From Fimbriiglobus ruber (GTDB lineage: Bacteria; Planctomycetota; Planctomycetia; Gemmatales; Gemmataceae): a DNA stretch of 64,000 nt. Position 1 is the stretch's first letter; every line of letters begins with the position of its first letter. Of this stretch, positions 1 through 64,000 are shown one piece after another. The stretch lies in contig NZ_NIDE01000004.1 in the NCBI RefSeq assembly GCF_002197845.1, forward strand, positions 310,001 to 374,000, read 5' to 3'. The translations under genes and the position numbers were made by a program. The notes under the pieces were generated by a model, which ran no database searches, had not been told where the DNA came from, and saw only the letters and a program-made list of their open reading frames with translations.

Positions 1-29
1 CGTTACGCTGAAAGGGTGGGAATCGCGGT

Positions 30-389
30 ATGCTGGCGCCTCGGCGAGTGCTGTTCGTCTGCGAAGGGAACCTTCACCGGAGCCCGACCGCCGAACGTCT
101 CTACTCGACAACGCCCGGCATCGAGGCCCGTTCGGCGGGCCTTTCATATCTGGCACGCACGCAAGTGACTGACGAATTGTTGGCCGGAGCGGATACGATA
201 TTTGTGATGGAACGCCGGCTACGCAAGTTACTCCGGATGCGATTTGCCGCCGCTCTGAAGGGTAAGCAGTTGGTGTGCCTGGACATTCCCGACGACTACC
301 AATTCCTTCAGCCCGAGTTGTTGACCGTTCTCACCGAACGCCTTGTCCCACACCTCGGGCTTCCGACCGATTTCAAGGAACATCCGTAA
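30..389 (+). CDS. Low-molecular-weight protein tyrosine phosphatase-like protein
   Basis: Small cytoplasmic phosphatase of the low-molecular-weight tyrosine phosphatase fold, 119 residues. The P-loop CX5R signature is present as CEGNLHRS (Cys11 nucleophile, Arg17), followed by the usual SPTAE stretch. The general-acid region appears as DIPDDY at residues 85-90, as in short bacterial LMW-PTP homologues. It is shorter than classical Wzb-type enzymes (about 150 residues), which fits the compact subfamily. The stop codon overlaps the start of the downstream hydrolase (TAATG), so the two are translationally coupled. The substrate is unknown; a role in dephosphorylating small molecules or proteins is inferred from family only. 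Confidence 0.85.
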   Translation: MLAPRRVLFVCEGNLHRSPTAERLYSTTPGIEARSAGLSYLARTQVTDELLAGADTIFVMERRLRKLLRMRFAAALKGKQLVCLDIPDDYQFLQPELLTVLTERLVPHLGLPTDFKEHP

Positions 390-1222
390 TGCTGTCGGTA
401 ACGAACCACGAGATCGCGGGCGTGCGTTGCGCGATACACGACAGCGATCCCGCCCGGCGTGAAGCCGTCGTGTTCGTCCACGGCAACCCCGGCCCGATGG
501 ACGATTGGGAGGAACTGGCCCCGGTCGTCGCGAAATTCGCCCGGGTCGTGGCGATGGACATGCCGGGTTACGGCCGGGCCGATCATCCGCGCGATTTCGA
601 TTACACCATTTCGGGCTACGCCAAATACCTCGGGGCGCTGCTCGACCGCCTGGCCGTCGACCGGGCTCACCTGGTGCTGCACGATTTCGGCGGCGCGTGG
701 GGCTTGCGCTGGGCGATCGACCACCCGAGCCGCATCGCGAGCCTGACGCTGATCAATACTGGGATCATGGAGGGATATCGCTGGCATTCGTTCGCGAGGA
801 TCTGGCAGACGCCTATCCTCGGTGAACTGGCTCAACTGACGACAACTGCCTGGGGGACGCATCGGGCTCTGAACCGCATGAGCCCGAAACCGATGCCGCG
901 GAGCTTCGTCGACCGGATCATGAAGTACGCGGACTGGGGGCACAAGCGGGCGGTTCTGAAGTTGTACCGGGCGTCCAAGAACTTGCCCCAGGCGTTCCCC
1001 GAATTCACGGGGCACACGTTCGCCGAGACGTTGCCGACGTGCGTGCTCTGGGGAGCCGGCGATCCGTTCGTGTCGGTCGACTTCGCGGAGAAGCAGAAGA
1101 AGTTCTTCCCGCTGGCAGAAGTCCACGTCCTGCAAGGTCTGGGGCACTGGCCGTTTATCGACGATCTGCAGGCCGTGCAACGACCGCTGGAGGCGTTCCT
1201 GCGTAGGCAGGCGAAAGGGTAA
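389..1222 (+). CDS. Alpha/beta hydrolase with Asp nucleophile (haloalkane dehalogenase/epoxide hydrolase-like)
   Basis: Alpha/beta-hydrolase of 277 residues. The HGNP oxyanion motif is at residues 31-34. The nucleophile elbow reads HDFGG with Asp99 rather than Ser, which places it with haloalkane dehalogenases and epoxide hydrolases rather than esterases. The catalytic His is in GHWPFIDD (about His253). The start ATG at 389 overlaps the preceding TAA stop; an upstream in-frame start would run back through the phosphatase gene and is unlikely. Substrate cannot be told from sequence. Coupling to a tyrosine phosphatase-like gene is unusual and unexplained. Confidence 0.88.
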   Translation: MLSVTNHEIAGVRCAIHDSDPARREAVVFVHGNPGPMDDWEELAPVVAKFARVVAMDMPGYGRADHPRDFDYTISGYAKYLGALLDRLAVDRAHLVLHDFGGAWGLRWAIDHPSRIASLTLINTGIMEGYRWHSFARIWQTPILGELAQLTTTAWGTHRALNRMSPKPMPRSFVDRIMKYADWGHKRAVLKLYRASKNLPQAFPEFTGHTFAETLPTCVLWGAGDPFVSVDFAEKQKKFFPLAEVHVLQGLGHWPFIDDLQAVQRPLEAFLRRQAKG

Positions 1223-1367
1223 AAAGAAACCAGGTGAAATTCCTGCCTCGTGTGCGATATGCTTGTAGTGAGATTGTTTCCTGCGAGACTGCCGGCAGCC
1301 CGCCTTTTATAGACTCGGTAGCCCGTGCCCTCCCCATCCCCTTCCCACCCGGAAGGGGGAGAATTCC

Positions 1368-4328
1368 ATGCTCACGCTGCTCATCAGTGCGGCTCTGCTC
1401 GCCCCGGCTGCGCCGCCCCCGGGCGCGGATGACGCATTTTTCGAGGCCAAGGTGCGGCCGGTTCTGGTCGAGCGGTGCGTTCGTTGCCACGGTCCGGAGA
1501 AGGCGTCCGGCGAACTCCGCCTGGATTCGCGCGAGGCACTCCTCAAAGGCGGCGAGAGCGGGCCTGCGATCGTACCCGGTAAGCCGGCGGAGAGCCTGCT
1601 CGTCCGCGCGGTGAAGCGTGAGAAGAGCGTGACGGCCATGCCGGCGGACAAGCCGCTTCCACCGGACGCGGTGGCCGCCCTGGAAGCCTGGGTCGCAGCC
1701 GGGGCGCCGTGGCCGGTGCGCACCACTCCCGTGAAAGCCGCGCGGCACTGGGCGTTCGAGCCTATGCGCGATGCGCGCCCGTCCACAATCCCTGGCCGAG
1801 TCGGACAGCAACCCGTTGACGCCTTTGTGGAAGCCAAACAGCGCGAGGCGGGCGTCAAGCCGGTCGCCGCGGCGGATAAGATCGCGCTCGTCCGCCGGGC
1901 CACATTCGACCTGACGGGGCTGCCACCGACGCCGGAAGAGGTCGAGGTCTTTCTGAAAGACACGTCGCCGCAGGCGTTCGGCTCCCTGATCGACCGACTG
2001 CTCGCCTCGCCGCGGTACGGCGAGAAGTGGGGGCGGATGTGGCTCGACGTGGTGCGGTACGCGGACACCGCCGGCGAGACTGCCGACTACCCGGTGCCCG
2101 ACGCCTGGCGGTATCGCGACTACGTCATCCAGTCGTTCAACGCAGACAAGCCTTACGACCAGTTCCTACGCGAGCAACTCGCGGGCGACATCCTCGCCGG
2201 CCGACTGCCGGCCGACGCCCCCCCCGGGCGGTATGCCGAACTCGTCACCGCGACCGGCTACCTCGCCGTCGCCCGGCGGTTCGGCTTTGACCCGTCCAAG
2301 GACCACTTCCTGACGCTCGAAGACACGATCGACACGCTGGGCAAAAGCGTCCTCGGCCTGACCATTGGCTGTGCCCGGTGCCACGACCACAAGTATGACC
2401 CCGTGAGCGCGGCCGACTATTACGCGCTCTATGGCATCTTCGAGAGTACCCGGTATCCGGCCCCCGGGTCCGAAAAGGATAAGGCACCCAAGGACATGGT
2501 GCCGCTCGTTCCGCCGGCCGCGTTCGAGGCCAAACTGCGAACCTTACGGGCCGCAGCCGACGCCGCCGAGAAGGACGCGAAGACGGCTGAGGATCGGTTC
2601 AAGCAGGCGACCGCGAAGCTGCCGGCCGTCCTGACGTCGGGCGACATTCCCAACGGCGGGAAGCAGACGTTCGCCGAAGGAAAGACGGCGTCCGCGCTAA
2701 AAACCGTCAGGGTGCGTAAGGGGGAAATGTTAGCCCTGACAGTCCTCCCGAAAGCCAACCACGGGGCTGACACTACTCTCGTCGAATTGGAAATCTCTGA
2801 GCAGGGTGACAGTAACCGCGTGTGGAACCTGACGCGCGATGTGCTTCCTGACTTCCACCAAAACGGCTCCGGCTTCTGCCACGACGACGCCCTCGGCAAC
2901 AAGGCCGTCTGGCACTTCCTCGATTCGGCCGGAACGCCGCGGCCGCTGACCACGTTCGTCCGCGATGCCGCCCGCGTGCCCGGGTTGCACGCGTGGCGGG
3001 GATCGGAGGACACGCCATCGGTCCTGGCCAACACCAACGCCCAACCCGTCGCCTTCATCACAATCAAACAGCCCGCGAAGTCGGTGGCTGTCCACCCCGG
3101 ACAACGGGGCGGCGTCGTGGTCGCGTGGGAGAGCCCGATTGATGGGACGGTCGCCGTCACCGGCTGCGTGGAGGACATCGACCCGACCGGCGGCGACGGC
3201 ATCGCTTGGACGCTTACACACGGACCGGGGATCGGCCGGGAACTGACCGAACTCGCCGAAGTCGGCGAGCGAGTCGCCCGGGCGCGGCGCGAACGGGACG
3301 AGTTCGCGCGGACCGTGCCTTACGCCTATGCCGTGGCGGAAGGCCAGCCGCACGACGCCCAACTCCACAAGCGCGGCGACCCCGAGGTGCGAGGGAATGC
3401 AGTCCCCCGACGGTTCCTGACGGTCCTGGGCGGCCAGCCGGTTCCACCCAATGCGGGCAGCGGTCGCCTCACCCTGACGGACTGGCTCGCCGACCCAAAG
3501 AACCCGCTCACCGCCCGCGTCATGGTCAACCGCGTCTGGCAAGGACATTTCGGTGCGGGGCTCGTGCGCACGCCCAACGACTTTGGCACCCGCGGCGACC
3601 CGCCCACGCACCCCGAACTGCTCGACTGGCTTGCCTCCCAGTTCATGCACAACGGTTGGTCTCTGAAGACGCTGCACAAGCTCATCATGCTGTCCGACGC
3701 CTACCAGCGGTCTTCGGCGTTCGACGAGCATAACGCGAAACTCGACCCGGGCAACCGCCTCCTGTGGCGGGTCGACCGCCGTCGGCTCTCGGCCGAGGAG
3801 ATCCGCGATGCGATCCTGGCCGTGAGCGGCGACCTCGACCTGACGCCCGCCGGACCGCACCCGTTCCCGGACGCAAAATCGTGGGGCTATACGCAGCACA
3901 ACCCCTTCGCCGCCGTCTACGACCACAACAAGCGCAGCGTCTACCTGATGACCCAACGGATCAAACGGCACCCCTTCCTCGCTCTCTTCGACGGTCCGGA
4001 CCCGAACACCAGCACGGCCGCCCGGCAGACGACCACGGTGCCGACGCAGGCTCTCTTTTTCCTGAACGATTCGTTCGTCCACGCCCGCGCCGCGAGTTTG
4101 GCCAAGACCCTCACCACGCTGCCAGACGGCAACACCCGACTCGACCGGGCGTGTAAACTTCTATACGGCCGCCCGCCGACGGATCGGGAGAAGGCGGCCG
4201 CGGCGCGGTACGTCGAAACTGCGGTTGCCGACGCCAAATCGGGTTCGCCCGAGGAGAAGCGGCGGGCCGCGTGGGCGGGATGGACGCGGGTGATGCTGTG
4301 TACGAACGAATTCCTTTACGTCGACTGA
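1368..4328 (+). CDS. PSCyt1-DUF1549-DUF1553 planctomycete cytochrome protein
   Basis: Large secreted or periplasmic c-type cytochrome protein of 986 residues. A short hydrophobic leader (residues 1-18) precedes a PSCyt1 heme site CVRCH (Cys37, Cys40, His41) with the typical GxLRLDSRE sequence after it. A second CxxCH, CARCHDHKYDP, lies near residue 335 inside DUF1549. DUF1553 occupies about residues 690-950. A purine-rich ribosome site (ggaaggggga) stands just before the ATG. The family is expanded in planctomycetes and is always near DUF1501 genes, as here (14-nt gap). The role is inferred to be extracellular oxidative degradation of polymers; no substrate is proven. Confidence 0.95.
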   Translation: MLTLLISAALLAPAAPPPGADDAFFEAKVRPVLVERCVRCHGPEKASGELRLDSREALLKGGESGPAIVPGKPAESLLVRAVKREKSVTAMPADKPLPPDAVAALEAWVAAGAPWPVRTTPVKAARHWAFEPMRDARPSTIPGRVGQQPVDAFVEAKQREAGVKPVAAADKIALVRRATFDLTGLPPTPEEVEVFLKDTSPQAFGSLIDRLLASPRYGEKWGRMWLDVVRYADTAGETADYPVPDAWRYRDYVIQSFNADKPYDQFLREQLAGDILAGRLPADAPPGRYAELVTATGYLAVARRFGFDPSKDHFLTLEDTIDTLGKSVLGLTIGCARCHDHKYDPVSAADYYALYGIFESTRYPAPGSEKDKAPKDMVPLVPPAAFEAKLRTLRAAADAAEKDAKTAEDRFKQATAKLPAVLTSGDIPNGGKQTFAEGKTASALKTVRVRKGEMLALTVLPKANHGADTTLVELEISEQGDSNRVWNLTRDVLPDFHQNGSGFCHDDALGNKAVWHFLDSAGTPRPLTTFVRDAARVPGLHAWRGSEDTPSVLANTNAQPVAFITIKQPAKSVAVHPGQRGGVVVAWESPIDGTVAVTGCVEDIDPTGGDGIAWTLTHGPGIGRELTELAEVGERVARARRERDEFARTVPYAYAVAEGQPHDAQLHKRGDPEVRGNAVPRRFLTVLGGQPVPPNAGSGRLTLTDWLADPKNPLTARVMVNRVWQGHFGAGLVRTPNDFGTRGDPPTHPELLDWLASQFMHNGWSLKTLHKLIMLSDAYQRSSAFDEHNAKLDPGNRLLWRVDRRRLSAEEIRDAILAVSGDLDLTPAGPHPFPDAKSWGYTQHNPFAAVYDHNKRSVYLMTQRIKRHPFLALFDGPDPNTSTAARQTTTVPTQALFFLNDSFVHARAASLAKTLTTLPDGNTRLDRACKLLYGRPPTDREKAAAARYVETAVADAKSGSPEEKRRAAWAGWTRVMLCTNEFLYVD

Positions 4329-4341
4329 GCCGGAGCCGCCG

Positions 4342-5760
4342 ATGACCTTTCCCGCCACGCTCGCCCAGACCCGCCGCCAGTTCGTCCGTTCCGCGGTCGC
4401 GGGTACGGCGCTCTTCCCCGCGATCCTCTCCCAATTACTTGCGGAGGATTCCCCGCGCGGCGAGTCAGCCGACCCGCTCGCGCCCAAACCGCCGCACTTC
4501 CCGGCCAAGGCCAAAAACGTCATCTTCCTGTTCATGAGCGGCGGCGTGTCGCACGTCGACACGTTCGACCCCAAGCCGAAGCTGTTCGCCGACCACGGAA
4601 AGCTCGTGACGCTCGACCACCCGGAGACGCGCAACCGGCCGGGGTATGACAAGCTGTTCCTCAAGCGGCCGCAGTGGGAGTTCACGAAGCGCGGGAAGTC
4701 CGGCACCGAAGTGAGTTCGCTCTTCCCGCACGTCGGCGCGCTCGCGGACGACTTCGCCCTCATCCGGTCGATGCACGCCGACCACTCGAACCACTACAAC
4801 GCCACGCTCGGCATGCACACCGGCTCGGTCAACCAGGCGCGGCCGAGCATCGGGGCGTGGCTGAGTTACGGCCTCGGGACGGTGAACCGGAACCTGCCGT
4901 CGTTCGTCGTCCTGGCCCCGCAGACACCTTACGCGGGCGGCCAGGTCTGGGCGTCCGACTTCCTGCCCGGCAGCCACCAGGGGACGCTGGTCGTGCCCGG
5001 CCCCGAGCCGATGCGGAACGTCAGGCCGGCGGTCCCGCCGGCCCGTCAGCGGACCGACCTCGACGCACTCGCCGACCTGAACCGCGCCCACCTCGACCGT
5101 CGCCCCGGCGACCCGGATCTGGCGGCCCGGGTACAGAGCTTCGAGACCGCGTTCGGCATGCAGACCGCCGCCCCGGAAGCCTTCGATCTTACCAAGGAAA
5201 CCGACGAAACGCACGCCCTCTACGGCCTGCCCCGCGGTAGCACGAACGGCTTCGCGTGGCAGTGCCTCGCCGCCCGCCGACTGGTCGAGCGCGGCGTCCG
5301 CTTCGTGGAACTGATCGACACCGGCTCGTCCAACAACTGGGACTCCCACGGCGACATGAACGACCACGCCCGGCTCGCGAAGAATGTGGACAAGCCGATC
5401 GCCGGCCTGCTAACCGACCTCAAGCGGCGCGGCCTACTCGACTCGACACTCGTCGTCTGGACCACCGAGTTCGGCCGCACCCCGTTCAACAACTCCGCCG
5501 ACGCGAAGGGCCGCGAACACCACCCCTGGGCGTTCTCGTCGTGGCTGGCCGGGGCGGGAATCAAGGGCGGAACTGTCCACGGCACGACCGACGAGTACGG
5601 CGTGAAAGTGGCCACCGACGGCGTCCACGTTCACGACTACCACGCGACCATCCTGCACCTGATGGGCCTCGACCACACCAAGCTCACATACCGCCACTCC
5701 GGTCGCGACTACCGGCTGACAGACGTGGCGGGGAACGTGGTGAAGGAAGTGCTGGCGTGA
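4342..5760 (+). CDS. DUF1501 sulfatase-like protein, Tat-exported
   Basis: DUF1501 protein, 472 residues, alkaline phosphatase/sulfatase-like fold. The N-terminus has a twin-arginine signal (TRRQFVRSAVAG, residues 10-21). Conserved stretches include FLFMSGGVSHVDTFDPKP, MHTGSVNQARPS and the C-terminal HDYHATILHLMGLDH, which is the hallmark end of the family. It follows the DUF1549 cytochrome gene by 14 nt on the same strand and is almost certainly co-transcribed. This pair is a standard planctomycete unit. Enzymatic activity of DUF1501 is not established; export is inferred from the Tat motif. Confidence 0.94.
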   Translation: MTFPATLAQTRRQFVRSAVAGTALFPAILSQLLAEDSPRGESADPLAPKPPHFPAKAKNVIFLFMSGGVSHVDTFDPKPKLFADHGKLVTLDHPETRNRPGYDKLFLKRPQWEFTKRGKSGTEVSSLFPHVGALADDFALIRSMHADHSNHYNATLGMHTGSVNQARPSIGAWLSYGLGTVNRNLPSFVVLAPQTPYAGGQVWASDFLPGSHQGTLVVPGPEPMRNVRPAVPPARQRTDLDALADLNRAHLDRRPGDPDLAARVQSFETAFGMQTAAPEAFDLTKETDETHALYGLPRGSTNGFAWQCLAARRLVERGVRFVELIDTGSSNNWDSHGDMNDHARLAKNVDKPIAGLLTDLKRRGLLDSTLVVWTTEFGRTPFNNSADAKGREHHPWAFSSWLAGAGIKGGTVHGTTDEYGVKVATDGVHVHDYHATILHLMGLDHTKLTYRHSGRDYRLTDVAGNVVKEVLA

Positions 5761-5770
5761 AGGGATTTTG

Positions 5771-5803
5771 CCGCAGATCAACGCAGAGAAACGCGGATCA
5801 GAG
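5771..5803. repeat. Short imperfect tandem repeat (ccgcagatca type)
   Basis: Three degenerate units of 10-11 bases run in tandem: ccgcagatca, acgcagagaa, acgcggatcag. From memory, similar ccgcag-containing repeats are scattered through many environmental bacterial genomes with no known role; that comparison is recall, the repeat itself is visible here. Confidence 0.5.
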
Positions 5804-6018
5804 ATTGAAAATAGGTAGTGGTGGCGAGCGAACCGACGGTCGATAGAATCGACCGCAGCCCCCTAAAACTGATCTCCTCCCCGGCCGCCTATGCCCAACG
5901 GACTCGTACAGGAACTGTCGACACTCCCGGCGATTCCTCCCAAGGTTGCTCTTCTGGTTTTCTTTGCCCCGTCGTTCGACGACACACAAGCGGACAGTTT
6001 TTCCAGGGTTGAGAATCA

Positions 6019-6034
6019 GGGGACTTAGGTCCCC
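6019..6034. terminator. Perfect short hairpin between convergent genes
   Basis: GGGGAC-TTAG-GTCCCC forms a 6-bp stem with a 4-base loop. It lies between the ends of two convergent transcription units, where a bidirectional terminator would sit. There is no T-tract, so this is a tentative call. Confidence 0.35.
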
Positions 6035-6097
6035 CGCTCGCCCGAAGGCGTTGGTATTTAGGAAGAAACGAACGTCTCATTCTCGGCCATGCGGAAT

Positions 6098-6574
6098 CTA
6101 ACCGTTTCTTCGCAGCGGTATGGGATTGATCCGGTGAAACCCGGCCCGTTTGCCCTCATCAAGCAGTAGGATCACCTGGCCGTAGTTGAGTCGCTCGTCG
6201 AGTTCGAATCGGAGTTTGGGAGGCTCTTTTTGGGACAAGAATTGCTTTTTCAAGTGTTGAAATAACTTTGAACGGTCAGAGCCGAAACTGACCGGCCCGG
6301 TCTCGCGTACGACGATGGCGTCGCTGATTGCCCCCGTCTCGGACGCGTACACCTGGACCACCACTTCCTGGCTTTCAACGTCACTGATTTCGCGGTATTC
6401 CGCAATCTCTTGACTTCCTTTGGGCAGTTCCAGAAGAAGCTGTCCTTCGACCGGCTTGGGGCTGAATGTGAGAATGAAGAACGCCATCAACTGGAACGAC
6501 ATGTCCAGCATCGGCGTGATCGGCAGATCGGGGCTCACTCGGTCCGTGGAGAGCCGTCGGCTGAAACCCGGCAT
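6098..6574 (-). CDS. ExbD/TolR family biopolymer transport protein (third copy)
   Basis: ExbD/TolR-like protein, 158 residues. The N-terminal cytoplasmic stub is followed by DLPITPMLDMSFQLMAFFIL, with the conserved Asp of the single transmembrane helix that carries protons in ExbD/TolR (LDM). The periplasmic domain follows. The first 50 residues are very close to those of the neighbouring 6714-7223 protein (ITPMLDMSFQLMAFFIL, TFSPKPVEGQL), so the two are recent tandem duplicates that have diverged in the C-terminal half. Last gene of an exbB-exbD-exbD-exbD cluster; partner TonB or Tol proteins are not in view. Confidence 0.9.
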   Translation of the reverse strand: MPGFSRRLSTDRVSPDLPITPMLDMSFQLMAFFILTFSPKPVEGQLLLELPKGSQEIAEYREISDVESQEVVVQVYASETGAISDAIVVRETGPVSFGSDRSKLFQHLKKQFLSQKEPPKLRFELDERLNYGQVILLLDEGKRAGFHRINPIPLRRNG

Positions 6575-6713
6575 GGGATCACCTTTGTGAAGGTCGGTGG
6601 AAGTGAAGTCGTGACCTGTCAGAACGAAACCGAATGGACCGCCCGGAGGATCGACCTCCGAGCGTGTGGCTCGTGGAGCTGGGCCGCCGCGGGTGGATCC
6701 CCGCTTATTTGCC

Positions 6714-7223
6714 TTATTTCTTCGCCGCGCCGCCCGCGGCCGCGGGGGTCAGGGCCGCCGGACTGATCCGCTCGAACCCGGCCCGCTTCCCCTCGTCGAG
6801 CAGTTTGATCACGAACTGGTAATTCAACTGGTCGGCCATTTCGAGCCGCAGCTTGGGAGCCGGCTTCTTCTCGGCGGTCGCGGCGGCGGCCTTTTCCTTG
6901 AGAAACTTGAATAGCGCGGACGTGTCCTTCCCGATCGAGTAGCTCCCGGTTTTGGGCGCGATCGAGATGTCCGCGATGTTTCCGTTGTCGGACGCGTAGA
7001 TCTGGACCACCACGTCTTCGTCTTCAGTCAGGTCGACGCTCGGCGCCACGTTCGACGGTCCGCCTTCTTCCTTGGGCAACGACAGTGACAGCTGCCCTTC
7101 GACCGGCTTGGGGCTGAACGTGAGGATGAAGAACGCCATGAGTTGGAACGACATGTCCAACATCGGCGTGATCGGCAGATCGGGTTCGACGCGTTCGCTC
7201 GACATCCGCCTTCGTCTCGACAT
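6714..7223 (-). CDS. ExbD/TolR family biopolymer transport protein (second copy)
   Basis: ExbD/TolR protein, 169 residues, with the same transmembrane segment and proton-carrying Asp (PMLDMSFQLMAFF) as the next gene. The periplasmic part ends in KLLDEGKRAGFERISP, the usual ExbD closing motif, plus a short Ala/Gly-rich tail. It is separated from the first exbD by 73 nt and from the third by 139 nt. Together with the ExbB protein upstream it should form a proton-driven energizing complex in the inner membrane; the energized partner cannot be identified here. Confidence 0.9.
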   Translation of the reverse strand: MSRRRRMSSERVEPDLPITPMLDMSFQLMAFFILTFSPKPVEGQLSLSLPKEEGGPSNVAPSVDLTEDEDVVVQIYASDNGNIADISIAPKTGSYSIGKDTSALFKFLKEKAAAATAEKKPAPKLRLEMADQLNYQFVIKLLDEGKRAGFERISPAALTPAAAGGAAKK

Positions 7224-7296
7224 GACGTGATCTCCGCCGAGTTCTTGTTCGCGACCTGATCGGAACCGTGACGACCGGAACGCTGGTGCTGCCGGA

Positions 7297-7779
7297 TTAG
7301 TTTTGTCCGCCTAGCGCGCTGGCCTGGATGGCCCGCAACTGAATGTCCGTGTACCCGGCCCGGCGGCACGCCGCCATGACGTCGTTCACCTGCTTGAAGT
7401 GACACTCCTTGTCCGCCCGCAAAATGATGAGCGACCGGCCCTTGCCCGCCTCCCATTCCTTTGCCTTCCCGCGCTGGGCGGCCTTGGCCTTGTCGATTTC
7501 AAACTGGTTCTGCATGTACCGTTGGACCTTGGCCGGGCCGTCGAGCGCTTCGTTCGCGACCAGCGTGGTGCCCTGCTTGTTCACGTTCAGGATGAGGTAA
7601 TCCTGAGTCGTCTTTTCGACGGGCTTCGTGGCCAGCGCGTTCGGGAGTTCGATCGTTTTGACGACTTGTTCGTTCACGAAGTTCGCACAAAGCATGAAAA
7701 ACATGATGAGCTGGAGCACCATGTCCAACAGCGGGGTCAGGTTCGGTTCGCACTTTTCGTGACTGGAACTAGCGCTCAT
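7297..7779 (-). CDS. ExbD/TolR family biopolymer transport protein (first copy)
   Basis: ExbD/TolR-like protein, 160 residues. The transmembrane motif reads NLTPLLDMVLQLIMFFMLC, again with the essential Asp. The periplasmic region contains SLIILRADKECHFKQVNDVMAACRRAGY, matching the usual ExbD pattern (R-D-K/xxxxxVNDVMxxCRxAG). It is clearly more diverged from the other two copies than they are from each other. It stands first after exbB, with a long palindromic repeat in the 157-bp gap between them. Confidence 0.9.
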   Translation of the reverse strand: MSASSSHEKCEPNLTPLLDMVLQLIMFFMLCANFVNEQVVKTIELPNALATKPVEKTTQDYLILNVNKQGTTLVANEALDGPAKVQRYMQNQFEIDKAKAAQRGKAKEWEAGKGRSLIILRADKECHFKQVNDVMAACRRAGYTDIQLRAIQASALGGQN

Positions 7780-7844
7780 GACGTTCCAATAAAGGCTGAG
7801 TTGGGGGCGATGTCGAGCACCACAGTTGTCGCGTCAGCGAGTTC

Positions 7845-7919
7845 GGCTTCGTAGTCGGAGTCCCGGCTTCAGCCGGTGCGGTTCAGACCGGCTGAAGCCG
7901 GGACTCCGACTACGAAGCC
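7845..7919. repeat. Long perfect palindrome, 33-bp arms with 9-base loop
   Basis: The arms 7845-7877 and 7887-7919 are exact reverse complements; the loop is gcggttcag. The arm contains gtcggagtcccggcttcagc. It lies in the exbB-exbD gap and would form a very stable hairpin in the transcript. It has no coding content and resembles a dispersed palindromic (REP/MITE-like) element. Confidence 0.85.
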
Positions 7920-7936
7920 AACACGAACCGCTTCAA

Positions 7937-8821
7937 TTAGTGGCCACGGGGGGCCGTCGCCGGGACGGCCGCGGCCTGGGCGGCGGGGACGGCCGCGACC
8001 GCAGCCGGGGCACCAGGGCCGGGGCCGGGGGTCGGACCCGGAACCGGGCCGCCCGGCTTCTTCGAGTTGTGGTACATCTGGGTCATCAGGTCGTCGGACA
8101 CGTGGCCGACGTTCAGCATGACCTGCGTGATCCGGTTCCGGAAGAACGTGTTGAAGGCGATCGCCGGGACCGCGATGGCCACGCCGACCAGCGTCACCGC
8201 GAGGGCGTGCGAAATCCCTTCGGCCAGCTTCGACGCGTTGACCGACGACCCGGCCTCGGCGAGTACCATGAAGGACTCGATCATCCCGAACACCGTCCCG
8301 ACCAGCCCGAGCAGCGGCCCGAGGGTGGCGATCACGGCGGTGTAGTTGTTCTTCTGTTCCTTGTCCGATTTGATGCCTTCGAGGGCGTTCAGGGCGGCCT
8401 CGCGGGCGTCTTCCAGGCCGTACTGCAGGCGGGCCATCCCGGCCGTCAGCACGCGACCGAGGTACGACGGGTCTTCGCGGACCATGTCATACGCTTCCTT
8501 GAACTTCCGCTTGTTGACGGTGTCCGTGAAGTCGTCCACGAACCCGGCCGGGATCGCGGCCGACATCCGCAGGTCGAGGGTGAGCAGGACGATCATCGCG
8601 ATCAGCCAGATCGAAGTGGGAAGCAGGATGATCCAGAAGATCCCGACCGACTTGATGATGTGGAAGAAAATGTTCCCGCCACCGCCGCCCCCACCAGCCG
8701 GAGCAGCGGCTTCAGGTTCTTGGGCCAGAGCCGGCGCGACCAGCACGAACACACACACCAGGGCCAGGATCAATGGCACGATCCGGCCGGAGAGAGCGAA
8801 ACGTCGATGGGTAACGTTCAT
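7937..8821 (-). CDS. MotA/TolQ/ExbB proton channel family protein
   Basis: ExbB/TolQ-type inner-membrane proton channel subunit, 294 residues. An N-terminal signal peptide (residues 1-33, ending ALAQ) and a Gly-rich linker precede a first transmembrane helix at about 50-80. The conserved MotA/TolQ/ExbB domain has helices around 165-190 (ATLGPLLGLVGTVFGMI) and 205-232 (GISHALAVTLVGVAIAVPA). The tail is Pro/Ala-rich. Extra N-terminal signal sequences are common in planctomycete ExbB proteins. It heads the cluster with three exbD genes. Confidence 0.93.
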   Translation of the reverse strand: MNVTHRRFALSGRIVPLILALVCVFVLVAPALAQEPEAAAPAGGGGGGGNIFFHIIKSVGIFWIILLPTSIWLIAMIVLLTLDLRMSAAIPAGFVDDFTDTVNKRKFKEAYDMVREDPSYLGRVLTAGMARLQYGLEDAREAALNALEGIKSDKEQKNNYTAVIATLGPLLGLVGTVFGMIESFMVLAEAGSSVNASKLAEGISHALAVTLVGVAIAVPAIAFNTFFRNRITQVMLNVGHVSDDLMTQMYHNSKKPGGPVPGPTPGPGPGAPAAVAAVPAAQAAAVPATAPRGH

Positions 8822-9090
8822 ATCGGTTCCTACGGGCAGACGGGAGCGGTAGACGGTTCTTTCGCAAAGGTACTGTTAAAAGAAAAGGTTTGTAACAGTC
8901 TCGTCAAGGACAAAAATCCGGGAAACCTGGGGCCTGTATCGGGGTTGTACGGGTTGCTTGTCGGATCGGCACAACCGTACCCACGGTCTTGGTGACGGGA
9001 TTTCCGTGGTCGGGCATAGGGCACGCTCGAGCGCGCCGTCACCCGCGATCAAGATGGCACACACAAGCATACCCTACACCCGGCCGTGGC

Positions 9091-10038
9091 CTATTTCTTG
9101 GCCTCGGCCTGGACTTTTTTCCGGAAGTAATCGAGCGTCCGCTTGAGCCCTTCCTCGCGGCCGACCTTCGGTTCCCACCCGAGCAACCGCCGGGCCAGCG
9201 TGATGTCCGGGCGGCGCTGCTTGGGGTCGTCCGCCGGGAGCGGCTTGTACACGACCTGGCTCTTGCTCCCGGTTAGACGCAGGATCTCGTCCGCGAATTC
9301 CTTGATCGTGATCTCGACCGGGTTCCCGACGTTGACCGGGAGGTGGTAGTCGGAGAAGAGCAGTCTGTAAATCCCGTCCACCAAATCGGATACGTAACAG
9401 AAGCTGCGCGTCTGCTGGCCCTGTCCGTACACCGTGATCGGGTCACCGCGGAGGGCCTGGCCGACGAAATTCGGCAGCACGCGGCCGTCGTCGAGCCGCA
9501 TCCGTTCGCCGTACGTGTTAAAGATCCGGATGATGTGGGTGTTAACGCCGTGTTCGCGGTGGTACGCCATGGTCATGGCTTCGGCGAACCGCTTGGCCTC
9601 GTCGTACATGCTCCGCTCGCCGACCGGGTTGACGTGCCCCCAGTAGCTCTCGGTCTGTGGGTGGACTTCCGGGTCGCCGTAGACTTCGCTGGTGCTGGCG
9701 GTCAGGAAGCGGGCCCCGTGTGCCTTGGCGATCCCGAGTGCGACGTGTGTTCCGAGCGACCCGACTTTCAAAGTCTGGATCGAACTCTTTTGGTAGTCGA
9801 CCGGGCTGGCCGGGCTGGCGAAGTGGAGGACGTTGTCGATCAAGCCGTCCACGAACAGCGGCTTCGAGACGTCGTGAACGATCACGCGGAACTTCGGGTT
9901 GTCGAGCAGGTGGCGGATGTTGTCCGGCCGGCCCGTGATGAAGTTATCCACACAGACGACGTCGTGCCCTTCGGCGAGAAATCGTTCGCTCAGGTGGGAC
10001 CCGATGAACCCGGCTCCGCCGGTGATAAGTGTCCGCAC
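9091..10038 (-). CDS. UDP-glucuronate decarboxylase (extended SDR)
   Basis: Makes UDP-xylose from UDP-glucuronate, a donor for polysaccharide or glycoprotein synthesis in the cytoplasm. It is 315 residues, the normal length for bacterial UXS. The NAD-binding motif [11 protein letters not shown] is at residues 6-16; the catalytic YxxxK is YDEAK (Tyr145, Lys149), with the Ser/Thr of TASTSEVYG just before. The stretches [11 protein letters not shown] and [10 protein letters not shown](R)[10 protein letters not shown] are diagnostic of the decarboxylase branch. It is divergent from the membrane glycosyltransferase-like gene at 10251, so a shared role in surface sugars is plausible. Confidence 0.93.
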
Positions 10039-10250
10039 GGCTGCCCTTTCAGATATCGTGGCTGTGGAAAGGTGAATGGGGCACTACGACGGGTGTGCGC
10101 CCAGCGGCCGTCCGGCCGCCCGCACCCCGCCGGTAAGCGAGTTATACGCGGAACCCGCTCGTCCGGCCGTCCGGCCCGCGATACGGGAGGGTTGACCCCG
10201 CCGGCCCGCACCCGTTTAAAAAGCTTCGGCCCCCGATCCAGGTTCCCCGC

Positions 10251-12113
10251 ATGTCCGCTTCTCCCGTACTCACCCCCCAAGAAACGGCCGCCGCCCCCCA
10301 TTCTGCATGGCGGTGGCCGGCACCGTGGCGGTCCGCCCGGTTGGCCGGGGTGATCACGTGTCTGGCGCTCGTCGCGAGTGTGCCACTCTTTTTGCGAATG
10401 CCCCCCTGGTGTGATGTCACGCTCTACGACGTGGCGGCGAGTAACCTGCTGCGGGGTGGCCTCCACTACCGAGACGTCTTCGATACGAACACGCCCGGGT
10501 TCGTCTGGGCTCTGACGGCCCTGCGGTCGGTCGTCGGGCCCGGCTCGGAACCGCTCATGGCCGCGGACCTCTTGATCGTAGCCGGCATCGTCCTGCTGCT
10601 CGATCGCCTGGCGGCGCGGGCGGGGGCGAACCGGGCGGCCCGCGCCTGGGCGGTCGCCGCGGCCGCTCTCTATTACCCGTTTACGACCGAGGCGTGCCAC
10701 GCCCAGCGGGACGTCTGGATGCTCCTCCCCGCGCTCGCCGCGGTCGCCGTCCGGGTCAGCCGGCTGGTGGAGCCCGCGGGTGACCCGCGCCCCCGAATCT
10801 TCGCCCGGGCGGCGCTGGAAGGCGTCCTTTGGGGAACGGCCGTCTGGATCAAGCCGCACGTGGTCATTCCGGCAGTGACGGTGTGGCTCACCACCGCCCC
10901 GCGGGTATTCGCGGTGGGGCGGTGGCGGGCGGTGGCCGCGGACCTGCTCGGGAACATCGCGGGCGGTGGGACCGTCGGGGCCGCCGGAATTGGGTATCTG
11001 ATTGCCAGCGGAACGTGGCCGTATTTCGTGGACGTATTCACCTTCTGGAATACCGGTTACGCGGCCCAGATGTGGTCCGAGTTGCCGCAGCGGTTCGACC
11101 TCCAATTGCTCTACTTCGCTCCCTGGAGTTACCTACAACTCCTCGCGGTGCCGTTGGCGATTTTGAGTCTCGTCGACGCGCGCCCGTGGGTACTCGACCC
11201 GCGGCGCCAAAGTGAGCTGGGGCCAGTCGGGCGGTGGCTGCCGGCGTGGTTGTGGGACGGCAGCGCGACGGACGCCGAGCGGTACGCCCGCGTCGCCATC
11301 GCCGCCGCGTATCTCGGGTGGACGGCCCAGGCGATCTTTTTGCAGCGGCAGTTCCGGTACGTTCACGTGCCCGAGATCCTGATCCTGTTCGCCCTCCTGG
11401 CCGCGCACCGCTGGGTGATGGTGTGCGGGGTCATGGGTTGGCTGGCCGTCACGAGTCTGGTCGTGTTGGCCGGGTGGGCCGCGGAACCGGCCCCGCTGCC
11501 GGGGTACGGGTCCGACTCGCCGACGCCCGACATCTTCCTCCGTCATCCGTTAGCCGACCCGGAGCGGATGAGTTGGTGGCCCGCCTGCTGGCGGACCGGG
11601 TTGTCGCCGGTCGCGTACCGCGAGCGGATGGCCGCCCTCGGCCAGATCAAGGAGTTCCACGCCGCCATCGAGTGGGTCGAACTGGGAGAAATCGCGGACG
11701 AGTTGCGCCGCCGCGGGGTGAAAGACGGCGAAGTCCTCGGCTGGCACGACGCGCCCCACGCGGTGTACGGGCTCCTCGGCGTCCGGCCGGGGTTCCGCTT
11801 CCAGCACGTCAGCCACATGCGCGGGATCGGCCCGGCCCAGGAACAGCGATTGCTCGACGAGTTCCGCGCCGCGGTCCCACACGTCCGGTACGTGGTCAGC
11901 GATCTGTACCGGGCGGGGGCCGTCGACCCGGACCTGATCGGCGGCGACTTCACCGCGACTAGCCCGGACTTGCTGCCCCCGACCATGAGCCCGGACCTCC
12001 GCGCCGAGTTCCCGTGGGATCAGCCGGCAGTTTTCCGGTCCGCACACGGCCGGGGGCGGTACCTGATCCACGCTCTGACCCGGCCGATCAACCTGGGGGT
12101 TGAGGACAAATGA
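10251..12113 (+). CDS. Polytopic GT-C-like glycosyltransferase (ArnT/PMT-type)
   Basis: Integral membrane protein of 620 residues with about ten hydrophobic segments in the first 420 residues and a soluble C-terminal part. The first periplasmic loop has YRDVFDTNTPGFVW, which matches the acidic motif of GT-C/PMT_2 glycosyltransferases that use polyprenyl-phosphate sugar donors. No other reliable family motif is seen. It is divergent from the UDP-glucuronate decarboxylase gene with 212 bp between the starts. The start ATG is preceded by no obvious ribosome site. Donor and acceptor are unknown. Confidence 0.72.
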   Translation: MSASPVLTPQETAAAPHSAWRWPAPWRSARLAGVITCLALVASVPLFLRMPPWCDVTLYDVAASNLLRGGLHYRDVFDTNTPGFVWALTALRSVVGPGSEPLMAADLLIVAGIVLLLDRLAARAGANRAARAWAVAAAALYYPFTTEACHAQRDVWMLLPALAAVAVRVSRLVEPAGDPRPRIFARAALEGVLWGTAVWIKPHVVIPAVTVWLTTAPRVFAVGRWRAVAADLLGNIAGGGTVGAAGIGYLIASGTWPYFVDVFTFWNTGYAAQMWSELPQRFDLQLLYFAPWSYLQLLAVPLAILSLVDARPWVLDPRRQSELGPVGRWLPAWLWDGSATDAERYARVAIAAAYLGWTAQAIFLQRQFRYVHVPEILILFALLAAHRWVMVCGVMGWLAVTSLVVLAGWAAEPAPLPGYGSDSPTPDIFLRHPLADPERMSWWPACWRTGLSPVAYRERMAALGQIKEFHAAIEWVELGEIADELRRRGVKDGEVLGWHDAPHAVYGLLGVRPGFRFQHVSHMRGIGPAQEQRLLDEFRAAVPHVRYVVSDLYRAGAVDPDLIGGDFTATSPDLLPPTMSPDLRAEFPWDQPAVFRSAHGRGRYLIHALTRPINLGVEDK

Positions 12114-12313
12114 GAGGGTGCCGGGTAATCGATCGCCTCTGGGGCAAAGAATAAGGGCGAAATGAACTGGCGTCGTCTGTTCAAATGAACTTGAAGCCGG
12201 CGCCCGAGTGGGAAAACGTCAGAGTTATAGTGAAAAACCGTTCAGATTCTCGGTGTTCCGGGGTTTACGTTTCTCGGATAAGATCAGTCTGTAAGTGTCC
12301 GAGAAAGGAACAG

Positions 12314-12700
12314 ATGAGCGAGACGAATCAAGCCCGCGAACTTGAGTCGAATAGGCAGCCCCCAAATCGTCATTGGGGGAAGGAAATACTATTCATTATT
12401 CTGATTGGCATCAGCACCTTGGGTTTATTGGTGTTAGTGGTCGCGATTTGCGCATTTGTCGGGAAAGCAATCGACGGGCGGACCGAAGGGGCAATTATCG
12501 GCGGCTCAGTGGGCTTGTGTGTGGGCGTAGGTATTATTTCGGTCTTTATTCTTCGCGAAACCGTTGGCGAAAGTATTGTTCTCATAGGCATAACTGGCAT
12601 TCTGGCAATCTTAATCTGTATTGCCGCTCTACGGTATCAAAAGGTGCGAGAAAGACATCAGCATAGTACCATACATCCATGTGTGCCCGCACCCCAGTAA
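12314..12700 (+). CDS. Small three-helix membrane protein, unknown function
   Basis: Protein of 128 residues that I do not recognise. A charged, Gln/Asn-rich N-terminus of about 22 residues precedes three predicted transmembrane helices (roughly 24-52, 58-80 and 84-105) with Gly-zipper-like stretches (IIGGSVGLCVGVG). The start at 12314 is chosen because aaaggaacag lies just before the ATG; the longer upstream frame has no such site. Base composition is visibly more AT-rich than its neighbours, which suggests a more recent arrival or weak selection. Confidence 0.6.
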   Translation: MSETNQARELESNRQPPNRHWGKEILFIILIGISTLGLLVLVVAICAFVGKAIDGRTEGAIIGGSVGLCVGVGIISVFILRETVGESIVLIGITGILAILICIAALRYQKVRERHQHSTIHPCVPAPQ

Positions 12701-12826
12701 CCCCATCTGGCTATCTATAGGCAAACGGATTCGGTGGATGCAATCGCGATGAAACTATTTTGAGGCCGCTTATTTTACTGAACCACGGCATGATTATTTA
12801 ATATCTGCCCGTCATCGAGATCTTGC

Positions 12827-13714
12827 ATGTCCGAGTCGATCCTCGCCCGCTGCCGCGTCGTGTTGGTCCGCCCGCATTTTTCGGGCAACCTCGGGTCCGT
12901 CGCGCGGGTGATGCGGAACTTCGGGCTAAAGGATCTCGTTCTCGTCGCACCGCTGGCGAAGAAAGACCATAAGGACGCGACCATGATGGCCGTCCACGGC
13001 ATCCAGGTGCTTCAGGACGCGCGGGTCGTGCTGACCCTGGCCGGCGCGATCGCCGATTGCGGGTTCGTGGTCGCCACGTCGGGCGAGGTCGGCGGGCTGA
13101 TGCGGAAGGGGTACTGGGGGACGCCGGAGGAGAAGGTGCCGGCCGTCCTCGCGGCCCTCGACCGCGGCCCGGCGGCCCTGGTCTTCGGGCCCGAGCCGAG
13201 CGGGCTGACGGTGGACGAGATCACCGCCTGTCACGGGATGATGTACATCCCGGCGGACGACGTTTACCCGTCGCTCAACCTCGCGCAGGCGGTGGCCGTC
13301 TGCCTGTACGAGTTGCGGAAACAGTGGCTCAAGCGGCAACCGGACGCCGGCGGCCTCGACCCGCCCGCCGGGTACGCAGAGCAGGAGCGCATGTTCGCGC
13401 ACCTGAAAGAGTCGCTCGCCGCCGTCCGCTTCTTGTGGGACTTTCGGTCCGAGGGGATCTACCACGTCGTCCGCCACGTCATCACGCGGGCCATGCCGAC
13501 GACGAAGGAACTCCGCATCTTCCACGGACTCGCCAAGCAACTTCTTTACGTGGCGAACCGCTGGGGCGTTACGCACCCGATCGAAGGCCGGCCGCCGCCC
13601 GTGGCCGACCTCGAAGCAGGGCAGGTGCCCGCACCGCGAACGCCGATTTCCGGTGACGGATCGGATGGCGGGAAAGTGGAACCGACAGAAGGTGAGCCGC
13701 TGCGAGACGCGTGA
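12827..13714 (+). CDS. TrmJ-like SPOUT RNA 2'-O-methyltransferase
   Basis: SPOUT-superfamily methyltransferase of 295 residues, close to TrmJ, which methylates the 2'-O of tRNA position 32. The N-terminal motif VRPHFSGNLGSVARVMRNFG, motif 2 ALVFGPEPSGL and motif 3 YPSLNLAQAVAVCLYEL are all present and form the knotted SAM site. The C-terminal 90 residues hold a helical extension (EQERMFAHLKESL) as in TrmJ, then a low-complexity tail. It lies about 450 bp from tRNA-Cys. RNA target specificity is inferred from family. Confidence 0.88.
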   Translation: MSESILARCRVVLVRPHFSGNLGSVARVMRNFGLKDLVLVAPLAKKDHKDATMMAVHGIQVLQDARVVLTLAGAIADCGFVVATSGEVGGLMRKGYWGTPEEKVPAVLAALDRGPAALVFGPEPSGLTVDEITACHGMMYIPADDVYPSLNLAQAVAVCLYELRKQWLKRQPDAGGLDPPAGYAEQERMFAHLKESLAAVRFLWDFRSEGIYHVVRHVITRAMPTTKELRIFHGLAKQLLYVANRWGVTHPIEGRPPPVADLEAGQVPAPRTPISGDGSDGGKVEPTEGEPLRDA

Positions 13715-13745
13715 CGTGAGGTACCTACGTCACGCGGCGGCTCAC
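13692..13745. terminator. Nested hairpin overlapping the trmJ-like stop codon
   Basis: Two nested stems are seen: GTGAGCCGC (13692-13700) with GCGGCTCAC (13737-13745), and GCGTGACGT (13709-13717) with ACGTCACGC (13727-13735). The TGA stop at 13712 lies inside the inner stem. No T-tract follows, so it may be a factor-assisted terminator or an RNA-stabilising structure. Confidence 0.5.
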
Positions 13746-14166
13746 GCGTGTGGGCCAAACGGCTCTCGGTACGATTTCTGACAAGAAAAAAGAAAGGGGG
13801 CTCGTTGAGCGGTCACAGACCTGTGTTTTCCCGTTGACGGATGTTTAAGGCGTCGGGCGCGAGAAAACGTACCTTCTGCGTGGGCTCTGGTCCATGCCCC
13901 CGGTCGCCTTTGTCGAAACTTGTTCGAGGCCGTCTTGAATACCCCTGAAGATTTGAAACACCAGCCCACCTGCGCGCCTCATTCGTCATGGCCGCGGGGT
14001 CCGTTAGCTCTTTAGAAACGCCAACAGCAGAAGTGGTAGCGGGCGGTCACGAGTGGGAACGGAATAGGAACCTGGACACCGGCGGCTGAAAGAGAAGAAA
14101 CAACAGGAGCCCAGAGCGTACAGCGGTTTGGGGAAGATCGAGAACTGACAGAGAGAAAAGAGAAAG
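13746..14166. other. Intergenic region before tRNA-Cys, no gene seen
   Basis: About 420 bp between the TrmJ-like gene and tRNA-Cys (minus strand). Only short frames without ribosome sites or recognisable products occur. It would hold the 3' trailer of the tRNA transcript. Confidence 0.5.
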
Positions 14167-14238
14167 AGGCCCGAGCCGGAATCGAACCGGCGAATGACGG
14201 TTTTGCAAACCGTTGCCTTACCGCTTGGCGATCGGGCC
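14167..14238 (-). tRNA. tRNA-Cys (anticodon GCA)
   Basis: The minus strand folds into a full cloverleaf: acceptor GGCCCGA with TCGGGCC, D-stem GCC/GGC, anticodon stem ACGGT/ACCGT with loop TTGCAAA (anticodon GCA), and T-arm GCCGG-TTCGATT-CCGGC. The discriminator base is U, as required for tRNA-Cys. CCA is not encoded. Its 5' end lies about 225 bp upstream of the divergent 1664-residue protein gene. Confidence 0.95.
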
Positions 14239-14463
14239 TTAGCGACCATCAACTCGGCGAATATTATCGGTCGGGGTACTTCCTGTCAACCGCCGTACCA
14301 TAACCCTTTCGGCCGTTTCGGTCTTGCGACTTTGGCAAAACGAGGCCGTCGGCGGCGAATGGCAAACGACGCGGATCGGGGTATACTGACTCCCCCCGGA
14401 CACGGCGCTGCCCGCCGCAATCACTGGTCCCCGCCCCCTGTGCCCTTCCTGGAACCAATTCCG

Positions 14464-17400
14464 ATGCGTCAGTTTCTCTCCCGCGCATTGAGCGCCGGAC
14501 TCGCACTCCTGGCCGCGGCCGCCGGCCCCGCGTTGGCGGCCGACCCGCCCAAACTCGAATTCAAGGTGGGCGACAAGATCGCCGTCGTCGGCAACGCCCT
14601 CGCGGACCGGATGCAGCACGACGCCTGGCTCGACGCCTACCTGCACACCCGCTTCGCCGACCTGAACCTGGCATTCCGGCACATGGGCTTCTCGGCCGAC
14701 GAGGTCGGCGGGTTCACCGACCGCCCGAACGATAACGTCCGCCTTCGATCCGCGGCGTTCGGCAGCAACGACGAGTGGATGAAGCGGGTCGGGGCGGACG
14801 TGGTGTTCGCCTTCTTTGGGTACAACGAGTCGTTCGCCGGACAGGAAGGACTTGAGGCGTTCAAGAAGGAACTGGACGGCTTCGTCAAACACACCCTGAA
14901 GCAGCAGTACAACGGCAAGTCGGCCGCCCGGGTCGTCCTTTTCTCCCCGATCGCCCAGGAATCGCAGAAGGGCCGCGACCTGCCCGACCCGTCCGCGAAC
15001 AACGCCCAGATCGCCCTCTACACGACCGCGATCGCCGAAGTCGCCAAGGCGAACAACGTCCCCTTCGTCGACCTCTTCAAACCGACCACGGACCTGTACG
15101 CCCGCGTCCCCGGACCGCTCACCATCAACGGCCTGCACCTGACGACCGAGGGCAACCACGAGGTCGCGAAGGCCATCGACATCGCCCTCTTCGGCGGCGA
15201 CGGCACCCGCGACACGGCCCTGCTCGAAAAAGTCCGCAAGGCCGCCCAGGACCGGAATTTCCACTGGTTCGAGCGGTATCGGACGACAGACGGGTACTCG
15301 GTCTTCGGCGGCCGGGCGGACCTCGCGTTCGTCGGCGGGCAGACCAACCGGATCGTCGCCCAGCGGGAAATGCAAGTGCTGGACGCCATGACCGCGAACC
15401 GCGACCGGGTCGTCTGGGCGGCGTCGAAAGGCCAAGACGTCAAGCCGGACGACAGCAACACGCCCGCGTTCATCCCCGTGACCACGAACAAGCCGGGCAA
15501 GGGGCCGAACGGCATCCACCTGTTCCTGAGCGGCGAGGAAGCGATCAAGAGCATGACCGTCGCCAAGGGCGCCAAGGTCACGCTGTTCGCGGACGAGAAG
15601 ATGTTCCCCGCGCTGCAAAAGCCGGTGCAAATGGCGTGGGACGCGAAGGGCCGGCTCTGGGTCGCCGTGTGGCCGAGCTACCCGCACTGGAAGCCGAAAG
15701 AGGAGATGAACGACAAGCTCCTGATTTTTGAAGACACGGACGGCGACGGCAAGGCGGACAAGATGACCGTGTTCGCCGACAAACTCCACAACCCGACCGG
15801 CTTCGAGTTCTACAACGGCGGCGTCCTCATCGCCCAGGCCCCCGACCTGATGTTCCTGAAGGACACGGACGGCGACGACAAGGCAGACGTCCGCGTCCGC
15901 GTGCTGCACGGCCTCGACTCGGCCGACACGCACCACACGGCCAACAGTTTCGTCCTCGACCCGGGCGGCGCGCTCTACTTCCAGGAAGGCACCTTCCACC
16001 ACACGTCCGTCGAGACGCCTTACGGCCCGCCGCAGCGGGTCGCGAACGGGGCGGTGATGCGGTACGAACCGCGGGCCCAGAAGTTCGACGTCTACGTCTC
16101 CTACGGCTTCGCCAACCCGCACGGCCACGTGTTCGACCTGTGGGGCCAGGACATCGTGGTCGACGGCACCGGCGCCGTCCCGTACCACGGCCCGCTCTTC
16201 TCCAGCTACCTGCCGTACCCGCAGAAACACAACGGCCCGCCAACCGTCTACAACCAGCGGACGCGGCCCTGCCCCGGGATGGAATACCTGGCCGGGACGC
16301 ACTTCCCTCCCGAATTCCAGGGGAACCTACTCGTCGGGAACGTGATCGGGTTCCAGGGCATCCTGCGGTACAAGATCGAAGACGACGGCGGCAGCCTGAA
16401 GGGGACCGAGATCCCCGAACCGCTCGTGTCGTCGACCGACCCGAACTTCCGCCCGTCCGACCTCAAGACCGGCCCGGACGGTGCCCTGTACTTCATCGAC
16501 TGGCACAACCCGATCATCGGCCACATGCAGCACAACCTCCGCGACCCCAGCCGGGACCGCGACCACGGCCGCATCTACAAGGTCACGTATGAGGGCCGCC
16601 CGCTCGACAAGCCGGCCAAGATCGCCGGGGAACCGATCCCGGCTTTGCTCGACCTGCTCAAGAGCACGGACGACCGGGCCCGGTATCGCGCGAAGATCGA
16701 ACTCGGCGCCCGCAATTCGGCCGAAGTGACGGCCGCCGCGAAGAAGTGGGCCGCCGGCCTCGACGCGGGCGACCCGCACACCGCCCACAACAAGCTCGAA
16801 GCCCTCTGGGTTCACCAGTACCACAACATCGTTGACGTGGACCTGTTGAAAGAAGTGCTCGCGTCCAAGGACTTCCACGCCCGGGCCGCCGCCGTCCGCG
16901 TGCTGACCTACTGGCGCGACCGGGTGCCCGGCGCGCTCGAAATGATGAAGAAGCTGGCCGCCGACGAATCCCCGCGGGTCCGCCTCATGGCCGTCTGGGG
17001 CGCGAGCTACTTCACCGCGCCGGACGCCATCGAAGTCGTCCTCGTCGCCGAGGGGCAAGAGCCGGACCGGTTCGTCGAGTTCGTCGGCCGCGAGGCCAAG
17101 CGCGTCCTCGAACCGCAGCTCGCAAAGGCCATCAGCGCGAAGAAGGACGTGAAGTTCACGACGCCGCAGGGCGCGAAGTTCTTCCTCAAGAGCATTCCGA
17201 CGGACGAACTGGTCAAGCTCCAGCGGACACCGGGCGTCTTCACCGAACTGCTCTCCCGCCCCGCCGTCCGAGACGAGATCCGCAAGGAAGCCGCAGCCGG
17301 CTTGGCCGAAGCCACGAAGAAGCCGGAGATGCAAATCATCCTCGACGCGATCCGCGCCCAGGACAAGGCGGCCGGCGACGAGAGCGTGGCCTACGACCTG

Positions 17401-19458
17401 ACCCGCCTGCTCACCGGCCGCGGCGGCGACCTCGCGGCTGCCCGCGCGGAACTGGAAGCCCTCGCGACGACCGCGACCACGCCCGTCATGCGGCAACTCG
17501 CGTACACGTCGTTGGTCGCGGCCGACGGCTCACCGGATAAGGCGTGGGCGCTCGCCACGCAGTCGATCTCCCGGCTCCGCGATTTCGTGACCGCGATCCC
17601 CCAGATCCGCGACCCGAACCTGCGGGCCGCCCTCTATCCGAAGATCACCGCCCTGCTCGCGGGCTTGCCCGGGAACCTGTCCGCCAGCCTGCCCAAGAAC
17701 GGGGCCATCTACGGCCGCTACGTCCGCGTCGAACTCCCCGGCCGGCAGCGGACGCTGACGCTGGCCGAAGTCGAGGTGTACAGCGACGGCAAAAACGTCG
17801 CCCGCGGCGGCAAGGCGACCCAGTCCAGCACCTCGCACGGCGGCGACGCGAGCCACGGGATCGACGGCAACAAGAGCCCGACCTACGGCGACGGCGGCCA
17901 GACGCACAGCCTGGAAGGGGAAAACAACCCCTGGTGGCAGGTCGACCTGGGGACTGAATACCCGATCGATTCCATCGTCATCTACAACCGCGCTGACGGC
18001 GCCCTCGGAACCCGGCTGAACGGGTTCACTTTGAAAGTGTTGGACACGAACAAATCCGCCGTGTTCACCAAGGAAAAGAACCCGACGCCGAACCCGAAGA
18101 CCGCGTTCACTGTCGGCGGCGAGTCGCCCGAGCGGGTGATCCGCCGGGCGGCCATGCTCGCGCTCACGTCCGTCCGCGGCAAGGAAGCGGACACGTTCAA
18201 GACGCTGGCCAAGTTCGTAAAAGACGGCTCCGAGCGGCAGGCGGCGATCCAGGCGATCCAGCGCATCCCGGCTGACGCGTGGCCCAAGGACGACGCCCTC
18301 CCGCTGCTCGCCGTCGTCACACAGTACGTGGCGAGCGTGCCCGAGGCGGGCCGGACGGCCCCGGCCGTCCTCGACGCCCTCCAGTTCGCCGACGCGATCG
18401 CCGGCAAGCTTCCGAAGGACGAGGCGAAGGCCGCCCGCAAGGCGCTCGGGGCCCTCGGCGTCCGCGTGATCCGCGTGGGTACATTGACCGACCAGATGCT
18501 CTTCGACAAGGAACGGCTGGTCGTCCAGGCCGGTAAGCCGGTGGAGTTCGTATTCGAGAACACGGACATCATGCCGCACAACTTCGTGATCGTGCAACCC
18601 GGCGCGCTGGAGGAAGTCGGCTTGGCGGGTGAAGAGTTCGGGACCAAGCCGGGCGCCCAGGAGCGGAACTTCGTGCCGCCGTCGGGCAAGATCCTGCTAT
18701 CGAGCCGGTTGCTCCAGCCGCGGGACGGGCAGGTATTGCGGTTCAACGCCCCGACGAAGCCGGGCGTTTACCCTTACGTTTGCACGTACCCCGGCCACTG
18801 GCGGCGGATGTACGGCTCGCTGTACGTCGTCGCCGACCTGGACGAGTTCACGGACGCCCCGGAACAATACCTGGCGAAGAACCCGCTCCCGATCCAGGAC
18901 AAGTTGCTCGAATTCAACCGCCCGCGGACGGACTGGAAATTCGACGAACTCTCCCCGCTCGTGGCCGACCTGGACAAGGGCGGTCGGTCGTTCGCGGCCG
19001 GCAAGCAGATGTTCACGGTGGCGACGTGCGTGGCTTGTCACAAGTTCGGCGGCGAAGGTCAGGACTTCGGCCCGGACCTGACCAAGCTCGATGAGAAGAT
19101 CTTCAAGTCCCCGGCCGACGTCCTCCGCCACGTGCTGGAGCCGTCGCTGAAGGTGGACGACAAGTACAAGTCGTACACGTTCAACCTGGCCGCGGGCGGC
19201 GTGGTGACCGGGATGATCCTGGAAGAGACGCCGACCGCGTACAAGGTGATCGAGAACCCGCTGGCGAAGGCCGACGCCCGCGTACTGAAGAAAGACGACG
19301 TGGACGGCAAGCCGAAACCGAACCCGACGTCGATGATGCCGGTCGGCTTACTCGGTAAGCTCCAGAAGGACGAGATCCTCGACCTCCTGGCGTACGTGGC
19401 GGCCAAGGCCGACGCGAAGCACAAGTTCTTCCAGGGCGACCACCACGGGAAGCCGTAG
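14464..19458 (+). CDS. PVC-type mosaic protein: SGNH hydrolase, dehydrogenase propeller, HEAT, F5/8C, cupredoxin, cytochrome c
   Basis: Exported protein of 1664 residues. A signal peptide (1-23, ending ALAA) is followed by an SGNH/GDSL-type hydrolase region (about 38-258), a PVC membrane-bound dehydrogenase propeller (about 379-712, with FEDTDGDGKADK and HTANSFVLDPGGALY), HEAT-like helical repeats (about 725-1010), an F5/8 type C (discoidin) carbohydrate-binding domain (about 1082-1175), more helical repeats, a cupredoxin-like domain (about 1340-1460; His in MPHNFVIV and CTYPGHWRRMYG) and a C-terminal cytochrome c (CVACH near 1521; GPDL, distal Met region SMMPVG). It thus joins polymer binding, hydrolysis and electron transfer in one chain. 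The start is the ATG before MRQFLSRALSAG; an upstream frame would run into the tRNA gene. Substrate unknown. Confidence 0.92.
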   Translation: MRQFLSRALSAGLALLAAAAGPALAADPPKLEFKVGDKIAVVGNALADRMQHDAWLDAYLHTRFADLNLAFRHMGFSADEVGGFTDRPNDNVRLRSAAFGSNDEWMKRVGADVVFAFFGYNESFAGQEGLEAFKKELDGFVKHTLKQQYNGKSAARVVLFSPIAQESQKGRDLPDPSANNAQIALYTTAIAEVAKANNVPFVDLFKPTTDLYARVPGPLTINGLHLTTEGNHEVAKAIDIALFGGDGTRDTALLEKVRKAAQDRNFHWFERYRTTDGYSVFGGRADLAFVGGQTNRIVAQREMQVLDAMTANRDRVVWAASKGQDVKPDDSNTPAFIPVTTNKPGKGPNGIHLFLSGEEAIKSMTVAKGAKVTLFADEKMFPALQKPVQMAWDAKGRLWVAVWPSYPHWKPKEEMNDKLLIFEDTDGDGKADKMTVFADKLHNPTGFEFYNGGVLIAQAPDLMFLKDTDGDDKADVRVRVLHGLDSADTHHTANSFVLDPGGALYFQEGTFHHTSVETPYGPPQRVANGAVMRYEPRAQKFDVYVSYGFANPHGHVFDLWGQDIVVDGTGAVPYHGPLFSSYLPYPQKHNGPPTVYNQRTRPCPGMEYLAGTHFPPEFQGNLLVGNVIGFQGILRYKIEDDGGSLKGTEIPEPLVSSTDPNFRPSDLKTGPDGALYFIDWHNPIIGHMQHNLRDPSRDRDHGRIYKVTYEGRPLDKPAKIAGEPIPALLDLLKSTDDRARYRAKIELGARNSAEVTAAAKKWAAGLDAGDPHTAHNKLEALWVHQYHNIVDVDLLKEVLASKDFHARAAAVRVLTYWRDRVPGALEMMKKLAADESPRVRLMAVWGASYFTAPDAIEVVLVAEGQEPDRFVEFVGREAKRVLEPQLAKAISAKKDVKFTTPQGAKFFLKSIPTDELVKLQRTPGVFTELLSRPAVRDEIRKEAAAGLAEATKKPEMQIILDAIRAQDKAAGDESVAYDLTRLLTGRGGDLAAARAELEALATTATTPVMRQLAYTSLVAADGSPDKAWALATQSISRLRDFVTAIPQIRDPNLRAALYPKITALLAGLPGNLSASLPKNGAIYGRYVRVELPGRQRTLTLAEVEVYSDGKNVARGGKATQSSTSHGGDASHGIDGNKSPTYGDGGQTHSLEGENNPWWQVDLGTEYPIDSIVIYNRADGALGTRLNGFTLKVLDTNKSAVFTKEKNPTPNPKTAFTVGGESPERVIRRAAMLALTSVRGKEADTFKTLAKFVKDGSERQAAIQAIQRIPADAWPKDDALPLLAVVTQYVASVPEAGRTAPAVLDALQFADAIAGKLPKDEAKAARKALGALGVRVIRVGTLTDQMLFDKERLVVQAGKPVEFVFENTDIMPHNFVIVQPGALEEVGLAGEEFGTKPGAQERNFVPPSGKILLSSRLLQPRDGQVLRFNAPTKPGVYPYVCTYPGHWRRMYGSLYVVADLDEFTDAPEQYLAKNPLPIQDKLLEFNRPRTDWKFDELSPLVADLDKGGRSFAAGKQMFTVATCVACHKFGGEGQDFGPDLTKLDEKIFKSPADVLRHVLEPSLKVDDKYKSYTFNLAAGGVVTGMILEETPTAYKVIENPLAKADARVLKKDDVDGKPKPNPTSMMPVGLLGKLQKDEILDLLAYVAAKADAKHKFFQGDHHGKP

Positions 19459-19487
19459 GTCGCCGGAGGATGACGCTTGGAAAACGA

Positions 19488-19523
19488 CGCGGGCGGGGAC
19501 AAACACGTTTGTCCCCGCCCGCG
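19488..19523. terminator. Perfect 17-bp hairpin after the mosaic protein gene
   Basis: The arms 19488-19504 and 19507-19523 (CGCGGGCGGGGACAAAC and its complement) pair perfectly around a 2-base centre. It lies 30 bp after the stop codon and before an independent gene, as a terminator would. No T-tract follows; it could also be a dispersed palindromic element. Confidence 0.55.
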
Positions 19524-19643
19524 ATGCTTCACAGGTTCTGCCCCCGTCCAACTATTCGACCGCGATAAAGCGAGAATAAGCCGAATAACTCAAACGAGGG
19601 CACAGCGAAGCTGTTACACTCCAATACAGAAACGGGGTGAAAC

Positions 19644-21443
19644 ATGGGCGCACGTACCTTCTTCTCTATCGCTTTCGCCGGCCTTTTTATACTCGGGTCG
19701 TCGCCCGTCGCCCCGGAAGCGTCCCCGTCTCTGGCGGAAATGCTAGCAGAATATCAGAATTTCGGTTTGCCATTACCGCCCAAGGCAGCCAGGTTCGTGA
19801 AATACGAATATAATGGCGAATATATTCGGAACGGGGAGATCCAGCCGCCACAATACAGCCTGGCGTTTGAAATCAAGCCGGGCACCAAAACGGATAAACC
19901 AATACTGCTGCGTGGCACGGAAGAGGTTCGTCCCTATTTTGATCTGCACGCAGTTGAAGTACCTCCGGAACCGGCAGCGACGGATGGGATTGAATGGGAT
20001 TCCGACGTCGCACTCGTTCTCGCCATTCAGTGCCATAGCCGGGGATGGGACAAACTGGCCGGGCGCTTACTGGACGTGAGTCGAAAAAATGACGCACCCG
20101 CGATTTCAAAACATCTGGTGATCACGGCCTGGGCCTATTGGGAAGGACAGGTCACGCATCCGACAACCGACCGCCGGCCCGTCCTCAAACGACTCAAAGA
20201 TCTGATCCATCGTGACGCCGATCTCGACACGAAATATCACCGCCGCCTCATCCGGTCTCTCGAATTGGCCCTGGTCCCGAGTCACGCGAAACCGGGCAGT
20301 ATCGACGCTCTCATCGACCGCCTCGTCGATTACCAAACCGAGACTGGAAAGGGCGGGGAAAGAGAGCCGGGTGAACCCTTCTGGCAGGTCGCAAGACTAG
20401 GATTTGATGCCGTTCCCGCATTGATCGAACACCTGGACGACGACCGGCTGACACGGGTCAAAATGGCCGAGTTCCACAACTTCCCGCCGTGGCACCTGCG
20501 TGTCGGCGATGTGGCTGGCGACTTGCTGGAAGGTCTGGCGGATGCGGAACTCGACCGCGGGACGCCGGGGGAAAACGTGGGGGGAGGCTGGTTACGCCGT
20601 CAGCAAGGTTATCCCGTATTGAAATCGGCCGCTTTGGACTGGTGGGAAAAAAACCGTAAGACCGGCGAGGAAACGTATTTGCTGAACCACGTTTTCCCGA
20701 CAAAGGCCAAGGAAGGGAAACAGCCCGAGGTCAATCAGCACATCTTAAACGTGATAACGGCCAAGTACCCTGATCGCATTCCCGGCCTTTACAAAAAAGT
20801 TCTTGATGAGCGAGCCGAGCTCGGGATTTGGGAGTTGGTCGATGCCCTTGAGAGGTCCAAATTGTCGGACAAAGAGAAGATCGCCCTGTTAGTGTCAGGG
20901 GTTAAGCGCGGGCAAGCTGAGCACCGCTTGCCCGCGCTTGGCACTCTGAGAAAATTTGACCAGCAGCAGTTTAACAATTTGTTACTAAATCTCGTCGAGA
21001 ATCTACCGAAAGACGTCCCGGCCGCATATTGGTCTTGTCCCGAGGCGCGTCTTGTCCGGTTCGCCATGGAGTGTGACGACCCCCGAATCTGGCCGCTTCT
21101 TGAGAAGGTCGCAAAACGCTCTTCGATTGGTTTACGTATGGAAGTGTTGAGTAAACTCAACTACATCGGTGATACCAAGTATAGGATCGAGAGACTCCGT
21201 CTCTACTCAAGCTTCCTTGACGATTCCGCCCTCTGCGACAGAAAAACCGACGATCGGTTTTCCGGCCCCGGAGCCTCGTTCAATTACGACAAGATCGAGG
21301 TGCGTGATTTTATCGCACTGGAGTTGGCGCGGCTGTTGGGAATCGACATCAAACTCAAGCGGAACCGAACCCCTGCCGAGTGGGCCAAGATTCGTGAGTC
21401 CGTCCGCGTCGACCTCAAGCGTGAACTCGATGGGACCAAGTAG
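19644..21443 (+). CDS. Secreted protein of unknown function
   Basis: Unrecognised protein of 599 residues. It has an N-terminal signal peptide (about residues 1-28, FFSIAFAGLFILGSSPVAPEA). The rest is soluble and mostly helical, with Leu- and Arg-rich stretches that look like irregular HEAT-type repeats (for example GFDAVPALIEHLDDDRLTR and LWPLLEKVAKRS-like segments). Codon use and base composition are more AT-rich than the gene before it. It stands alone, convergent with the metal efflux operon. ATG with upstream gggg-rich site (acggggtgaaac). Confidence 0.7.
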   Translation: MGARTFFSIAFAGLFILGSSPVAPEASPSLAEMLAEYQNFGLPLPPKAARFVKYEYNGEYIRNGEIQPPQYSLAFEIKPGTKTDKPILLRGTEEVRPYFDLHAVEVPPEPAATDGIEWDSDVALVLAIQCHSRGWDKLAGRLLDVSRKNDAPAISKHLVITAWAYWEGQVTHPTTDRRPVLKRLKDLIHRDADLDTKYHRRLIRSLELALVPSHAKPGSIDALIDRLVDYQTETGKGGEREPGEPFWQVARLGFDAVPALIEHLDDDRLTRVKMAEFHNFPPWHLRVGDVAGDLLEGLADAELDRGTPGENVGGGWLRRQQGYPVLKSAALDWWEKNRKTGEETYLLNHVFPTKAKEGKQPEVNQHILNVITAKYPDRIPGLYKKVLDERAELGIWELVDALERSKLSDKEKIALLVSGVKRGQAEHRLPALGTLRKFDQQQFNNLLLNLVENLPKDVPAAYWSCPEARLVRFAMECDDPRIWPLLEKVAKRSSIGLRMEVLSKLNYIGDTKYRIERLRLYSSFLDDSALCDRKTDDRFSGPGASFNYDKIEVRDFIALELARLLGIDIKLKRNRTPAEWAKIRESVRVDLKRELDGTK

Positions 21444-21644
21444 CGGGCACCAATTTGTCATTCAAGTTCTCTGCCCGATTCCCGGTGCGCCCCGAACCCG
21501 CTTTCGATGCCACGGTCGTGCCGCACGTCGCTTGAGCGACGGCGGCATAAACGCCGTGTATTGGGCCGTGCAGTTGCGGCCGGTAACATGCGACCGGCAG
21601 TCTCTCTCGGGGCAGTCATATACGCAGACGCCTGTTATTTATCG

Positions 21645-22070
21645 TCATTTTTGCTTGAAGTCCCCGGAGTACGGCTTCGTTCCGACCTTCCCGCTCACCG
21701 TCCCTTCGAGCTTGGCCGCTTTCCCGAAAACATCGTGCTTCCCGACGAACACGGAAGACTTCCCGGCCGGGTCGTCCTTCGCCGGTTTGGGCTCGAGCTT
21801 CAGAGTGACCGGTGGGGTCGTTTTGAGCGAGAGCGTGAGGGTCTTCGAGTCGATGGGTTTCGACTTTCCCTTGGCTAAATCGTCTTCGCTGCCGTAAACG
21901 TACACACTCACGGTCCCGCCCTTCGTGTCCGGGACGACTTCGACGTGGTACTCCTCCTCGCCCCACTCGGCGACCGGCCCCTGGTGCGGCCCGGTCTCGT
22001 GGGCGAGTGCCACGCCCGCTGCGAGCCCGATGATCGCGGTGAGAGCCGCCAGGAACGTCGTCTTTCGCAT
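21645..22070 (-). CDS. Small periplasmic protein at the end of the metal efflux operon
   Basis: Protein of 141 residues with a clear signal peptide (MRKTTFLAALTAIIGLAAG, cleavage near ALA-HE). The mature N-terminus is His/Glu-rich (HETGPHQGPVAEWGEEEYHVE), then a beta-rich region with Lys/Pro repeats. I do not recognise the family, but small periplasmic proteins like this commonly close heavy-metal RND operons. It follows the RND pump gene by 73 nt on the same strand. A metal-binding role is inference from the N-terminal His and Glu residues. Confidence 0.7.
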   Translation of the reverse strand: MRKTTFLAALTAIIGLAAGVALAHETGPHQGPVAEWGEEEYHVEVVPDTKGGTVSVYVYGSEDDLAKGKSKPIDSKTLTLSLKTTPPVTLKLEPKPAKDDPAGKSSVFVGKHDVFGKAAKLEGTVSGKVGTKPYSGDFKQK

Positions 22071-22143
22071 CGCTTACTCCTGCATGGTGGTGAGAAACAC
22101 GTCACGACCATCCTCGGTCGCGACTCCTTCGGTCAACGCGGTA

Positions 22144-25100
22144 TCACGGCGCCGGGGCGGAAATTGGCGCCTCATCGGTCAGTTCATCGGTGTGGGAACT
22201 GGCACGAGCCATCGCCTCGGCGGCTCGGCCGCTAAATCGCCAGAACAGGCCCGGGTGGATCAGGAACTCGCAAAACGTGGACGTGACGAGGCCGCCGAGG
22301 ATGACCGTCGCCACCGGGTACAGGATCTCCCGCCCCGGCTCCTGCCCGGCCCACACGAGCGGGATCAGCCCGATGCCGGCTGTGAGCGCGGTCATCAGCA
22401 CCGGCGACAACCGCTCCAGGCTCCCGCGCAGGACCATCCGCTCGGTGAACCCTTCGCCTTCCTCCCGCATGAGATGGACGTAGTGGGTGACGAGCAGGAT
22501 GCCGTTCCGCACGGCGATGCCGCCGAGCGAGATGAACCCGACGAGGCTCGCCACCGTGAGCGTCTGCCGGGTGAGGACGAGCGCCAGCACGCCGCCGACA
22601 AACGCAGTGGGAATTGCGTTCAGAATCTGGAGGACTATGCGGGCGGACGGAAACAGCATCGTGAGTACGAAGAACATCCCGAACACCGACACGCCGGCGA
22701 GGATCGCGATGAGGCGGGTGGCCCGCGACTGGCTCTCGAACTGCCCGCCGTACTCGACGAAGTACCCCTCGGGGCGTTGGACCTTCGCGTCCACGGTCCG
22801 CCGGATGTCCGTGACGACGCTCTGGAGATCCCGGCCGAGGGCGTTGCACCGGATGACGATCCGCCGGCGCACGTTCTCCCGCTTCACCTGGTTCGCGCCC
22901 GCGTCCCCGCCGGTGAGCGGCGTCACGTCGGCGAGTTCCTTGAGCATGACCTGTCCACGGCCGCCCGGCAGGTCGAGCCGCAGACGGCCGAGGTTCGCCA
23001 CGTCCGCCCGATAGGGCTCGTCGAGCCGGACCAACAGGTCAAACCGTCGTTGGCCTTCGACCACCTGGGAGACGACTTCGCCGTTCAACGCCGTCTGGAC
23101 GAAGTTCCCCACGTAAGCCCGGTCGACGCCGTAAAACGCCAGGGCGTCGGGCCGGAGTTTGACGTGAACCTCGTCCACCTTCCGAATCGGCTCGACCGCG
23201 AGTGAACTCACCCCCTCGACCCCGGCGACGGCGGCTTTGATTTCGTTCGCGACTTTCTCCAGCGTGTCGAGATCGTCACCGTACAGCTTGATGGCGATCT
23301 GGGCCGTCGAGCCCGAGATCATGTGGCTGATGAGGTGGGCGAGCGGTTGCTCGACTTCGATGTCCGCACCGGGCGCCGCCTCCTTCACCTCGCGCTGGAG
23401 CGTGGCGATCACTTCCGCCCGAGATTTCCCACTGTCCGGGTTCATCGCGACGATGTACTCGGTCGTGTTCGGTGGCTCGGCGTGTTCGTCCATCTCGGCT
23501 CGCCCGGTCCGCCGGAGGAACGCGAGAACCTCGCCGGTCGGGTTGTTAGGCGACTTCTGGAACTCACGTAGCTTCCGGTCAACGAGGGTCGCGGTCTGGT
23601 TCGAGGCGTCGAGCGACGAACCGGGCGGGAGCGTCACGTTCACCTGCACGCTGCCCTCATCGAACGGCGGCAGGAAGTCGGCTCCGATGGTCGTCAGCCG
23701 CCACCCGCAGTACGCGACCAGGAGCCAGGTGAGTACGAGTAACCGCCCGGCCCGCCGCATGCTCAGCCGGACGAGGTGGCCGGCCGCCCACTTGAGCGCC
23801 TGGACGAGGAGCCCGTCCTTCTCGGCGTGGGCCGCCCGGGAATTCGCGAGCAGGTAGTACGACAGGACCGGGGTAACGGTAAGCGAGACGCCGAGCGAGG
23901 CGAGGATGGACACGATGTAGGCGATGCCGAGCGGTGTGAAGAGTCGCCCCTCGACGCCGGAGAGGGCGAAGAGCGGCAGGAACACCAGGATGACGACGGC
24001 CGTCCCGAAGACGACCGCCGTCCGCACCTCGGCGCTCGCCGCGTATACCACCCTAATCGCTGGCTTTGGGTCCGGAGACAGGTTGTTTTCCCGGAGCCGT
24101 CGGAAGATGTTTTCGACGTCCACGATGGCGTCGTCGACGAGTTCGCCCATCGCCACCGCGATCCCGCCGAGGGTCATCACGTTGACCGACAATTCGACCC
24201 CTGATACAGCCCCCACGAGTTTGAAGACGAGCGTGGTGACGGCGAGCGAGAGCGGAATGGCAGTGAGCGAGATGAACGTGGTGCGGACGTTCAACAGGAA
24301 CAGGAAGAGGACGATGAGTACCAGGACGGCCCCGACGACCAGTGCCTCGCCCACGTTATAAACCCCACGGTCGATGAAGTCGCGGAGCTGATACAGGTCG
24401 GTCTCAACCACCACGTCCGCGGGCAGCGACGGCTCGACTTCGTGGAGCTCGGCCTGCACCGCTTCGGTCAGCGCCCGCGTGTCCACGTGCGGCTGCTTGG
24501 TGAGCGTCAGGGCGACCCCGGGCGACCCGTTGATGCTGGCGTCCCCGCGCTTGAGTTGCGGCCCCTCGGCGACCCGGGCAACCTGTTCGAGCAGGACCGT
24601 GCGATGAATCGTCGCCTTGATCGGAACTTGCTTCAGATCCTGCACGACCTGTTCGGGCCGGGGACCGAGCCGGCCGATGACGCGGATCGGCTTCTCGATC
24701 CCGCCTTCGACCGAGTACCCGCCGGTGAAATTGACGTTGTTCGCCTTGAGGGCGGTCTCGACTTCCTGGAGCGTCACCCCGTATTCGGCGAGCGCGGTGG
24801 GATCGACCTGAACCTGGTACTGCTTTCGGCCGCCACCCATGGTGACGACCTGGGCGACGCCGGAGATCTTCAGGAGCCGCGGCCGGACTACCCAATCCGC
24901 GAGCGTCCGCAGGCCGAGTTGCCGGCGGAGTTCGGACGGGAACGCGACCTCGTGCAACTGGCCGGCGACCTTCGCGCGAACGTTCTGCCCCCCGTCCGGA
25001 GTGAAGGCAGACCAGGCGGTGTCGGCTACCGGCACCGCTTCCCAGGCGGACGGATTAAGCCGGTCGGTGGGCTTCCAGGCGAACAGGACGGGCTTACTGA

Positions 25101-25620
25101 TGTCCCCATTTTCCCGGACGCGCTCGGCGTAGTACGGCGTGCCAGCCACGGGCGTCAGTTCACCGCCCCTCGGCCCGGCCTGCCGGCGGAGGCCGGCCAC
25201 CATGATCTGCCCCATGATCGAGCTGACCGGCGCCATCTGCGGCCGAACGCCTTCCGGCAGGTCGCCGGAGACCGTGGCCAGTCGCTCCTGGACCACCTGC
25301 CGGGCTACACGAATGTCCGTGTTCCAGTTGAATTCGACGTACACCACCGACAGCCCGAACCCGGATTGCGACCGCACGTCCTGAACGCCGGTCGCCCCGA
25401 GGAGGGCGGATTCCAGGGGATACGAAACGAGCGTCTCGACCTCTTCGGGGGCGAGGCCCGGGCATTCGGTCATGACCGTCACCCGCGGGCGGTCGAGGTC
25501 CGGGAACACGTCGATCGGCAGCGTCGTGGCGACGTAGCCGCCGTACCCGAGTACGAAGAGACTCAAAGCGACCACCATCGGGCGGTGGCGGAGGGCGAAC
25601 TTGATCACGGCGTTGAGCAT
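22144..25620 (-). CDS. Heavy-metal efflux RND permease (CusA/CzcA family)
   Basis: Inner-membrane proton/metal antiporter of the HME-RND group, 1158 residues. It starts with the first helix VVALSLFVLGYGGYVATTLPIDVFPDLDRPRVTV and has the typical duplicated 6+6 helix plan with two large periplasmic loops. The helix-4 motif reads AMGELVDDAIVDVEN, so it lacks the DFG form of CzcA-type (Zn/Co/Cd) pumps and is closer to the CusA-like pattern; the ion is therefore unclear. The next gene upstream is its membrane-fusion partner (14-nt gap). No outer-membrane factor gene is visible in the operon. Confidence 0.93.
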   Translation of the reverse strand: MLNAVIKFALRHRPMVVALSLFVLGYGGYVATTLPIDVFPDLDRPRVTVMTECPGLAPEEVETLVSYPLESALLGATGVQDVRSQSGFGLSVVYVEFNWNTDIRVARQVVQERLATVSGDLPEGVRPQMAPVSSIMGQIMVAGLRRQAGPRGGELTPVAGTPYYAERVRENGDISKPVLFAWKPTDRLNPSAWEAVPVADTAWSAFTPDGGQNVRAKVAGQLHEVAFPSELRRQLGLRTLADWVVRPRLLKISGVAQVVTMGGGRKQYQVQVDPTALAEYGVTLQEVETALKANNVNFTGGYSVEGGIEKPIRVIGRLGPRPEQVVQDLKQVPIKATIHRTVLLEQVARVAEGPQLKRGDASINGSPGVALTLTKQPHVDTRALTEAVQAELHEVEPSLPADVVVETDLYQLRDFIDRGVYNVGEALVVGAVLVLIVLFLFLLNVRTTFISLTAIPLSLAVTTLVFKLVGAVSGVELSVNVMTLGGIAVAMGELVDDAIVDVENIFRRLRENNLSPDPKPAIRVVYAASAEVRTAVVFGTAVVILVFLPLFALSGVEGRLFTPLGIAYIVSILASLGVSLTVTPVLSYYLLANSRAAHAEKDGLLVQALKWAAGHLVRLSMRRAGRLLVLTWLLVAYCGWRLTTIGADFLPPFDEGSVQVNVTLPPGSSLDASNQTATLVDRKLREFQKSPNNPTGEVLAFLRRTGRAEMDEHAEPPNTTEYIVAMNPDSGKSRAEVIATLQREVKEAAPGADIEVEQPLAHLISHMISGSTAQIAIKLYGDDLDTLEKVANEIKAAVAGVEGVSSLAVEPIRKVDEVHVKLRPDALAFYGVDRAYVGNFVQTALNGEVVSQVVEGQRRFDLLVRLDEPYRADVANLGRLRLDLPGGRGQVMLKELADVTPLTGGDAGANQVKRENVRRRIVIRCNALGRDLQSVVTDIRRTVDAKVQRPEGYFVEYGGQFESQSRATRLIAILAGVSVFGMFFVLTMLFPSARIVLQILNAIPTAFVGGVLALVLTRQTLTVASLVGFISLGGIAVRNGILLVTHYVHLMREEGEGFTERMVLRGSLERLSPVLMTALTAGIGLIPLVWAGQEPGREILYPVATVILGGLVTSTFCEFLIHPGLFWRFSGRAAEAMARASSHTDELTDEAPISAPAP

Positions 25621-25634
25621 CGCGTCGCCTCCGG

Positions 25635-27062
25635 TTAGTGTTCGTGCGAGTGGCCGGCGTGGTCGTGACCCTCGTGCCCGCCACCGCCCCCGGCGGCCGC
25701 CTTGAGCGCCCGGTTGATGGCCGCGGCCTGGTTCCGGACGACGAACGACCCGGCTGCCACACTGCCATCGTTCGCGATGACCACCTCGGAGCGATCCTCG
25801 TAAAGAACGCGGACCGCCTTCCGCTCAAAGTAATCCCCGTTCTGGCGGAATACGAAGGTCTCCGCCCCCTCGCGCACCACCGCCCCGGCAGGCAGCACGA
25901 ACACCTCGTCTCCAAGCTTCTCGACCGGGACGCGGAGCCGCACCCGCTGGCCCGGTCGATACCGCCAGACGAAGAACGTCTTGCCGTCCTTCTCGAACGT
26001 GCGGGACTGGTTTTCGAGCGGCAGATAAAACGCGAACGTCCGCGTGGCGGGGTCCACCTGGTTCGCCAGGTGGTGGATTGTGAGCGCTTCCTGGGCCGGC
26101 CAGTCGCCGACCGCTTCGTCGGCGAAGTCGGCCCGCACCGGCACCTTCGACTCGGCCGCCCTCGCGAGTACCGTGGCTTCAGACTTGAACGCGCGGCCCT
26201 CGACAAAAAGCTGCTGGTGGTTCGCGAGTAGACAGAGCGTTTGCCCGGCCTGCACTTGTTCGCCGAGTTGCACCTTCAACTCCTGCACCTCGAACAGTGG
26301 GTCGACTGCTTTCCCCACCAATGCGCTTTCTCCCGGGCGCTTCGGCCGAGCCGGTGCGGTGACCGTAACGTCAGTGACCACCTCGCCGCGCTCGACCTTG
26401 TCCGTTTGCTCCGCGGTCAGGCCGAACACCTGGAGTTGGCGGCGGAAGATTTGCACCTGACCGGCCGTCCGCTTCACCTGGTTCTCGGCCTCAACGAGGT
26501 CGGCCCCGGCGGACGTGCCGCCCTTGACGAGCAGTGACGTTCGGTCTCGTTTCGTCGCGGCGAACTCGTGTTCCTTCGCCGCTTTGGCGAGTTCCGTCTG
26601 CGCGCTCTGAATGAACTCGCTGATGAGTTGGATCGAGAAGAGGGGATCGCCCGCCTTGACCGTGTCGCCGGGCCGGGCCTTGATGTCGGTGACGAGCCCG
26701 GCAATCCGGGACGTTACGCCGCGGTCGCTCTCCCCCGGTCGGTCCACCACCATTCCCGGGATGAGGACCGACCGCCAGTACGCTTCCGGGGCAATAGCAT
26801 CGACGTCGAGATTCAGGTTCGCCTGCGCCTGCGTGGAGAGCTTCACTCGGTCGCCGTGACCGTGATCGTGGTCGCGCCCGGCATGGTCCGCATTGCCGTG
26901 TGCGGGGCCGTCTCCTTCCTCGTGATCGCCGTCGACCTTCACCGGGGGCTTCCCCGGAAAGACGTAAGGCATCCACCGGTCTTGCGTCTTGTACCCGGCG
27001 AAACCCGCTCCGCCGACGAAGGCGACAGCGATCAATGCAGAGACAACGCGACGAACGCGCAT
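25635..27062 (-). CDS. Efflux RND periplasmic adaptor subunit, His-rich (CusB/CzcB family)
   Basis: Membrane-fusion protein of 475 residues that links the RND pump to an outer-membrane channel. It begins with a hydrophobic anchor (about residues 7-24), then a His/Asp-rich stretch (HEEGDGPAHGNADHAGRDHDHGHG, about 47-70; only part quoted as motif), a biotinyl-lipoyl-like hairpin region, and beta-barrel segments such as GQRVRLRVPVEKL and VVREGAETFVFRQ. The C-terminus ends in another His cluster (HEGHDHAGHSHEH). Both His clusters suggest direct divalent-cation capture. It lies directly before the pump gene. Confidence 0.92.
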   Translation of the reverse strand: MRVRRVVSALIAVAFVGGAGFAGYKTQDRWMPYVFPGKPPVKVDGDHEEGDGPAHGNADHAGRDHDHGHGDRVKLSTQAQANLNLDVDAIAPEAYWRSVLIPGMVVDRPGESDRGVTSRIAGLVTDIKARPGDTVKAGDPLFSIQLISEFIQSAQTELAKAAKEHEFAATKRDRTSLLVKGGTSAGADLVEAENQVKRTAGQVQIFRRQLQVFGLTAEQTDKVERGEVVTDVTVTAPARPKRPGESALVGKAVDPLFEVQELKVQLGEQVQAGQTLCLLANHQQLFVEGRAFKSEATVLARAAESKVPVRADFADEAVGDWPAQEALTIHHLANQVDPATRTFAFYLPLENQSRTFEKDGKTFFVWRYRPGQRVRLRVPVEKLGDEVFVLPAGAVVREGAETFVFRQNGDYFERKAVRVLYEDRSEVVIANDGSVAAGSFVVRNQAAAINRALKAAAGGGGGHEGHDHAGHSHEH

Positions 27063-27175
27063 AGCCCACCTCGCCAGTACGAGAGCAATGACCGGAAAAG
27101 TCGAAAGAATGTAAATGGTGTGCTACGCCGGTCGTGACAACGCACAACCGAGCGGTCAAAGCCGATCGCGGGACG

Positions 27176-27685
27176 TTAGTTCCGGAGGACGAGCAGAGAT
27201 AGGAAGATTGGGACGTGCGGCGGCCCGAGTACGGATGGGTACTTGAGCGGCGACGAGAGCGGAACAGGAGCGGCCAGAACGGTGGCAACCGGCGGCGTCA
27301 GATCGAAGGTCCGCAAGTCGTCGGTCTGGATGGGCTTCGGGGCGTCCCAGGTTGTGCCTGCCGAAAGCACCGCACAGTCGGGCTTGTGCGGTTCGCGGTG
27401 GTGGTGCGGCGGCGAGGAAGGCTCGTCTTGATCGCAGTCGGCTTGGAGTGCCGGCGGGATCTCATCGTCAGAGTCGTCGTGGTGATGATGTTTGCAAGTC
27501 GATGTCGGATGGTGCGATGCGCTTGAGGCCGACAGGGAACACGTGGCGTCCGAACAGAGCCAGGAGGCCGCCGCACACGTGCAGAACCGCTGGGGCGACA
27601 GCACCAGGAGGCAAAGTATCAGGACCAGCAGTTTCCGCCCCATCCGTTCCGATGCTCCTCCGGTCAGAGTTGGTGTATTATCCAT
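27176..27685 (-). CDS. Small Cys/His-rich envelope protein leading the efflux operon
   Basis: Unrecognised protein of up to 169 residues. A better start may be the internal Met of MGRKLLVLILCLLVLS, which gives a signal-like helix; the 14 residues before it look non-functional. The mature part has a Cys-rich segment (CTCAAASWLCSDATCS) followed by CKHHHHDDSDDE and HHHREPHKPDC, then a Pro-rich tail and a hydrophobic C-terminus. Cys and His clusters suggest metal binding. It is the first gene of the four-gene minus-strand metal operon. Confidence 0.6.
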   Translation of the reverse strand: MDNTPTLTGGASERMGRKLLVLILCLLVLSPQRFCTCAAASWLCSDATCSLSASSASHHPTSTCKHHHHDDSDDEIPPALQADCDQDEPSSPPHHHREPHKPDCAVLSAGTTWDAPKPIQTDDLRTFDLTPPVATVLAAPVPLSSPLKYPSVLGPPHVPIFLSLLVLRN

Positions 27686-27779
27686 CCGTTCCCGGCCCCG
27701 TCAATCCAGCTCCGTCGGCAACCTTTGTCTGCTGGCGTACTGGTGGATGACCCGAACGGATAGGAGTTGGTATTCATTC

Positions 27780-28718
27780 ATGGCTGACTCGACGCTCTTC
27801 ACACCCCGCCGCGAACTCGGTCGAACCGGGTTCGCCGCCACCATGCTCGGCATCGGCGACCTGGCGGACCGCTCGGTGCCCATCGAGACGTGTATCGCCA
27901 CGGCCCGGCGGGCTCTGGACGCCGGGTTGAACGTGATCGACACCGCCCCGAACTATGAGGGCGGGTATTCCGAAGAGATCGTCGGCCGGGCCGTTAGCGG
28001 GAGCGCGCGCGACCGGGTGTTCGTGATCGACAAGGTGGACGAACTCGAAGCCGCGGTCAACGCGCAAATCGACGCTTCGCTCGGCCGACTCGGGCTCGAC
28101 CATACCGACCTGTTCGTGTTCCACAGCCTGTCATCAACGGACGTTTTCGAACGGCTTTGTTACCCGGGCGGTGGATTCGATCAGTTGGCCGACGCGGGCC
28201 AGGCCGGGAAGTGCCGGTTCCGCGGGATTTCGTCGCACAACCCGGACGTCTTGCGGGCCGCCCTGACCGCCGGCTTGTGCGACGTCGTCATGTTCCCGAT
28301 CGGGCCGTTCGTGGACTCGCGCTACGTGACCGACATCCTACCACTGGCGAAATCGCTGGGCGTCGGGACGGTGTGCTTCAAGACGTTCGGCGCCGGCAAA
28401 CTGCTCGGCGACACGACCGGGTACAACCAGCCGCTCCGGGTCCGGCCGCGGGGCAAGGTGTCGAGCGGCGGCACGGACGACTCGGAGGCGGCGCTCCCGC
28501 GGCTCACCGTCAACGAGTGCCTGCACTACACCCTGACACTCGATCCCGACGTGGCCCTTCTGGGCCTGAGCTACCCGAACGAGCAGGGCGCGGCGTTCGC
28601 CGCTTCGCAATCATTCCACCCACTCACCGCCGAGCAGATGGCCGATATTCGGCGCCGGGCCGCGGAAGCCCGTAAGGACAAAGGGCCGTGCTGGTGGAAC
28701 CCCAACTCGGACGAGTGA
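27780..28718 (+). CDS. Aldo/keto reductase
   Basis: NADPH-dependent aldo/keto reductase, 312 residues, (beta/alpha)8 barrel. The catalytic tetrad is visible: Asp and Tyr in VIDTAPNYEGGYSE, Lys in VFVIDKVDE, and His in LFVFHSLSS. The C-terminal part is slightly unusual, with a long Gly/Ser-rich insertion (RGKVSSGGTDDSEAA) before the last helices. The start ATG at 27780 is supported by a taggag ribosome site 11 nt before it; the longer upstream frame overlaps the divergent operon leader. Substrate unknown. Confidence 0.88.
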   Translation: MADSTLFTPRRELGRTGFAATMLGIGDLADRSVPIETCIATARRALDAGLNVIDTAPNYEGGYSEEIVGRAVSGSARDRVFVIDKVDELEAAVNAQIDASLGRLGLDHTDLFVFHSLSSTDVFERLCYPGGGFDQLADAGQAGKCRFRGISSHNPDVLRAALTAGLCDVVMFPIGPFVDSRYVTDILPLAKSLGVGTVCFKTFGAGKLLGDTTGYNQPLRVRPRGKVSSGGTDDSEAALPRLTVNECLHYTLTLDPDVALLGLSYPNEQGAAFAASQSFHPLTAEQMADIRRRAAEARKDKGPCWWNPNSDE

Positions 28719-28807
28719 CCGCGCGGCCACGGTCCGCCGTTCGGCCCGTGTTCTCGTACAACAAGTCGAATCGGTTCACACTTTCCTCCTCCCGCCCGGC
28801 CACCGCC

Positions 28808-30481
28808 ATGACCACCCGCCTCCCCGCACTCTTGCTCGCCATCCTGGTCCTCGGGTCCGCCTCCGTCGCCCGCGCCGCTGATCCGCCGGGGCCGGTCAAG
28901 GTGTTCGTCCTTGCCGGCCAGTCGAACATGGAAGGGCAGGCGGTCGCGGACCTGACGGGGGAGAACTATAACGACGGCAAAGGAACCTTGAAGGTCTTAC
29001 TCGACGACCCGGCGAAAGCCCCGCTCGTTAAACACCTCCGCACTGAGAAAGGCGAATGGGCTGTCCGCGACGACGTATGGGTCCGCTACCGGCGGGAGAA
29101 CATGCCGCTCCTCGCCGGGCCGCTGACGGTCGGGTTCAGTGTGTACGGCGGTTCGCACCACTTCGGCCCGGAGTTGCAGTTCGGCCACGTCGTCGGCGAC
29201 TACTTCCCCAACCAGGTGCTGCTCGTCAAGACCGCGTGGGGAGGTAAGAGCCTGTACCAAGACTTCCGCCCGCCGAGTTCCGGCGGCCAAGTCGGCCCGT
29301 ACTACACGAAGATGATCGCCGAGGTCCGCGAAGCCCTGGCAAATATCAAAGCCGACTTCCCGGGATATGCCGATCAAGGGTACGAACTCGCCGGGTTCGT
29401 GTGGTATCAGGGGTGGAACGACGGGGTCGATCCGAAGCGGGCCATTCCCGAATACGAGCAAAATCTGGTCAATCTCATCCGCGACGTACGCAAGGAATTC
29501 AACGCCCCAAGTCTGCCGGTCGTGGTCGGCGAATTGACCGGCCCGTGGGTGGACGCGCCCGGCGAATGGACGACCCTTCGGAAGGCACAGGCCGCCGCGG
29601 CGACGCGTCCGGAATTCCTGGGGACCGTGCGGTTCGTCCCGACCCACGACTTCGTCCGCCCGGCCCAGGAGTCGCCGAACCCCGGCCACGGGCACCACGA
29701 GTTCGGCAACGCCGAAACCTACGTTCTGGTCGGTGGGGCTCTGGGCAAAGGGATGGTCGATCTGTTCTCGACGAAGCCGGTGAATCAGCCCGCGCCGCCC
29801 GCACCGAAGAAAACGCCCGAGCTTCCGAAACCCACGTCGCACACCCTCAAGTCGATCGAGGGCTGGACCATCCGCGTGGACGACCGCCTCCTGACAGAAC
29901 CGGACGCCGATCTCGGGGCGCGCACGCTCCGGTTTCTCGAAAGCAAGCTGAGCGACATCAAGGTGGTGGTGCCCGCGTACCACGTGAAGAAGTTCCAGAC
30001 CGTGCCCATCGTGCTCGACCTGACGCACGGGCATCTGAGCTCGATGCAGTACCACCCCAGTGCCGATTGGCTCCGGGCGAACGGGTACGCGGCCGACCTG
30101 GCGAAGTGCGTCCACCTGCCCCACGCCGCGGACGTGGCAACCCCGCGGAACATCCGCGAGCAGCCGTGGTCGATCCTCCACGAACTGGCCCACGCCTATC
30201 ACGACCAGGTACTCGGCTTCGACGAGCAGCGAATCCTGGAGGCTTACGAGCGGTACAAGAAGAGCGGTCGGGGGGAAAAAACCCTGTTGTACGACGGCCG
30301 CCGGGTGCCCCACTACGCCCTGACCGACCACAAGGAATTCTTCGCCGAAATGACCGAGAGTTACTTCGGATCGAACGACTTCTTCCCGTTCAACCGCGCC
30401 GAATTGAAAGAATCGGAGCCGGAGATTTACGACCTGATGGTCCACATTTGGGAGTCGCCGCCTCCGAAGAAGAAGCCGTAA
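28808..30481 (+). CDS. Sialate O-acetylesterase-like (SGNH) domain fused to an HELAH metallopeptidase-like domain
   Basis: Exported protein of 557 residues. A signal peptide (about 1-24, ending ARAA) leads into an SGNH-type carbohydrate esterase domain of the SASA family (about 28-330): VFVLAGQSNMEG holds the Ser nucleophile, and FVWYQGWND and HHEFGNAETY carry later family blocks. A Pro/Lys-rich linker (APPAPKKTPELPKP) joins a C-terminal domain with HELAHAYHDQ (His458, Glu459, His462) and a downstream acidic motif DHKEFFAEMTESYFG, as in zinc metallopeptidases of the anthrax lethal factor type. The fusion suggests a two-step attack on acetylated glycoconjugates. The start follows the internal ATG before MTTRLPALLL. 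Confidence 0.85.
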   Translation: MTTRLPALLLAILVLGSASVARAADPPGPVKVFVLAGQSNMEGQAVADLTGENYNDGKGTLKVLLDDPAKAPLVKHLRTEKGEWAVRDDVWVRYRRENMPLLAGPLTVGFSVYGGSHHFGPELQFGHVVGDYFPNQVLLVKTAWGGKSLYQDFRPPSSGGQVGPYYTKMIAEVREALANIKADFPGYADQGYELAGFVWYQGWNDGVDPKRAIPEYEQNLVNLIRDVRKEFNAPSLPVVVGELTGPWVDAPGEWTTLRKAQAAAATRPEFLGTVRFVPTHDFVRPAQESPNPGHGHHEFGNAETYVLVGGALGKGMVDLFSTKPVNQPAPPAPKKTPELPKPTSHTLKSIEGWTIRVDDRLLTEPDADLGARTLRFLESKLSDIKVVVPAYHVKKFQTVPIVLDLTHGHLSSMQYHPSADWLRANGYAADLAKCVHLPHAADVATPRNIREQPWSILHELAHAYHDQVLGFDEQRILEAYERYKKSGRGEKTLLYDGRRVPHYALTDHKEFFAEMTESYFGSNDFFPFNRAELKESEPEIYDLMVHIWESPPPKKKP

Positions 30482-30577
30482 ACGCAACGACGAAGCAGGG
30501 GGTCTTATGGTGGGCGGGCCGTTCCGAGCCGGGCGCTCGGTCGTAACCTGCTCCAGTCATGCCGTATTGAGAGAACC

Positions 30578-31285
30578 ATGTCCGCGCCTATTAACCCGCC
30601 CCCGCTCCTCCAGACCACGGTCGGAGATTTCCCCCTCGGCGAGTGCCGGCTGGCGGTCGGCGGTCGGGAGCGGTCGGTGTCGTACACCGCCGCGGTCGTC
30701 ACCCGCGAGGACGAGAGCCAATTCCTGACTGACCGGGCCGACGGGCTGCCTTACGGCGTCGCCCTGTGGCCGGCCGCCATCGCGTTGGCCCACGAGCTGG
30801 CTATCCGGGCCGACGAGTTCCGCGGGCGGTCCGTTCTGGAGTTGGGGGCCGGGACAGGTTTGCCGGGAATCGTGGCGGTATCCTACGGGGCGGTGGTCGC
30901 CCAGACCGACCGGCAAGAACTGGCCCTCCACCTGTGCCGACTGAACGGCGACCGAAACCGGGCGGCCGGTGTCGAATACCGTCTGGCCGACTGGACCGCC
31001 TGGGGCGACGACCGCCGTTACGACTGGATCATCGGGTCCGACATCCTGTATGCGGACACCTTTCACCCTCACCTGCGGCGGATCTTCGAGACCAACCTGA
31101 CGGCCGGCGGGCGGGTACTGCTGGCCGACCCGTACCGGGCTGACAGCCTGCCGCTACTGGAAAGTCTGGAGACCAACGGATGGCGGGTCGCGCATTCCCG
31201 GTGGTCCATCGGGGAGGGAACGGCAGCCCGGCCGATCGCGGTCTACGAACTGTCCCCGCCGCGGGCTGGTGAGAACGGGTCGTGA
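30578..31285 (+). CDS. Class I SAM-dependent methyltransferase (Methyltransf_16-like)
   Basis: Methyltransferase of 235 residues. Before motif I stands PYGVALWPAAIALAHELA, then the SAM motif VLELGAGTGLPG near residue 87; later blocks are YDWIIGSDILYADTFHP and GRVLLADPYR. This arrangement matches the lysine/nicotinamide methyltransferase-like family (Methyltransf_16). The last 4 nt overlap the start of the next gene (GTGA), so translation of the two is coupled. The acceptor is not known; pairing with an ATP-grasp-like protein hints at joint modification of one substrate. Confidence 0.85.
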   Translation: MSAPINPPPLLQTTVGDFPLGECRLAVGGRERSVSYTAAVVTREDESQFLTDRADGLPYGVALWPAAIALAHELAIRADEFRGRSVLELGAGTGLPGIVAVSYGAVVAQTDRQELALHLCRLNGDRNRAAGVEYRLADWTAWGDDRRYDWIIGSDILYADTFHPHLRRIFETNLTAGGRVLLADPYRADSLPLLESLETNGWRVAHSRWSIGEGTAARPIAVYELSPPRAGENGS

Positions 31286-32769
31286 CTGGCGTAGCGGCCG
31301 GCCGTCTCGTCGCGCTCTTCCCACACGACCGCGGTCCCGCCGAGGCTGTCCGGGTGGTCGCGTTGGGGGAACTTCGGGAATGGCCCGCGCTCTGGGTCGC
31401 GGACACCCGACTCGTGCCGACGATTGGGGACGAGAGATTGGAGTCGGTGGTCCGCCAGCATCCCGACCGGTTCCGGTATTTCTCGGCAATCGACCCTGCC
31501 TACCCCTACGTACCCCTTCTGCGGACTGACCGGGAAGAAGTGCCCGCGACTCGCGACCCTTCGGACCCCCGGTTGCCACCCGGTACCGGTATTCGCGACA
31601 AGGTCTGGCAGCGGTTGGTCGTCGAGGAGATGGGGCACCTTTCCCAACCCGGGTTCGCCGTCATGATCGGGAGTCGGGTTGAAGGATGCAGTGCCCCGTG
31701 GCTCGTCCGGGTGGGCGCAGTCGACTGCCGGCCGACCGCTGCCACCCTCCGCTCCGCTGCCGTGCCAGGCGCCATCATCGTGGTAGAAGGGGTCGATGCC
31801 GGCTTCGCGGCCGAGGTCCGGACTGACGGCGTCCGGGTGGTGTCCCGGAACTCACACGTGGCGGCACGTCTGAACGGAGCCGCCGAGCATCTGGTGCCTC
31901 TCGCTCAATGGAACCAATTCGTTTCGGACCTGTGCGAGCAACCACTTCCCCTCGGAATCACGAAGGCCGCATACAACCCCGCAGCCGAGTTGGGCGACGC
32001 CCTGCGCGAGTGTCCGGGCTCGTACATCCTGAAGCCCCGGTACGGGTCGAACGGCGTCGGCGTCGTCCGCATCGTGAGCCACGCGGACGGGAGCCTGACC
32101 GCCGAAAGTGACTGCCCCGACACGGCCTTGTATCTGGAGGAGTTCCCACACGACCCTCGGCAGCGGGGGCGAGACGTGATCGCGGCCGCCGCAACCCACC
32201 GGCCGCGGTTCGTCGACCGGGCCAGCGCGGGCCTGCCGGAGTGGGCGATGGGGCTGTCGATCCTCGAAGAAGAGATCCGCCAGGACCGGGCCGACGGGTC
32301 GCTCTTCGAGCCACGGATCGTTGTTCAGCGGATGAAGACGGACTCGGGCGAAACCTTTGCCATCATCGGGGCGATCTGCAAGCGGATCGACACGTCTGTT
32401 GGGGCGTCGGTCGCCCGCGACTTTCGGGAAGAACCGCTGGACGTGTCGCTCGGCCGGTTCCTCCGCCCGCGTGTCCCGTCGGCGGATCTGACCGACTGGG
32501 TCCGTCGGGTTCGCAACGAGATCTTTGCGGCCGGCGAGCGCGTGCGGGATGTGGTCGTTCCACTCGTCGAGGCCCGAGGGGCACGCATCCACCAGTTCGG
32601 GATCGATTGCCGGCTCTGTTGGAACCAGGCGGAACACCGGGTTGCGTTCCCGTTCCTGGAGTTTCAGTTCGGGATCGGCCGAATCGACCAGACCGCGTTG
32701 GACACATCGCTCGTTGGCTACCAGACTGGGGAGCAACTCCGGAGCAGGTTCGGGCCGGAGACCGGGTGA
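31282..32769 (+). CDS. ATP-grasp-like protein, uncharacterised
   Basis: Protein of 495 residues starting at a GTG that overlaps the preceding stop. The C-terminal half resembles an ATP-grasp ligase: a Gly-rich ATP loop after a Lys (SYILKPRYGSNGVGVVRI), a later EPRIVVQRMK segment and ETFAIIGAICKRID, and a metal-site-like region IDCRLCWNQ...FLEFQF. The N-terminal half is an unrecognised domain. The motif match is by eye and remote, closest to YheC/YheD-like or glutathione synthetase-like folds. If correct it would form an amide or ester bond with ATP; partner substrate unknown. Confidence 0.6.
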   Translation: MTGVAAGRLVALFPHDRGPAEAVRVVALGELREWPALWVADTRLVPTIGDERLESVVRQHPDRFRYFSAIDPAYPYVPLLRTDREEVPATRDPSDPRLPPGTGIRDKVWQRLVVEEMGHLSQPGFAVMIGSRVEGCSAPWLVRVGAVDCRPTAATLRSAAVPGAIIVVEGVDAGFAAEVRTDGVRVVSRNSHVAARLNGAAEHLVPLAQWNQFVSDLCEQPLPLGITKAAYNPAAELGDALRECPGSYILKPRYGSNGVGVVRIVSHADGSLTAESDCPDTALYLEEFPHDPRQRGRDVIAAAATHRPRFVDRASAGLPEWAMGLSILEEEIRQDRADGSLFEPRIVVQRMKTDSGETFAIIGAICKRIDTSVGASVARDFREEPLDVSLGRFLRPRVPSADLTDWVRRVRNEIFAAGERVRDVVVPLVEARGARIHQFGIDCRLCWNQAEHRVAFPFLEFQFGIGRIDQTALDTSLVGYQTGEQLRSRFGPETG

Positions 32770-32864
32770 CGGGAGTTTCGGGGAAAGCGGCCGCGGCGGC
32801 ACTAGAATGACGACCGCCGCCGGGCACTTCCCGTCCCGTCAGTGATCACCGTTCAGGAGCCACG

Positions 32865-33899
32865 ATGTCCGTATCCGGTCCCTCACCCGACTTGTTCTTC
32901 GACACGATCGGTGCCTTCCAGCGCACGGAAGCCCTGCGGGCGGCTATCGATCTCGACCTGTTCACCCACGTCGCCGCCGGCCGATGCACGGCCGACGAGA
33001 TGGCGGCCGCTTGCCAGGCGTCTCCGCGGGGCGTCCGCATTCTGGCGGACTACCTGACCCTCATCGGGTTCCTCCGCAAGCAAGACGACCGCTACGCCCT
33101 GACGCCCGACTCGGACGCCTTTCTCAATCGGAACTCGCCGGCCTACCTCGGCGGGGTGGTCGAGTTCCTGCTCACCCCGGACCTGCGGGAGTGCTTCAGC
33201 ACCCTGACGGCGGCCGTCCGCCAAGGCGGGACGGCGAGTTCGAGCGAGGGAACGGTCTCGCCCGACAACCCGGTCTGGGTGGCGTTCGCCCGCTCGATGG
33301 GGCCGATGATGCGGCTCCCGGCCGAGCGACTGGCCGGGCTGGTCGGCGGCGACCTGGACAGGCCGCTCCGCGTCCTGGACAGGCCGCTCCGCGTCCTGGA
33401 CGTGGCCGCGGGGCACGGGCTGTTCGGAATCACCATCGCCCGGCATTATCCGCAGGCAGTCGTTACCGCCCTGGATTGGGCGAACGTACTGGCGGTGGCG
33501 GCCGAGAACGCCGGACACGCGGGCGTTGCCGACCGGCTGACGCTGCTCCCGGGGAGCGCGTTCGACGTGGATTGGGGTGGCCCTTACGACATCGTCCTGT
33601 TGACCAACTTCCTGCACCACTTCGACGTACCCACGTGTGAGCGGTTGGCGGCGAAGGCCCACGCCGCCCTCGCGGACGGGGGCCGCGCGATTACCCTCGA
33701 ATTCGTTCCGAACCCGGACCGAGTTTCCCCGGCAGCCACGGCCGGGTTTGCCCTGACCATGCTCGCCACCACGGCCCGCGGGGACGCCTACACGTTCGCG
33801 GAGTACGAGCAAATCTTCGCGCGTGCCGGGTTCGCCCGTAGCGAGTTTCACCCGTTCCCGCCGACCGCCCAACAGGCTATCGTGTCGCACAAAAGTTAA
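32865..33899 (+). CDS. O-methyltransferase with N-terminal dimerisation domain
   Basis: Methyltransferase of 344 residues of the acetylserotonin/caffeate O-methyltransferase type. Residues 1-85 form a winged-helix dimerisation domain (ALRAAIDLDLFTHVAAG, GVRILADYLTLIGFL). SAM motif I is VLDVAAGHGLFG, later motifs are NFLHHFD and DGGRAITLEF, near its end AYTFAEYEQIFARAGF. Just before motif I a 7-residue unit (DRPLRVL) is duplicated exactly, from a 21-bp tandem repeat in the DNA. It follows the ATP-grasp-like gene by 95 nt on the same strand, so the three may form one transcript. Confidence 0.85.
   Translation: MSVSGPSPDLFFDTIGAFQRTEALRAAIDLDLFTHVAAGRCTADEMAAACQASPRGVRILADYLTLIGFLRKQDDRYALTPDSDAFLNRNSPAYLGGVVEFLLTPDLRECFSTLTAAVRQGGTASSSEGTVSPDNPVWVAFARSMGPMMRLPAERLAGLVGGDLDRPLRVLDRPLRVLDVAAGHGLFGITIARHYPQAVVTALDWANVLAVAAENAGHAGVADRLTLLPGSAFDVDWGGPYDIVLLTNFLHHFDVPTCERLAAKAHAALADGGRAITLEFVPNPDRVSPAATAGFALTMLATTARGDAYTFAEYEQIFARAGFARSEFHPFPPTAQQAIVSHKS
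33353..33401. repeat. 21-bp tandem duplication inside the O-methyltransferase gene
   Basis: The unit cctggacaggccgctccgcg(t) occurs at 33353-33373 and again exactly at 33374-33394, followed by 7 bases of a third copy. It adds seven residues in frame immediately before SAM motif I. Confidence 0.9.
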
Positions 33900-33931
33900 A
33901 CACTCCGCGGGACCTGACCGCGATCCCAGGC

Positions 33932-34023
33932 AGTGCGCCAATTTGGAGTGCGGTGTTTGATCGCCGCTTTTGCTTTCAAAAACCAAAGCTGCGGTCAAGC
34001 GCCGCACTCCAAATTTGCGCACT
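33932..34023. repeat. Long imperfect palindrome (gtgcgccaatttggagtgcgg type)
   Basis: Arms of about 43 bp (33932-33974 and 33981-34023) are reverse complements with few mismatches; the outer 20 bp differ at one position. It lies between the O-methyltransferase and mutarotase-like genes and contains no coding frame. The outer motif tttggagtgcgg with inner gcggtcaag is a MITE/REP-like arrangement, likely dispersed in the genome. Confidence 0.85.
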
Positions 34024-34080
34024 CTCTTCCCGCGACGTCCGACACGCGCGTCGCTTCTCCCCTCCCTTCTGGAGCCCGAC

Positions 34081-35082
34081 ATGGTCCCACGATTTTTACT
34101 GGTCGTCTCGTTTGTCGCGGTCGGAATACCGATCGGCATCGCAACGGCCGAAGAGCCGACCGCCCGCGAGGTCACGTTCCACGGCTACACCAAGGCCGTC
34201 GAACTCAAGCTCGGGAATACGCGGACGGTACTCTGTCCCCAGGCTGGCGGACGGGTGCTGGAGTTCTCGGTCGGCGGAGCCGACGCGATGTACCTCGACG
34301 ACGCCGAGAAGCAGTGGCAGCCGGGCAAGGCCGCATCGATCTCCGCGGGCCGGTTCGATTACGGACCGGAGTTGACCGTCGTCGCACACCCGAAGGCGTG
34401 GGCCGGCGAGTGGACGGCCGAGATCACGAAGGCCAATTCAGTGAAGTTGACCAGCCCTTCGGAGGACGCCGGGATTCAACTGGTACGGGAGTACCGGTTG
34501 ATACCCCACGACAAACTCGTGGGGCTGTCGTGCCGGCAGACAATGACCAACGTCGGGCGGGAGACGCGGGAGGTGTGCCACTGGGGGCGCTCGTTCTCTC
34601 CGGGCGGCGGCATTTGCGTAATCCCGCTCGGCGACCGACCGAGCCGGTTCCCGAGCAAGTACGCGATGTACGAAGAGGGGACGATCATCAACGTGAAGGC
34701 GGCCGACGACCAGATCCGGGTGCGCGACGGATTCCTGGAAATCCTGGCCCCGCCGCGGAAGCCGAAACTCGGGTTCGACACCTACGCCGGGTGGCTCGCA
34801 TATGTGATGCCCAACGACACCGTGTTCGTGAAGCGGTTCCCGGCCCACCCCGACCGCGTGTACAACGAAGCGGCCGGGCTGACCCTCTCGGTCTGGTACC
34901 CGACCGGCCCGCGGATCGAACTCGAACCGATCGGCCCGCGGGAGCGGTTGAAGTCGGGCGAGTCGGCGTCGTTCACCGAAGAGTGGTGGCTGCTGTCACA
35001 CCCCTTCCCGAAGAAGGGGCAACAGCTCGACCTGAAGGCCCTGGCCGAAAAAGTCGTCGAGCAAACGGCCGCCCCGAAGTAG
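34081..35082 (+). CDS. Secreted mutarotase-like (DUF4380-type) protein
   Basis: Protein of 333 residues with a signal peptide (about 1-23, ending IATA). The mature part is beta-rich and begins with a segment LGNTRTVLCPQAGGRVLEFSVGG, matching the galactose mutarotase-like superfamily (DUF4380-type). The start ATG at 34081 follows a gap that holds the long palindrome; the longer upstream frame reads through that palindrome and is rejected. Substrate unknown; a sugar-handling role is inferred from fold only. Confidence 0.72.
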   Translation: MVPRFLLVVSFVAVGIPIGIATAEEPTAREVTFHGYTKAVELKLGNTRTVLCPQAGGRVLEFSVGGADAMYLDDAEKQWQPGKAASISAGRFDYGPELTVVAHPKAWAGEWTAEITKANSVKLTSPSEDAGIQLVREYRLIPHDKLVGLSCRQTMTNVGRETREVCHWGRSFSPGGGICVIPLGDRPSRFPSKYAMYEEGTIINVKAADDQIRVRDGFLEILAPPRKPKLGFDTYAGWLAYVMPNDTVFVKRFPAHPDRVYNEAAGLTLSVWYPTGPRIELEPIGPRERLKSGESASFTEEWWLLSHPFPKKGQQLDLKALAEKVVEQTAAPK

Positions 35083-35132
35083 CGGCCGCGACCCCGCGAA
35101 GAACAGCTCACGTCAGAAGTCGCAGGGCAAGC

Positions 35133-36146
35133 TTACTTCTTGAGGTGATCGATCAGGTATGCGTTTGCGCTCGGGAACTGGCTGTTGGGGTCGGTGTTGG
35201 AGTGGAAAACCACGTCGATCCCGGTCGCTTTGAGCTTCTCGGCCAGCTTGATGCCGAGGATCGGCGAGTGGGTCGGGTCCGGGTGGGACTCGCCCACCTT
35301 CGCCCCCTTGACGCCGCCGTAGTACAGACCGATCGGCGGGTCATCCTTGGTGACGTGGGTGATCGGCGAGTATTCCTTGATCCACGGCTCCAGTTTGTCC
35401 CGCTGTTTCTCCACCTCATCCAGGTTTTTCAGCCCGAACGCGTGCGCGCCGTAGGTGTAGTTCGGCAGCCACTCGCGGACTTCTTTCGGATCGAGTGAGA
35501 CCTGAGCCCCGTTTACGGCGGCGCAGTAGAGGCGGGTCGACTCCTGGGCGACCGGGTCACTGCTCTTCGGGTCGGCCATGTCCTCGTGGAACGCCAGCCA
35601 AAGGGACGAGCAACCGCCGGCCGACCCGCCGGTGGCCCCGATCCGCACCTTGTCGATGTTCCATTCGCCGGCCTTGGAACGGACGAACTGGAGCGCCCGG
35701 GCCGCGTCTTCGAGCGGGGCCTTGACCGGCGGCATGACCTTCTGGGCGTTCGCCTGGGCCATCAGCCGGTAGTTGATGGTGACCACCGAGATGCCCTTGT
35801 CGAGGAAGCCTTTGACACTCCCGTAGTAACCACTCTTGTCTCCGCCCGACCAACCGCCGCCGTGGATGCAGAAAACGAGGGGCGTCGGCTTGTCGGACTT
35901 GGCCTGCCAGAAGTCGAGAACCTGGCGTTCGAGCGGCCCGTAGGCGACGTTCGCCGCGGTCGGCGGGATGGCCGGAACCGGGAGCTTCTTTTCGTCTTTC
36001 TTCTCGTCTTTCTTGGTGGTCTTTGTGTCTTTCGAGTCCTGAACTTTCTTTTCGTCTTTCTTGGCGTCCTTCGCGTCTTGCGCCTGGCTGCTCGCCAGTG
36101 CGGTCAATGCGAACGCGAGGGCCAGGAACAGCAACCTGCGGGCCAT
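35133..36146 (-). CDS. Secreted alpha/beta hydrolase (carboxylesterase-like) with Lys-rich linker
   Basis: Exported hydrolase of 337 residues. A signal peptide (1-22) is followed by a strongly Lys/Asp-rich linker (DAKDAKKDEKKVQDSKDTK, about 24-55), then the catalytic domain. The oxyanion motif FCIHGGGWSGGD and the nucleophile elbow GATGGSAGGCS identify a BD-FAE/carboxylesterase-type enzyme. Late residues HPDPTHSPILG are consistent with the catalytic Asp/His region. The low-complexity linker resembles a cell-wall or surface spacer. Substrate could be an esterified polysaccharide; inference. Confidence 0.85.
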   Translation of the reverse strand: MARRLLFLALAFALTALASSQAQDAKDAKKDEKKVQDSKDTKTTKKDEKKDEKKLPVPAIPPTAANVAYGPLERQVLDFWQAKSDKPTPLVFCIHGGGWSGGDKSGYYGSVKGFLDKGISVVTINYRLMAQANAQKVMPPVKAPLEDAARALQFVRSKAGEWNIDKVRIGATGGSAGGCSSLWLAFHEDMADPKSSDPVAQESTRLYCAAVNGAQVSLDPKEVREWLPNYTYGAHAFGLKNLDEVEKQRDKLEPWIKEYSPITHVTKDDPPIGLYYGGVKGAKVGESHPDPTHSPILGIKLAEKLKATGIDVVFHSNTDPNSQFPSANAYLIDHLKK

Positions 36147-36389
36147 GAGGTCGGCCTCCGGGTGAGAGGGATGAAGTGGTCGGTGGGGCGGGAATACGGT
36201 CAGGCCCAGAAACTACCACAGGGCTCGCCCGCCCGCAACCGGCTGCGTGCGCTCTCCGCGTGGCTGAGTGGCGGCGCCCACGCGATTTCCTGTCGTTGTG
36301 AAGTGAGCAAGCGCGTCCGGTCAGGTTTTATAGGCCATTGACCGGGTGGGGCGATTCTCCGACAATGCACATTCCCGACGGAGACTTGC

Positions 36390-36995
36390 ATGGACAACGC
36401 CCGAACCAGCGTCACCCTGCTAGCCCGGCTCGGCGGGGCCAGTGCGGACGCACCGGCGTGGGGCGAGTTCCTGCGCCGGTACGGCCCGCAGGTTCTCGGG
36501 TGGTGCCGTCACTTTCGCTTGCAAGACGCCGACGCCGAAGACGTCGCCCAGGACGTCCTACTCCGTGTTTCCAAGCAGATGAAGTCGTTCCGATACGACC
36601 CAGGGCGGAGCTTCCGCGGCTGGCTCAAGACGGTCACGCGGGCGGCCTGGGCCGATTGGCTGGAGGCGCGCCGGCGCGGTTTCGTCGGGGGGAGCGGTGA
36701 CACCGCCGCCCGGGCGGCCCTGGAGTCGGTCGCCGCCCGGGACGACCTCGTCAGCCGGCTGGAGGCCGAATTCGACCGGGAACTGCTCGACACGGCGACC
36801 GCGCAGGTCCGGGATCGGGTGGAACCGCAGACCTGGGAAGCGTTCCGGCTCACCGCGATCGACGGGTTGTCCGGCGCCGAGGCGGCCGAGCAGCTGGGGA
36901 TGAAAGTGGCGGCCGTGTACGTGGCCAAGGGGCGCGTGCAGAAGCTCCTCCAGGAGGAGGTCAAGAATCTCGACGTGAGCGAATCGACCGAATGA
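36390..36995 (+). CDS. ECF-type RNA polymerase sigma factor (planctomycete family)
   Basis: Sigma-70 family factor of 201 residues without region 1 or 3. Region 2 reads LQDADAEDVAQDVLLRVSKQ and FRGWLKTVTRAAWADWLE; region 4 has GLSGAEAAEQLGMKVAAVYVAKGRVQKLL. The gene stands 79 nt before the kinase-WD40 gene on the same strand. Sigma factors paired with membrane Ser/Thr kinases are a planctomycete trait; the kinase or its zinc-finger N-terminus may act as regulator of this factor, by inference. Confidence 0.9.
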   Translation: MDNARTSVTLLARLGGASADAPAWGEFLRRYGPQVLGWCRHFRLQDADAEDVAQDVLLRVSKQMKSFRYDPGRSFRGWLKTVTRAAWADWLEARRRGFVGGSGDTAARAALESVAARDDLVSRLEAEFDRELLDTATAQVRDRVEPQTWEAFRLTAIDGLSGAEAAEQLGMKVAAVYVAKGRVQKLLQEEVKNLDVSESTE

Positions 36996-37074
36996 CTTCT
37001 CTGCCCGCACCTGCCCCCGTCCGCCGACCTGATACTGAACACCGCCCGAGCCTGTCACGCCCCGGAACCAACCG

Positions 37075-39801
37075 ATGACCGAGTGCCCCACGCCCGACCA
37101 GTTGGGGCGGATGATCGAGGGACTTCTCTCGCCCGTCGAGCAGACGGCGGTCGAGGACCATGTCAACCACTGCCCGGCGTGCCAGGAGGCACTGGAGCGA
37201 CTCACGTCGTCCCCTCTTTCGGCCAGGCTGCCCGCCGTCGACGCGTACGCCGACACGTTCATCGCCCGGGTCCGGGCGATGACCCCGTCCGCCGATCTCG
37301 GCCGCAAGCCGGACGCGGGACCGGCCCCTCTCCCGGACGTCCCGGGGTACGAAGTTCAAGCGGAGGTCGGTCGTGGCGGGATGGGCGTGGTGTACCGGGC
37401 CCGACACCGCCGCTTGAACCGCCTGGTCGCCCTCAAGATGTTGACCGACTACGGCATGACGGACCCGGCCGTCCGCCTCCGGTTCCTCATCGAAGCGGAA
37501 GCCGTCGCCCAGCTCCACCACCCGAACGTGGTCCAGGTTTACGAATTCGGGGAACACGTCGGCCGACCCTACCTGGCGATGGAGTACATCAACGGCGGCA
37601 GCCTGGCCGACCGACTGGCGGCCGGCCCCTCGTTTTCCCCGAACCGGGCCGCCGAACTGGTCGCCCTGTTGGCCGACGCGGTCGCCGCCGCCCACCACAA
37701 GGGGATCATCCACCGCGACTTGAAGCCCGGTAATATCCTCATTTCCACCGAGGACGACGTCTCCCGCCACCCGGATTCGACCCAGCGGCGGACCACCAAC
37801 GCCCTCGAACCGGAACCCGGCTCGACCGGCCCGTCACTCCGCCCGAAGGTGACCGACTTCGGGATCGCCCGGGTCGGATTGTCCGAACTAACGACGACGG
37901 GCGAGGTGCTCGGGACGCCGAGCTACATGGCACCGGAGCAAGCCGCCGGCCAGGGATCGGAGGTCGGTACCGCGACCGACGTGTACGGGCTCGGGACGAT
38001 CCTCTACGAGCTGCTCGCGGGCCGCCCGCCGTTCCTCGGGGAAACGGCCGTCGATACCCTCCAAAAAGTCGTCCACGACGACGTGCTCCCGCCCCGCTCC
38101 GTCGTCCCGGCGGTCCCCCGCGACCTGGACACGATCTGTCTGAAGTGCCTCGCGAAAGACCCGCGGAAGCGATACCTCACGACCGACGTCCTGGCCGCCG
38201 ACCTGCGGGCCTACCTGGACGGCCGGACCATCACGGCCCGCCCGGCGCGGACGTGGGAGCGGGCCGCCCGGTTCGCCCGCCGGAATCCGAGCCCGATGGC
38301 GGCCGCCCTCCTGGTCCTGGCCTGCGTGGTCGCGGCGTTCGTGTGGGTGAACGAGGCGCGGCGGCAGGCCCAGGCCGACAAGAAAGTCGCGGAAGACGCC
38401 ACGGAGAAAAAAAACGAAGCTCTGGATACGGCGAGAGTCAGTGCACGGGATGCCAAAGAGAGTGCGAAAAGTGCCGACGCCGCTCGAACGGTGGCCGAGT
38501 TGCGGCAAGCCGAGGCCCGATTTTTTGATTCGATCAACCGGTGCGAGAGCGGAGACGTTAACCAGGGGTTGGTCGGGCTCAAAGAGGTGAACGCGCTAGC
38601 AGCCAATCTCAAGGATCTGGGGCTCGCTCGGGTGACGGAATGGAACATCACCGCGTGGAACGCCCGGCGACCAACCGAACTGCGCCCGCTGGACCGCCCC
38701 GACTCGGCTCGCCCTTTGACCGCGGCGGCGTTCGTGAGCAACGGCCGCGTGGTCGTCACGGGCGGTGGGAGTAACGGACTGGTCCGCGTCTGGCCGGAAG
38801 ACGGTGAAGCGGCTTGGAACTTTCTGCCGCCGGACGGCCGCCGGGACGTCGTCGTGGGCCTTTTCCCGGCCCCGAAGAACCGGCTCTACGTGGTCTACGA
38901 GTCCGGGTCCGTCAGCGAGTGGGACTTGAAGGCTCGTCACGCCGTCCAACACGACCAGGCGTTCCGGTTCCTCGCCCCGATCCGGTGTGCCGGTATCACG
39001 GGTTCGGCACAAAACGCGTCCGGCGAGTTGCTGGCAGCCGCGGCGGCCGACGGCACCGTCCAGGTGTGGGATTTGAACAGACGAACACTCCTGACCCGAA
39101 CGGACGGCGTCGACTCGTTCCGACATTTTTTCCGGGGCCCGAAAAAGCGGAGGAAACCCGGGCAGGAACCGTCCACAGAACCCGGGCCGGTTCCGACGGC
39201 CGTCACCGGTGTCGGGTTCGCGGACAGTGGAAACATGATCCTGACCGCCGGGGAAGAAGAAGGCGTGATCCTTCTCGGCATACCGCGCAGCATCCCCAGT
39301 CTCCTGGTCGACCCGACGCCGAACGGGAAGCCCGACCCGAACACGCCGTACCACCAGTTCGATCTGGGCGGGGAAGTGTTTTCCCTGGCCGTGGACCCGA
39401 CCCGGCAATATTTCCTGGCGGGCGGGGCCTCGGCCGTCAGCTTGTGGACGATCCACGACCGCGACCGCCCGGTCTGGTCCCGCCCGCACCCGGACCCGGT
39501 CGGGGCCCTCGCGTTCAGCCCGGACTTCCGACTCTGTGTCAGTGCCGACCACGCGGGCAACGTCCGCTGCTGGGACTTCCTCTCCGGGGCTCTCTACACC
39601 CAGTTCACCTATCCCGGCCCGGTCACCGCGGTCGCGTTTCATCCGGCCGGGGGGACGTTCTCCTGGTCGCCGGGCGCGACGGGTCGGCCGCACTCTGGCG
39701 GCTGCCGTCCCGGATCACCCAGAACGTCTTACACGTGGAGCCGACACCGAAGGGGCCCGGGGTCATTATCCCCGTCGGGCCGAACCTGTCCCAGACTGTG
39801 A
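37075..39801 (+). CDS. Ser/Thr protein kinase with WD40 repeats, frameshifted near its 3' end
   Basis: Membrane Ser/Thr kinase. The N-terminus carries a putative anti-sigma-type zinc finger (HVNHCPACQEAL: His-x3-Cys-x2-Cys). The kinase domain covers about residues 85-370: glycine loop GRGGMGVVYRA, VALKML, catalytic HRDLKPGNIL, a 34-residue insertion, then VTDFGIAR and MAPEQAA. A transmembrane helix (about 405-425) leads to a coiled segment and WD40 blades. At a run of six G (39649-39654) the reading frame breaks: the last 56 codons encode unlike sequence, while the WD40 sequence continues in the -1 frame to 40790. The true product is therefore probably about 1240 residues. Confidence 0.88.
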   Translation: MTECPTPDQLGRMIEGLLSPVEQTAVEDHVNHCPACQEALERLTSSPLSARLPAVDAYADTFIARVRAMTPSADLGRKPDAGPAPLPDVPGYEVQAEVGRGGMGVVYRARHRRLNRLVALKMLTDYGMTDPAVRLRFLIEAEAVAQLHHPNVVQVYEFGEHVGRPYLAMEYINGGSLADRLAAGPSFSPNRAAELVALLADAVAAAHHKGIIHRDLKPGNILISTEDDVSRHPDSTQRRTTNALEPEPGSTGPSLRPKVTDFGIARVGLSELTTTGEVLGTPSYMAPEQAAGQGSEVGTATDVYGLGTILYELLAGRPPFLGETAVDTLQKVVHDDVLPPRSVVPAVPRDLDTICLKCLAKDPRKRYLTTDVLAADLRAYLDGRTITARPARTWERAARFARRNPSPMAAALLVLACVVAAFVWVNEARRQAQADKKVAEDATEKKNEALDTARVSARDAKESAKSADAARTVAELRQAEARFFDSINRCESGDVNQGLVGLKEVNALAANLKDLGLARVTEWNITAWNARRPTELRPLDRPDSARPLTAAAFVSNGRVVVTGGGSNGLVRVWPEDGEAAWNFLPPDGRRDVVVGLFPAPKNRLYVVYESGSVSEWDLKARHAVQHDQAFRFLAPIRCAGITGSAQNASGELLAAAAADGTVQVWDLNRRTLLTRTDGVDSFRHFFRGPKKRRKPGQEPSTEPGPVPTAVTGVGFADSGNMILTAGEEEGVILLGIPRSIPSLLVDPTPNGKPDPNTPYHQFDLGGEVFSLAVDPTRQYFLAGGASAVSLWTIHDRDRPVWSRPHPDPVGALAFSPDFRLCVSADHAGNVRCWDFLSGALYTQFTYPGPVTAVAFHPAGGTFSWSPGATGRPHSGGCRPGSPRTSYTWSRHRRGPGSLSPSGRTCPRL

Positions 39802-40790
39802 CCGCGGCGGGATGTCTACCCGCCCGCCGCATGATCTGGGCCGCCACCCCGGTAGGCCTGAACGTCTGGACGGGACCCTTTCTTCCTGGGTCGATTCCCG
39901 ATCCGCCGGCGGACGTCGCACGTTTACCGGTCGGCCCCGCGGCCGTTGGCCCCAACGGAAACTGGGCCGTCCTCGCGGCGGCCGGGACCGAGTCGGCCTG
40001 GGTCTGTGATTTGACCCAGATCAAGAATGGCCGGAGCGTACGATTGGTGCCGGGAGTCGACCAGGTGCGGGCTTCCGACTTCCGGCTGGCGCCGGGCAGT
40101 CCGAAAGTGTGGCAGGATTTCCCCGCCCACAAGATTCATGTCGGTTCGATCAGCCGGGTGGGACCATTATCTGATCCGCGGTCGTTCTACACCGTGTCCA
40201 ACGAGCCCGGTAGCACGGGCCGTCAGACGGACACGCTTGTCTTGTGGAAAGTTGAGCCCGACGGGAAAGCTGTCCGCGGGGGAGCCTGGCCGCTCCCGGA
40301 TTCCTTGGCGTTCGCCCCTCATCCGGACGGTAAGCGGATGCTCGTCGGTGGCACCCTCGACCGACGGGCCGGATTCGTTGACCTGGCAACGGGAAAGGAA
40401 ATCGGTCCGGCCTTCTCGCACCCCGGGGTCGTCACCGCCGTCGCGGTCGATCCGGGCGGCCGCTGGGTCGCGACCGGCGGCCAGGAAGGCGTCGTCCGCG
40501 TCTGGTCCGCGACCGACGCCGCGGCCGTCGGCCGGGAGTTTTTTCACGCCGGTCGGGTGAATGGGTTGGCGTTCGGAGCCGGCCCGTCAGCCGGCGTATT
40601 GGCGACGGCCAGTTCGGACGGGACGGCCCGGTTCTACGACGTCGAGACCGGCCTCCCGCTCGGCCCCGCCCTCCGGCACACGGGGGCGGTCCTGACGGTG
40701 GGGTTTGAACCCCGGGGCGGGATCGTCGCCACCGGCAGCCGGGACGGGTCGTTGACGATCTGGGAAGCGCCGCGGATAACGAACCCGTGA
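39654..40790 (+). CDS. C-terminal WD40 continuation of the kinase, in the -1 frame
   Basis: The frame starting at 39654 (first codon GAC) reads DVLLVAGRDGSAALWRLP and goes on as a WD40 propeller, e.g. VTAVAVDPGGRWVATGGQEGVVRVW and LTVGFEPRGGIVATGSRDGSLTIWE, to the stop at 40790. It joins without a gap to the WD40 part of the upstream frame after AFHPAG. One additional G in the six-G run would restore one continuous gene. The fragment has no start of its own near the junction. Could be a sequencing error, a true mutation or, less likely, -1 frameshifting. Confidence 0.75.
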   Translation, partial: DVLLVAGRDGSAALWRLPSRITQNVLHVEPTPKGPGVIIPVGPNLSQTVTAAGCLPARRMIWAATPVGLNVWTGPFLPGSIPDPPADVARLPVGPAAVGPNGNWAVLAAAGTESAWVCDLTQIKNGRSVRLVPGVDQVRASDFRLAPGSPKVWQDFPAHKIHVGSISRVGPLSDPRSFYTVSNEPGSTGRQTDTLVLWKVEPDGKAVRGGAWPLPDSLAFAPHPDGKRMLVGGTLDRRAGFVDLATGKEIGPAFSHPGVVTAVAVDPGGRWVATGGQEGVVRVWSATDAAAVGREFFHAGRVNGLAFGAGPSAGVLATASSDGTARFYDVETGLPLGPALRHTGAVLTVGFEPRGGIVATGSRDGSLTIWEAPRITNP

Positions 40791-40806
40791 ACGCAAGTTT
40801 GCGAAG

Positions 40807-40994
40807 ATGAAGAAGGGACAGGTTATCGGGTCGACCACCCCATAAGCGGATGCGGACAAGTACCGCCTGAATTTCCAGGAAGCGTTGGCGACCCTCTACC
40901 ACAATCTCGGCATCGACGTGACCTCCGCCCCCAGACTGGCGCGGGCGGGAAGTCCCAGTTTCTCGTGGACGCGAAGCCCATCCACGAGTTGGTA
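40807..40994 (+). pseudogene. Remnant of a DUF1501 C-terminus
   Basis: Translation from the ATG at 40807 reads MKKGQVIGSTTP, stop, then DKYRLNFQEALATLYHNLGIDVT, and in another frame SQFLVDAKPIHELVGW. These three blocks in this order are the C-terminal end of DUF1501 proteins (GQVIGxT, ATLYHxLGID, FLVDxxPIxEL). An in-frame TAA and at least one shift break it, and no N-terminal part is present. It lies 16 bp after the kinase-WD40 stop and just before the surface protein end; probably a leftover of a recombination event. Confidence 0.75.
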
Positions 40995-41012
40995 GGCTGG
41001 TCGGCCGACGAA

Positions 41013-44000
41013 TCAGCCGACGAATACCCCGCCCTGGAACGATGGCTCGAAGGGGGCGAACGGCGTCCCGGTCGTGATCGTACCGTCGGAATTGATCGTG
41101 TACTTCAGCACGCCGTTGCCCGCCCCGGTCAGCACCGAGAGCGTCCCCGTCTGGGGCGGCGGGGGCATGATCGCCACGGTGAGCCCGTTGCGGAGTTCGT
41201 TGGTACTGGCGAAGATATTCTGCTGGACGTCGCCAGACGTATTGGAGAGTTCCAGGCGCGGGCCGCCGCCGAACCCCGGCCCCGTCGCGATCAGTGCCGA
41301 CCCGTCCACATTCTCGCCGGCCGCCACATAGATCCCGCCGGTGAACGAGGGCTCGTACGGCTGCCAGGTCGACAGTTGCTGGAAGGTCGAGGCGTCGTAC
41401 ACACTTTCCGTCGCTACTTCGCCCGGCCCGGCCCCGGTCACGATCACGGGCCGCCCGGCGTCGTCCGCGAAAGCCACCCGGACGCCGCCCCGCGAGTTAA
41501 CGTCGCCGGCCACGAACTGGCCGATCTGAACGCCCGTTGAGGCGTCGAACAGCCTGACGATGGGAGCTCCGCCAGTGCCGGCCCCGGTCACAATCACGGG
41601 CCGCCCGTTCACCTCACCCGCCGACACCCAGACTCCGCCGCGGAAGCTGGTGTCATAGGCGAAGAAGGCCAGGATCTGTTGGCCGGTGACGCCGTCGAAC
41701 ACCTCGACTTCCGGGCCGCCGCCGTCGCCGGTGCCGGTGATGATGTCGTCCGTCCCGTCGCCGTTTACGTCCGCCGTGGCTACCGACACGCCCGACCGGA
41801 AACTGCTGTCGTACGCGAAGAAGTTGAAGCGGAGCGAACCGTCGGGATTGAAAACTTCGACCCGCGGCCCGCCGCCCGGCCCGGCACCGACCGCCACGAG
41901 GGGAACGGTCGGGTTCAGGACGCTGACGACCGTGAGCGTGCCGTTGACGTATTGGATCGTGTAGTTGGGCGAGGTCAGGCCGGAGGGGGTGATCGGGTAG
42001 GTGCCCGCCGGGCTGGAACTCCCGACCGCGGTCGTGCTGAAGGCGAGCGTGCCCCCCAGGGAGGAGGGGCCGTCGCCGTTCACGAAGCCGCTGTAGCTGG
42101 CGGTGAACGCCGGGTTGGCCTGGTCGACGTAGCGGGTGGCGTTGTTGGCCGTCACGGTCAACGGGGCGGGGGTCACGGCGAACGAGACATTTGCGCCGCC
42201 CAGTGCCAGGGTGTAATTCGAGTCGGCGGCGAGCGTTCCGAGGGTAAAGGTGTCGTCCCCGACCGGGCTGGCCGAAGTGGCGTCGGTCCCCAGCGCCCCT
42301 GTCACGATGGATGACGTATCGCCGTTGACCAGTCCCGAAACCGTGTACGTGAGTGTCGGCACCGCCGCCCCGTATACCTTCGACTGGCCGGCGTCCGGCT
42401 GGATCGTCAGGGGCGCGGGCGTCACGGCAAACGTGGGCACATCGAGCACCAGCGAGTAGTTCGGGCCGGCGGTCAGGGTGCCGAGGGTGAACGCATAATC
42501 CCCGACCGGGCTCGACTCGGTGGCGACCGTGCCGAGCGCACCGACCAGGATCGACTGGGGATCTCCGTTGACAAACCCCGAGACGGTATAGGTCAGTGTG
42601 GGGACCGGGGCCCCGTACACCTTCGATTGTCCATCGGTCGGGAAGATGGTCAGGGTCGCAGGGGTGACGGCGAAAGTGGGGCTCGCGGGGTCGAGTGCGA
42701 GGGTGTAGTTCGCATCCGCGAGGGTGCCGAGGGCGAACGCGTAGTTCCCAACCGGGCTAGCCGACGTGGCCACCGTTCCCAACGCCCCCGTCAGGCCAGC
42801 GACGGTGTCACCGTTCACGAAGCCGGACGGAGTATAGGCGAGCGTTGGAACCGCCGCCCCATACACCTTCGACTGGCCGGCGGTCGGCAGGATATCCAGG
42901 GTCGCCGGGGTGACGGCGAAGGTGGGACTCGCTGGGTCGAGTTGGAGGGTGTAGTTGGGACCATCGGCAAGTGTCCCGAGCGTAAATGCGTAATCCCCGA
43001 CCGGACTGGCCGACGTGGCCACTGTACCCAACGCGCCCGTCAGACCAGCGGCGGTGTCACCGTTCACGAAGCCAGACGCCGTGTAAGTGAGCGACGGCAC
43101 CGCCGCCCCGTACACCTTCGACTGGCCGGCGGTCGGCAGGATATCCAGGGTCGCCGGGGTGACGGCGAAGGTGGGACTCGCGGGGTCGAGTTGGAGGGTG
43201 TAATTGGGGCCGGCGGCGAGGGTGCCGAGGGTAAACGCATAATCCCCGACCGGGCTGGCCGAGGTCGCGATCGTTCCAAGCGACCCGGAGAAGACGGAAT
43301 TCGTATCGCCGTTCACTAGGCCGGACGGAGTATATGTGAGCGTCGGCACCGCCGCCCCGTACACCTTCGACTGGCCGGCGGTCGGCAGGATATCCAGGGT
43401 CGCCGGGGTGACGGCGAAGGTGGGGCTCGCGGGGTCGAGTTCGAGGGTGTAGTTCGGGTCGGCGAGGCTGCCGAGCGTGAACGCATAGCTTCCGACCGGG
43501 CTAGCCGTGGTCGCCACCGTTCCCAGCGCGCCCGTCACACCGGTGATCGAGTCACCGTTAACAAAGCCGGACGCGGTGAACGTGAGTGTCGGAATTGCCG
43601 CCCCGTAAACCTTCGACTGCCCCACGTCCGGCAGGATGTCCAAAACGGCCGGATTAATGGTCAGAGTTTGGTCGACCGGGGCGGCCGCGGAATACTGAGC
43701 GTTCCCGGCCTGGTTGGCCTCCACGACGATCGCCCCGGTGCCCGTGATCGTCAGCACGTCGCCGTTGAGCGTACCCGGCCCCGAGATGACCGTAAACGTT
43801 ACCGGATTGCCGCTGCCGCCGCCCGTGGCCGAAAGGGTGATCGGAGCGTTTCCGTAAGTCACAGTGGGGGGCGAAATCGTGAAGTCGATGGTTTGCGGCA
43901 GCGGCGTGTTGGTCAGCGAAAAATTAGCCGGAGACGGCGCGCCGGGCATCGTGGCCGGGATGGTGTAAGACCCGCTCGTGGTGTCGGACGCGGCGGTGAC

Positions 44001-45446
44001 GGTCGCGGTGCCGTCTTTTTGCACCGTGGCCGGACTGCCGGTGATGACCGCGGTGGCCCCGCTCGCCGGCGGCGTAAAGGTAACAATCCCGCCCTGAACC
44101 GGCACGTTCGGGTCGTTGGCGGTCACGGTCACGACCAGCGGGTCCGGGAAAGGGGACCCGTCGGCGGGCGTCGACTGGTTGTTGCCGCCGGTGATCGTGA
44201 GGGTGAACCCCTGGCTCTCGAAGGCCCCGATGTCGCGGCGGTTGTTGAACACCGGTTCGCCACGCTGGTCGGCGCTCGTCGTGGCCGGGTCGCCGGCGTC
44301 GATAGCCGGGCTGCCCGAGAGCAAGGCCATGGTCTCGGTCGGGCCGCCGTAGGCGCCGAGCGGGGCGAGCAGCGGCGCGTCGCTGAAGATGTCGCCGGTC
44401 CCGACCGTTTGCCCGTCCAGGGCGGTGCCGAGCAGGTTGTAGCCGTTGTCGGTGATGGGGCCGGTCGTGTCGTTCACGCCGATGGCGGGCGGTCCGTCGT
44501 TTCCGGTGCCTATTTCGGGAAGGATACCGGAGGTGTCAATGTCCGGGCCGGTCGGGGCTGTGTTCACCGAGACGATACTGGCGGACAGGGTCAGGGGACT
44601 GTTGGATGTCTCAATCCCACCGCCCGCGGTATCGGCCGTGTTGCCGGTGATCGTGCAATAAGTCACCGACAGCTGGATGCCGGTGTTGTCGATGCCGGCG
44701 CCAAAACTGGCAGTGTTGCCGGTCAGGGTGCTGTCGGTGACGGTGGCGGTCACATTGTTGTCGATCCCGCCGCCGAAGCTCTCCCCCTGACCTGACAAGC
44801 AGGCGTTGCCCGAAATCGTCGAGCCCGTCACCTGGAGTGTGCCGTCGTTTTCGATCCCGGCTCCGTCGAAATTCGCTGTGTTCCCGGAAATCGTGCTGTT
44901 GATGACGGAAAGGCTACAGCCCTCGTCGTTTAAGATCCCGCCGCCGAAGCCTGCGGTTGAGGTTGTGACGGTACAGTCTGTCAGGGTCAGGGTTCCCTCA
45001 TTGTCGATCCCGCCGCCGTTCCCGTTCCCCCCGTTCCCGTTTTGGATGGTGACACCCGCAAAGGACGCGGTGACGCCGTTATCGACGACGAACACCGTAC
45101 TCGCTCCGTTCCCGTCGACCGCGATGTCGAACCCAGTCGCGTCGATGGTCACGGTGCCAGTGGTTTGGGTGATTTCCAACGGACTGCCGCCGAGAACGAT
45201 CGTGCCGTTAAGGGCGAAAATAATGCTGTCGTCGACGTTCGAGGAGTCGGCGTTAATTTGATTGATGCAGTAGCGCAAGTCGCCAGTAGTTGTGCCAGTG
45301 CTGGTTCCCGCGTCGCCCAGAAGGTTGACGGTAAAGATCGTGGGAGTCGCGCGGTCCTCGAGAACTTCACACAGCAGGCGGGGCGACCGGCGAACCGGTT
45401 GCGTTCGGAGCCGGTTCCGGAGCCACCAAGGGCGACGACGTGCCAT
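41013..45446 (-). CDS. Giant surface protein: beta-helix, seven MBG repeats, FG-GAP propeller
   Basis: Predicted extracellular protein of 1477 residues. It begins with the planctomycete N-terminal signature (LRTQPVRRSPRLLCEVLEDRATPT). The next 400 residues hold a right-handed beta-helix with repeats such as NGGGIDNEGTLTLTDCTV. A Big-like linker is followed by seven MBG-type repeats of about 83 residues (nt 41930-43655; core GQSKVYGAAVPTLTYT, FVNGDT, GPNYTL). The C-terminal 300 residues are FG-GAP/VCBS-like blades (AGPGGGPRVEVFNPDGS, FFAYDSSFRSGVSVA, VNGDGTDDIITGTG). Adhesion or matrix function is inferred. Single gene on the minus strand. Confidence 0.92.
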   Translation of the reverse strand: MARRRPWWLRNRLRTQPVRRSPRLLCEVLEDRATPTIFTVNLLGDAGTSTGTTTGDLRYCINQINADSSNVDDSIIFALNGTIVLGGSPLEITQTTGTVTIDATGFDIAVDGNGASTVFVVDNGVTASFAGVTIQNGNGGNGNGGGIDNEGTLTLTDCTVTTSTAGFGGGILNDEGCSLSVINSTISGNTANFDGAGIENDGTLQVTGSTISGNACLSGQGESFGGGIDNNVTATVTDSTLTGNTASFGAGIDNTGIQLSVTYCTITGNTADTAGGGIETSNSPLTLSASIVSVNTAPTGPDIDTSGILPEIGTGNDGPPAIGVNDTTGPITDNGYNLLGTALDGQTVGTGDIFSDAPLLAPLGAYGGPTETMALLSGSPAIDAGDPATTSADQRGEPVFNNRRDIGAFESQGFTLTITGGNNQSTPADGSPFPDPLVVTVTANDPNVPVQGGIVTFTPPASGATAVITGSPATVQKDGTATVTAASDTTSGSYTIPATMPGAPSPANFSLTNTPLPQTIDFTISPPTVTYGNAPITLSATGGGSGNPVTFTVISGPGTLNGDVLTITGTGAIVVEANQAGNAQYSAAAPVDQTLTINPAVLDILPDVGQSKVYGAAIPTLTFTASGFVNGDSITGVTGALGTVATTASPVGSYAFTLGSLADPNYTLELDPASPTFAVTPATLDILPTAGQSKVYGAAVPTLTYTPSGLVNGDTNSVFSGSLGTIATSASPVGDYAFTLGTLAAGPNYTLQLDPASPTFAVTPATLDILPTAGQSKVYGAAVPSLTYTASGFVNGDTAAGLTGALGTVATSASPVGDYAFTLGTLADGPNYTLQLDPASPTFAVTPATLDILPTAGQSKVYGAAVPTLAYTPSGFVNGDTVAGLTGALGTVATSASPVGNYAFALGTLADANYTLALDPASPTFAVTPATLTIFPTDGQSKVYGAPVPTLTYTVSGFVNGDPQSILVGALGTVATESSPVGDYAFTLGTLTAGPNYSLVLDVPTFAVTPAPLTIQPDAGQSKVYGAAVPTLTYTVSGLVNGDTSSIVTGALGTDATSASPVGDDTFTLGTLAADSNYTLALGGANVSFAVTPAPLTVTANNATRYVDQANPAFTASYSGFVNGDGPSSLGGTLAFSTTAVGSSSPAGTYPITPSGLTSPNYTIQYVNGTLTVVSVLNPTVPLVAVGAGPGGGPRVEVFNPDGSLRFNFFAYDSSFRSGVSVATADVNGDGTDDIITGTGDGGGPEVEVFDGVTGQQILAFFAYDTSFRGGVWVSAGEVNGRPVIVTGAGTGGAPIVRLFDASTGVQIGQFVAGDVNSRGGVRVAFADDAGRPVIVTGAGPGEVATESVYDASTFQQLSTWQPYEPSFTGGIYVAAGENVDGSALIATGPGFGGGPRLELSNTSGDVQQNIFASTNELRNGLTVAIMPPPPQTGTLSVLTGAGNGVLKYTINSDGTITTGTPFAPFEPSFQGGVFVG
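42850..43430. repeat. Near-identical 249-bp MBG repeat units in the surface gene
   Basis: The segment accgccgcccc[c/a/g]tacacc recurs at 42850, 43099 and 43348, exactly 249 bp apart, and the following 70 bp are almost identical in all three. 249 bp equals 83 residues, one MBG unit. More diverged units lie on both sides (to 41930 and 43655). Confidence 0.85.
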
Positions 45447-46053
45447 CAGCTGGAATCCTCAAAGAGGTGGTCGCGGGAAATCTCGGGATCGAACGAACAC
45501 TGATCCGCGGGTCGGCGCCTTCGTCTCGACGCTGTGAAGTCGGAAATGAATCCATTCCCAATACCGCGTCCCAATACCGCGCGCACGTTTAAGATAACGT
45601 CCATTTCTTTTAGTTGAGATGAAGAGTGAAGTCGATCCGGTAATTCGGGAGAAAATGTTGCAGACGGGGCGGTTATGCCGAATGTAGTGAATGCGACGAA
45701 AATCGGACCCGTTTAAAATATCGTTATTGCATAAGACTTATTAACTGATAGCGATCGCAATAGACCCGGAAATGGTTTTCCCCGTTGGACGGCTTCTGCC
45801 CGTCGTGCGGGGAGCGCCCGGGGGCACCAATCGCGCCGCCCGGCCGCGCAGCCGGTCCGATTGACACATCTACGGGTTCCAATACGACCACGCCTCGGGG
45901 AGCCTTTTTGACCTGACGGGGTGAGCGAATCGGTCACAAGTTTTGGCCGCGCGTCCCGATACTCCCATCACTTCAACGGGATCGCGGCGGCCGACCCGCC
46001 CGACCGCGGAAGTCCCGGCAACACAAGCCGCCGGGCCGTCATCACGATCTCCC
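45447..46053. other. Intergenic region upstream of the surface protein, no gene seen
   Basis: About 600 bp. The stretch 45560-45770 is distinctly AT-richer than the rest of the window, as expected of a promoter region for the minus-strand surface gene. The words caataccgcg at 45558 and 45571 form a short direct repeat. A short frame at 45713-45937 (minus) has no support. Confidence 0.45.
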
Positions 46054-46068
46054 ATGGAAGGTGTCCCC

Positions 46069-46176
46069 GTGCGTAAATTCCTCTTCGCGCTCCTCGTCGT
46101 CTCGGCCGCCATGACCGCCGTCGTCTCCTCCGGCTGTCGGTCGACCAACAAGTCCGGCTGCAGCACCTGCGGTTGA
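46069..46176 (+). CDS. 35-residue Cys-rich lipoprotein
   Basis: Very small lipoprotein precursor. It starts at GTG (MRKFLFALLVVSAAM) with ggaagg 8 nt upstream; an alternative ATG at 46054 would add MEGVP. A hydrophobic helix ends in the lipobox-like VVSSGC, after which only 12 residues follow: CRSTNKSGCSTCG. The mature peptide would thus be a lipid-anchored 13-mer with three Cys. I know no characterised homologue; function unknown. It stands alone, facing a convergent DUF1501 gene, with a GC hairpin at 46238-46255. Confidence 0.65.
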   Translation: MRKFLFALLVVSAAMTAVVSSGCRSTNKSGCSTCG

Positions 46177-46237
46177 TCACCGCGGAGCCGGTCGGGTGCC
46201 CACACCGGTCTTTTTGAACCGGCAAACTAAAAGGAAA

Positions 46238-46255
46238 CGCCCGCGTTCGCGGGCG
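46238..46255. terminator. Perfect GC hairpin after the small lipoprotein gene
   Basis: CGCCCGCG-tt-CGCGGGCG, 8-bp stem with a 2-base centre, 62 bp after the lipoprotein stop, between convergent genes. No T-tract; tentative terminator. Confidence 0.4.
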
Positions 46256-46447
46256 CCAGAGTTCGGGCGGTCCGTCGTTTTTCGTGGCCGACTCGCCCAA
46301 GAAGTGGGTCGACCCTGCGACGGGAATGTTTGCCACCGTCGAACTTTGACACACGGTCGTCCGCGATTTGCGGCCGGGCGGTCCCCGGTCGTAAGTCGCG
46401 GCGTCCGCGTTTCCCGTTCGGACGATGACGCGGCCCCTTACCCCCTG

Positions 46448-47893
46448 CTACCCCAGGGCTGCTTCGACCACGTCCCCACCCACGTCCGTCAGTCGCTCGT
46501 CCCGCCCGTTGTGCCGTGTGGTCAACTTCTCGTGATCGAGGCCGAGGGTGTGCAGGATCGTCGCGTGAAAATCGTTGACCGACACTTTGTCTTCGACCGC
46601 TTTCAGGCCGAACTCGTCGGTCGTGCCGACCGATTTTCCGCCTTTCACCCCGCCCCCCGCGAGCCACATCGTATACCCGAGCGGGTTGTGGTCGCGGCCC
46701 TTGCTCCCCTGGCTGTTCGGCGTGCGGCCGAACTCGCTGCACCAGACGACCAGCGTGTCCTTGAGTAGCCCGCGGCGCTTCAGGTCGGTAAGCAGGGCGG
46801 CGACCGGTTTGTCGACGTGACCGCACATCTTCTCGTGGTTCTGGTTCACGTCGTCGTGCGCGTCCCACTGCATGCTGAGCGGCCCGCCGCCGGAGTAGAC
46901 CTGGACGAACCGCACGCCCCGCTCGACCAGCCGCCGGGCCAGGAGCAGGCGGGTGCCGAAGTCGGCCGTCCGAGGGTCGTCGAGGCCGTACAGTGAGTGG
47001 GTTTCCTTGGTCTCCTTGGCCAAGTCGACGGCTTCCGGGGCGTGCGTCTGCATGCGAAACGCGAGTTCGTAACTCGCCACCCGGGCGGCCAGGTCGGTGT
47101 CGCCCGGCGCGAGGTCCATTTCGTTCAGCTTTTTCACCATGTCGAACGCCCGCTTGTTCTGGGCTGCGGTCACGTCCGCGGGCGGCTTCAGGTTGAGGAT
47201 CGGGGTCGCCCCTTTGCGGAAAAGGGTGCCCTGGTAAACGGCCGGGAGGTAAGCCGACCCCCAGCACGGCGCGCCGCCCTCGGGCACCCCTTCCGGCTGC
47301 GGCATCACGCAATACGCGGGCAGGTTCTGATTCTCGCTCCCCAAACCGTAAGTCACCCACGACCCGAGCGACGGGTGTCCCATCAGGAACCGGCCGGTGT
47401 GCAACTCGTACATCGCCGGCGCGTGGATCGTGGACGTACACCAGCACGACTTCAGGAAGCAAATGTCATCCACGCACGTCGCCAGGTTCGGCAGCAGGTC
47501 GGACACCCACTGCCCGCTCTGCCCGTGCTGTTTGAACTGGCGGGTGCTGCCGAGGACGGTTTCCTTCCCGGTGGTGAACTGGCTCTTGGGCTGCCCGGTG
47601 CTGTCCGGGAGCGGCTTCCCGTGCCACTTCTGGAGAGCAGGTTTCGGGTCGAACAGGTCCATCTGGCTCGGCCCGCCGACCATGAACAGGAAGATCACCT
47701 GTTTAGCAGTGGCCGCGTGGTGCGGCGACTTGGGGGCGAGCGGGTTGAGGGTCGCTTGCCCGTCGGACGCGCGGGCGCGGTCCTGGGCGAGCATCCAGTT
47801 GAGCGCGATGCCGCCGAGTCCGCCCCCGGCGGTGTGGAGGAAATCGCGGCGGGTTTTGGCGGGTCGGAAGTGTGGCGGGGTGGGTGTACTCAT
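46448..47893 (-). CDS. DUF1501 protein, Tat-exported (solo copy)
   Basis: DUF1501 protein of 481 residues with a twin-arginine signal ([19 protein letters not shown], residues 13-31). Family blocks present: [25 protein letters not shown]-like region replaced by [17 protein letters not shown], the [13 protein letters not shown] stretch, [23 protein letters not shown] and the closing [20 protein letters not shown]. Unlike the copy at 4342 there is no DUF1549 partner next to it. Function of the family is unproven; export is inferred. Confidence 0.93.
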
Positions 47894-48118
47894 AAACGCA
47901 GCCTACCCGCGGCGGCGGGACGGTGCAAGCAGCCAGTGGAGTCAGTCTCGCGTTCGTGGCCGGACACTTCACGAGCCCAGCACCCCGGCGTCGAGCCCAC
48001 CTGTGGCACAACGCCAACGACTGTTACATGGGCTTCGCGACATCGCCCGGTTACGAATTCCGCGCGGATACCGAGCGCGGGGATTGACTGACGCGATCGC
48101 ACGGGATAAAGTTGTTTG

Positions 48119-48133
48119 TGAGAATGAGTCTCA
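48119..48133. promoter_or_regulatory. Putative Fur box at the start of the Bfd-like gene
   Basis: TGAGAATGAGTCTCA is a perfect inverted repeat around a 5-base centre (TGAGA...TCTCA). It matches the 15-base Fur 7-1-7 consensus TGATAATNATTATCA at 11 of 14 specified positions. It overlaps the ATG at 48124 of the Bfd-like gene. Iron control of bfd genes by Fur is known in other bacteria; binding here is inference. Confidence 0.55.
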
Positions 48134-48456
48134 ATCAGCCTGCCGCCGAAGCCTCCTTGGCTCTCCCTATGCCGCTCATCCCAGTTGACCAAGTCGCCAC
48201 GCGGGACTGTCCGGACCCTTGCGCGGGGCCATGTTCCGGCTGCCCGGACCGGATCGTTTGTAAGTGCCTGCGCGTGACGGAAGGGGAGATCGTGGATGCG
48301 ATTGCGTCCGGCGCTCACACGTTGCCGGCGCTCCGCAGAGCGACCCAGGCCGGGACGGGGTGTAACTGCTGCCTGGGTCAACTCCGCGAATACCTGGCGA
48401 CTTACGCCACGTCTCCTTCTTTCTCGTCGAGTACTTTGATCTGTTCGGAGAGGTAG
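48124..48456 (+). CDS. Bacterioferritin-associated ferredoxin-like (2Fe-2S) protein
   Basis: Small [2Fe-2S] protein of 110 residues from the ATG at 48124; the ATG at 48169 is an equally possible start and would leave the Fur-like box upstream. The Bfd domain is clear: VCKCLRVTEGEIVDAIASG, then GTGCNCCLGQLREYL, with the four cluster Cys. An extra Cys-rich stretch CPDPCAGPCSGCPD stands before it, not part of classic Bfd. It converges on bacterioferritin with a 55-nt overlap of the 3' ends. Bfd releases iron from bacterioferritin, so the pair is functionally linked. Confidence 0.82.
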   Translation: MSLNQPAAEASLALPMPLIPVDQVATRDCPDPCAGPCSGCPDRIVCKCLRVTEGEIVDAIASGAHTLPALRRATQAGTGCNCCLGQLREYLATYATSPSFSSSTLICSER

Positions 48457-48899
48457 CGTTCCAGGCCGACCATTTGGATGAGGCCGAGCTGCGTTTCCAG
48501 CCAGTCGACGTGTTCTTCCGACTCGGTCAGAATTTCGGCCGCGAGGACGTGGGTACCGTTGTCTTTCAAGCGAATCGCCAGGTCGACCAGCTCGTTGTAA
48601 GCCGTCACACCACCGACCTCAAGCTTGAGGTCGTTCTCGAACTGTTCCTTGACGTCCGCGCCGACGCGGATGACGTCGTACCGGGCAATCTCTGGGACGC
48701 CTTCCAGGAACAAAATCCGTTCGATGATCTTGTCCGCGTGCTTCATCTCCCCGATCGATTCTTCGTAATGCTTGGCGGCCAACCGCATCAGCCCCCAGTT
48801 CTTGCACATCTTGGCCTGGCAAAAATACTGGTTGATGGCGGTCAGTTCGATCGTCAACGCCCGGTTGAGGCCGTCAATGATCTCGGGGAGGCCCTTCAT
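48402..48899 (-). CDS. bfr: Bacterioferritin
   Basis: Iron storage ferritin of 165 residues with heme-binding Met52. Diiron ligands by count: Glu18 (LTIELTAINQY), Glu51 and His54 (EMKHADK), Glu94 (LKLEVGG) and His130 (EEHVDWLE). The position expected to be bridging Glu127 is Ser, flanked by Glu126 and Glu128. The start at 48899 is preceded by an acggag ribosome site; longer upstream frames lack support. It overlaps the convergent Bfd-like gene at the 3' ends. Confidence 0.92.
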   Translation of the reverse strand: MKGLPEIIDGLNRALTIELTAINQYFCQAKMCKNWGLMRLAAKHYEESIGEMKHADKIIERILFLEGVPEIARYDVIRVGADVKEQFENDLKLEVGGVTAYNELVDLAIRLKDNGTHVLAAEILTESEEHVDWLETQLGLIQMVGLERYLSEQIKVLDEKEGDVA

Positions 48900-49050
48900 G
48901 TCGACTCCGTTAAGGTCTGGTTCCGGTGAAATGATCGGATCGTGATCCCGTGGTCGAAGCGATCGCTTGATCGGCCCAGGCACCTGCCGGCCGATTGGCG
49001 AGATGATACGCATTCGCCCGGGCATTGTCGCGTTTCGGGACGCGCGAGTG

Positions 49051-49899
49051 CTACTTTTCGATCTCCCGCCGTATGGTGAAGTGAGGGAGCGTCGGCACCC
49101 GGCTAGCGGGGTGTTTCCCGGCCGTCCAGACGATCTCGTTGCCGAGTTTCACTTCCAGCCCGCCCGACGTCGACCGGACGAACGCGTACTGCCATTCGGC
49201 TTTGTCCGCCTCCCCGATTGCTTCGAGGGCCAGAACGACCTCGGGATCGGTTCCCAGGGCGTATGCGAAGAGGGCTCCGTCCTGGAGTTTCGCGTCGGGT
49301 TGAGTCATGCCTGCCAGTTCGTAACGGAAGAGCGGCCGGGGAAGGAGTCGGAGTTCTTCCCGGTCGGCGTCGTCGCCCCGCCACCCGGTCATGGTCGCTT
49401 TAAAGCGCTCGGCAATCGCCTTCATCTGGCGCAGCCGCTCGGCGGGCGTTTTCGCGGGCGCGGGCGCCGCGGGTACGGCCTTGAACTCCACCCCGGCCGT
49501 CGCGGGCGACCAGATCACGCGGTCCTTATCTCGGGCGATCAGTTTGGTGTCCCGTGAAAGCGAGTCGAACTCGTGGTGCAGCCACTTCTCCCACGGGTAA
49601 ATGCTGGCGACGGCGATGGGCCGGCCGTTGTGGGCCCAGACCACCATCATCGCCTCGCCGACCTGCCCGCGGACGACGTTGCGCCACCGCATGACGGGTT
49701 TCGCGGTGAGTGGCGTGGCGGCGTCCGCCGCGGGAAGTACGTCGTACCAGCCGACGGATTTTTCGATCATCTCGCTGAGCTTCTTCGGCTCGTCGGGGTC
49801 GCCCTGCTCCGGCGGGTCTACGGCCCGCGTCCCCGGCAACATCGCTGCCATAGCCAGACAGCACGTCAGCCCACCGATCGCGAATCGTCCGGCAGTCAT
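49051..49899 (-). CDS. Exported protein of unknown function
   Basis: Unrecognised protein of 282 residues with a signal peptide (MTAGRFAIGGLTCCLAMAAMLPGTRA). A GAGGAG site lies 5 nt before the ATG at 49899, which is preferred to a GTG two codons upstream. The mature part has a conserved-looking core (PVMRWRNVVRGQVGEAMMVVWAHNGRPIAVASIYPW) and a second block LLPRPLFRYELAG, DGALFAYALGTDPEVVLALEA. This layout is seen in planctomycete-only hypothetical families, from memory. Alone on its strand; function unknown. Confidence 0.75.
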   Translation of the reverse strand: MTAGRFAIGGLTCCLAMAAMLPGTRAVDPPEQGDPDEPKKLSEMIEKSVGWYDVLPAADAATPLTAKPVMRWRNVVRGQVGEAMMVVWAHNGRPIAVASIYPWEKWLHHEFDSLSRDTKLIARDKDRVIWSPATAGVEFKAVPAAPAPAKTPAERLRQMKAIAERFKATMTGWRGDDADREELRLLPRPLFRYELAGMTQPDAKLQDGALFAYALGTDPEVVLALEAIGEADKAEWQYAFVRSTSGGLEVKLGNEIVWTAGKHPASRVPTLPHFTIRREIEK

Positions 49900-50107
49900 A
49901 ACCACTCCTCAATGAAGTGCGATGAACTGAGTTGGCTCGTTCTGGTCAGAGCAACTTTCCCGGGCGAACGCTCAACATGCACAAGTCTACCCAGAAATGA
50001 GCCCGGTTTGGAACGGAATTCGACAGACAGGGGCACGAGCGGCGTGAGAATCAAGAGTCGGATATAATTCCTATAGGCGAACCGACACCCATGCGGAGGC
50101 CGAACCA

Positions 50108-50941
50108 ATGCTCAAAAGCATGCTAGTCGGGCTGGACGGGACGGCGTATGCGGCCGCGGCGACCGAACTCGGGATTCGCTGGGCCGAGCAATACGACGCG
50201 CTCCTCGTCGGAATTGGCGTGGTCGACGTGCCAATGGTGACGACGCCCGAGGCGACGCCGATGGGGGCCACGTTCGTCACGGGCACCCTGGATTACGAGC
50301 GACTGGTCGCGTCCCGGCACAAGGTCGAGCGGTGGCTCGAAGCGTTCTCGCTTCGCTGCGCTGCGGCCCGGGTCTCGTCCAAAGTCCTCCAGTACGAAGA
50401 AGACGCGCTCGTCAACATCTCGACCCAGGCCGAGCGGTACGATCTGGTCATCCTCGGCCAGCAGACCCACTTCCGGTACGAAACGCACGCCGGCCCGTGC
50501 GACACGCTGGACCAACTGCTCCACCGCCCGCCGCGGCCGGTCGTCGCGGTGCCCGACCGCATCCCCGGGGGGCGGACGGTCGTGATCGCTTATGACGGCA
50601 GCCCCCAGGCCGCGCGGACCGTCGCCGCGTTCCGGGCGACCGGGATCGCCGCGAAATACCCGACCGTGGTTCTCACCATCGGCGACGACCACGTCGAAGC
50701 CGCTCGGGTGGCCGGCCGGGCGGTCGAATACCTCGGATTCCACGGCCTTCACGCGAAGACCAAGATCGTGTCCGCGAAGGGTAACGTCGGCGAACGCCTG
50801 CTCGAAGAAGTGAGTAAGCTGGACGCCCAACTGCTCGTGATGGGTGCGTTCTCGCACTCGGCCGTCCGCGACTTCTTCTTCGGCTCGACCACCCGCCGCG
50901 TACTCAAGGCGACGGGGGTGCCGGTGTTTTTGTACCATTGA
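50108..50941 (+). CDS. Tandem universal stress protein (UspA family)
   Basis: Two UspA-like domains in 277 residues. Domain 1 starts MLKSMLVGLDGTAYAAAA and is degenerate in its nucleotide motif. Domain 2 starts VVIAYDGSPQAART and keeps the ATP-binding motif GAFSHSAVRDFFFGSTTRRVL (G-x2-x-G-x9-G-S/T). Such tandem proteins bind ATP and act in stress survival. It stands alone, followed by a long palindrome. Confidence 0.88.
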   Translation: MLKSMLVGLDGTAYAAAATELGIRWAEQYDALLVGIGVVDVPMVTTPEATPMGATFVTGTLDYERLVASRHKVERWLEAFSLRCAAARVSSKVLQYEEDALVNISTQAERYDLVILGQQTHFRYETHAGPCDTLDQLLHRPPRPVVAVPDRIPGGRTVVIAYDGSPQAARTVAAFRATGIAAKYPTVVLTIGDDHVEAARVAGRAVEYLGFHGLHAKTKIVSAKGNVGERLLEEVSKLDAQLLVMGAFSHSAVRDFFFGSTTRRVLKATGVPVFLYH

Positions 50942-51074
50942 GGATCGATCACGCGGTACGGTCCCGAGAAGCGAGGCCGAAGAAATTTGCGCTCTCAGCT
51001 AACCCAGCAAGCATGGTGAATCTTTGTTGCGTCGACCCGACCGATAACCCTCGATCCGGCCGTCGAAAAATTCA

Positions 51075-51180
51075 GTAGGGTCCGCTGTGCGGACCGGTTA
51101 TTCCGAGCGGTGTCCCGCCTCCCAATCCAACATCGCACTGTGGGGCGTTTGGAATAACCGGTCCGCACAGCGGACCCTAC
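51075..51180. repeat. Palindrome with 30-bp perfect arms (gtagggtccgctgtgcgg type)
   Basis: Arms 51075-51104 and 51151-51180 are exact reverse complements, separated by 46 bases. The arm itself includes an inner ccgctgtgcgg near-palindrome. It lies between a stress protein gene and an MFS gene that converge. MITE/REP-like dispersed element; no coding content. Confidence 0.85.
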
Positions 51181-51214
51181 ATGACAAAGCTGATCCGTGT
51201 TCACCCGTGGCGAA

Positions 51215-52771
51215 TTATCCTTCGCTCGCCCGCTTGGTGTCTTCGTCCAGGTAGCGGGCACCGGCGACCCAGAGACCGCCGCCGACCAGGATGAGGACGG
51301 ACACCGCCAGGAACGCGGTGTGCAGGTCGGTCAGGTCGGCGATGAACCCCAGGACCGGCGGGGAGATCGCGTCTCCGAGCGCGTGGATGACAAGGATGTT
51401 GATCGCGAAGGCGGTCGCCCGGATCGGCGAGCGCGAGACGTTCGCCAGGATCGTGTTCGCCGGGCCGGTGTTGAAGAACAGGCCGAAGATCGCGACCGCC
51501 AACACGACCCATGCCCACGGGAACGGGATAAACAACATCGCGACGAAGAACGGCCACGAGACCAGCGTCGACCAGCCGGCCGCGTGGAAGTACGCCCCCC
51601 GGACCCCGCGGTTTCGGAGCTTGTCCCCGAGCCACCCGCCCACGACCGTGGCGATCAACCCGCTGACCACCGTAATCACCCCGAACATCAACCCCACGGA
51701 CCCGGTCGTCACCGAATCCGGGGCGGTGGCCGCGTCGAACAACATCTCTCCGTACTGCCGGGCTTCGTCGCGGGTGAGCCGGTCGGCCAACACCTTCTTG
51801 AACCCGTCATAGGACAATTCCTGGCCGTCCGCCGCCGGCCTCAGTTTTTCGGCCACCTCGACCGGGACCACCCGGCTCCCCGGCGTACCGTCCGCTTGCG
51901 GGAGCGTGAGGAACTTCGGGTCGGACCCGAGCTTCTCCAGTGTCTGCGGCGTGACCACGAACTGGGCCTGCCGCTGGAACATGTAGTCCGGCACCCAGAC
52001 GGCTACACCGCCGAGGACGAACGTCGTCGCGGTCATGCCCGCACAGCACAACACGAACGACCGGATGCCCTTCAATTCGCCGAGGACGGCCCAATACGAC
52101 TGGTGCGTATGGCCGGTTCCCGCCGTGGTTGCGGTACGACCCCGGGGCGGCTCGCGCATGAAGAAGCAGAGGAGACCCGGGATCAGGCCGATGTACGTCA
52201 CCCAGAACGCGTGTCGCCAGCCGAAGTGTTGGGCCAGCTGACCGCCGATGACGAAGCCGAGGGCGCTGCCGACCGGGATCGCCGCGTAAAACAGGGCCAT
52301 CACCCGACCGCGCTCGCGGACCGGGAAGAGGTCTGAGATCATCGCCGGGGCGATCGGCCCGTAAGCCGCCTCGCCGATGCCGACGAACGCCCGGGTCAGG
52401 AGCAACAGTGCGAACGTGTGCGCCAGCCCTGAACTCCCGCTCGCGACGCTCCACAAGACCACCCCGACCCCGACCACCCACCACCGCCGGACGAAGTCCC
52501 CGGCCCACGCGAAGGCCGGAGACAAAATCATGTACGAGACCATGAACGCGGTCGCCAGCATGCCGAGCTTGGTCTGGAGCCAGGGGTCGTTGGCCGCGTC
52601 GAACAGGGTGCCGTCGAGCTTGAGCTTGGGAATGACGGCCGAGAGAACCTGGCGGTCGATGTAGTTGAATAAATTAATCGCCAGAAGGAGTACGAGCGCG
52701 GAGCCCGCCCCCGGGGCCGGGCCGGTTTTGTCGGCGGCATCGGCCGGGGTGTTGCTGCGCTCGGGTTCCAT
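51215..52771 (-). CDS. MFS transporter (spinster-like)
   Basis: Major facilitator protein of 518 residues with about twelve helices and a large middle insertion. Motifs: NLFNYIDRQVLSAVIPKL in helix 1, AWAGDFVRRWWVVGVG (the G-D-R loop 2-3 motif, degenerate), RAFVGIGEAAYGPIAPAMISDLFP in helices 4-5. This set is typical of spinster-like MFS carriers. The hydrophilic insert between helices 7 and 8 (about 100 residues, TPQTLEKLGSDPKFLTLPQ) is longer than usual. Substrate unknown. Confidence 0.88.
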   Translation of the reverse strand: MEPERSNTPADAADKTGPAPGAGSALVLLLAINLFNYIDRQVLSAVIPKLKLDGTLFDAANDPWLQTKLGMLATAFMVSYMILSPAFAWAGDFVRRWWVVGVGVVLWSVASGSSGLAHTFALLLLTRAFVGIGEAAYGPIAPAMISDLFPVRERGRVMALFYAAIPVGSALGFVIGGQLAQHFGWRHAFWVTYIGLIPGLLCFFMREPPRGRTATTAGTGHTHQSYWAVLGELKGIRSFVLCCAGMTATTFVLGGVAVWVPDYMFQRQAQFVVTPQTLEKLGSDPKFLTLPQADGTPGSRVVPVEVAEKLRPAADGQELSYDGFKKVLADRLTRDEARQYGEMLFDAATAPDSVTTGSVGLMFGVITVVSGLIATVVGGWLGDKLRNRGVRGAYFHAAGWSTLVSWPFFVAMLFIPFPWAWVVLAVAIFGLFFNTGPANTILANVSRSPIRATAFAINILVIHALGDAISPPVLGFIADLTDLHTAFLAVSVLILVGGGLWVAGARYLDEDTKRASEG

Positions 52772-52976
52772 TCCGTCTCCTTCGTCGGGCGTACCCGCTC
52801 GATTTGTGGTCGTTGAACGGGCCGTTATAATCGCCGGGACCGGGTGTTACAACAGTTTTGGGCGGAAAAGCGTCGCCGGGATAAAGCCCGGACCGCCCTG
52901 AACGAACACCTGAGCGGGTACCCGTCGTGCCACCCGGCACCGGCCGTCCCCGTTTTTCTCTCTCGGAGGAATTCCC

Positions 52977-53405
52977 GTGTCGGTCGAAGAAATCAAGAAG
53001 CGGTTCGTGAACGAGATCAAACTTCGGGCCTACGACGACAAGTACGTGGACCGGAACGAAGAACGCGAAATCCTTCAAATCGCCATCCAGCTCGGCGTCG
53101 GCATCGACCAGGCCCGGCACGCCCTCGCCCAGGTCTGCCACGACAGCGGGTACGTGTTGGAGAGCGGCGTCCTGAAAATGATCAAGGATCAGGTCGAAGT
53201 CGCGTCCGGGAACGACGGCAAAGTCGACCAAAAAGAATTTGAAATGATCGTCGACACGGCCAAAAAAGCCATGATGGGAAAGAAGAATGACCGGCAGATC
53301 AAGACCATGATCGTGCAGGTGATGGAAGACACCGGGAACAACAAGGTCAAGACTGGCTGGTTTAGCGACTGGTACGCGGCGATGAAAAAAGACCTCGGCA
53401 TGTGA
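52977..53405 (+). CDS. Small acidic/basic helical protein, TerB-like, unknown
   Basis: Protein of 142 residues, entirely helical, starting at GTG with cggagga 8 nt before it. The segments RNEEREILQIAIQLGVGIDQARHALAQV and NDGKVDQKEFEMIVDTAKKAM look like EF-hand/TerB-like helix-loop-helix units; DGKVDQKEF resembles a degenerate calcium loop. C-terminus GWFSDWYAAMKKDLGM is unusual. I recall such proteins only as planctomycete hypotheticals. Convergent with the coiled-coil gene; a hairpin lies between them. Confidence 0.7.
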   Translation: MSVEEIKKRFVNEIKLRAYDDKYVDRNEEREILQIAIQLGVGIDQARHALAQVCHDSGYVLESGVLKMIKDQVEVASGNDGKVDQKEFEMIVDTAKKAMMGKKNDRQIKTMIVQVMEDTGNNKVKTGWFSDWYAAMKKDLGM

Positions 53406-53425
53406 CCGGAAGCAATCCCGACCCG

Positions 53426-53459
53426 CGAGCCCGGCCGGGCGAAACCGGCCCCGGGCTCG
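53426..53459. terminator. Hairpin between convergent genes
   Basis: CGAGCCCGG (53426-53434) pairs with CCGGGCTCG (53451-53459), with an inner CCGG/CCGG pair around gcgaaa. It lies in the 79-bp gap between two converging stops, as a bidirectional terminator would. Confidence 0.55.
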
Positions 53460-53484
53460 TGATCTGGCGACCGACACATTCCAC

Positions 53485-54372
53485 TTACATTTCGTCGTCG
53501 GGCTCGGTCTCGACCTTGCCGCCGGTCGCTTTGTTCGGGGCGGGCTTGCCGTTACCCGCGGGCGGCGCCGGTTGCGGCGGTCCGACCCTCTTGGGCATCG
53601 GCGTACCCTGAGCCGGCGGGCCGTACAGCCCTTCCAACCGGGCCAGCTTTTCCCGGCAGTCCTGCAGGCCGTGTTGCAGCTCTTTCATCGCCTCTTCGTA
53701 CTGTTTCAATTGGGCCGCCTGGCGGTCGCGGTTCCCGACGTCCATCGCGACATCCCGGTCCAGGTCCGACCGGACTCTCTGGACGTCGTCCCGGGCGATC
53801 CGGAGGTCGGTTCCGAGGGTCGCGAGCCGTTCCTTGAGGGCGTCGATCGCGGCGTCGGTCTTCTTGACCGCGTCGCTAACGGTGACCTGTTCTTTCTTCA
53901 AGGCGTCGAGCGCCGTCGTCGCCTCTTTTTTGGCGACCTCGGTTTCGACCCCCTGGTGGGTGACGCGTTCCTTCAGCCCGTCGTATTCCGTCTTCAGGCC
54001 GGTCAGCGTCGTACTCTGAGCGTTGGCGTCCTTCTGGAGAGCCTGCATCCGTTCCCAGTTGCTCGACATTCGGGAGTTGAACTCGTCCTTGCGGATAAGA
54101 TCAGCGCGGGCCTCGTTGATCTTGTTCACCTCGGACCGCAGGTCGGCCAGGGTGTTCGTGATGTTGTTGTAAAGCGTCACCACGACGAGCGCGCTGATGC
54201 TCAGGATGGTCCCCCCGAACACTCGCCAGAAGAGCGAAATTCGCTCGTCGTCATTCTTTTCCGGCTTTTGCGGCCGGGCGGCCTGGGCCGCGTCGACGCT
54301 CGCGCGGATGACTTGCGAAACCGTCGGCAATTCTTCCTGCCCGTCGTCCCGCTGGTTGTGACTCGTGTTCAC
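53485..54372 (-). CDS. Single-pass membrane protein with long coiled coil
   Basis: Unrecognised protein of 295 residues. A short cytoplasmic N-terminus with Arg/Lys-rich linker is followed by one transmembrane helix (FWRVFGGTILSISALVVVTLYNN, about 48-71). The rest to residue 250 is a heptad-rich coiled coil (LRSEVNKINEARADL, MQALQKDANAQ, LKERLATLGTDLRIARDDVQRV). The end is Pro/Gly/Lys-rich and disordered. A scaffold or envelope-spacer role is possible; function unknown. Start is ATG before MNTSHNQRDD with aggaa site. Confidence 0.72.
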   Translation of the reverse strand: MNTSHNQRDDGQEELPTVSQVIRASVDAAQAARPQKPEKNDDERISLFWRVFGGTILSISALVVVTLYNNITNTLADLRSEVNKINEARADLIRKDEFNSRMSSNWERMQALQKDANAQSTTLTGLKTEYDGLKERVTHQGVETEVAKKEATTALDALKKEQVTVSDAVKKTDAAIDALKERLATLGTDLRIARDDVQRVRSDLDRDVAMDVGNRDRQAAQLKQYEEAMKELQHGLQDCREKLARLEGLYGPPAQGTPMPKRVGPPQPAPPAGNGKPAPNKATGGKVETEPDDEM

Positions 54373-54737
54373 GGCATTTCCTCTCCAAGAATCCCGGTGT
54401 GGGTACTTCCGCGTTCACTTGACCGTATCGAATCGCGGAACCGGGGGCGGGCTTATATCGTGGGATCGCACGGCAATTCAAGTCGAATTTCGGGGGCGAG
54501 GGGGGGTGCGGATTCGGGAGCGGTGACGGTAGATACGAAGCGTGTCCCCGCCCCAGGGATGTCGGGCGGCGTGGCGAGATTGGGTGGACTGAGGGGAGCG
54601 AGAGAACGGCGCGGGCGGGGTCGCCCGGCACGACGCGGGTATTCAGGAAGTGTGTCCGCTTTGGCGGCGGTATGCCATAAGGACTCCGCGTTCCGCGTCA
54701 CTTGCGCGAAAGAGGGATATTGCCCGAGCCGTTTTGC

Positions 54738-54859
54738 TCAGCCTGAAAGGCTGGTAGTTCTCAGCCCAGGGCAACGCCCTGGGGGACCGTTGGAAATTCT
54801 GGCTCTCGTATGACCCAGGGCGTTGCCCTGGGCTGAGAACCACCAGCCCTTCAGGCTGA
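54738..54859. repeat. Palindrome with 46-bp arms (cagcccagggcaacgccctggg type)
   Basis: Arms 54738-54783 and 54814-54859 are reverse complements with two mismatches, separated by 30 bases. The arm contains gcccagggcaacgccctggg, itself nearly self-complementary. It lies in a gap between two minus-strand genes. Dispersed palindromic element, no coding content. Confidence 0.85.
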
Positions 54860-54915
54860 AAACCGCCACATCTGTTCTCGCCAACGTGAAACGGTACACG
54901 GATGGGACACTGATG

Positions 54916-55863
54916 TCACTCCCCGGCAATGACGTGAATCACGTGGTCGCCGCATCCGGCGTAAACCGTCTTCCCGTCCGCCGCGACGGCTACCGCGAAC
55001 ACCGGTTCCCGGGCGACACGGACCGCTCGCCGGAGTTCGTACCCCGGCACCGACCAGACGCGGACCGTGCGATCGTCGCCGCCGGCGACGAGGGTCGCTC
55101 CGTCCGGAGCGTAAGTCGCCGCATAGACCGGGTCTTTAAGCGGCCCCAGGACTTTCACGGCCGCCCCCGTGGCCACGTCCCAGACGTGAACGGTTTTGTC
55201 GTTCCCGGCCGACGCGAGTTGCTTCCCGTCCGGAGAAAAGGTGCAGCGGTAGACGTGACTCGTGTGGCCTTTCAGCACGCGGGCGGTCTTCGCCGTCACG
55301 TCCCACAGCCGCACCGACTGATCGCTCGACGCGGACGCGAGGATCGGTTTCGTCGGGTGGAAGTCGAGCCCGTAGACCGGCTTCGTGTGCCCCTCCAGCA
55401 CGGCAAGCGATTGACCGGTCGCAACGGTCCAGAGCCGTACCGTCGGGTCGTCCTCGCCGCCGGCGGTCGCTAGCGTTGCCCCGTCGGGGGAAAACGCGAG
55501 GCCGTAGACCGCCCCCTTGTGCCCGATAAACGTGCGGACTTTTTGACCAGTCGCGGCGGCCCACAAAACGACCCGGCCGTCCCCGTCGCACGACGCGACG
55601 AACCGGCCGTCCGGGCTGAATCGCGCGTCGTAGACCGGGGCGGCGTGTGTGAGCGTGGCCCGTGCCGCGCCTTTTGCCAGATCCCAAATCAGAGCTGTGT
55701 TGTCGCCGGAGGCCGACACGAGTTGTTTCCCGTCCCGCGAGAGGGCGACGGCGTACACGTTGTCCGTGTGACCTTTCAGAGTAAGTGGCGGCGGCGGGTC
55801 AAGCCGGACGACGAGACAGTGGATCGCGACGAAGAATCCGAGTAGCGGCATGGCGCGAACCAA
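54916..55863 (-). CDS. WD40 repeat protein
   Basis: Beta-propeller of seven WD40 blades in 315 residues, e.g. LTLKGHTDNVYAVALSRDG, LWDVTAKTARVLKGHTSHVYRC, VHVWDVATGAAVKVLG. The N-terminus (MVRAMPLLGFFVAIHCLVVRL) is a signal or membrane anchor, so the propeller is probably outside the cytoplasm. No enzymatic domain is fused. It lies between the palindrome and the Gly-rich TPM gene. Role unknown; likely a protein interaction scaffold. Confidence 0.85.
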   Translation of the reverse strand: MVRAMPLLGFFVAIHCLVVRLDPPPPLTLKGHTDNVYAVALSRDGKQLVSASGDNTALIWDLAKGAARATLTHAAPVYDARFSPDGRFVASCDGDGRVVLWAAATGQKVRTFIGHKGAVYGLAFSPDGATLATAGGEDDPTVRLWTVATGQSLAVLEGHTKPVYGLDFHPTKPILASASSDQSVRLWDVTAKTARVLKGHTSHVYRCTFSPDGKQLASAGNDKTVHVWDVATGAAVKVLGPLKDPVYAATYAPDGATLVAGGDDRTVRVWSVPGYELRRAVRVAREPVFAVAVAADGKTVYAGCGDHVIHVIAGE

Positions 55864-55945
55864 AGCTGGGTACGAAGAAAATCACCCCCGCCGGATCGGG
55901 CGGGGGTGACGAGTATTGCTCATGTACAGTGATTCGTGGTGGGCT

Positions 55946-57082
55946 TTACCAATCGCCGCCGCCACCACCGAAGTCGCCACCACCGCCGCCAAAGTCGCCG
56001 CCACCGGTGTCACCACCGAAGTCGCCACCACCGACGTCATCCCCGCCGCCACCGGTGTCACCGAAGTCACCGCCACCGGTGTCGTCGCTGCCGCCGAAGT
56101 CGCCGCCGCCGCCGGCCTCGGCCCCGTTGTCGAAGTTACCCGCGCCGGTGTCGCCAGTACTCCCGCTGCCGGAATCCGAAGCGAAGGCATCGGTCGACAT
56201 GCTGTTGCCGCCGAAGAACGAGTTGTACATCCACATACCGGCCGCGGCGCCGAACATCCCGCCGAGGAAGCTGGTGAAGAACCCGCCACCACCGCCTCCA
56301 CCACCACCGCCATAGCCCCCGCCGCCGTAACCGCCACCCCCACCACCGCCACCTGTAAACGCACGGATCAGGGCGACCACGACCCAGACCGCGAGAATGG
56401 CAACCAGTCCGATGCAAATGTAACCGGCGATACCAGATCCTTCTTTATGGTGCTCCTCGTTGGCGACCGCTTGATGACCGCGGCCCGTCTTCTGCTCCGG
56501 AGCGGACGTGGATTTCAGTTCGTCGATGATCACGTTCGTCGCCGCGATCAGGCCCGAATCACGGCTGGCCTTCGCCTGATCGTCCGGTTTGCCGTGGGCG
56601 GCGACGATCTGCTCGATGAGAGGAGCACTCACTTTTTTGGCGTCTTTGTCCGGAAATTGCCGGTAGACATCCGTTTGTTCATCGACGAGCACTTTTACGT
56701 AATACCCCTCCGTCCGGAGGAAGACTAAGACAAAGATGCCTTGTTCGCTTTCTTGTGCGGCCAGCTTTTTCGCCCAGCTGCGAAAAAACGTCGATGCCTG
56801 CGATTTATCTTTGCGATACGCGTCGTAATCACCTTTCAGCGCCGAGGGCACATCCTTCTCGCCGACCGTCACAACGGAGAAGTGAGTCGGCGACCGGAAC
56901 GTCGTGTTTTCAAACGATTTTTTCGCGTTCTTGATCCCGTCCGCGGAAAACGCCCCGACGTTGTCCTCGACCCGCATGACGCCGGGCTGGGGGCCGTTCT
57001 TTTCCGCCCGCGCGGCCGGCGCGAGCCAGCCCGCGGCCAGAAGGCCACCGGTAATCGCGACCAGCGACAATATGCGTTTCAT
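55946..57082 (-). CDS. TPM domain protein with long Gly-rich tail
   Basis: Exported or membrane protein of 378 residues. A signal peptide ([20 protein letters not shown]) precedes a TPM domain (about residues 32-190; [20 protein letters not shown] and [18 protein letters not shown] blocks). A transmembrane helix [25 protein letters not shown] follows, then a tail of over 100 residues almost wholly of Gly, Asp and Ser, in which GGGDFGG units recur (encoded by cgccaccaccgaagt repeats). The start is chosen at the Met before KRILSLV. TPM proteins are envelope-stress or photosystem repair factors elsewhere; role here unknown. Confidence 0.85.
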
Positions 57083-57345
57083 CAGAAGCTCTCCTCTCGG
57101 TTCAACTCGGGAAAGCGGAGCATCCGCGCACAGCACGTTCGCCCTATTGTAGCGGTTCCGAACAGTTGCGTGACAGTCAGAATCGTCGGAACCGCGTCGG
57201 GCCGCCTGCCCGGGCCACCCCGGGCGGGTATCATGTCCCGCACGCCCGTCGCGGGCGCCACGACCCGACGAGCCGCCGGCCCGTCGGCGTCCAGTACGTC
57301 AAGGCGGCTCATCTGTTATACGCCCGAGGCGGGGAGATATTGACC

Positions 57346-57897
57346 GTGTCCCGGACGAGCGACGCGAAAATGAGGGCGACCACCATTCTGGCCGTCCGCA
57401 CCCCGACCGGGGCCGCCATCGGCGGGGACGGGCAGGTGACGCTCGGACAGGTGGTCATGAAGAGCGACGCCCGTAAAATCAGGCGATTGTACGACGGCAA
57501 GGTGGTGGCCGGATTCGCCGGGGCGGCCGCGGACGCCTTTAGTCTGTTGGAGCGGTTCGAGACCAAACTCCGCGACCACCAGGGCTCGGTCCCCAAGGCG
57601 GCGACCGAGCTGGCGAAAGAATGGCGGACCGACCGCGTCCTTCGCCGCCTGGAGGCGATGCTCATCGTCCTCGATAAGGACAATCTGCTCCTTCTAAGTG
57701 GCACGGGCGACGTGATCCAGCCGTCCGACAACGTCCTGGCGATCGGCTCCGGCGGCCCCTACGCCCTGGCCGCCGCGCGAGCCCTGACCGCACACACCGC
57801 GATGAAGCCCGGCGAAGTCGTCAAAGCCGCCCTCGAAATCGCCGGCGACATCTGCGTGTATACCAACCGGAATATCGAAGTCGTCGAACTGTCTTAA
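57346..57897 (+). CDS. hslV: ATP-dependent protease subunit HslV
   Basis: Threonine protease of the HslVU complex. From the GTG at 57346 it has 183 residues, with ggggag 9 nt before the start; an ATG at 57370 would remove the first eight. The sequence [18 protein letters not shown] places the catalytic Thr (Thr12, first of TT) after a short propeptide, unlike E. coli where it follows Met. [33 protein letters not shown] and the closing [10 protein letters not shown] are typical. Next gene on the same strand is hslU. Confidence 0.93.
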
Positions 57898-57900
57898 TGT

Positions 57901-57998
57901 CTTAAGTCGTCAAGTCATCAAGTCATCAGGTCGGAAGACAGACAACTTGCAGGTTTTCGACCTGATGACTTGACGACCTGATGACTTGACGACTTAGG
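57901..57998. repeat. Octamer-built palindrome between hslV and hslU
   Basis: Both arms are built from 8-base units of the form GTCRTCAR: left GTCGTCAA GTCATCAA GTCATCAG GTCG, right (complement) GTCGTCAA GTCATCAG GTCGTCAA GTCATCAG GTCG. The right arm has one extra unit, so the hairpin has a bulge. It fills the gap between hslV and hslU and starts 3 bp after the hslV stop. Confidence 0.85.
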
Positions 57999-58014
57999 AT
58001 GACGGGAGATTGCG

Positions 58015-59367
58015 ATGGCAGACATGACGCCGCGGCAAGTCGTCGCCGAGTTGGACCGGTACATCGTCGGCCAGACGGCGGCCAAGAAGGCTGTCGCGGT
58101 CGCCATCCGGAATCGCTGGCGGCGACAACAACTTCCCGCGGACCTGCGGAAAGATGTCACCCCGAAGAACATCATCCTCATCGGCCCGACCGGGGTGGGG
58201 AAGACGGAAATCGCCCGCCGATTAGCCCAGCTCGTCGGCGCGCCGTTCGTCAAAGTCGAGGCGACCAAGTTCACGGAAGTCGGGTACGTCGGCCGGGACG
58301 TGGAAAGCATGATCCGCGACCTGACCGATTCGGCCGTGGCGATGGTCAAGCAGCGGCTCAAAGATCAAGTCCGCGAGAAAGCCGCCGAAAAAGTCTCCGA
58401 ACGGTTACTGGATTTGCTCGTCCCCGGGCCGAAGTCGACCCCGTGGGAGCCCGAGTCCGATGGAGAAGGAGAGGAACAGGAGCGGCGGCAGCGAACGCGG
58501 GAGAAGATGAAAGCCCGCCTGGAAGCGGGCGACCTCGAAGACCGGACGGTCGAGCTGGCCGTTGAGCAGAAGAACACGCCCGTGCAAATCTTCTCCAACC
58601 TCGGGATGGAGAACATGGACGTTGACCTGCAAAACATGTTCGAGAAGATCATGCCGCGGAACAGCGCGCCGCGGCAACTCACGATCCGCGAAGCCCGCAA
58701 GGTGCTTTTGGAACAAGAGTCCGAAGCGCTGATCGACCGCGCGGCCGTCTCCGAGCAGGCGGTCGACCTGGTGGAAAATCACGGGATGGTCTTCCTCGAC
58801 GAGATCGACAAAATCTGCGGCCCGCACGGGGCGTCCGCCGGCCCGGACGTCTCCCGACAAGGCGTTCAGCGGGACTTGCTCCCGGTGGTCGAGGGGACGA
58901 CCGTGAACACCCGGCACGGGCCGGTGAAGACGGACCACATCCTGTTCATCGCCGCCGGCGCCTTCCACGTGGCCAAGCCGTCCGACCTGATGCCGGAACT
59001 TCAGGGCCGGTTCCCGATCCGGGTCGAGCTAACCGACCTCACCCGAGACGACTTCCTCCGCATCCTGACCGAGCCGAAGCACGCGCTCACCAAGCAGTAC
59101 GCCGAGTTGCTCAAGACCGAAGGCGTCGACCTAGACTTCACGCCGGACGGCGTCGAGGCACTGGCCGACCTCGCGTTCGAGCTGAACCGGACGAGCCAAA
59201 ACATCGGGGCCCGGCGGTTACACACGATCCTGGAGCGGGTCGTCGAGGACGTCAGCTTCGAAGGTCCGGACCTGCCGGACAAGCGGGTCATCATCGACGG
59301 CAAACTCGTCCGCGAAAAGATCGGCGCGATCACCAAGAAGGACGACCTGAGCAAATACATCCTGTAA
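58015..59367 (+). CDS. hslU: ATP-dependent protease ATPase subunit HslU
   Basis: AAA+ unfoldase of 450 residues that feeds proteins to HslV. Walker A is GPTGVGKTE (residues 62-70), the pore loop GYVGRDVES follows, and Walker B is MVFLDEIDKI. The I domain lies between (about 110-240). The sensor and C-terminal RRLHTILERVVEDVSFE and the tail DLSKYIL (inserts into HslV) are present. Start ATG has gggag 8 nt before it. The hairpin of octamers separates it from hslV. Confidence 0.95.
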   Translation: MADMTPRQVVAELDRYIVGQTAAKKAVAVAIRNRWRRQQLPADLRKDVTPKNIILIGPTGVGKTEIARRLAQLVGAPFVKVEATKFTEVGYVGRDVESMIRDLTDSAVAMVKQRLKDQVREKAAEKVSERLLDLLVPGPKSTPWEPESDGEGEEQERRQRTREKMKARLEAGDLEDRTVELAVEQKNTPVQIFSNLGMENMDVDLQNMFEKIMPRNSAPRQLTIREARKVLLEQESEALIDRAAVSEQAVDLVENHGMVFLDEIDKICGPHGASAGPDVSRQGVQRDLLPVVEGTTVNTRHGPVKTDHILFIAAGAFHVAKPSDLMPELQGRFPIRVELTDLTRDDFLRILTEPKHALTKQYAELLKTEGVDLDFTPDGVEALADLAFELNRTSQNIGARRLHTILERVVEDVSFEGPDLPDKRVIIDGKLVREKIGAITKKDDLSKYIL

Positions 59368-59432
59368 GGGCGGAGGCCGCGGGTCGTCAGCCCGTCAGCA
59401 TTTGAAATTCATTCGCAGTCGAGGTGGGCTTT

Positions 59433-59732
59433 ATGCTCGAAAATGCGAACGACACCGTGTCGCTGAGTACGTTCAAGCGAGACACGTCGAAGGTGGCCGA
59501 GCAGCTGAGAAAGACCGGCCGTCCCGTCGTCCTTACTGTGAACGGTAAAGCCGAAATGGTCGTGCAGGACGCAGCCGCCTATCAGCGGCTGGTAACGCTG
59601 GCAGAACAAGCGGAGATGTACTCATTCCTTCGCGCGGGCAAAGTCGAAGTGGATGCCGGTCGGACACTTCCCGCACTCGAAGCCCTGGACGCGATCGCAA
59701 AGAAGCACAAGCTCACCGGAAAGAAGACGTGA
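59433..59732 (+). CDS. Phd/YefM-type antitoxin-like protein, orphan
   Basis: Short protein of 99 residues. The N-terminus DTVSLSTFKRDTSKVAEQLRKTGRPVVLTVNGKAEMVVQDAAAYQRLV is the Phd/YefM antitoxin DNA-binding domain; the C-terminal half would bind a toxin. A gaggtgg site lies 6 nt before the ATG. A RelE/ParE-type toxin normally follows directly, but here only a short gap and a 160-bp palindrome follow. It may be an orphan regulator or the survivor of a disrupted pair. Confidence 0.82.
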   Translation: MLENANDTVSLSTFKRDTSKVAEQLRKTGRPVVLTVNGKAEMVVQDAAAYQRLVTLAEQAEMYSFLRAGKVEVDAGRTLPALEALDAIAKKHKLTGKKT

Positions 59733-59793
59733 GTGGCTCATGAAGCGGTAGAGGTGGAAGGGCGTAAACATCCCGTTGCAATAACCCCCGCGC

Positions 59794-59953
59794 CGGCGCT
59801 CGGCGCGGGTCTCCGACCCCGCCGTTCGGCCCGACCGCAGGTCTCCCGTCCCTCGGCACGTGCCCATCCGGTCGGTGTCTCGTGCGTCGCGCGTCGGACG
59901 GGAGACCTGCGGTCGGGCCGAACGGCGGGGTCGGAGACCCGCGCCGAGCGCCG
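59794..59953. repeat. Palindrome with 58-bp perfect arms (cgcgggtctccgaccccgcc type)
   Basis: Arms 59794-59851 and 59896-59953 are exact reverse complements over 58 bp, with a 44-base loop. It sits in the gap between the orphan antitoxin and nikR, where a toxin gene would be expected. Largest palindrome in the window. No coding content. Confidence 0.9.
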
Positions 59954-59973
59954 AATGTTCCGACGTCTTCAAA

Positions 59974-60438
59974 TCAGTGTGGATGCGGGTGATCGTGCGG
60001 ATGCGGATGGGCGTGGCCGTTCGCGGTCTCGTCCGTCGCGCGGACGACGACCAGTTGCGCGTGGTGGATGCCTTTCAACCCGCTGAGGTCGGCGGCCAGA
60101 CGTTGGAGGTCCAGGGCCGGGCCGCGGAGGGCGATCACCTCCATGCACAGGTCGTGGTCGAGGTGAACGTGCATCGTCGCCACCACCCGCTCCCCGTGTG
60201 CGTGCTGGATGTCCAACATCTTGTCGGTGAGCCGCGTCTTGTGGTGGTCGTAGACCAGCGTCAGGCTGGCCGCCACGTCCGCCGCGTCCGCCGCCCACGC
60301 GGTCGTCGTTAACTTTTCCCGTAGCAGTTGGCGGATCGCTTCACTCCGGGTCGCGAACCGCCCCTGCTCGCAAAACTGGTCGAACGATTCGAGCAAGTCG
60401 GCTTCGAGCGACACCGAGAACCGGACTAATTCCGACAT
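59974..60438 (-). CDS. nikR: Nickel-responsive transcriptional regulator NikR
   Basis: Ribbon-helix-helix nickel sensor of 154 residues. The RHH domain (residues 4-42: VRFSVSLEADLLESFDQFCE, TRSEAIRQLLREKL) is followed by the ACT-like metal domain. All four Ni ligands are conserved with E. coli spacing: His79, His90, His92, Cys98 (QHAHG, MHVHLDHDLC). The C-terminal tail HAHPHPHDHPHPH is a His-rich extension that E. coli NikR lacks. Start is the Met before SELVRFS; upstream residues lack support. Confidence 0.93.
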   Translation of the reverse strand: MSELVRFSVSLEADLLESFDQFCEQGRFATRSEAIRQLLREKLTTTAWAADAADVAASLTLVYDHHKTRLTDKMLDIQHAHGERVVATMHVHLDHDLCMEVIALRGPALDLQRLAADLSGLKGIHHAQLVVVRATDETANGHAHPHPHDHPHPH

Positions 60439-60549
60439 CGTAGTTTCCCCCGCGGCACACCGTACACCGACACGCCGGAACACATCCACCCAGCCTTTTC
60501 CGTTCCCCGTCGAGAAAGGCCGACAAAAGGATTGACCTTCCGACTCGCA

Positions 60550-60576
60550 GTGTTACTATTTTCAAAACCGTAACAA
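60550..60576. promoter_or_regulatory. Putative NikR operator (GTGTTAC-N13-GTAACA)
   Basis: GTGTTAC at 60550-60556 and GTAACAA at 60570-60576 are inverted half-sites with 13 bases between. It lies in the divergent region between nikR and the pseudopilin gene, 111 bp from the nikR start and 30 bp from the GTG of the pseudopilin gene. The half-site GTGTTAC with N13/14 is, from memory, one described for a Geobacter NikR, distinct from the E. coli GTATGA-N16-TCATAC. Binding is inferred. Confidence 0.6.
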
Positions 60577-60606
60577 CGGAGCCCGACACTTTCCCCGAGG
60601 TCCGCC

Positions 60607-61500
60607 GTGACGAGACACCCCCGCCGGTCCGCGTTCACTCTCGTGGAGTTGCTGGTCGTCATCGCCATCATCGCGGTTCTGATCGGCCTCCTGCTGCCGG
60701 CGGTTCAGAAAGTCCGCAGTGCGGCCCGAAAGACGCAGTGCCAAAACAACATGCGGCAGATCGGGCTCGCCACCTTGCAATACTACGACGCGACTCAGGG
60801 TGCGTTCTTTCTGCACCACCCGTTCGACGCCGACGTGCTGGCAAACCTGGCCGACGCCAACTCGTTCGCCGAGATCTACTGGGAAGACAAAATCCTGCCC
60901 TTCATCGGGGCGAACTGGGAAGCAAACACGACGCTGACGAACGCCGGCCAGAACAACCCGACCGAAGTCATCTACCGATGCCCGGACGACAATTCCGTCC
61001 GGCAGGCGTTTCTCAACGCGGGCGTGATCGACGGGTGGGCCAACCGGACCAGCTACCTCTTGAACTCTCAGCTCAGCCACAAGACCCGCCGGTGGGGCCG
61101 GTGGAATCAGGCCAGCCTCACGGACAACGTTGGGTCGTCCAACTTTATCGCGTACTGCGAACGGAACGCGGCCGCGATTCTGGCCGACACGGTTCTTGCG
61201 GGCGACCCCCGGCAGGACGATTACGACATCTGGCTGGGCGTCACCTACTTCCAGCCGTGGATCGCGACCACGCGGCACGGCGGCTACCCGAATTACCTGT
61301 TCCTGGACGGGCACGTCGCGCCGTATCAGTGGCTGCCACTCGACGGGACGAGCCCGGCCGGGATTTTCATGTTCCCGGACTTCTACCGATTCCCCAGCAC
61401 CACCACCACGGTCGGGTACGTCATCTCTCCGATCCGGATCACGACGCAAGGGTTCTACTCGACCGAGACCTCGAACGACGACCCGTGGGGCGGGAACTAG
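60607..61500 (+). CDS. DUF1559 type IV pseudopilin-like protein
   Basis: Planctomycete pseudopilin of 297 residues starting at GTG. The prepilin signal is classic: [27 protein letters not shown], with Phe at +1 and Glu at +5 of the mature protein. The rest is the DUF1559 domain ([46 protein letters not shown] close to the C-terminus). DUF1559 proteins are secreted by a type II/IV pilus-like machine and are numerous in planctomycetes. A putative NikR operator lies just before it. Confidence 0.95.
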
Positions 61501-61542
61501 ACCAGCCACCCAATCTGATTCTACCCCGGGAGTACGCGGACC

Positions 61543-62007
61543 GTGAAGACTCTCCACCGGATCTGGCTCTTGGCCCTGTTCGCGGCTGCCGCAGGCTGCG
61601 AAAAGTCGCCCCCGCCTCCGCCCGAGAAGATTGCAACGGGTGCGGAAAAGGTTGCCCATGTCTTTTTCGAAGCCCTGATGCACGAAGACTGGACCGCCGC
61701 TTACGACACCCTCGACCCGGACAGCCGGGCGTGGTGCGGCAAAGACCAGTTCACGACCAAGGCCAAGGCGTACCTGGGCCAGATCGGGTTTACCCCGACA
61801 GAAGTCGGGGTCGCGGCGAGTGAGACCGCGGACTCGGCCTCCGCCGTCGCCGTCTTCCGCGGCGTGTCGGGGACCAGCCCGAAGCAGCACAAGGACGGCA
61901 CCGCGCTGCACCGGACGCCGACCGGGTGGGCGGTGGTTCTGCGAAAGAACTTCGGTGTCGAATCCGCTACCCCGCCGCCCGCGCCGTCGAAAGGCGGCAA
62001 GGGTTAA
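61543..62007 (+). CDS. Small lipoprotein of unknown function (NTF2/DUF-like)
   Basis: Lipoprotein of 154 residues starting at GTG. The signal ends at the lipobox AAAAGC (Cys19), then KSPPPPPEK linker. The mature region EKVAHVFFEALMHEDWTAAYDTLDPDSRAWCGKDQFTTKAKAY looks like a cystatin/NTF2-like domain. Ends Pro/Lys-rich (ATPPPAPSKGGKG). 42 nt after the pseudopilin stop, same strand, so likely co-expressed. Function unknown. Confidence 0.78.
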   Translation: MKTLHRIWLLALFAAAAGCEKSPPPPPEKIATGAEKVAHVFFEALMHEDWTAAYDTLDPDSRAWCGKDQFTTKAKAYLGQIGFTPTEVGVAASETADSASAVAVFRGVSGTSPKQHKDGTALHRTPTGWAVVLRKNFGVESATPPPAPSKGGKG

Positions 62008-62043
62008 GGTCGTGGTCCACATCCTGTCGCGGGAAAATCACTC

Positions 62044-64000
62044 GTGGCACCAGCACCCATAGCCCGATTCCCGGCCCGCTCTCCGGCCGGTGGCGTAAAC
62101 GATCCCGCCGGCCCGGACGCGCTGCGCGCCCGCGCGGAAACGGCCACCGCTGCCGGGCGGTGGGACGACGCGATCGCCGATTGCACGACCGCTGTCGAAG
62201 CCGATTTCAACTTACTGGTTGTAGTCTCGGCACGCATTCTGGCGGTCGCCACACGGGGCGATGCGACCGCCAGCCGGGTGGCTGCGCGTCAGATCGACGC
62301 GCTTCAAACGAGCCTCACCCAATCGTACCTGTTGCGCGGCACGACGCACGCGCGGGCCGGCCGCGACGACCGCGCGTGCGCCGACTTCACCCACGTCCTC
62401 CGCCTCGTCCCCGACCACGCCGGCGCCCTTGTCGCCCGCGGCGACGCCTACCGACGACAGGAACAGTACGATCTGGCGAAGGCGGACTACGTCGCGGCCA
62501 CCCGGCACGAACCGACCCTCGCGGTTGCCCGGTGCGGGTTGGGCGAAGTCGCACTTCATCTCGGCGACTTCGCGGCCGCCGTTACCGACTTCACGACCGC
62601 GATTCGCCTCGACCCGGAACCCGCGGCACCATACCTCGGCCGCGGCCGGGCTGTACTCGAACTCGGCGACCTGCCCGCCGCGCGAGCCGACTTCGACCGG
62701 GCACTCGCCCGCGCCCCCGAATCCGCCACCGCCCACTATTACCGCGGCCTCTGCCTGGCCCGTGCGAACGACTCCGCGGCAGCCCTCGAAGACTTCGGGC
62801 GAGCGCTGGAACTCGATGCGACTCTCGCGCCCGCTTACCTCGCCCGCGGCGAAACCCACCGTACCGTCGGCGCGCTCGAAACCGCCCTGGCGGATCTCGA
62901 CGAATACCTGCGCCGCGACCCGGCTTCGGTCGCCGGCCTGACAATGCGTGGGGAAATTCACCAGGACCGGTGCAACCACGACTGCGCCGTGGCCGATTTC
63001 GACGCGGCACTTGGCTATGCCCCCGACGGAGGCGATCTGTACGTCCGCCGGGCACGGGCGCTGTGCTTGAAGGCGGGCCAGACCGCCGCCGCGGACTCGC
63101 TCGCCGAAGCGCTGCGCTTGTACCCCAAGGCGTCCGCGCGCGGCTCCGCTGCCCAAGAACCGATAGGAATTCTCGCGCTCGCCGGCGAAACCGCCCCATC
63201 TCCGGGCGCGGTCGCATTCGAGCGGGGACTGGCATACCAGCAAGACGGCGACGCCGACCGCGCGCTGGCGGCTTACGACGACGCGATTCTCCTCGATCCG
63301 GATTACGCGGCCGCGTACCGGGAACGGGGGCAATTGCACCGGCAGGCGGGCCGGGGCCGGCAGGCGCTCGACGATTTCTCGACCGCCATCCGCCTCGCCC
63401 CGGACGAGCCCGAAACGTACTTACGCCGCGGGAGTACGTACCTCGCGGTCGGGCAACTCGACCGCGCGACCGCCGACTTCGACGCGGCCTTGCGACTCGA
63501 TCCCGATTTGGCCGCGGCTTACGCGAACCGCGGACTCGTCCGCGTGAAGCAGGGTGACCCACACGCCGCGGCGGCCGACGCGACCGCGGCCCTCCGGCTC
63601 GACCCCGCCCTGACCCGCGCGTACTTCGTCCGCGGGGCCGCCCGCGCGGCCCTCGGCCGGCACGCCGACGCGGTCGACGACTTCGATCATCTACTCGAAC
63701 TCGATCCGGCCGACGCCCTCGCGTACAACGAGCGCGGGGTGGTACTCGCGGACATGGGCGAGTACGAGCGGGCCGTTGCCGACTACGACCGGGCGATCGA
63801 ACTCAAACCGGCGTTCGTTCTGGCACGCTTCAACCGGGCGGTCGCCCTCCGCGCGAGCGGGAACCCCGGTGCCGCGGCGGCCGACCTCGACGAGGTGATC
63901 CGCCGCCAGCCACAATCCGCCCACGCGTACTACCACCGCGGTCTCGCCGCGTTCGACCTTGGTGATCACCCCCGGGCCGCGGCAGATTTAATCCGCGCGA
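62044..64000 (+). CDS. TPR repeat protein, runs off the window
   Basis: The open frame starts at GTG 62044 and has no stop up to the window end, giving at least 652 residues. It holds about 14 or more tetratricopeptide repeats (34-residue helix pairs), for example AYRERGQLHRQAGRGRQALDDFSTAIRLAPDE, AYANRGLVRVKQGDPHAAAADATAALRLDPAL (parts shown as short motifs: RGxxxxxxGxxxxAxxDFxxAIxLDP). The first 85 residues are not TPR-like. No catalytic domain is seen so far. TPR scaffolds of this size are common in planctomycetes; function unknown. Confidence 0.85.
   Translation, partial: MAPAPIARFPARSPAGGVNDPAGPDALRARAETATAAGRWDDAIADCTTAVEADFNLLVVVSARILAVATRGDATASRVAARQIDALQTSLTQSYLLRGTTHARAGRDDRACADFTHVLRLVPDHAGALVARGDAYRRQEQYDLAKADYVAATRHEPTLAVARCGLGEVALHLGDFAAAVTDFTTAIRLDPEPAAPYLGRGRAVLELGDLPAARADFDRALARAPESATAHYYRGLCLARANDSAAALEDFGRALELDATLAPAYLARGETHRTVGALETALADLDEYLRRDPASVAGLTMRGEIHQDRCNHDCAVADFDAALGYAPDGGDLYVRRARALCLKAGQTAAADSLAEALRLYPKASARGSAAQEPIGILALAGETAPSPGAVAFERGLAYQQDGDADRALAAYDDAILLDPDYAAAYRERGQLHRQAGRGRQALDDFSTAIRLAPDEPETYLRRGSTYLAVGQLDRATADFDAALRLDPDLAAAYANRGLVRVKQGDPHAAAADATAALRLDPALTRAYFVRGAARAALGRHADAVDDFDHLLELDPADALAYNERGVVLADMGEYERAVADYDRAIELKPAFVLARFNRAVALRASGNPGAAAADLDEVIRRQPQSAHAYYHRGLAAFDLGDHPRAAADLIRA

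Follow-up and report, generated by a model that had tools for sequence, protein, structure and literature searches.

A palindrome between nikR and a divergently oriented pseudopilin gene of Fimbriiglobus ruber is, judging from its sequence and setting, very probably a binding site for NikR. More specifically, we consider it probable that the palindrome is an operator of the Geobacter/Desulfovibrio type, at which nickel-loaded NikR represses an operon encoding a lipoprotein and a DUF1559 pseudopilin of the subfamily referred to here as LHHP, with the operon being expressed in nickel shortage. The support computed from the stretch of DNA analyzed here (64,000 nt, hereafter the window) and from related genomes comprises the site itself, its overlap with a promoter, its match to a published consensus, another occurrence of the site at nikQO, and its retention alongside the pseudopilin where the genome carries NikR but not where NikR is missing; binding by NikR and the repressing sign of its effect are what we infer from these observations. 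In the mechanism that we propose, Ni-loaded NikR would occupy the operator when nickel is sufficient, covering the pseudopilin promoter at its -10 region and start; this would repress the LHHP pseudopilin–lipoprotein operon. In nickel shortage that operon would be expressed, as would nikQO, which lies at another place in the genome. The features concerned are listed in Table 1.

Table 1. Window features surrounding the predicted operator
Feature	Position	Strand	Basis or remark
nikR (154 aa; RHH and NikR_C domains; His-rich tail)	59974..60438	-	ATG at 60438; profile matches
Sigma-70-like promoter TTGACC-N16-TACTAT, into DUF1559 gene	60532..60559	+	1 found vs 0.1 expected (shuffles)
Predicted NikR-type operator GTGTTAC-N13-GTAACAA	60550..60576	+	13/14 consensus bases
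DUF1559 pseudopilin, LHHP subfamily (297 aa), likely regulated gene	60607..61500	+	GTG start at 60607; profile matches
Small lipoprotein-like gene, no Pfam family, probably same operon as pseudopilin	61543..62007	+	Recurrence in relatives
TPR-repeat gene	62050..64000, runs past window (967 aa in longer stretch)	+	Downstream

A NikR-type palindrome in the nikR–pseudopilin gap

Direct reading of the window gives the palindrome as GTGTTACTATTTTCAAAACCGTAACAA (60550-60576, plus strand), within the 168-bp gap that separates the start of nikR (60438, minus strand) from that of the DUF1559 gene (60607, plus strand). The original prediction of a 7-mer and its near-perfect inverse, spaced by 13 bases in this divergent gap, thus holds at exactly the position given. 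The palindrome lies 30 bp from the pseudopilin start and 111 bp from the nikR start, and departs from GTGTTAC-N13-GTAACAC in its last base alone. The exact string GTGTTAC-N13-GTAACA occurs once in the whole window; allowing at most 2 mismatches yields 3 matches, compared with 0.37 expected from shuffles, and 2 of the 3 are the two strands of the palindrome itself.

Across the genome of this organism (12.36 Mb), for which the window base composition would predict approximately 0.013 exact and 0.64 one-mismatch sites, an N13 scan returned one perfect site and a single site with 1 mismatch, the latter being the palindrome at 60550-60576. The perfect site is separated by 11 bp from the downstream ATG of a gene for a CbiQ/NikQ-type permease, and an ABC ATPase gene comes next (nikQO). 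A genome search with GTGTTAC-N(13,14)-GTAACAC, proposed along with the original prediction, gave one perfect N13 match, at nickel transport genes, which favors that prediction. Counting against it, the CbiM/NikM-like gene and the urease cluster of the same genome are both present, and both are without an operator site. At up to 3 mismatches the N13 scan returned 201 sites against 196 for a reversed-pattern control, which is chance level; the two best N13 sites are thus the sole ones to rise above background in this genome. The N14 form gave nothing below 2 mismatches, and 8 sites against 6 in the control at 2 mismatches. Two-mismatch N13 sites define 13 loci in all (L004-L016), and no nickel gene was recognized beside the 5 of 13 inspected (L004, L006, L011, L012 and L015).

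The adjacent regulator and the class of its predicted operator

The gene identified as nikR on first reading is indeed nikR, and its product does carry the His-rich tail ascribed to it. The protein scores 150.1 bits against the NCBIfam equivalog NF003381 (cut-off 105), 35.4 bits against Pfam RHH_1 (cut-off 20.5), and 96.4 bits against NikR_C (cut-off 22), and its homologues in the Protein Data Bank include solved NikR structures. Against the TIGR02793 nikR equivalog it reaches 98.5 bits, under the cut-off of 175.45; to judge from these scores, the protein belongs to the wider NikR family and falls outside this narrower model. The Ni(II) ligands of E. coli NikR are H76, H87, H89, and C95 (H-X10-H-X-H-X5-C), and the same spacing is present in the window protein as H79-X10-H90-X-H92-X5-C98, invariant in a 5-protein alignment. 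The His-rich tail reads GHAHPHPHDHPHPH, and similar tails occur on other Gemmataceae NikRs.

The suggestion that the operator belongs to a class other than the enterobacterial one is borne out by its match to a delta-proteobacterial consensus. Rodionov and colleagues gave the NikR signal of delta-proteobacteria as GTGTTAC-[N13/14]-GTAACAC, before nikMNQO-type operons (PMC545781), and the sites described here resemble that Geobacter/Desulfovibrio operator in their half-sites (GTGTTAC/GTAACAC), their 13-14 spacing, and their occurrence before nik(MN)QO. Besides nickel transporters, one Fe hydrogenase and one unnamed cluster make up the delta-proteobacterial targets described there (PMC545781); planctomycetes differ in having the pseudopilin–lipoprotein operon as an added predicted target, and GTATTAC variants are common among them. 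The E. coli NikR operator, given as GTATGA-N16-TCATAC in the account of PMC7055735, is also a dyad of similar overall length placed in a promoter, but its half-site is different. The enterobacterial operator is rejected for planctomycete nikR on the loci covered: matches to its consensus before nikR numbered 0 of 55 in Gemmataceae and 0 of 30 in a phylum-wide sample at up to 2 mismatches, and 2 of 55 and 1 of 30, respectively, at 3 mismatches. A parallel of another kind is provided by H. pylori NikR, whose regulon as outlined in PMC7055735 includes FecA3, FrpB4, and ExbB/D; control of cell-surface nickel uptake parts is thus a shared theme, whereas a pseudopilin does not figure as a target in that outline.

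Presence of the site also varies with the beta strand of NikR. An upstream site (at most 2 mismatches) was found at 26 of 62 loci whose NikR has the strand xRFxVS and at 1 of 21 loci with other NikRs, a comparison that leaves out L090, L113, and L032 (no recognized motif); this pattern is consistent with the DNA-reading beta strand setting the operator class. The segment RFSVSL of this strand is common to the window NikR and H. pylori NikR, the operators of the latter being poorly conserved. Binding work on the NikR of Geobacter uraniireducens reportedly exists. We also observed a second class of Gemmataceae NikR, with a beta strand that is mostly TR[VI]SIS, for which the GTRTTAC operator was found upstream at 0 of 16 loci at up to 2 mismatches (L065, L077, L080, L081, L092, L093, L098-L100, L103, L104, L106, L108, L109, L111, and L112).

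Association of the predicted operator with the divergent gene

The palindrome stands in the upstream region of nikR, and one might suppose that it serves nikR autoregulation only, with the pseudopilin a bystander. Sites that would suit such a role exist elsewhere in the phylum: in L019 and L022, from other planctomycetes, the site starts 35 and 70 bp before nikR, respectively, and a CbiM-like gene follows (by eye). To weigh this possibility, we consider the distribution of sites before nikR across relatives. NikR was found in 55 of 95 Gemmataceae genomes, at 56 loci, of which 55 have upstream sequence (L113, with nikR cut at a contig start, was left out of the upstream counts); the phylum-wide sample comprises the 30 best-scoring loci only. 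A GTGTTAC-type site with at most 2 mismatches occurs in the 300 bp before nikR at 9 of the 55 Gemmataceae loci and 11 of the 30 best-scoring phylum-wide loci, while 60 permuted half-sites gave means of 0.12 (maximum 1) and 0, respectively.

The immediate divergent neighbor of nikR is a DUF1559 gene at 16 of the 55 Gemmataceae loci and a NikL-like gene at 2; at two others (L073 and L082), a DUF1559 gene lies farther upstream. A GTRTTAC-N13/14-GTAAYAC site (at most 3 mismatches, 300 bp before nikR) is present at 16/16 loci with a divergent DUF1559 gene and 2/2 with a divergent NikL-like gene, and at only 2 of the remaining 37 (L061 and L082; Fisher 1e-11, a value inflated by the shared ancestry considered below). 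Permuted half-sites gave means of 0.92/16 (maximum 6) and 0.85/37. Restricting the search to at most 1 mismatch left 9/16, 2/2, and 0/37. These counts lead us to conclude that in Gemmataceae the operator, as defined by sequence, follows the divergent gene rather than nikR, and that the predicted operator at 60550-60576 belongs to the pseudopilin.

Autoregulation alone is an improbable reading on these grounds, given that 35 of the 37 loci at which neither a DUF1559 nor a NikL-like gene is the immediate divergent neighbor have no site (and L082, one of the other 2, does have a DUF1559 gene farther upstream), that sites also precede LHHP genes located away from nikR, and that in the local arrangement the overlapped -10 hexamer reads toward the pseudopilin and the distance to the nikR start is 111 bp as against 30 bp to the pseudopilin start.

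Overlap of the predicted operator with the pseudopilin promoter

The -10 hexamer of the promoter (60554-60559) overlaps the left half-site of the operator and the first bases of its spacer. The arrangement recurs: among 28 homologous operators, a -35-like hexamer (at least 4/6) stands 15-19 bp ahead of the equivalent position in 17, while 300 shuffles of the flanks gave a mean of 4.1 and a maximum of 13. An operator overlapping the -10 hexamer and likely transcription start occupies the usual place of a repressor, which argues against the converse regulatory sign, under which NikR would activate the pseudopilin at high nickel, for example in nickel export or storage. The presence of nickel uptake components among the co-regulated genes argues the same way. 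Activation would find some encouragement in H. pylori, where nickel storage genes are among the many targets under NikR control, and in two Singulisphaera genomes with a 1-mismatch site before a gene for a possible exporter, an ABC-2-type transporter (by eye). We regard activation as an outside chance, and continue with repression by Ni-NikR as the preferred reading.

Co-occurrence of the predicted operator with NikR at LHHP genes

If NikR is the protein that binds, the site before LHHP genes should be expected to follow the presence of NikR. Among Gemmataceae genomes with an LHHP gene, the 200 bp before that gene contain a site (at most 3 mismatches) in 17/17 NikR-bearing and 0/5 NikR-less genomes. 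For G316 this count uses the DUF1559 gene immediately ahead of the LHHP gene and that gene's promoter, its start being guessed; the 200 bp of the LHHP gene itself have no site, and counting them instead would give 16/17. For G337 the start was set from the pilin motif, and G251 has just 88 bp upstream. Permuted motifs gave a mean of 0.55 and a maximum of 4 at up to 3 mismatches. Twelve of the 17 NikR-bearing genomes retain the site at no more than 1 mismatch, and the other 5 have 3-mismatch sites only. In six genomes (G337, G308, G271, G338, G305, and G309), the operator precedes an LHHP gene without an adjacent nikR.

A scan of GTDB genomes extended the comparison to 49 named LHHP loci, among them those of Singulisphaera acidiphila, Aquisphaera insulae, Zavarzinella formosa, Limnoglobus roseus, and Schlesneria MAGs, with NikR found in 26 of the 49 genomes (drafts, completeness not given). 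At up to 3, 2, and 1 mismatches, the site is present at 25, 18, and 14 of the 26 NikR-bearing loci and at 1, 0, and 0 of the 23 NikR-less loci (starts approximate for L231, L233, and L240), compared with permuted-motif means over the 49 loci of 1.35, 0.13, and 0.02. The exceptions are L224, which has NikR and a site with 4 mismatches, and L235, which lacks NikR and shows a match with 3 mismatches, located 162 bp upstream. The two sets overlap (by 5 NikR-less and 14 NikR-bearing genomes, as inferred from identical sites and coordinates) and their counts are not independent; merged, they give 28/29 NikR-bearing against 1/23 NikR-less genomes.

Relatedness among these genomes must also be borne in mind. 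On the best gene tree, with the operator of L235 set to absent by hand because its only match lies 162 bp upstream, NikR state changes 6 times and operator state 7 times, but strongly supported branches force only 1 change. Given this shared ancestry, Fisher values overstate the significance of the association, and a test on independent contrasts is powerless.

The comparison bears on whether a different regulator with a similar palindrome might be the protein that binds. The permissive 3-mismatch sites do vary in sequence, and binding by NikR is a prediction. We nonetheless judge a different regulator to be less probable than either reading weighed above, since the site tracks the presence of NikR across genomes and matches the published NikR box as presented in PMC545781, and since the two best N13 copies in the genome stand beside nikR and at nikQO. 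The original proposal that nickel may control the DUF1559 pseudopilin thus has strong comparative support in that sites before orthologues follow NikR, while the regulation itself is predicted.

Sites at other genes of relatives

Across 95 Gemmataceae genomes, exact GTRTTAC-N13-GTAAYAC occurs at 12 sites, compared with 1 for a reversed control. Seven of the 12 lie directly before nikQO (in F. ruber), a NikL-like gene beside nikR (2), or a DUF1559 gene beside nikR (4). In G281, a DUF1559 gene lies 470 bp downstream of the exact site, with no nikR on the same contig stretch, and in G322 a DUF4198 gene lies approximately 0.7 kb downstream. The exact sites of G268 (L116) and G271 (L117) have no recognized nickel link, and the former is probably due to chance. 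The exact site of G274 (L172, about 5173) lies between a barrel-like and a TonB-like gene, by eye a possible case of NikR-controlled outer-membrane uptake.

Of eight further regions with a 1-mismatch site (L306-L313), four have a link, namely a DUF1559–DUF4198 operon (L307), a NikL-like gene (L313), and an ABC-2-type transporter (L308 and L309); no link was recognized in L306, L310, L311, and L312. The sites of L308 (about 4654) and L309 (about 4581), from two Singulisphaera genomes, precede ABC-2-like transporter operons possibly related to nickel export. In Singulisphaera acidiphila, a 1-mismatch site precedes genes for a small lipoprotein-like protein, a DUF1559 protein, and a DUF4198 protein, and a 1-mismatch site in G352 stands 11 bp before a NikL-like gene. 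We note that at L155, L158, L159, and L307, another type of DUF1559 gene stands behind a NikR-type site and is followed by a DUF4198-like gene (Pfam-tested in L307 only); there are hints here that a pseudopilin and DUF4198 form a recurrent pair. Gene calls in relatives come from a frame-composition heuristic, and the labels NikL-like, CbiM-like, TonB-like, and ABC-2 were assigned by eye or from weak Pfam matches.

When the 49 genomes were scanned in full at up to 1 mismatch, 42 sites turned up, fewer than the 62 of the reversed control, and hence no excess was seen (31 against 25 in NikR-bearing genomes, 11 against 37 in NikR-less genomes). With this result and the unlinked 1-mismatch regions, whole-genome scans alone cannot define the regulon; the case for the predicted operator rests on its position before orthologous genes. 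Genome-wide counts equal to the control at 3 mismatches are also what a chance palindrome would predict, a reading in practice refuted by conservation in relatives and by an expectation, from composition, of 7e-6 sites with up to 1 mismatch in the nikR–pseudopilin gap.

The LHHP pseudopilin and its possible role

The window pseudopilin scores above the cut-offs of Pfam N_methyl (31.4 bits) and SBP_bac_10 (39.5 bits, from a match confined to the first 62 of the 268 profile positions). Like other planctomycete DUF1559 pseudopilins, it combines an N-terminal methylation/pilin segment with a DUF1559 domain; unlike them, LHHP proteins form a separate group with one match per genome and a predicted NikR operator upstream. 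Whereas the F. ruber genome has at least 155 DUF1559 (SBP_bac_10) matches (150 of 220 candidates scored), 22 of 95 Gemmataceae genomes, this one included, each yield a single match to the window protein below 1e-30 (at most 25 candidates scored per genome), and the orthologues in other Gemmataceae are 53-75% identical to it. By sequence, then, LHHP is a distinct DUF1559 subfamily with its own motif, likely single copy per genome.

An AlphaFold2 model of the protein (pTM 0.79, mean pLDDT 79.5) has a helix at 12-62 and strands, an arrangement that may be pilin-like. Foldseek returned no match to solved structures at E <= 0.001, and the 8 rows shown by VIA-align against solved structures are type IV pilins with Z of 4.7 or less. 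In an alignment of 43 LHHP proteins (the window protein and 42 of the 49 named loci, leaving out 7 that are truncated or lack a clean reading frame), His70, His71, His158, Asp204, Asp205, His224, Cys45, and Cys125 are invariant, a set of residues that would permit metal binding.

A similar lipoprotein-like gene directly follows the LHHP gene at 10 of 22 Gemmataceae loci (by eye), and sequence clustering joined such genes at 7 of 49 loci; this gene is probably in one operon with the pseudopilin. A DUF4198 gene lies approximately 1 kb beyond the TPR-repeat gene (L174:9951-10730). Among the LHHP neighbors in the clusters shown, there was no recurrent function-naming family beyond pilin-like ORFs, some lipoprotein genes, and some nikR. 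LHHP genes persist in NikR-less planctomycetes; the role of the protein is therefore not tied to NikR itself, and a narrow nickel-only role is uncertain. We tentatively entertain the idea that the pseudopilin helps the cell to obtain or handle nickel at its surface. More doubtful is a fuller version, in which a dedicated nickel-repressed LHHP pseudopilin and lipoprotein, with a DUF4198 or NikL-like protein in some lineages, would make up a surface apparatus for nickel capture or uptake whose invariant His-His and Asp residues bind metal; if true, this would be metal acquisition built on pilin-like subunits.

The operator class is already known. Among the open-licence PMC papers listed, as judged from titles and the starts of abstracts, we found neither a NikR-controlled pseudopilin nor a paper treating DUF1559 together with nickel. 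DUF1559 is mentioned in a plasmid context in a passage of PMC5352709, and a paper that covers 3 planctomycete genomes has no transporter entered for them in its transporter table (PMC2667541). The predicted regulation would carry the delta-proteobacterial NikR box to the Planctomycetota, with predicted targets, and would link planctomycete pseudopilins to metal homeostasis. DUF1559 is a huge family whose annotation gives its function as unknown; with a conserved operator for a nickel sensor before one of its subfamilies, there would be a specific condition, nickel limitation, that switches a member on, and a first testable handle.

Two further features lie on the other side of nikR. A Phd/YefM-type antitoxin gene is found at 59433-59732, with no obvious toxin gene adjoining it in the list of open reading frames. 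Just past the 3' end of nikR, positions 59794-59953 hold a perfect 58-nt inverted repeat with a 44-nt center, and the core pair of this repeat recurs on another contig of the genome (L047 14915-15050), which suggests a dispersed repeat element.
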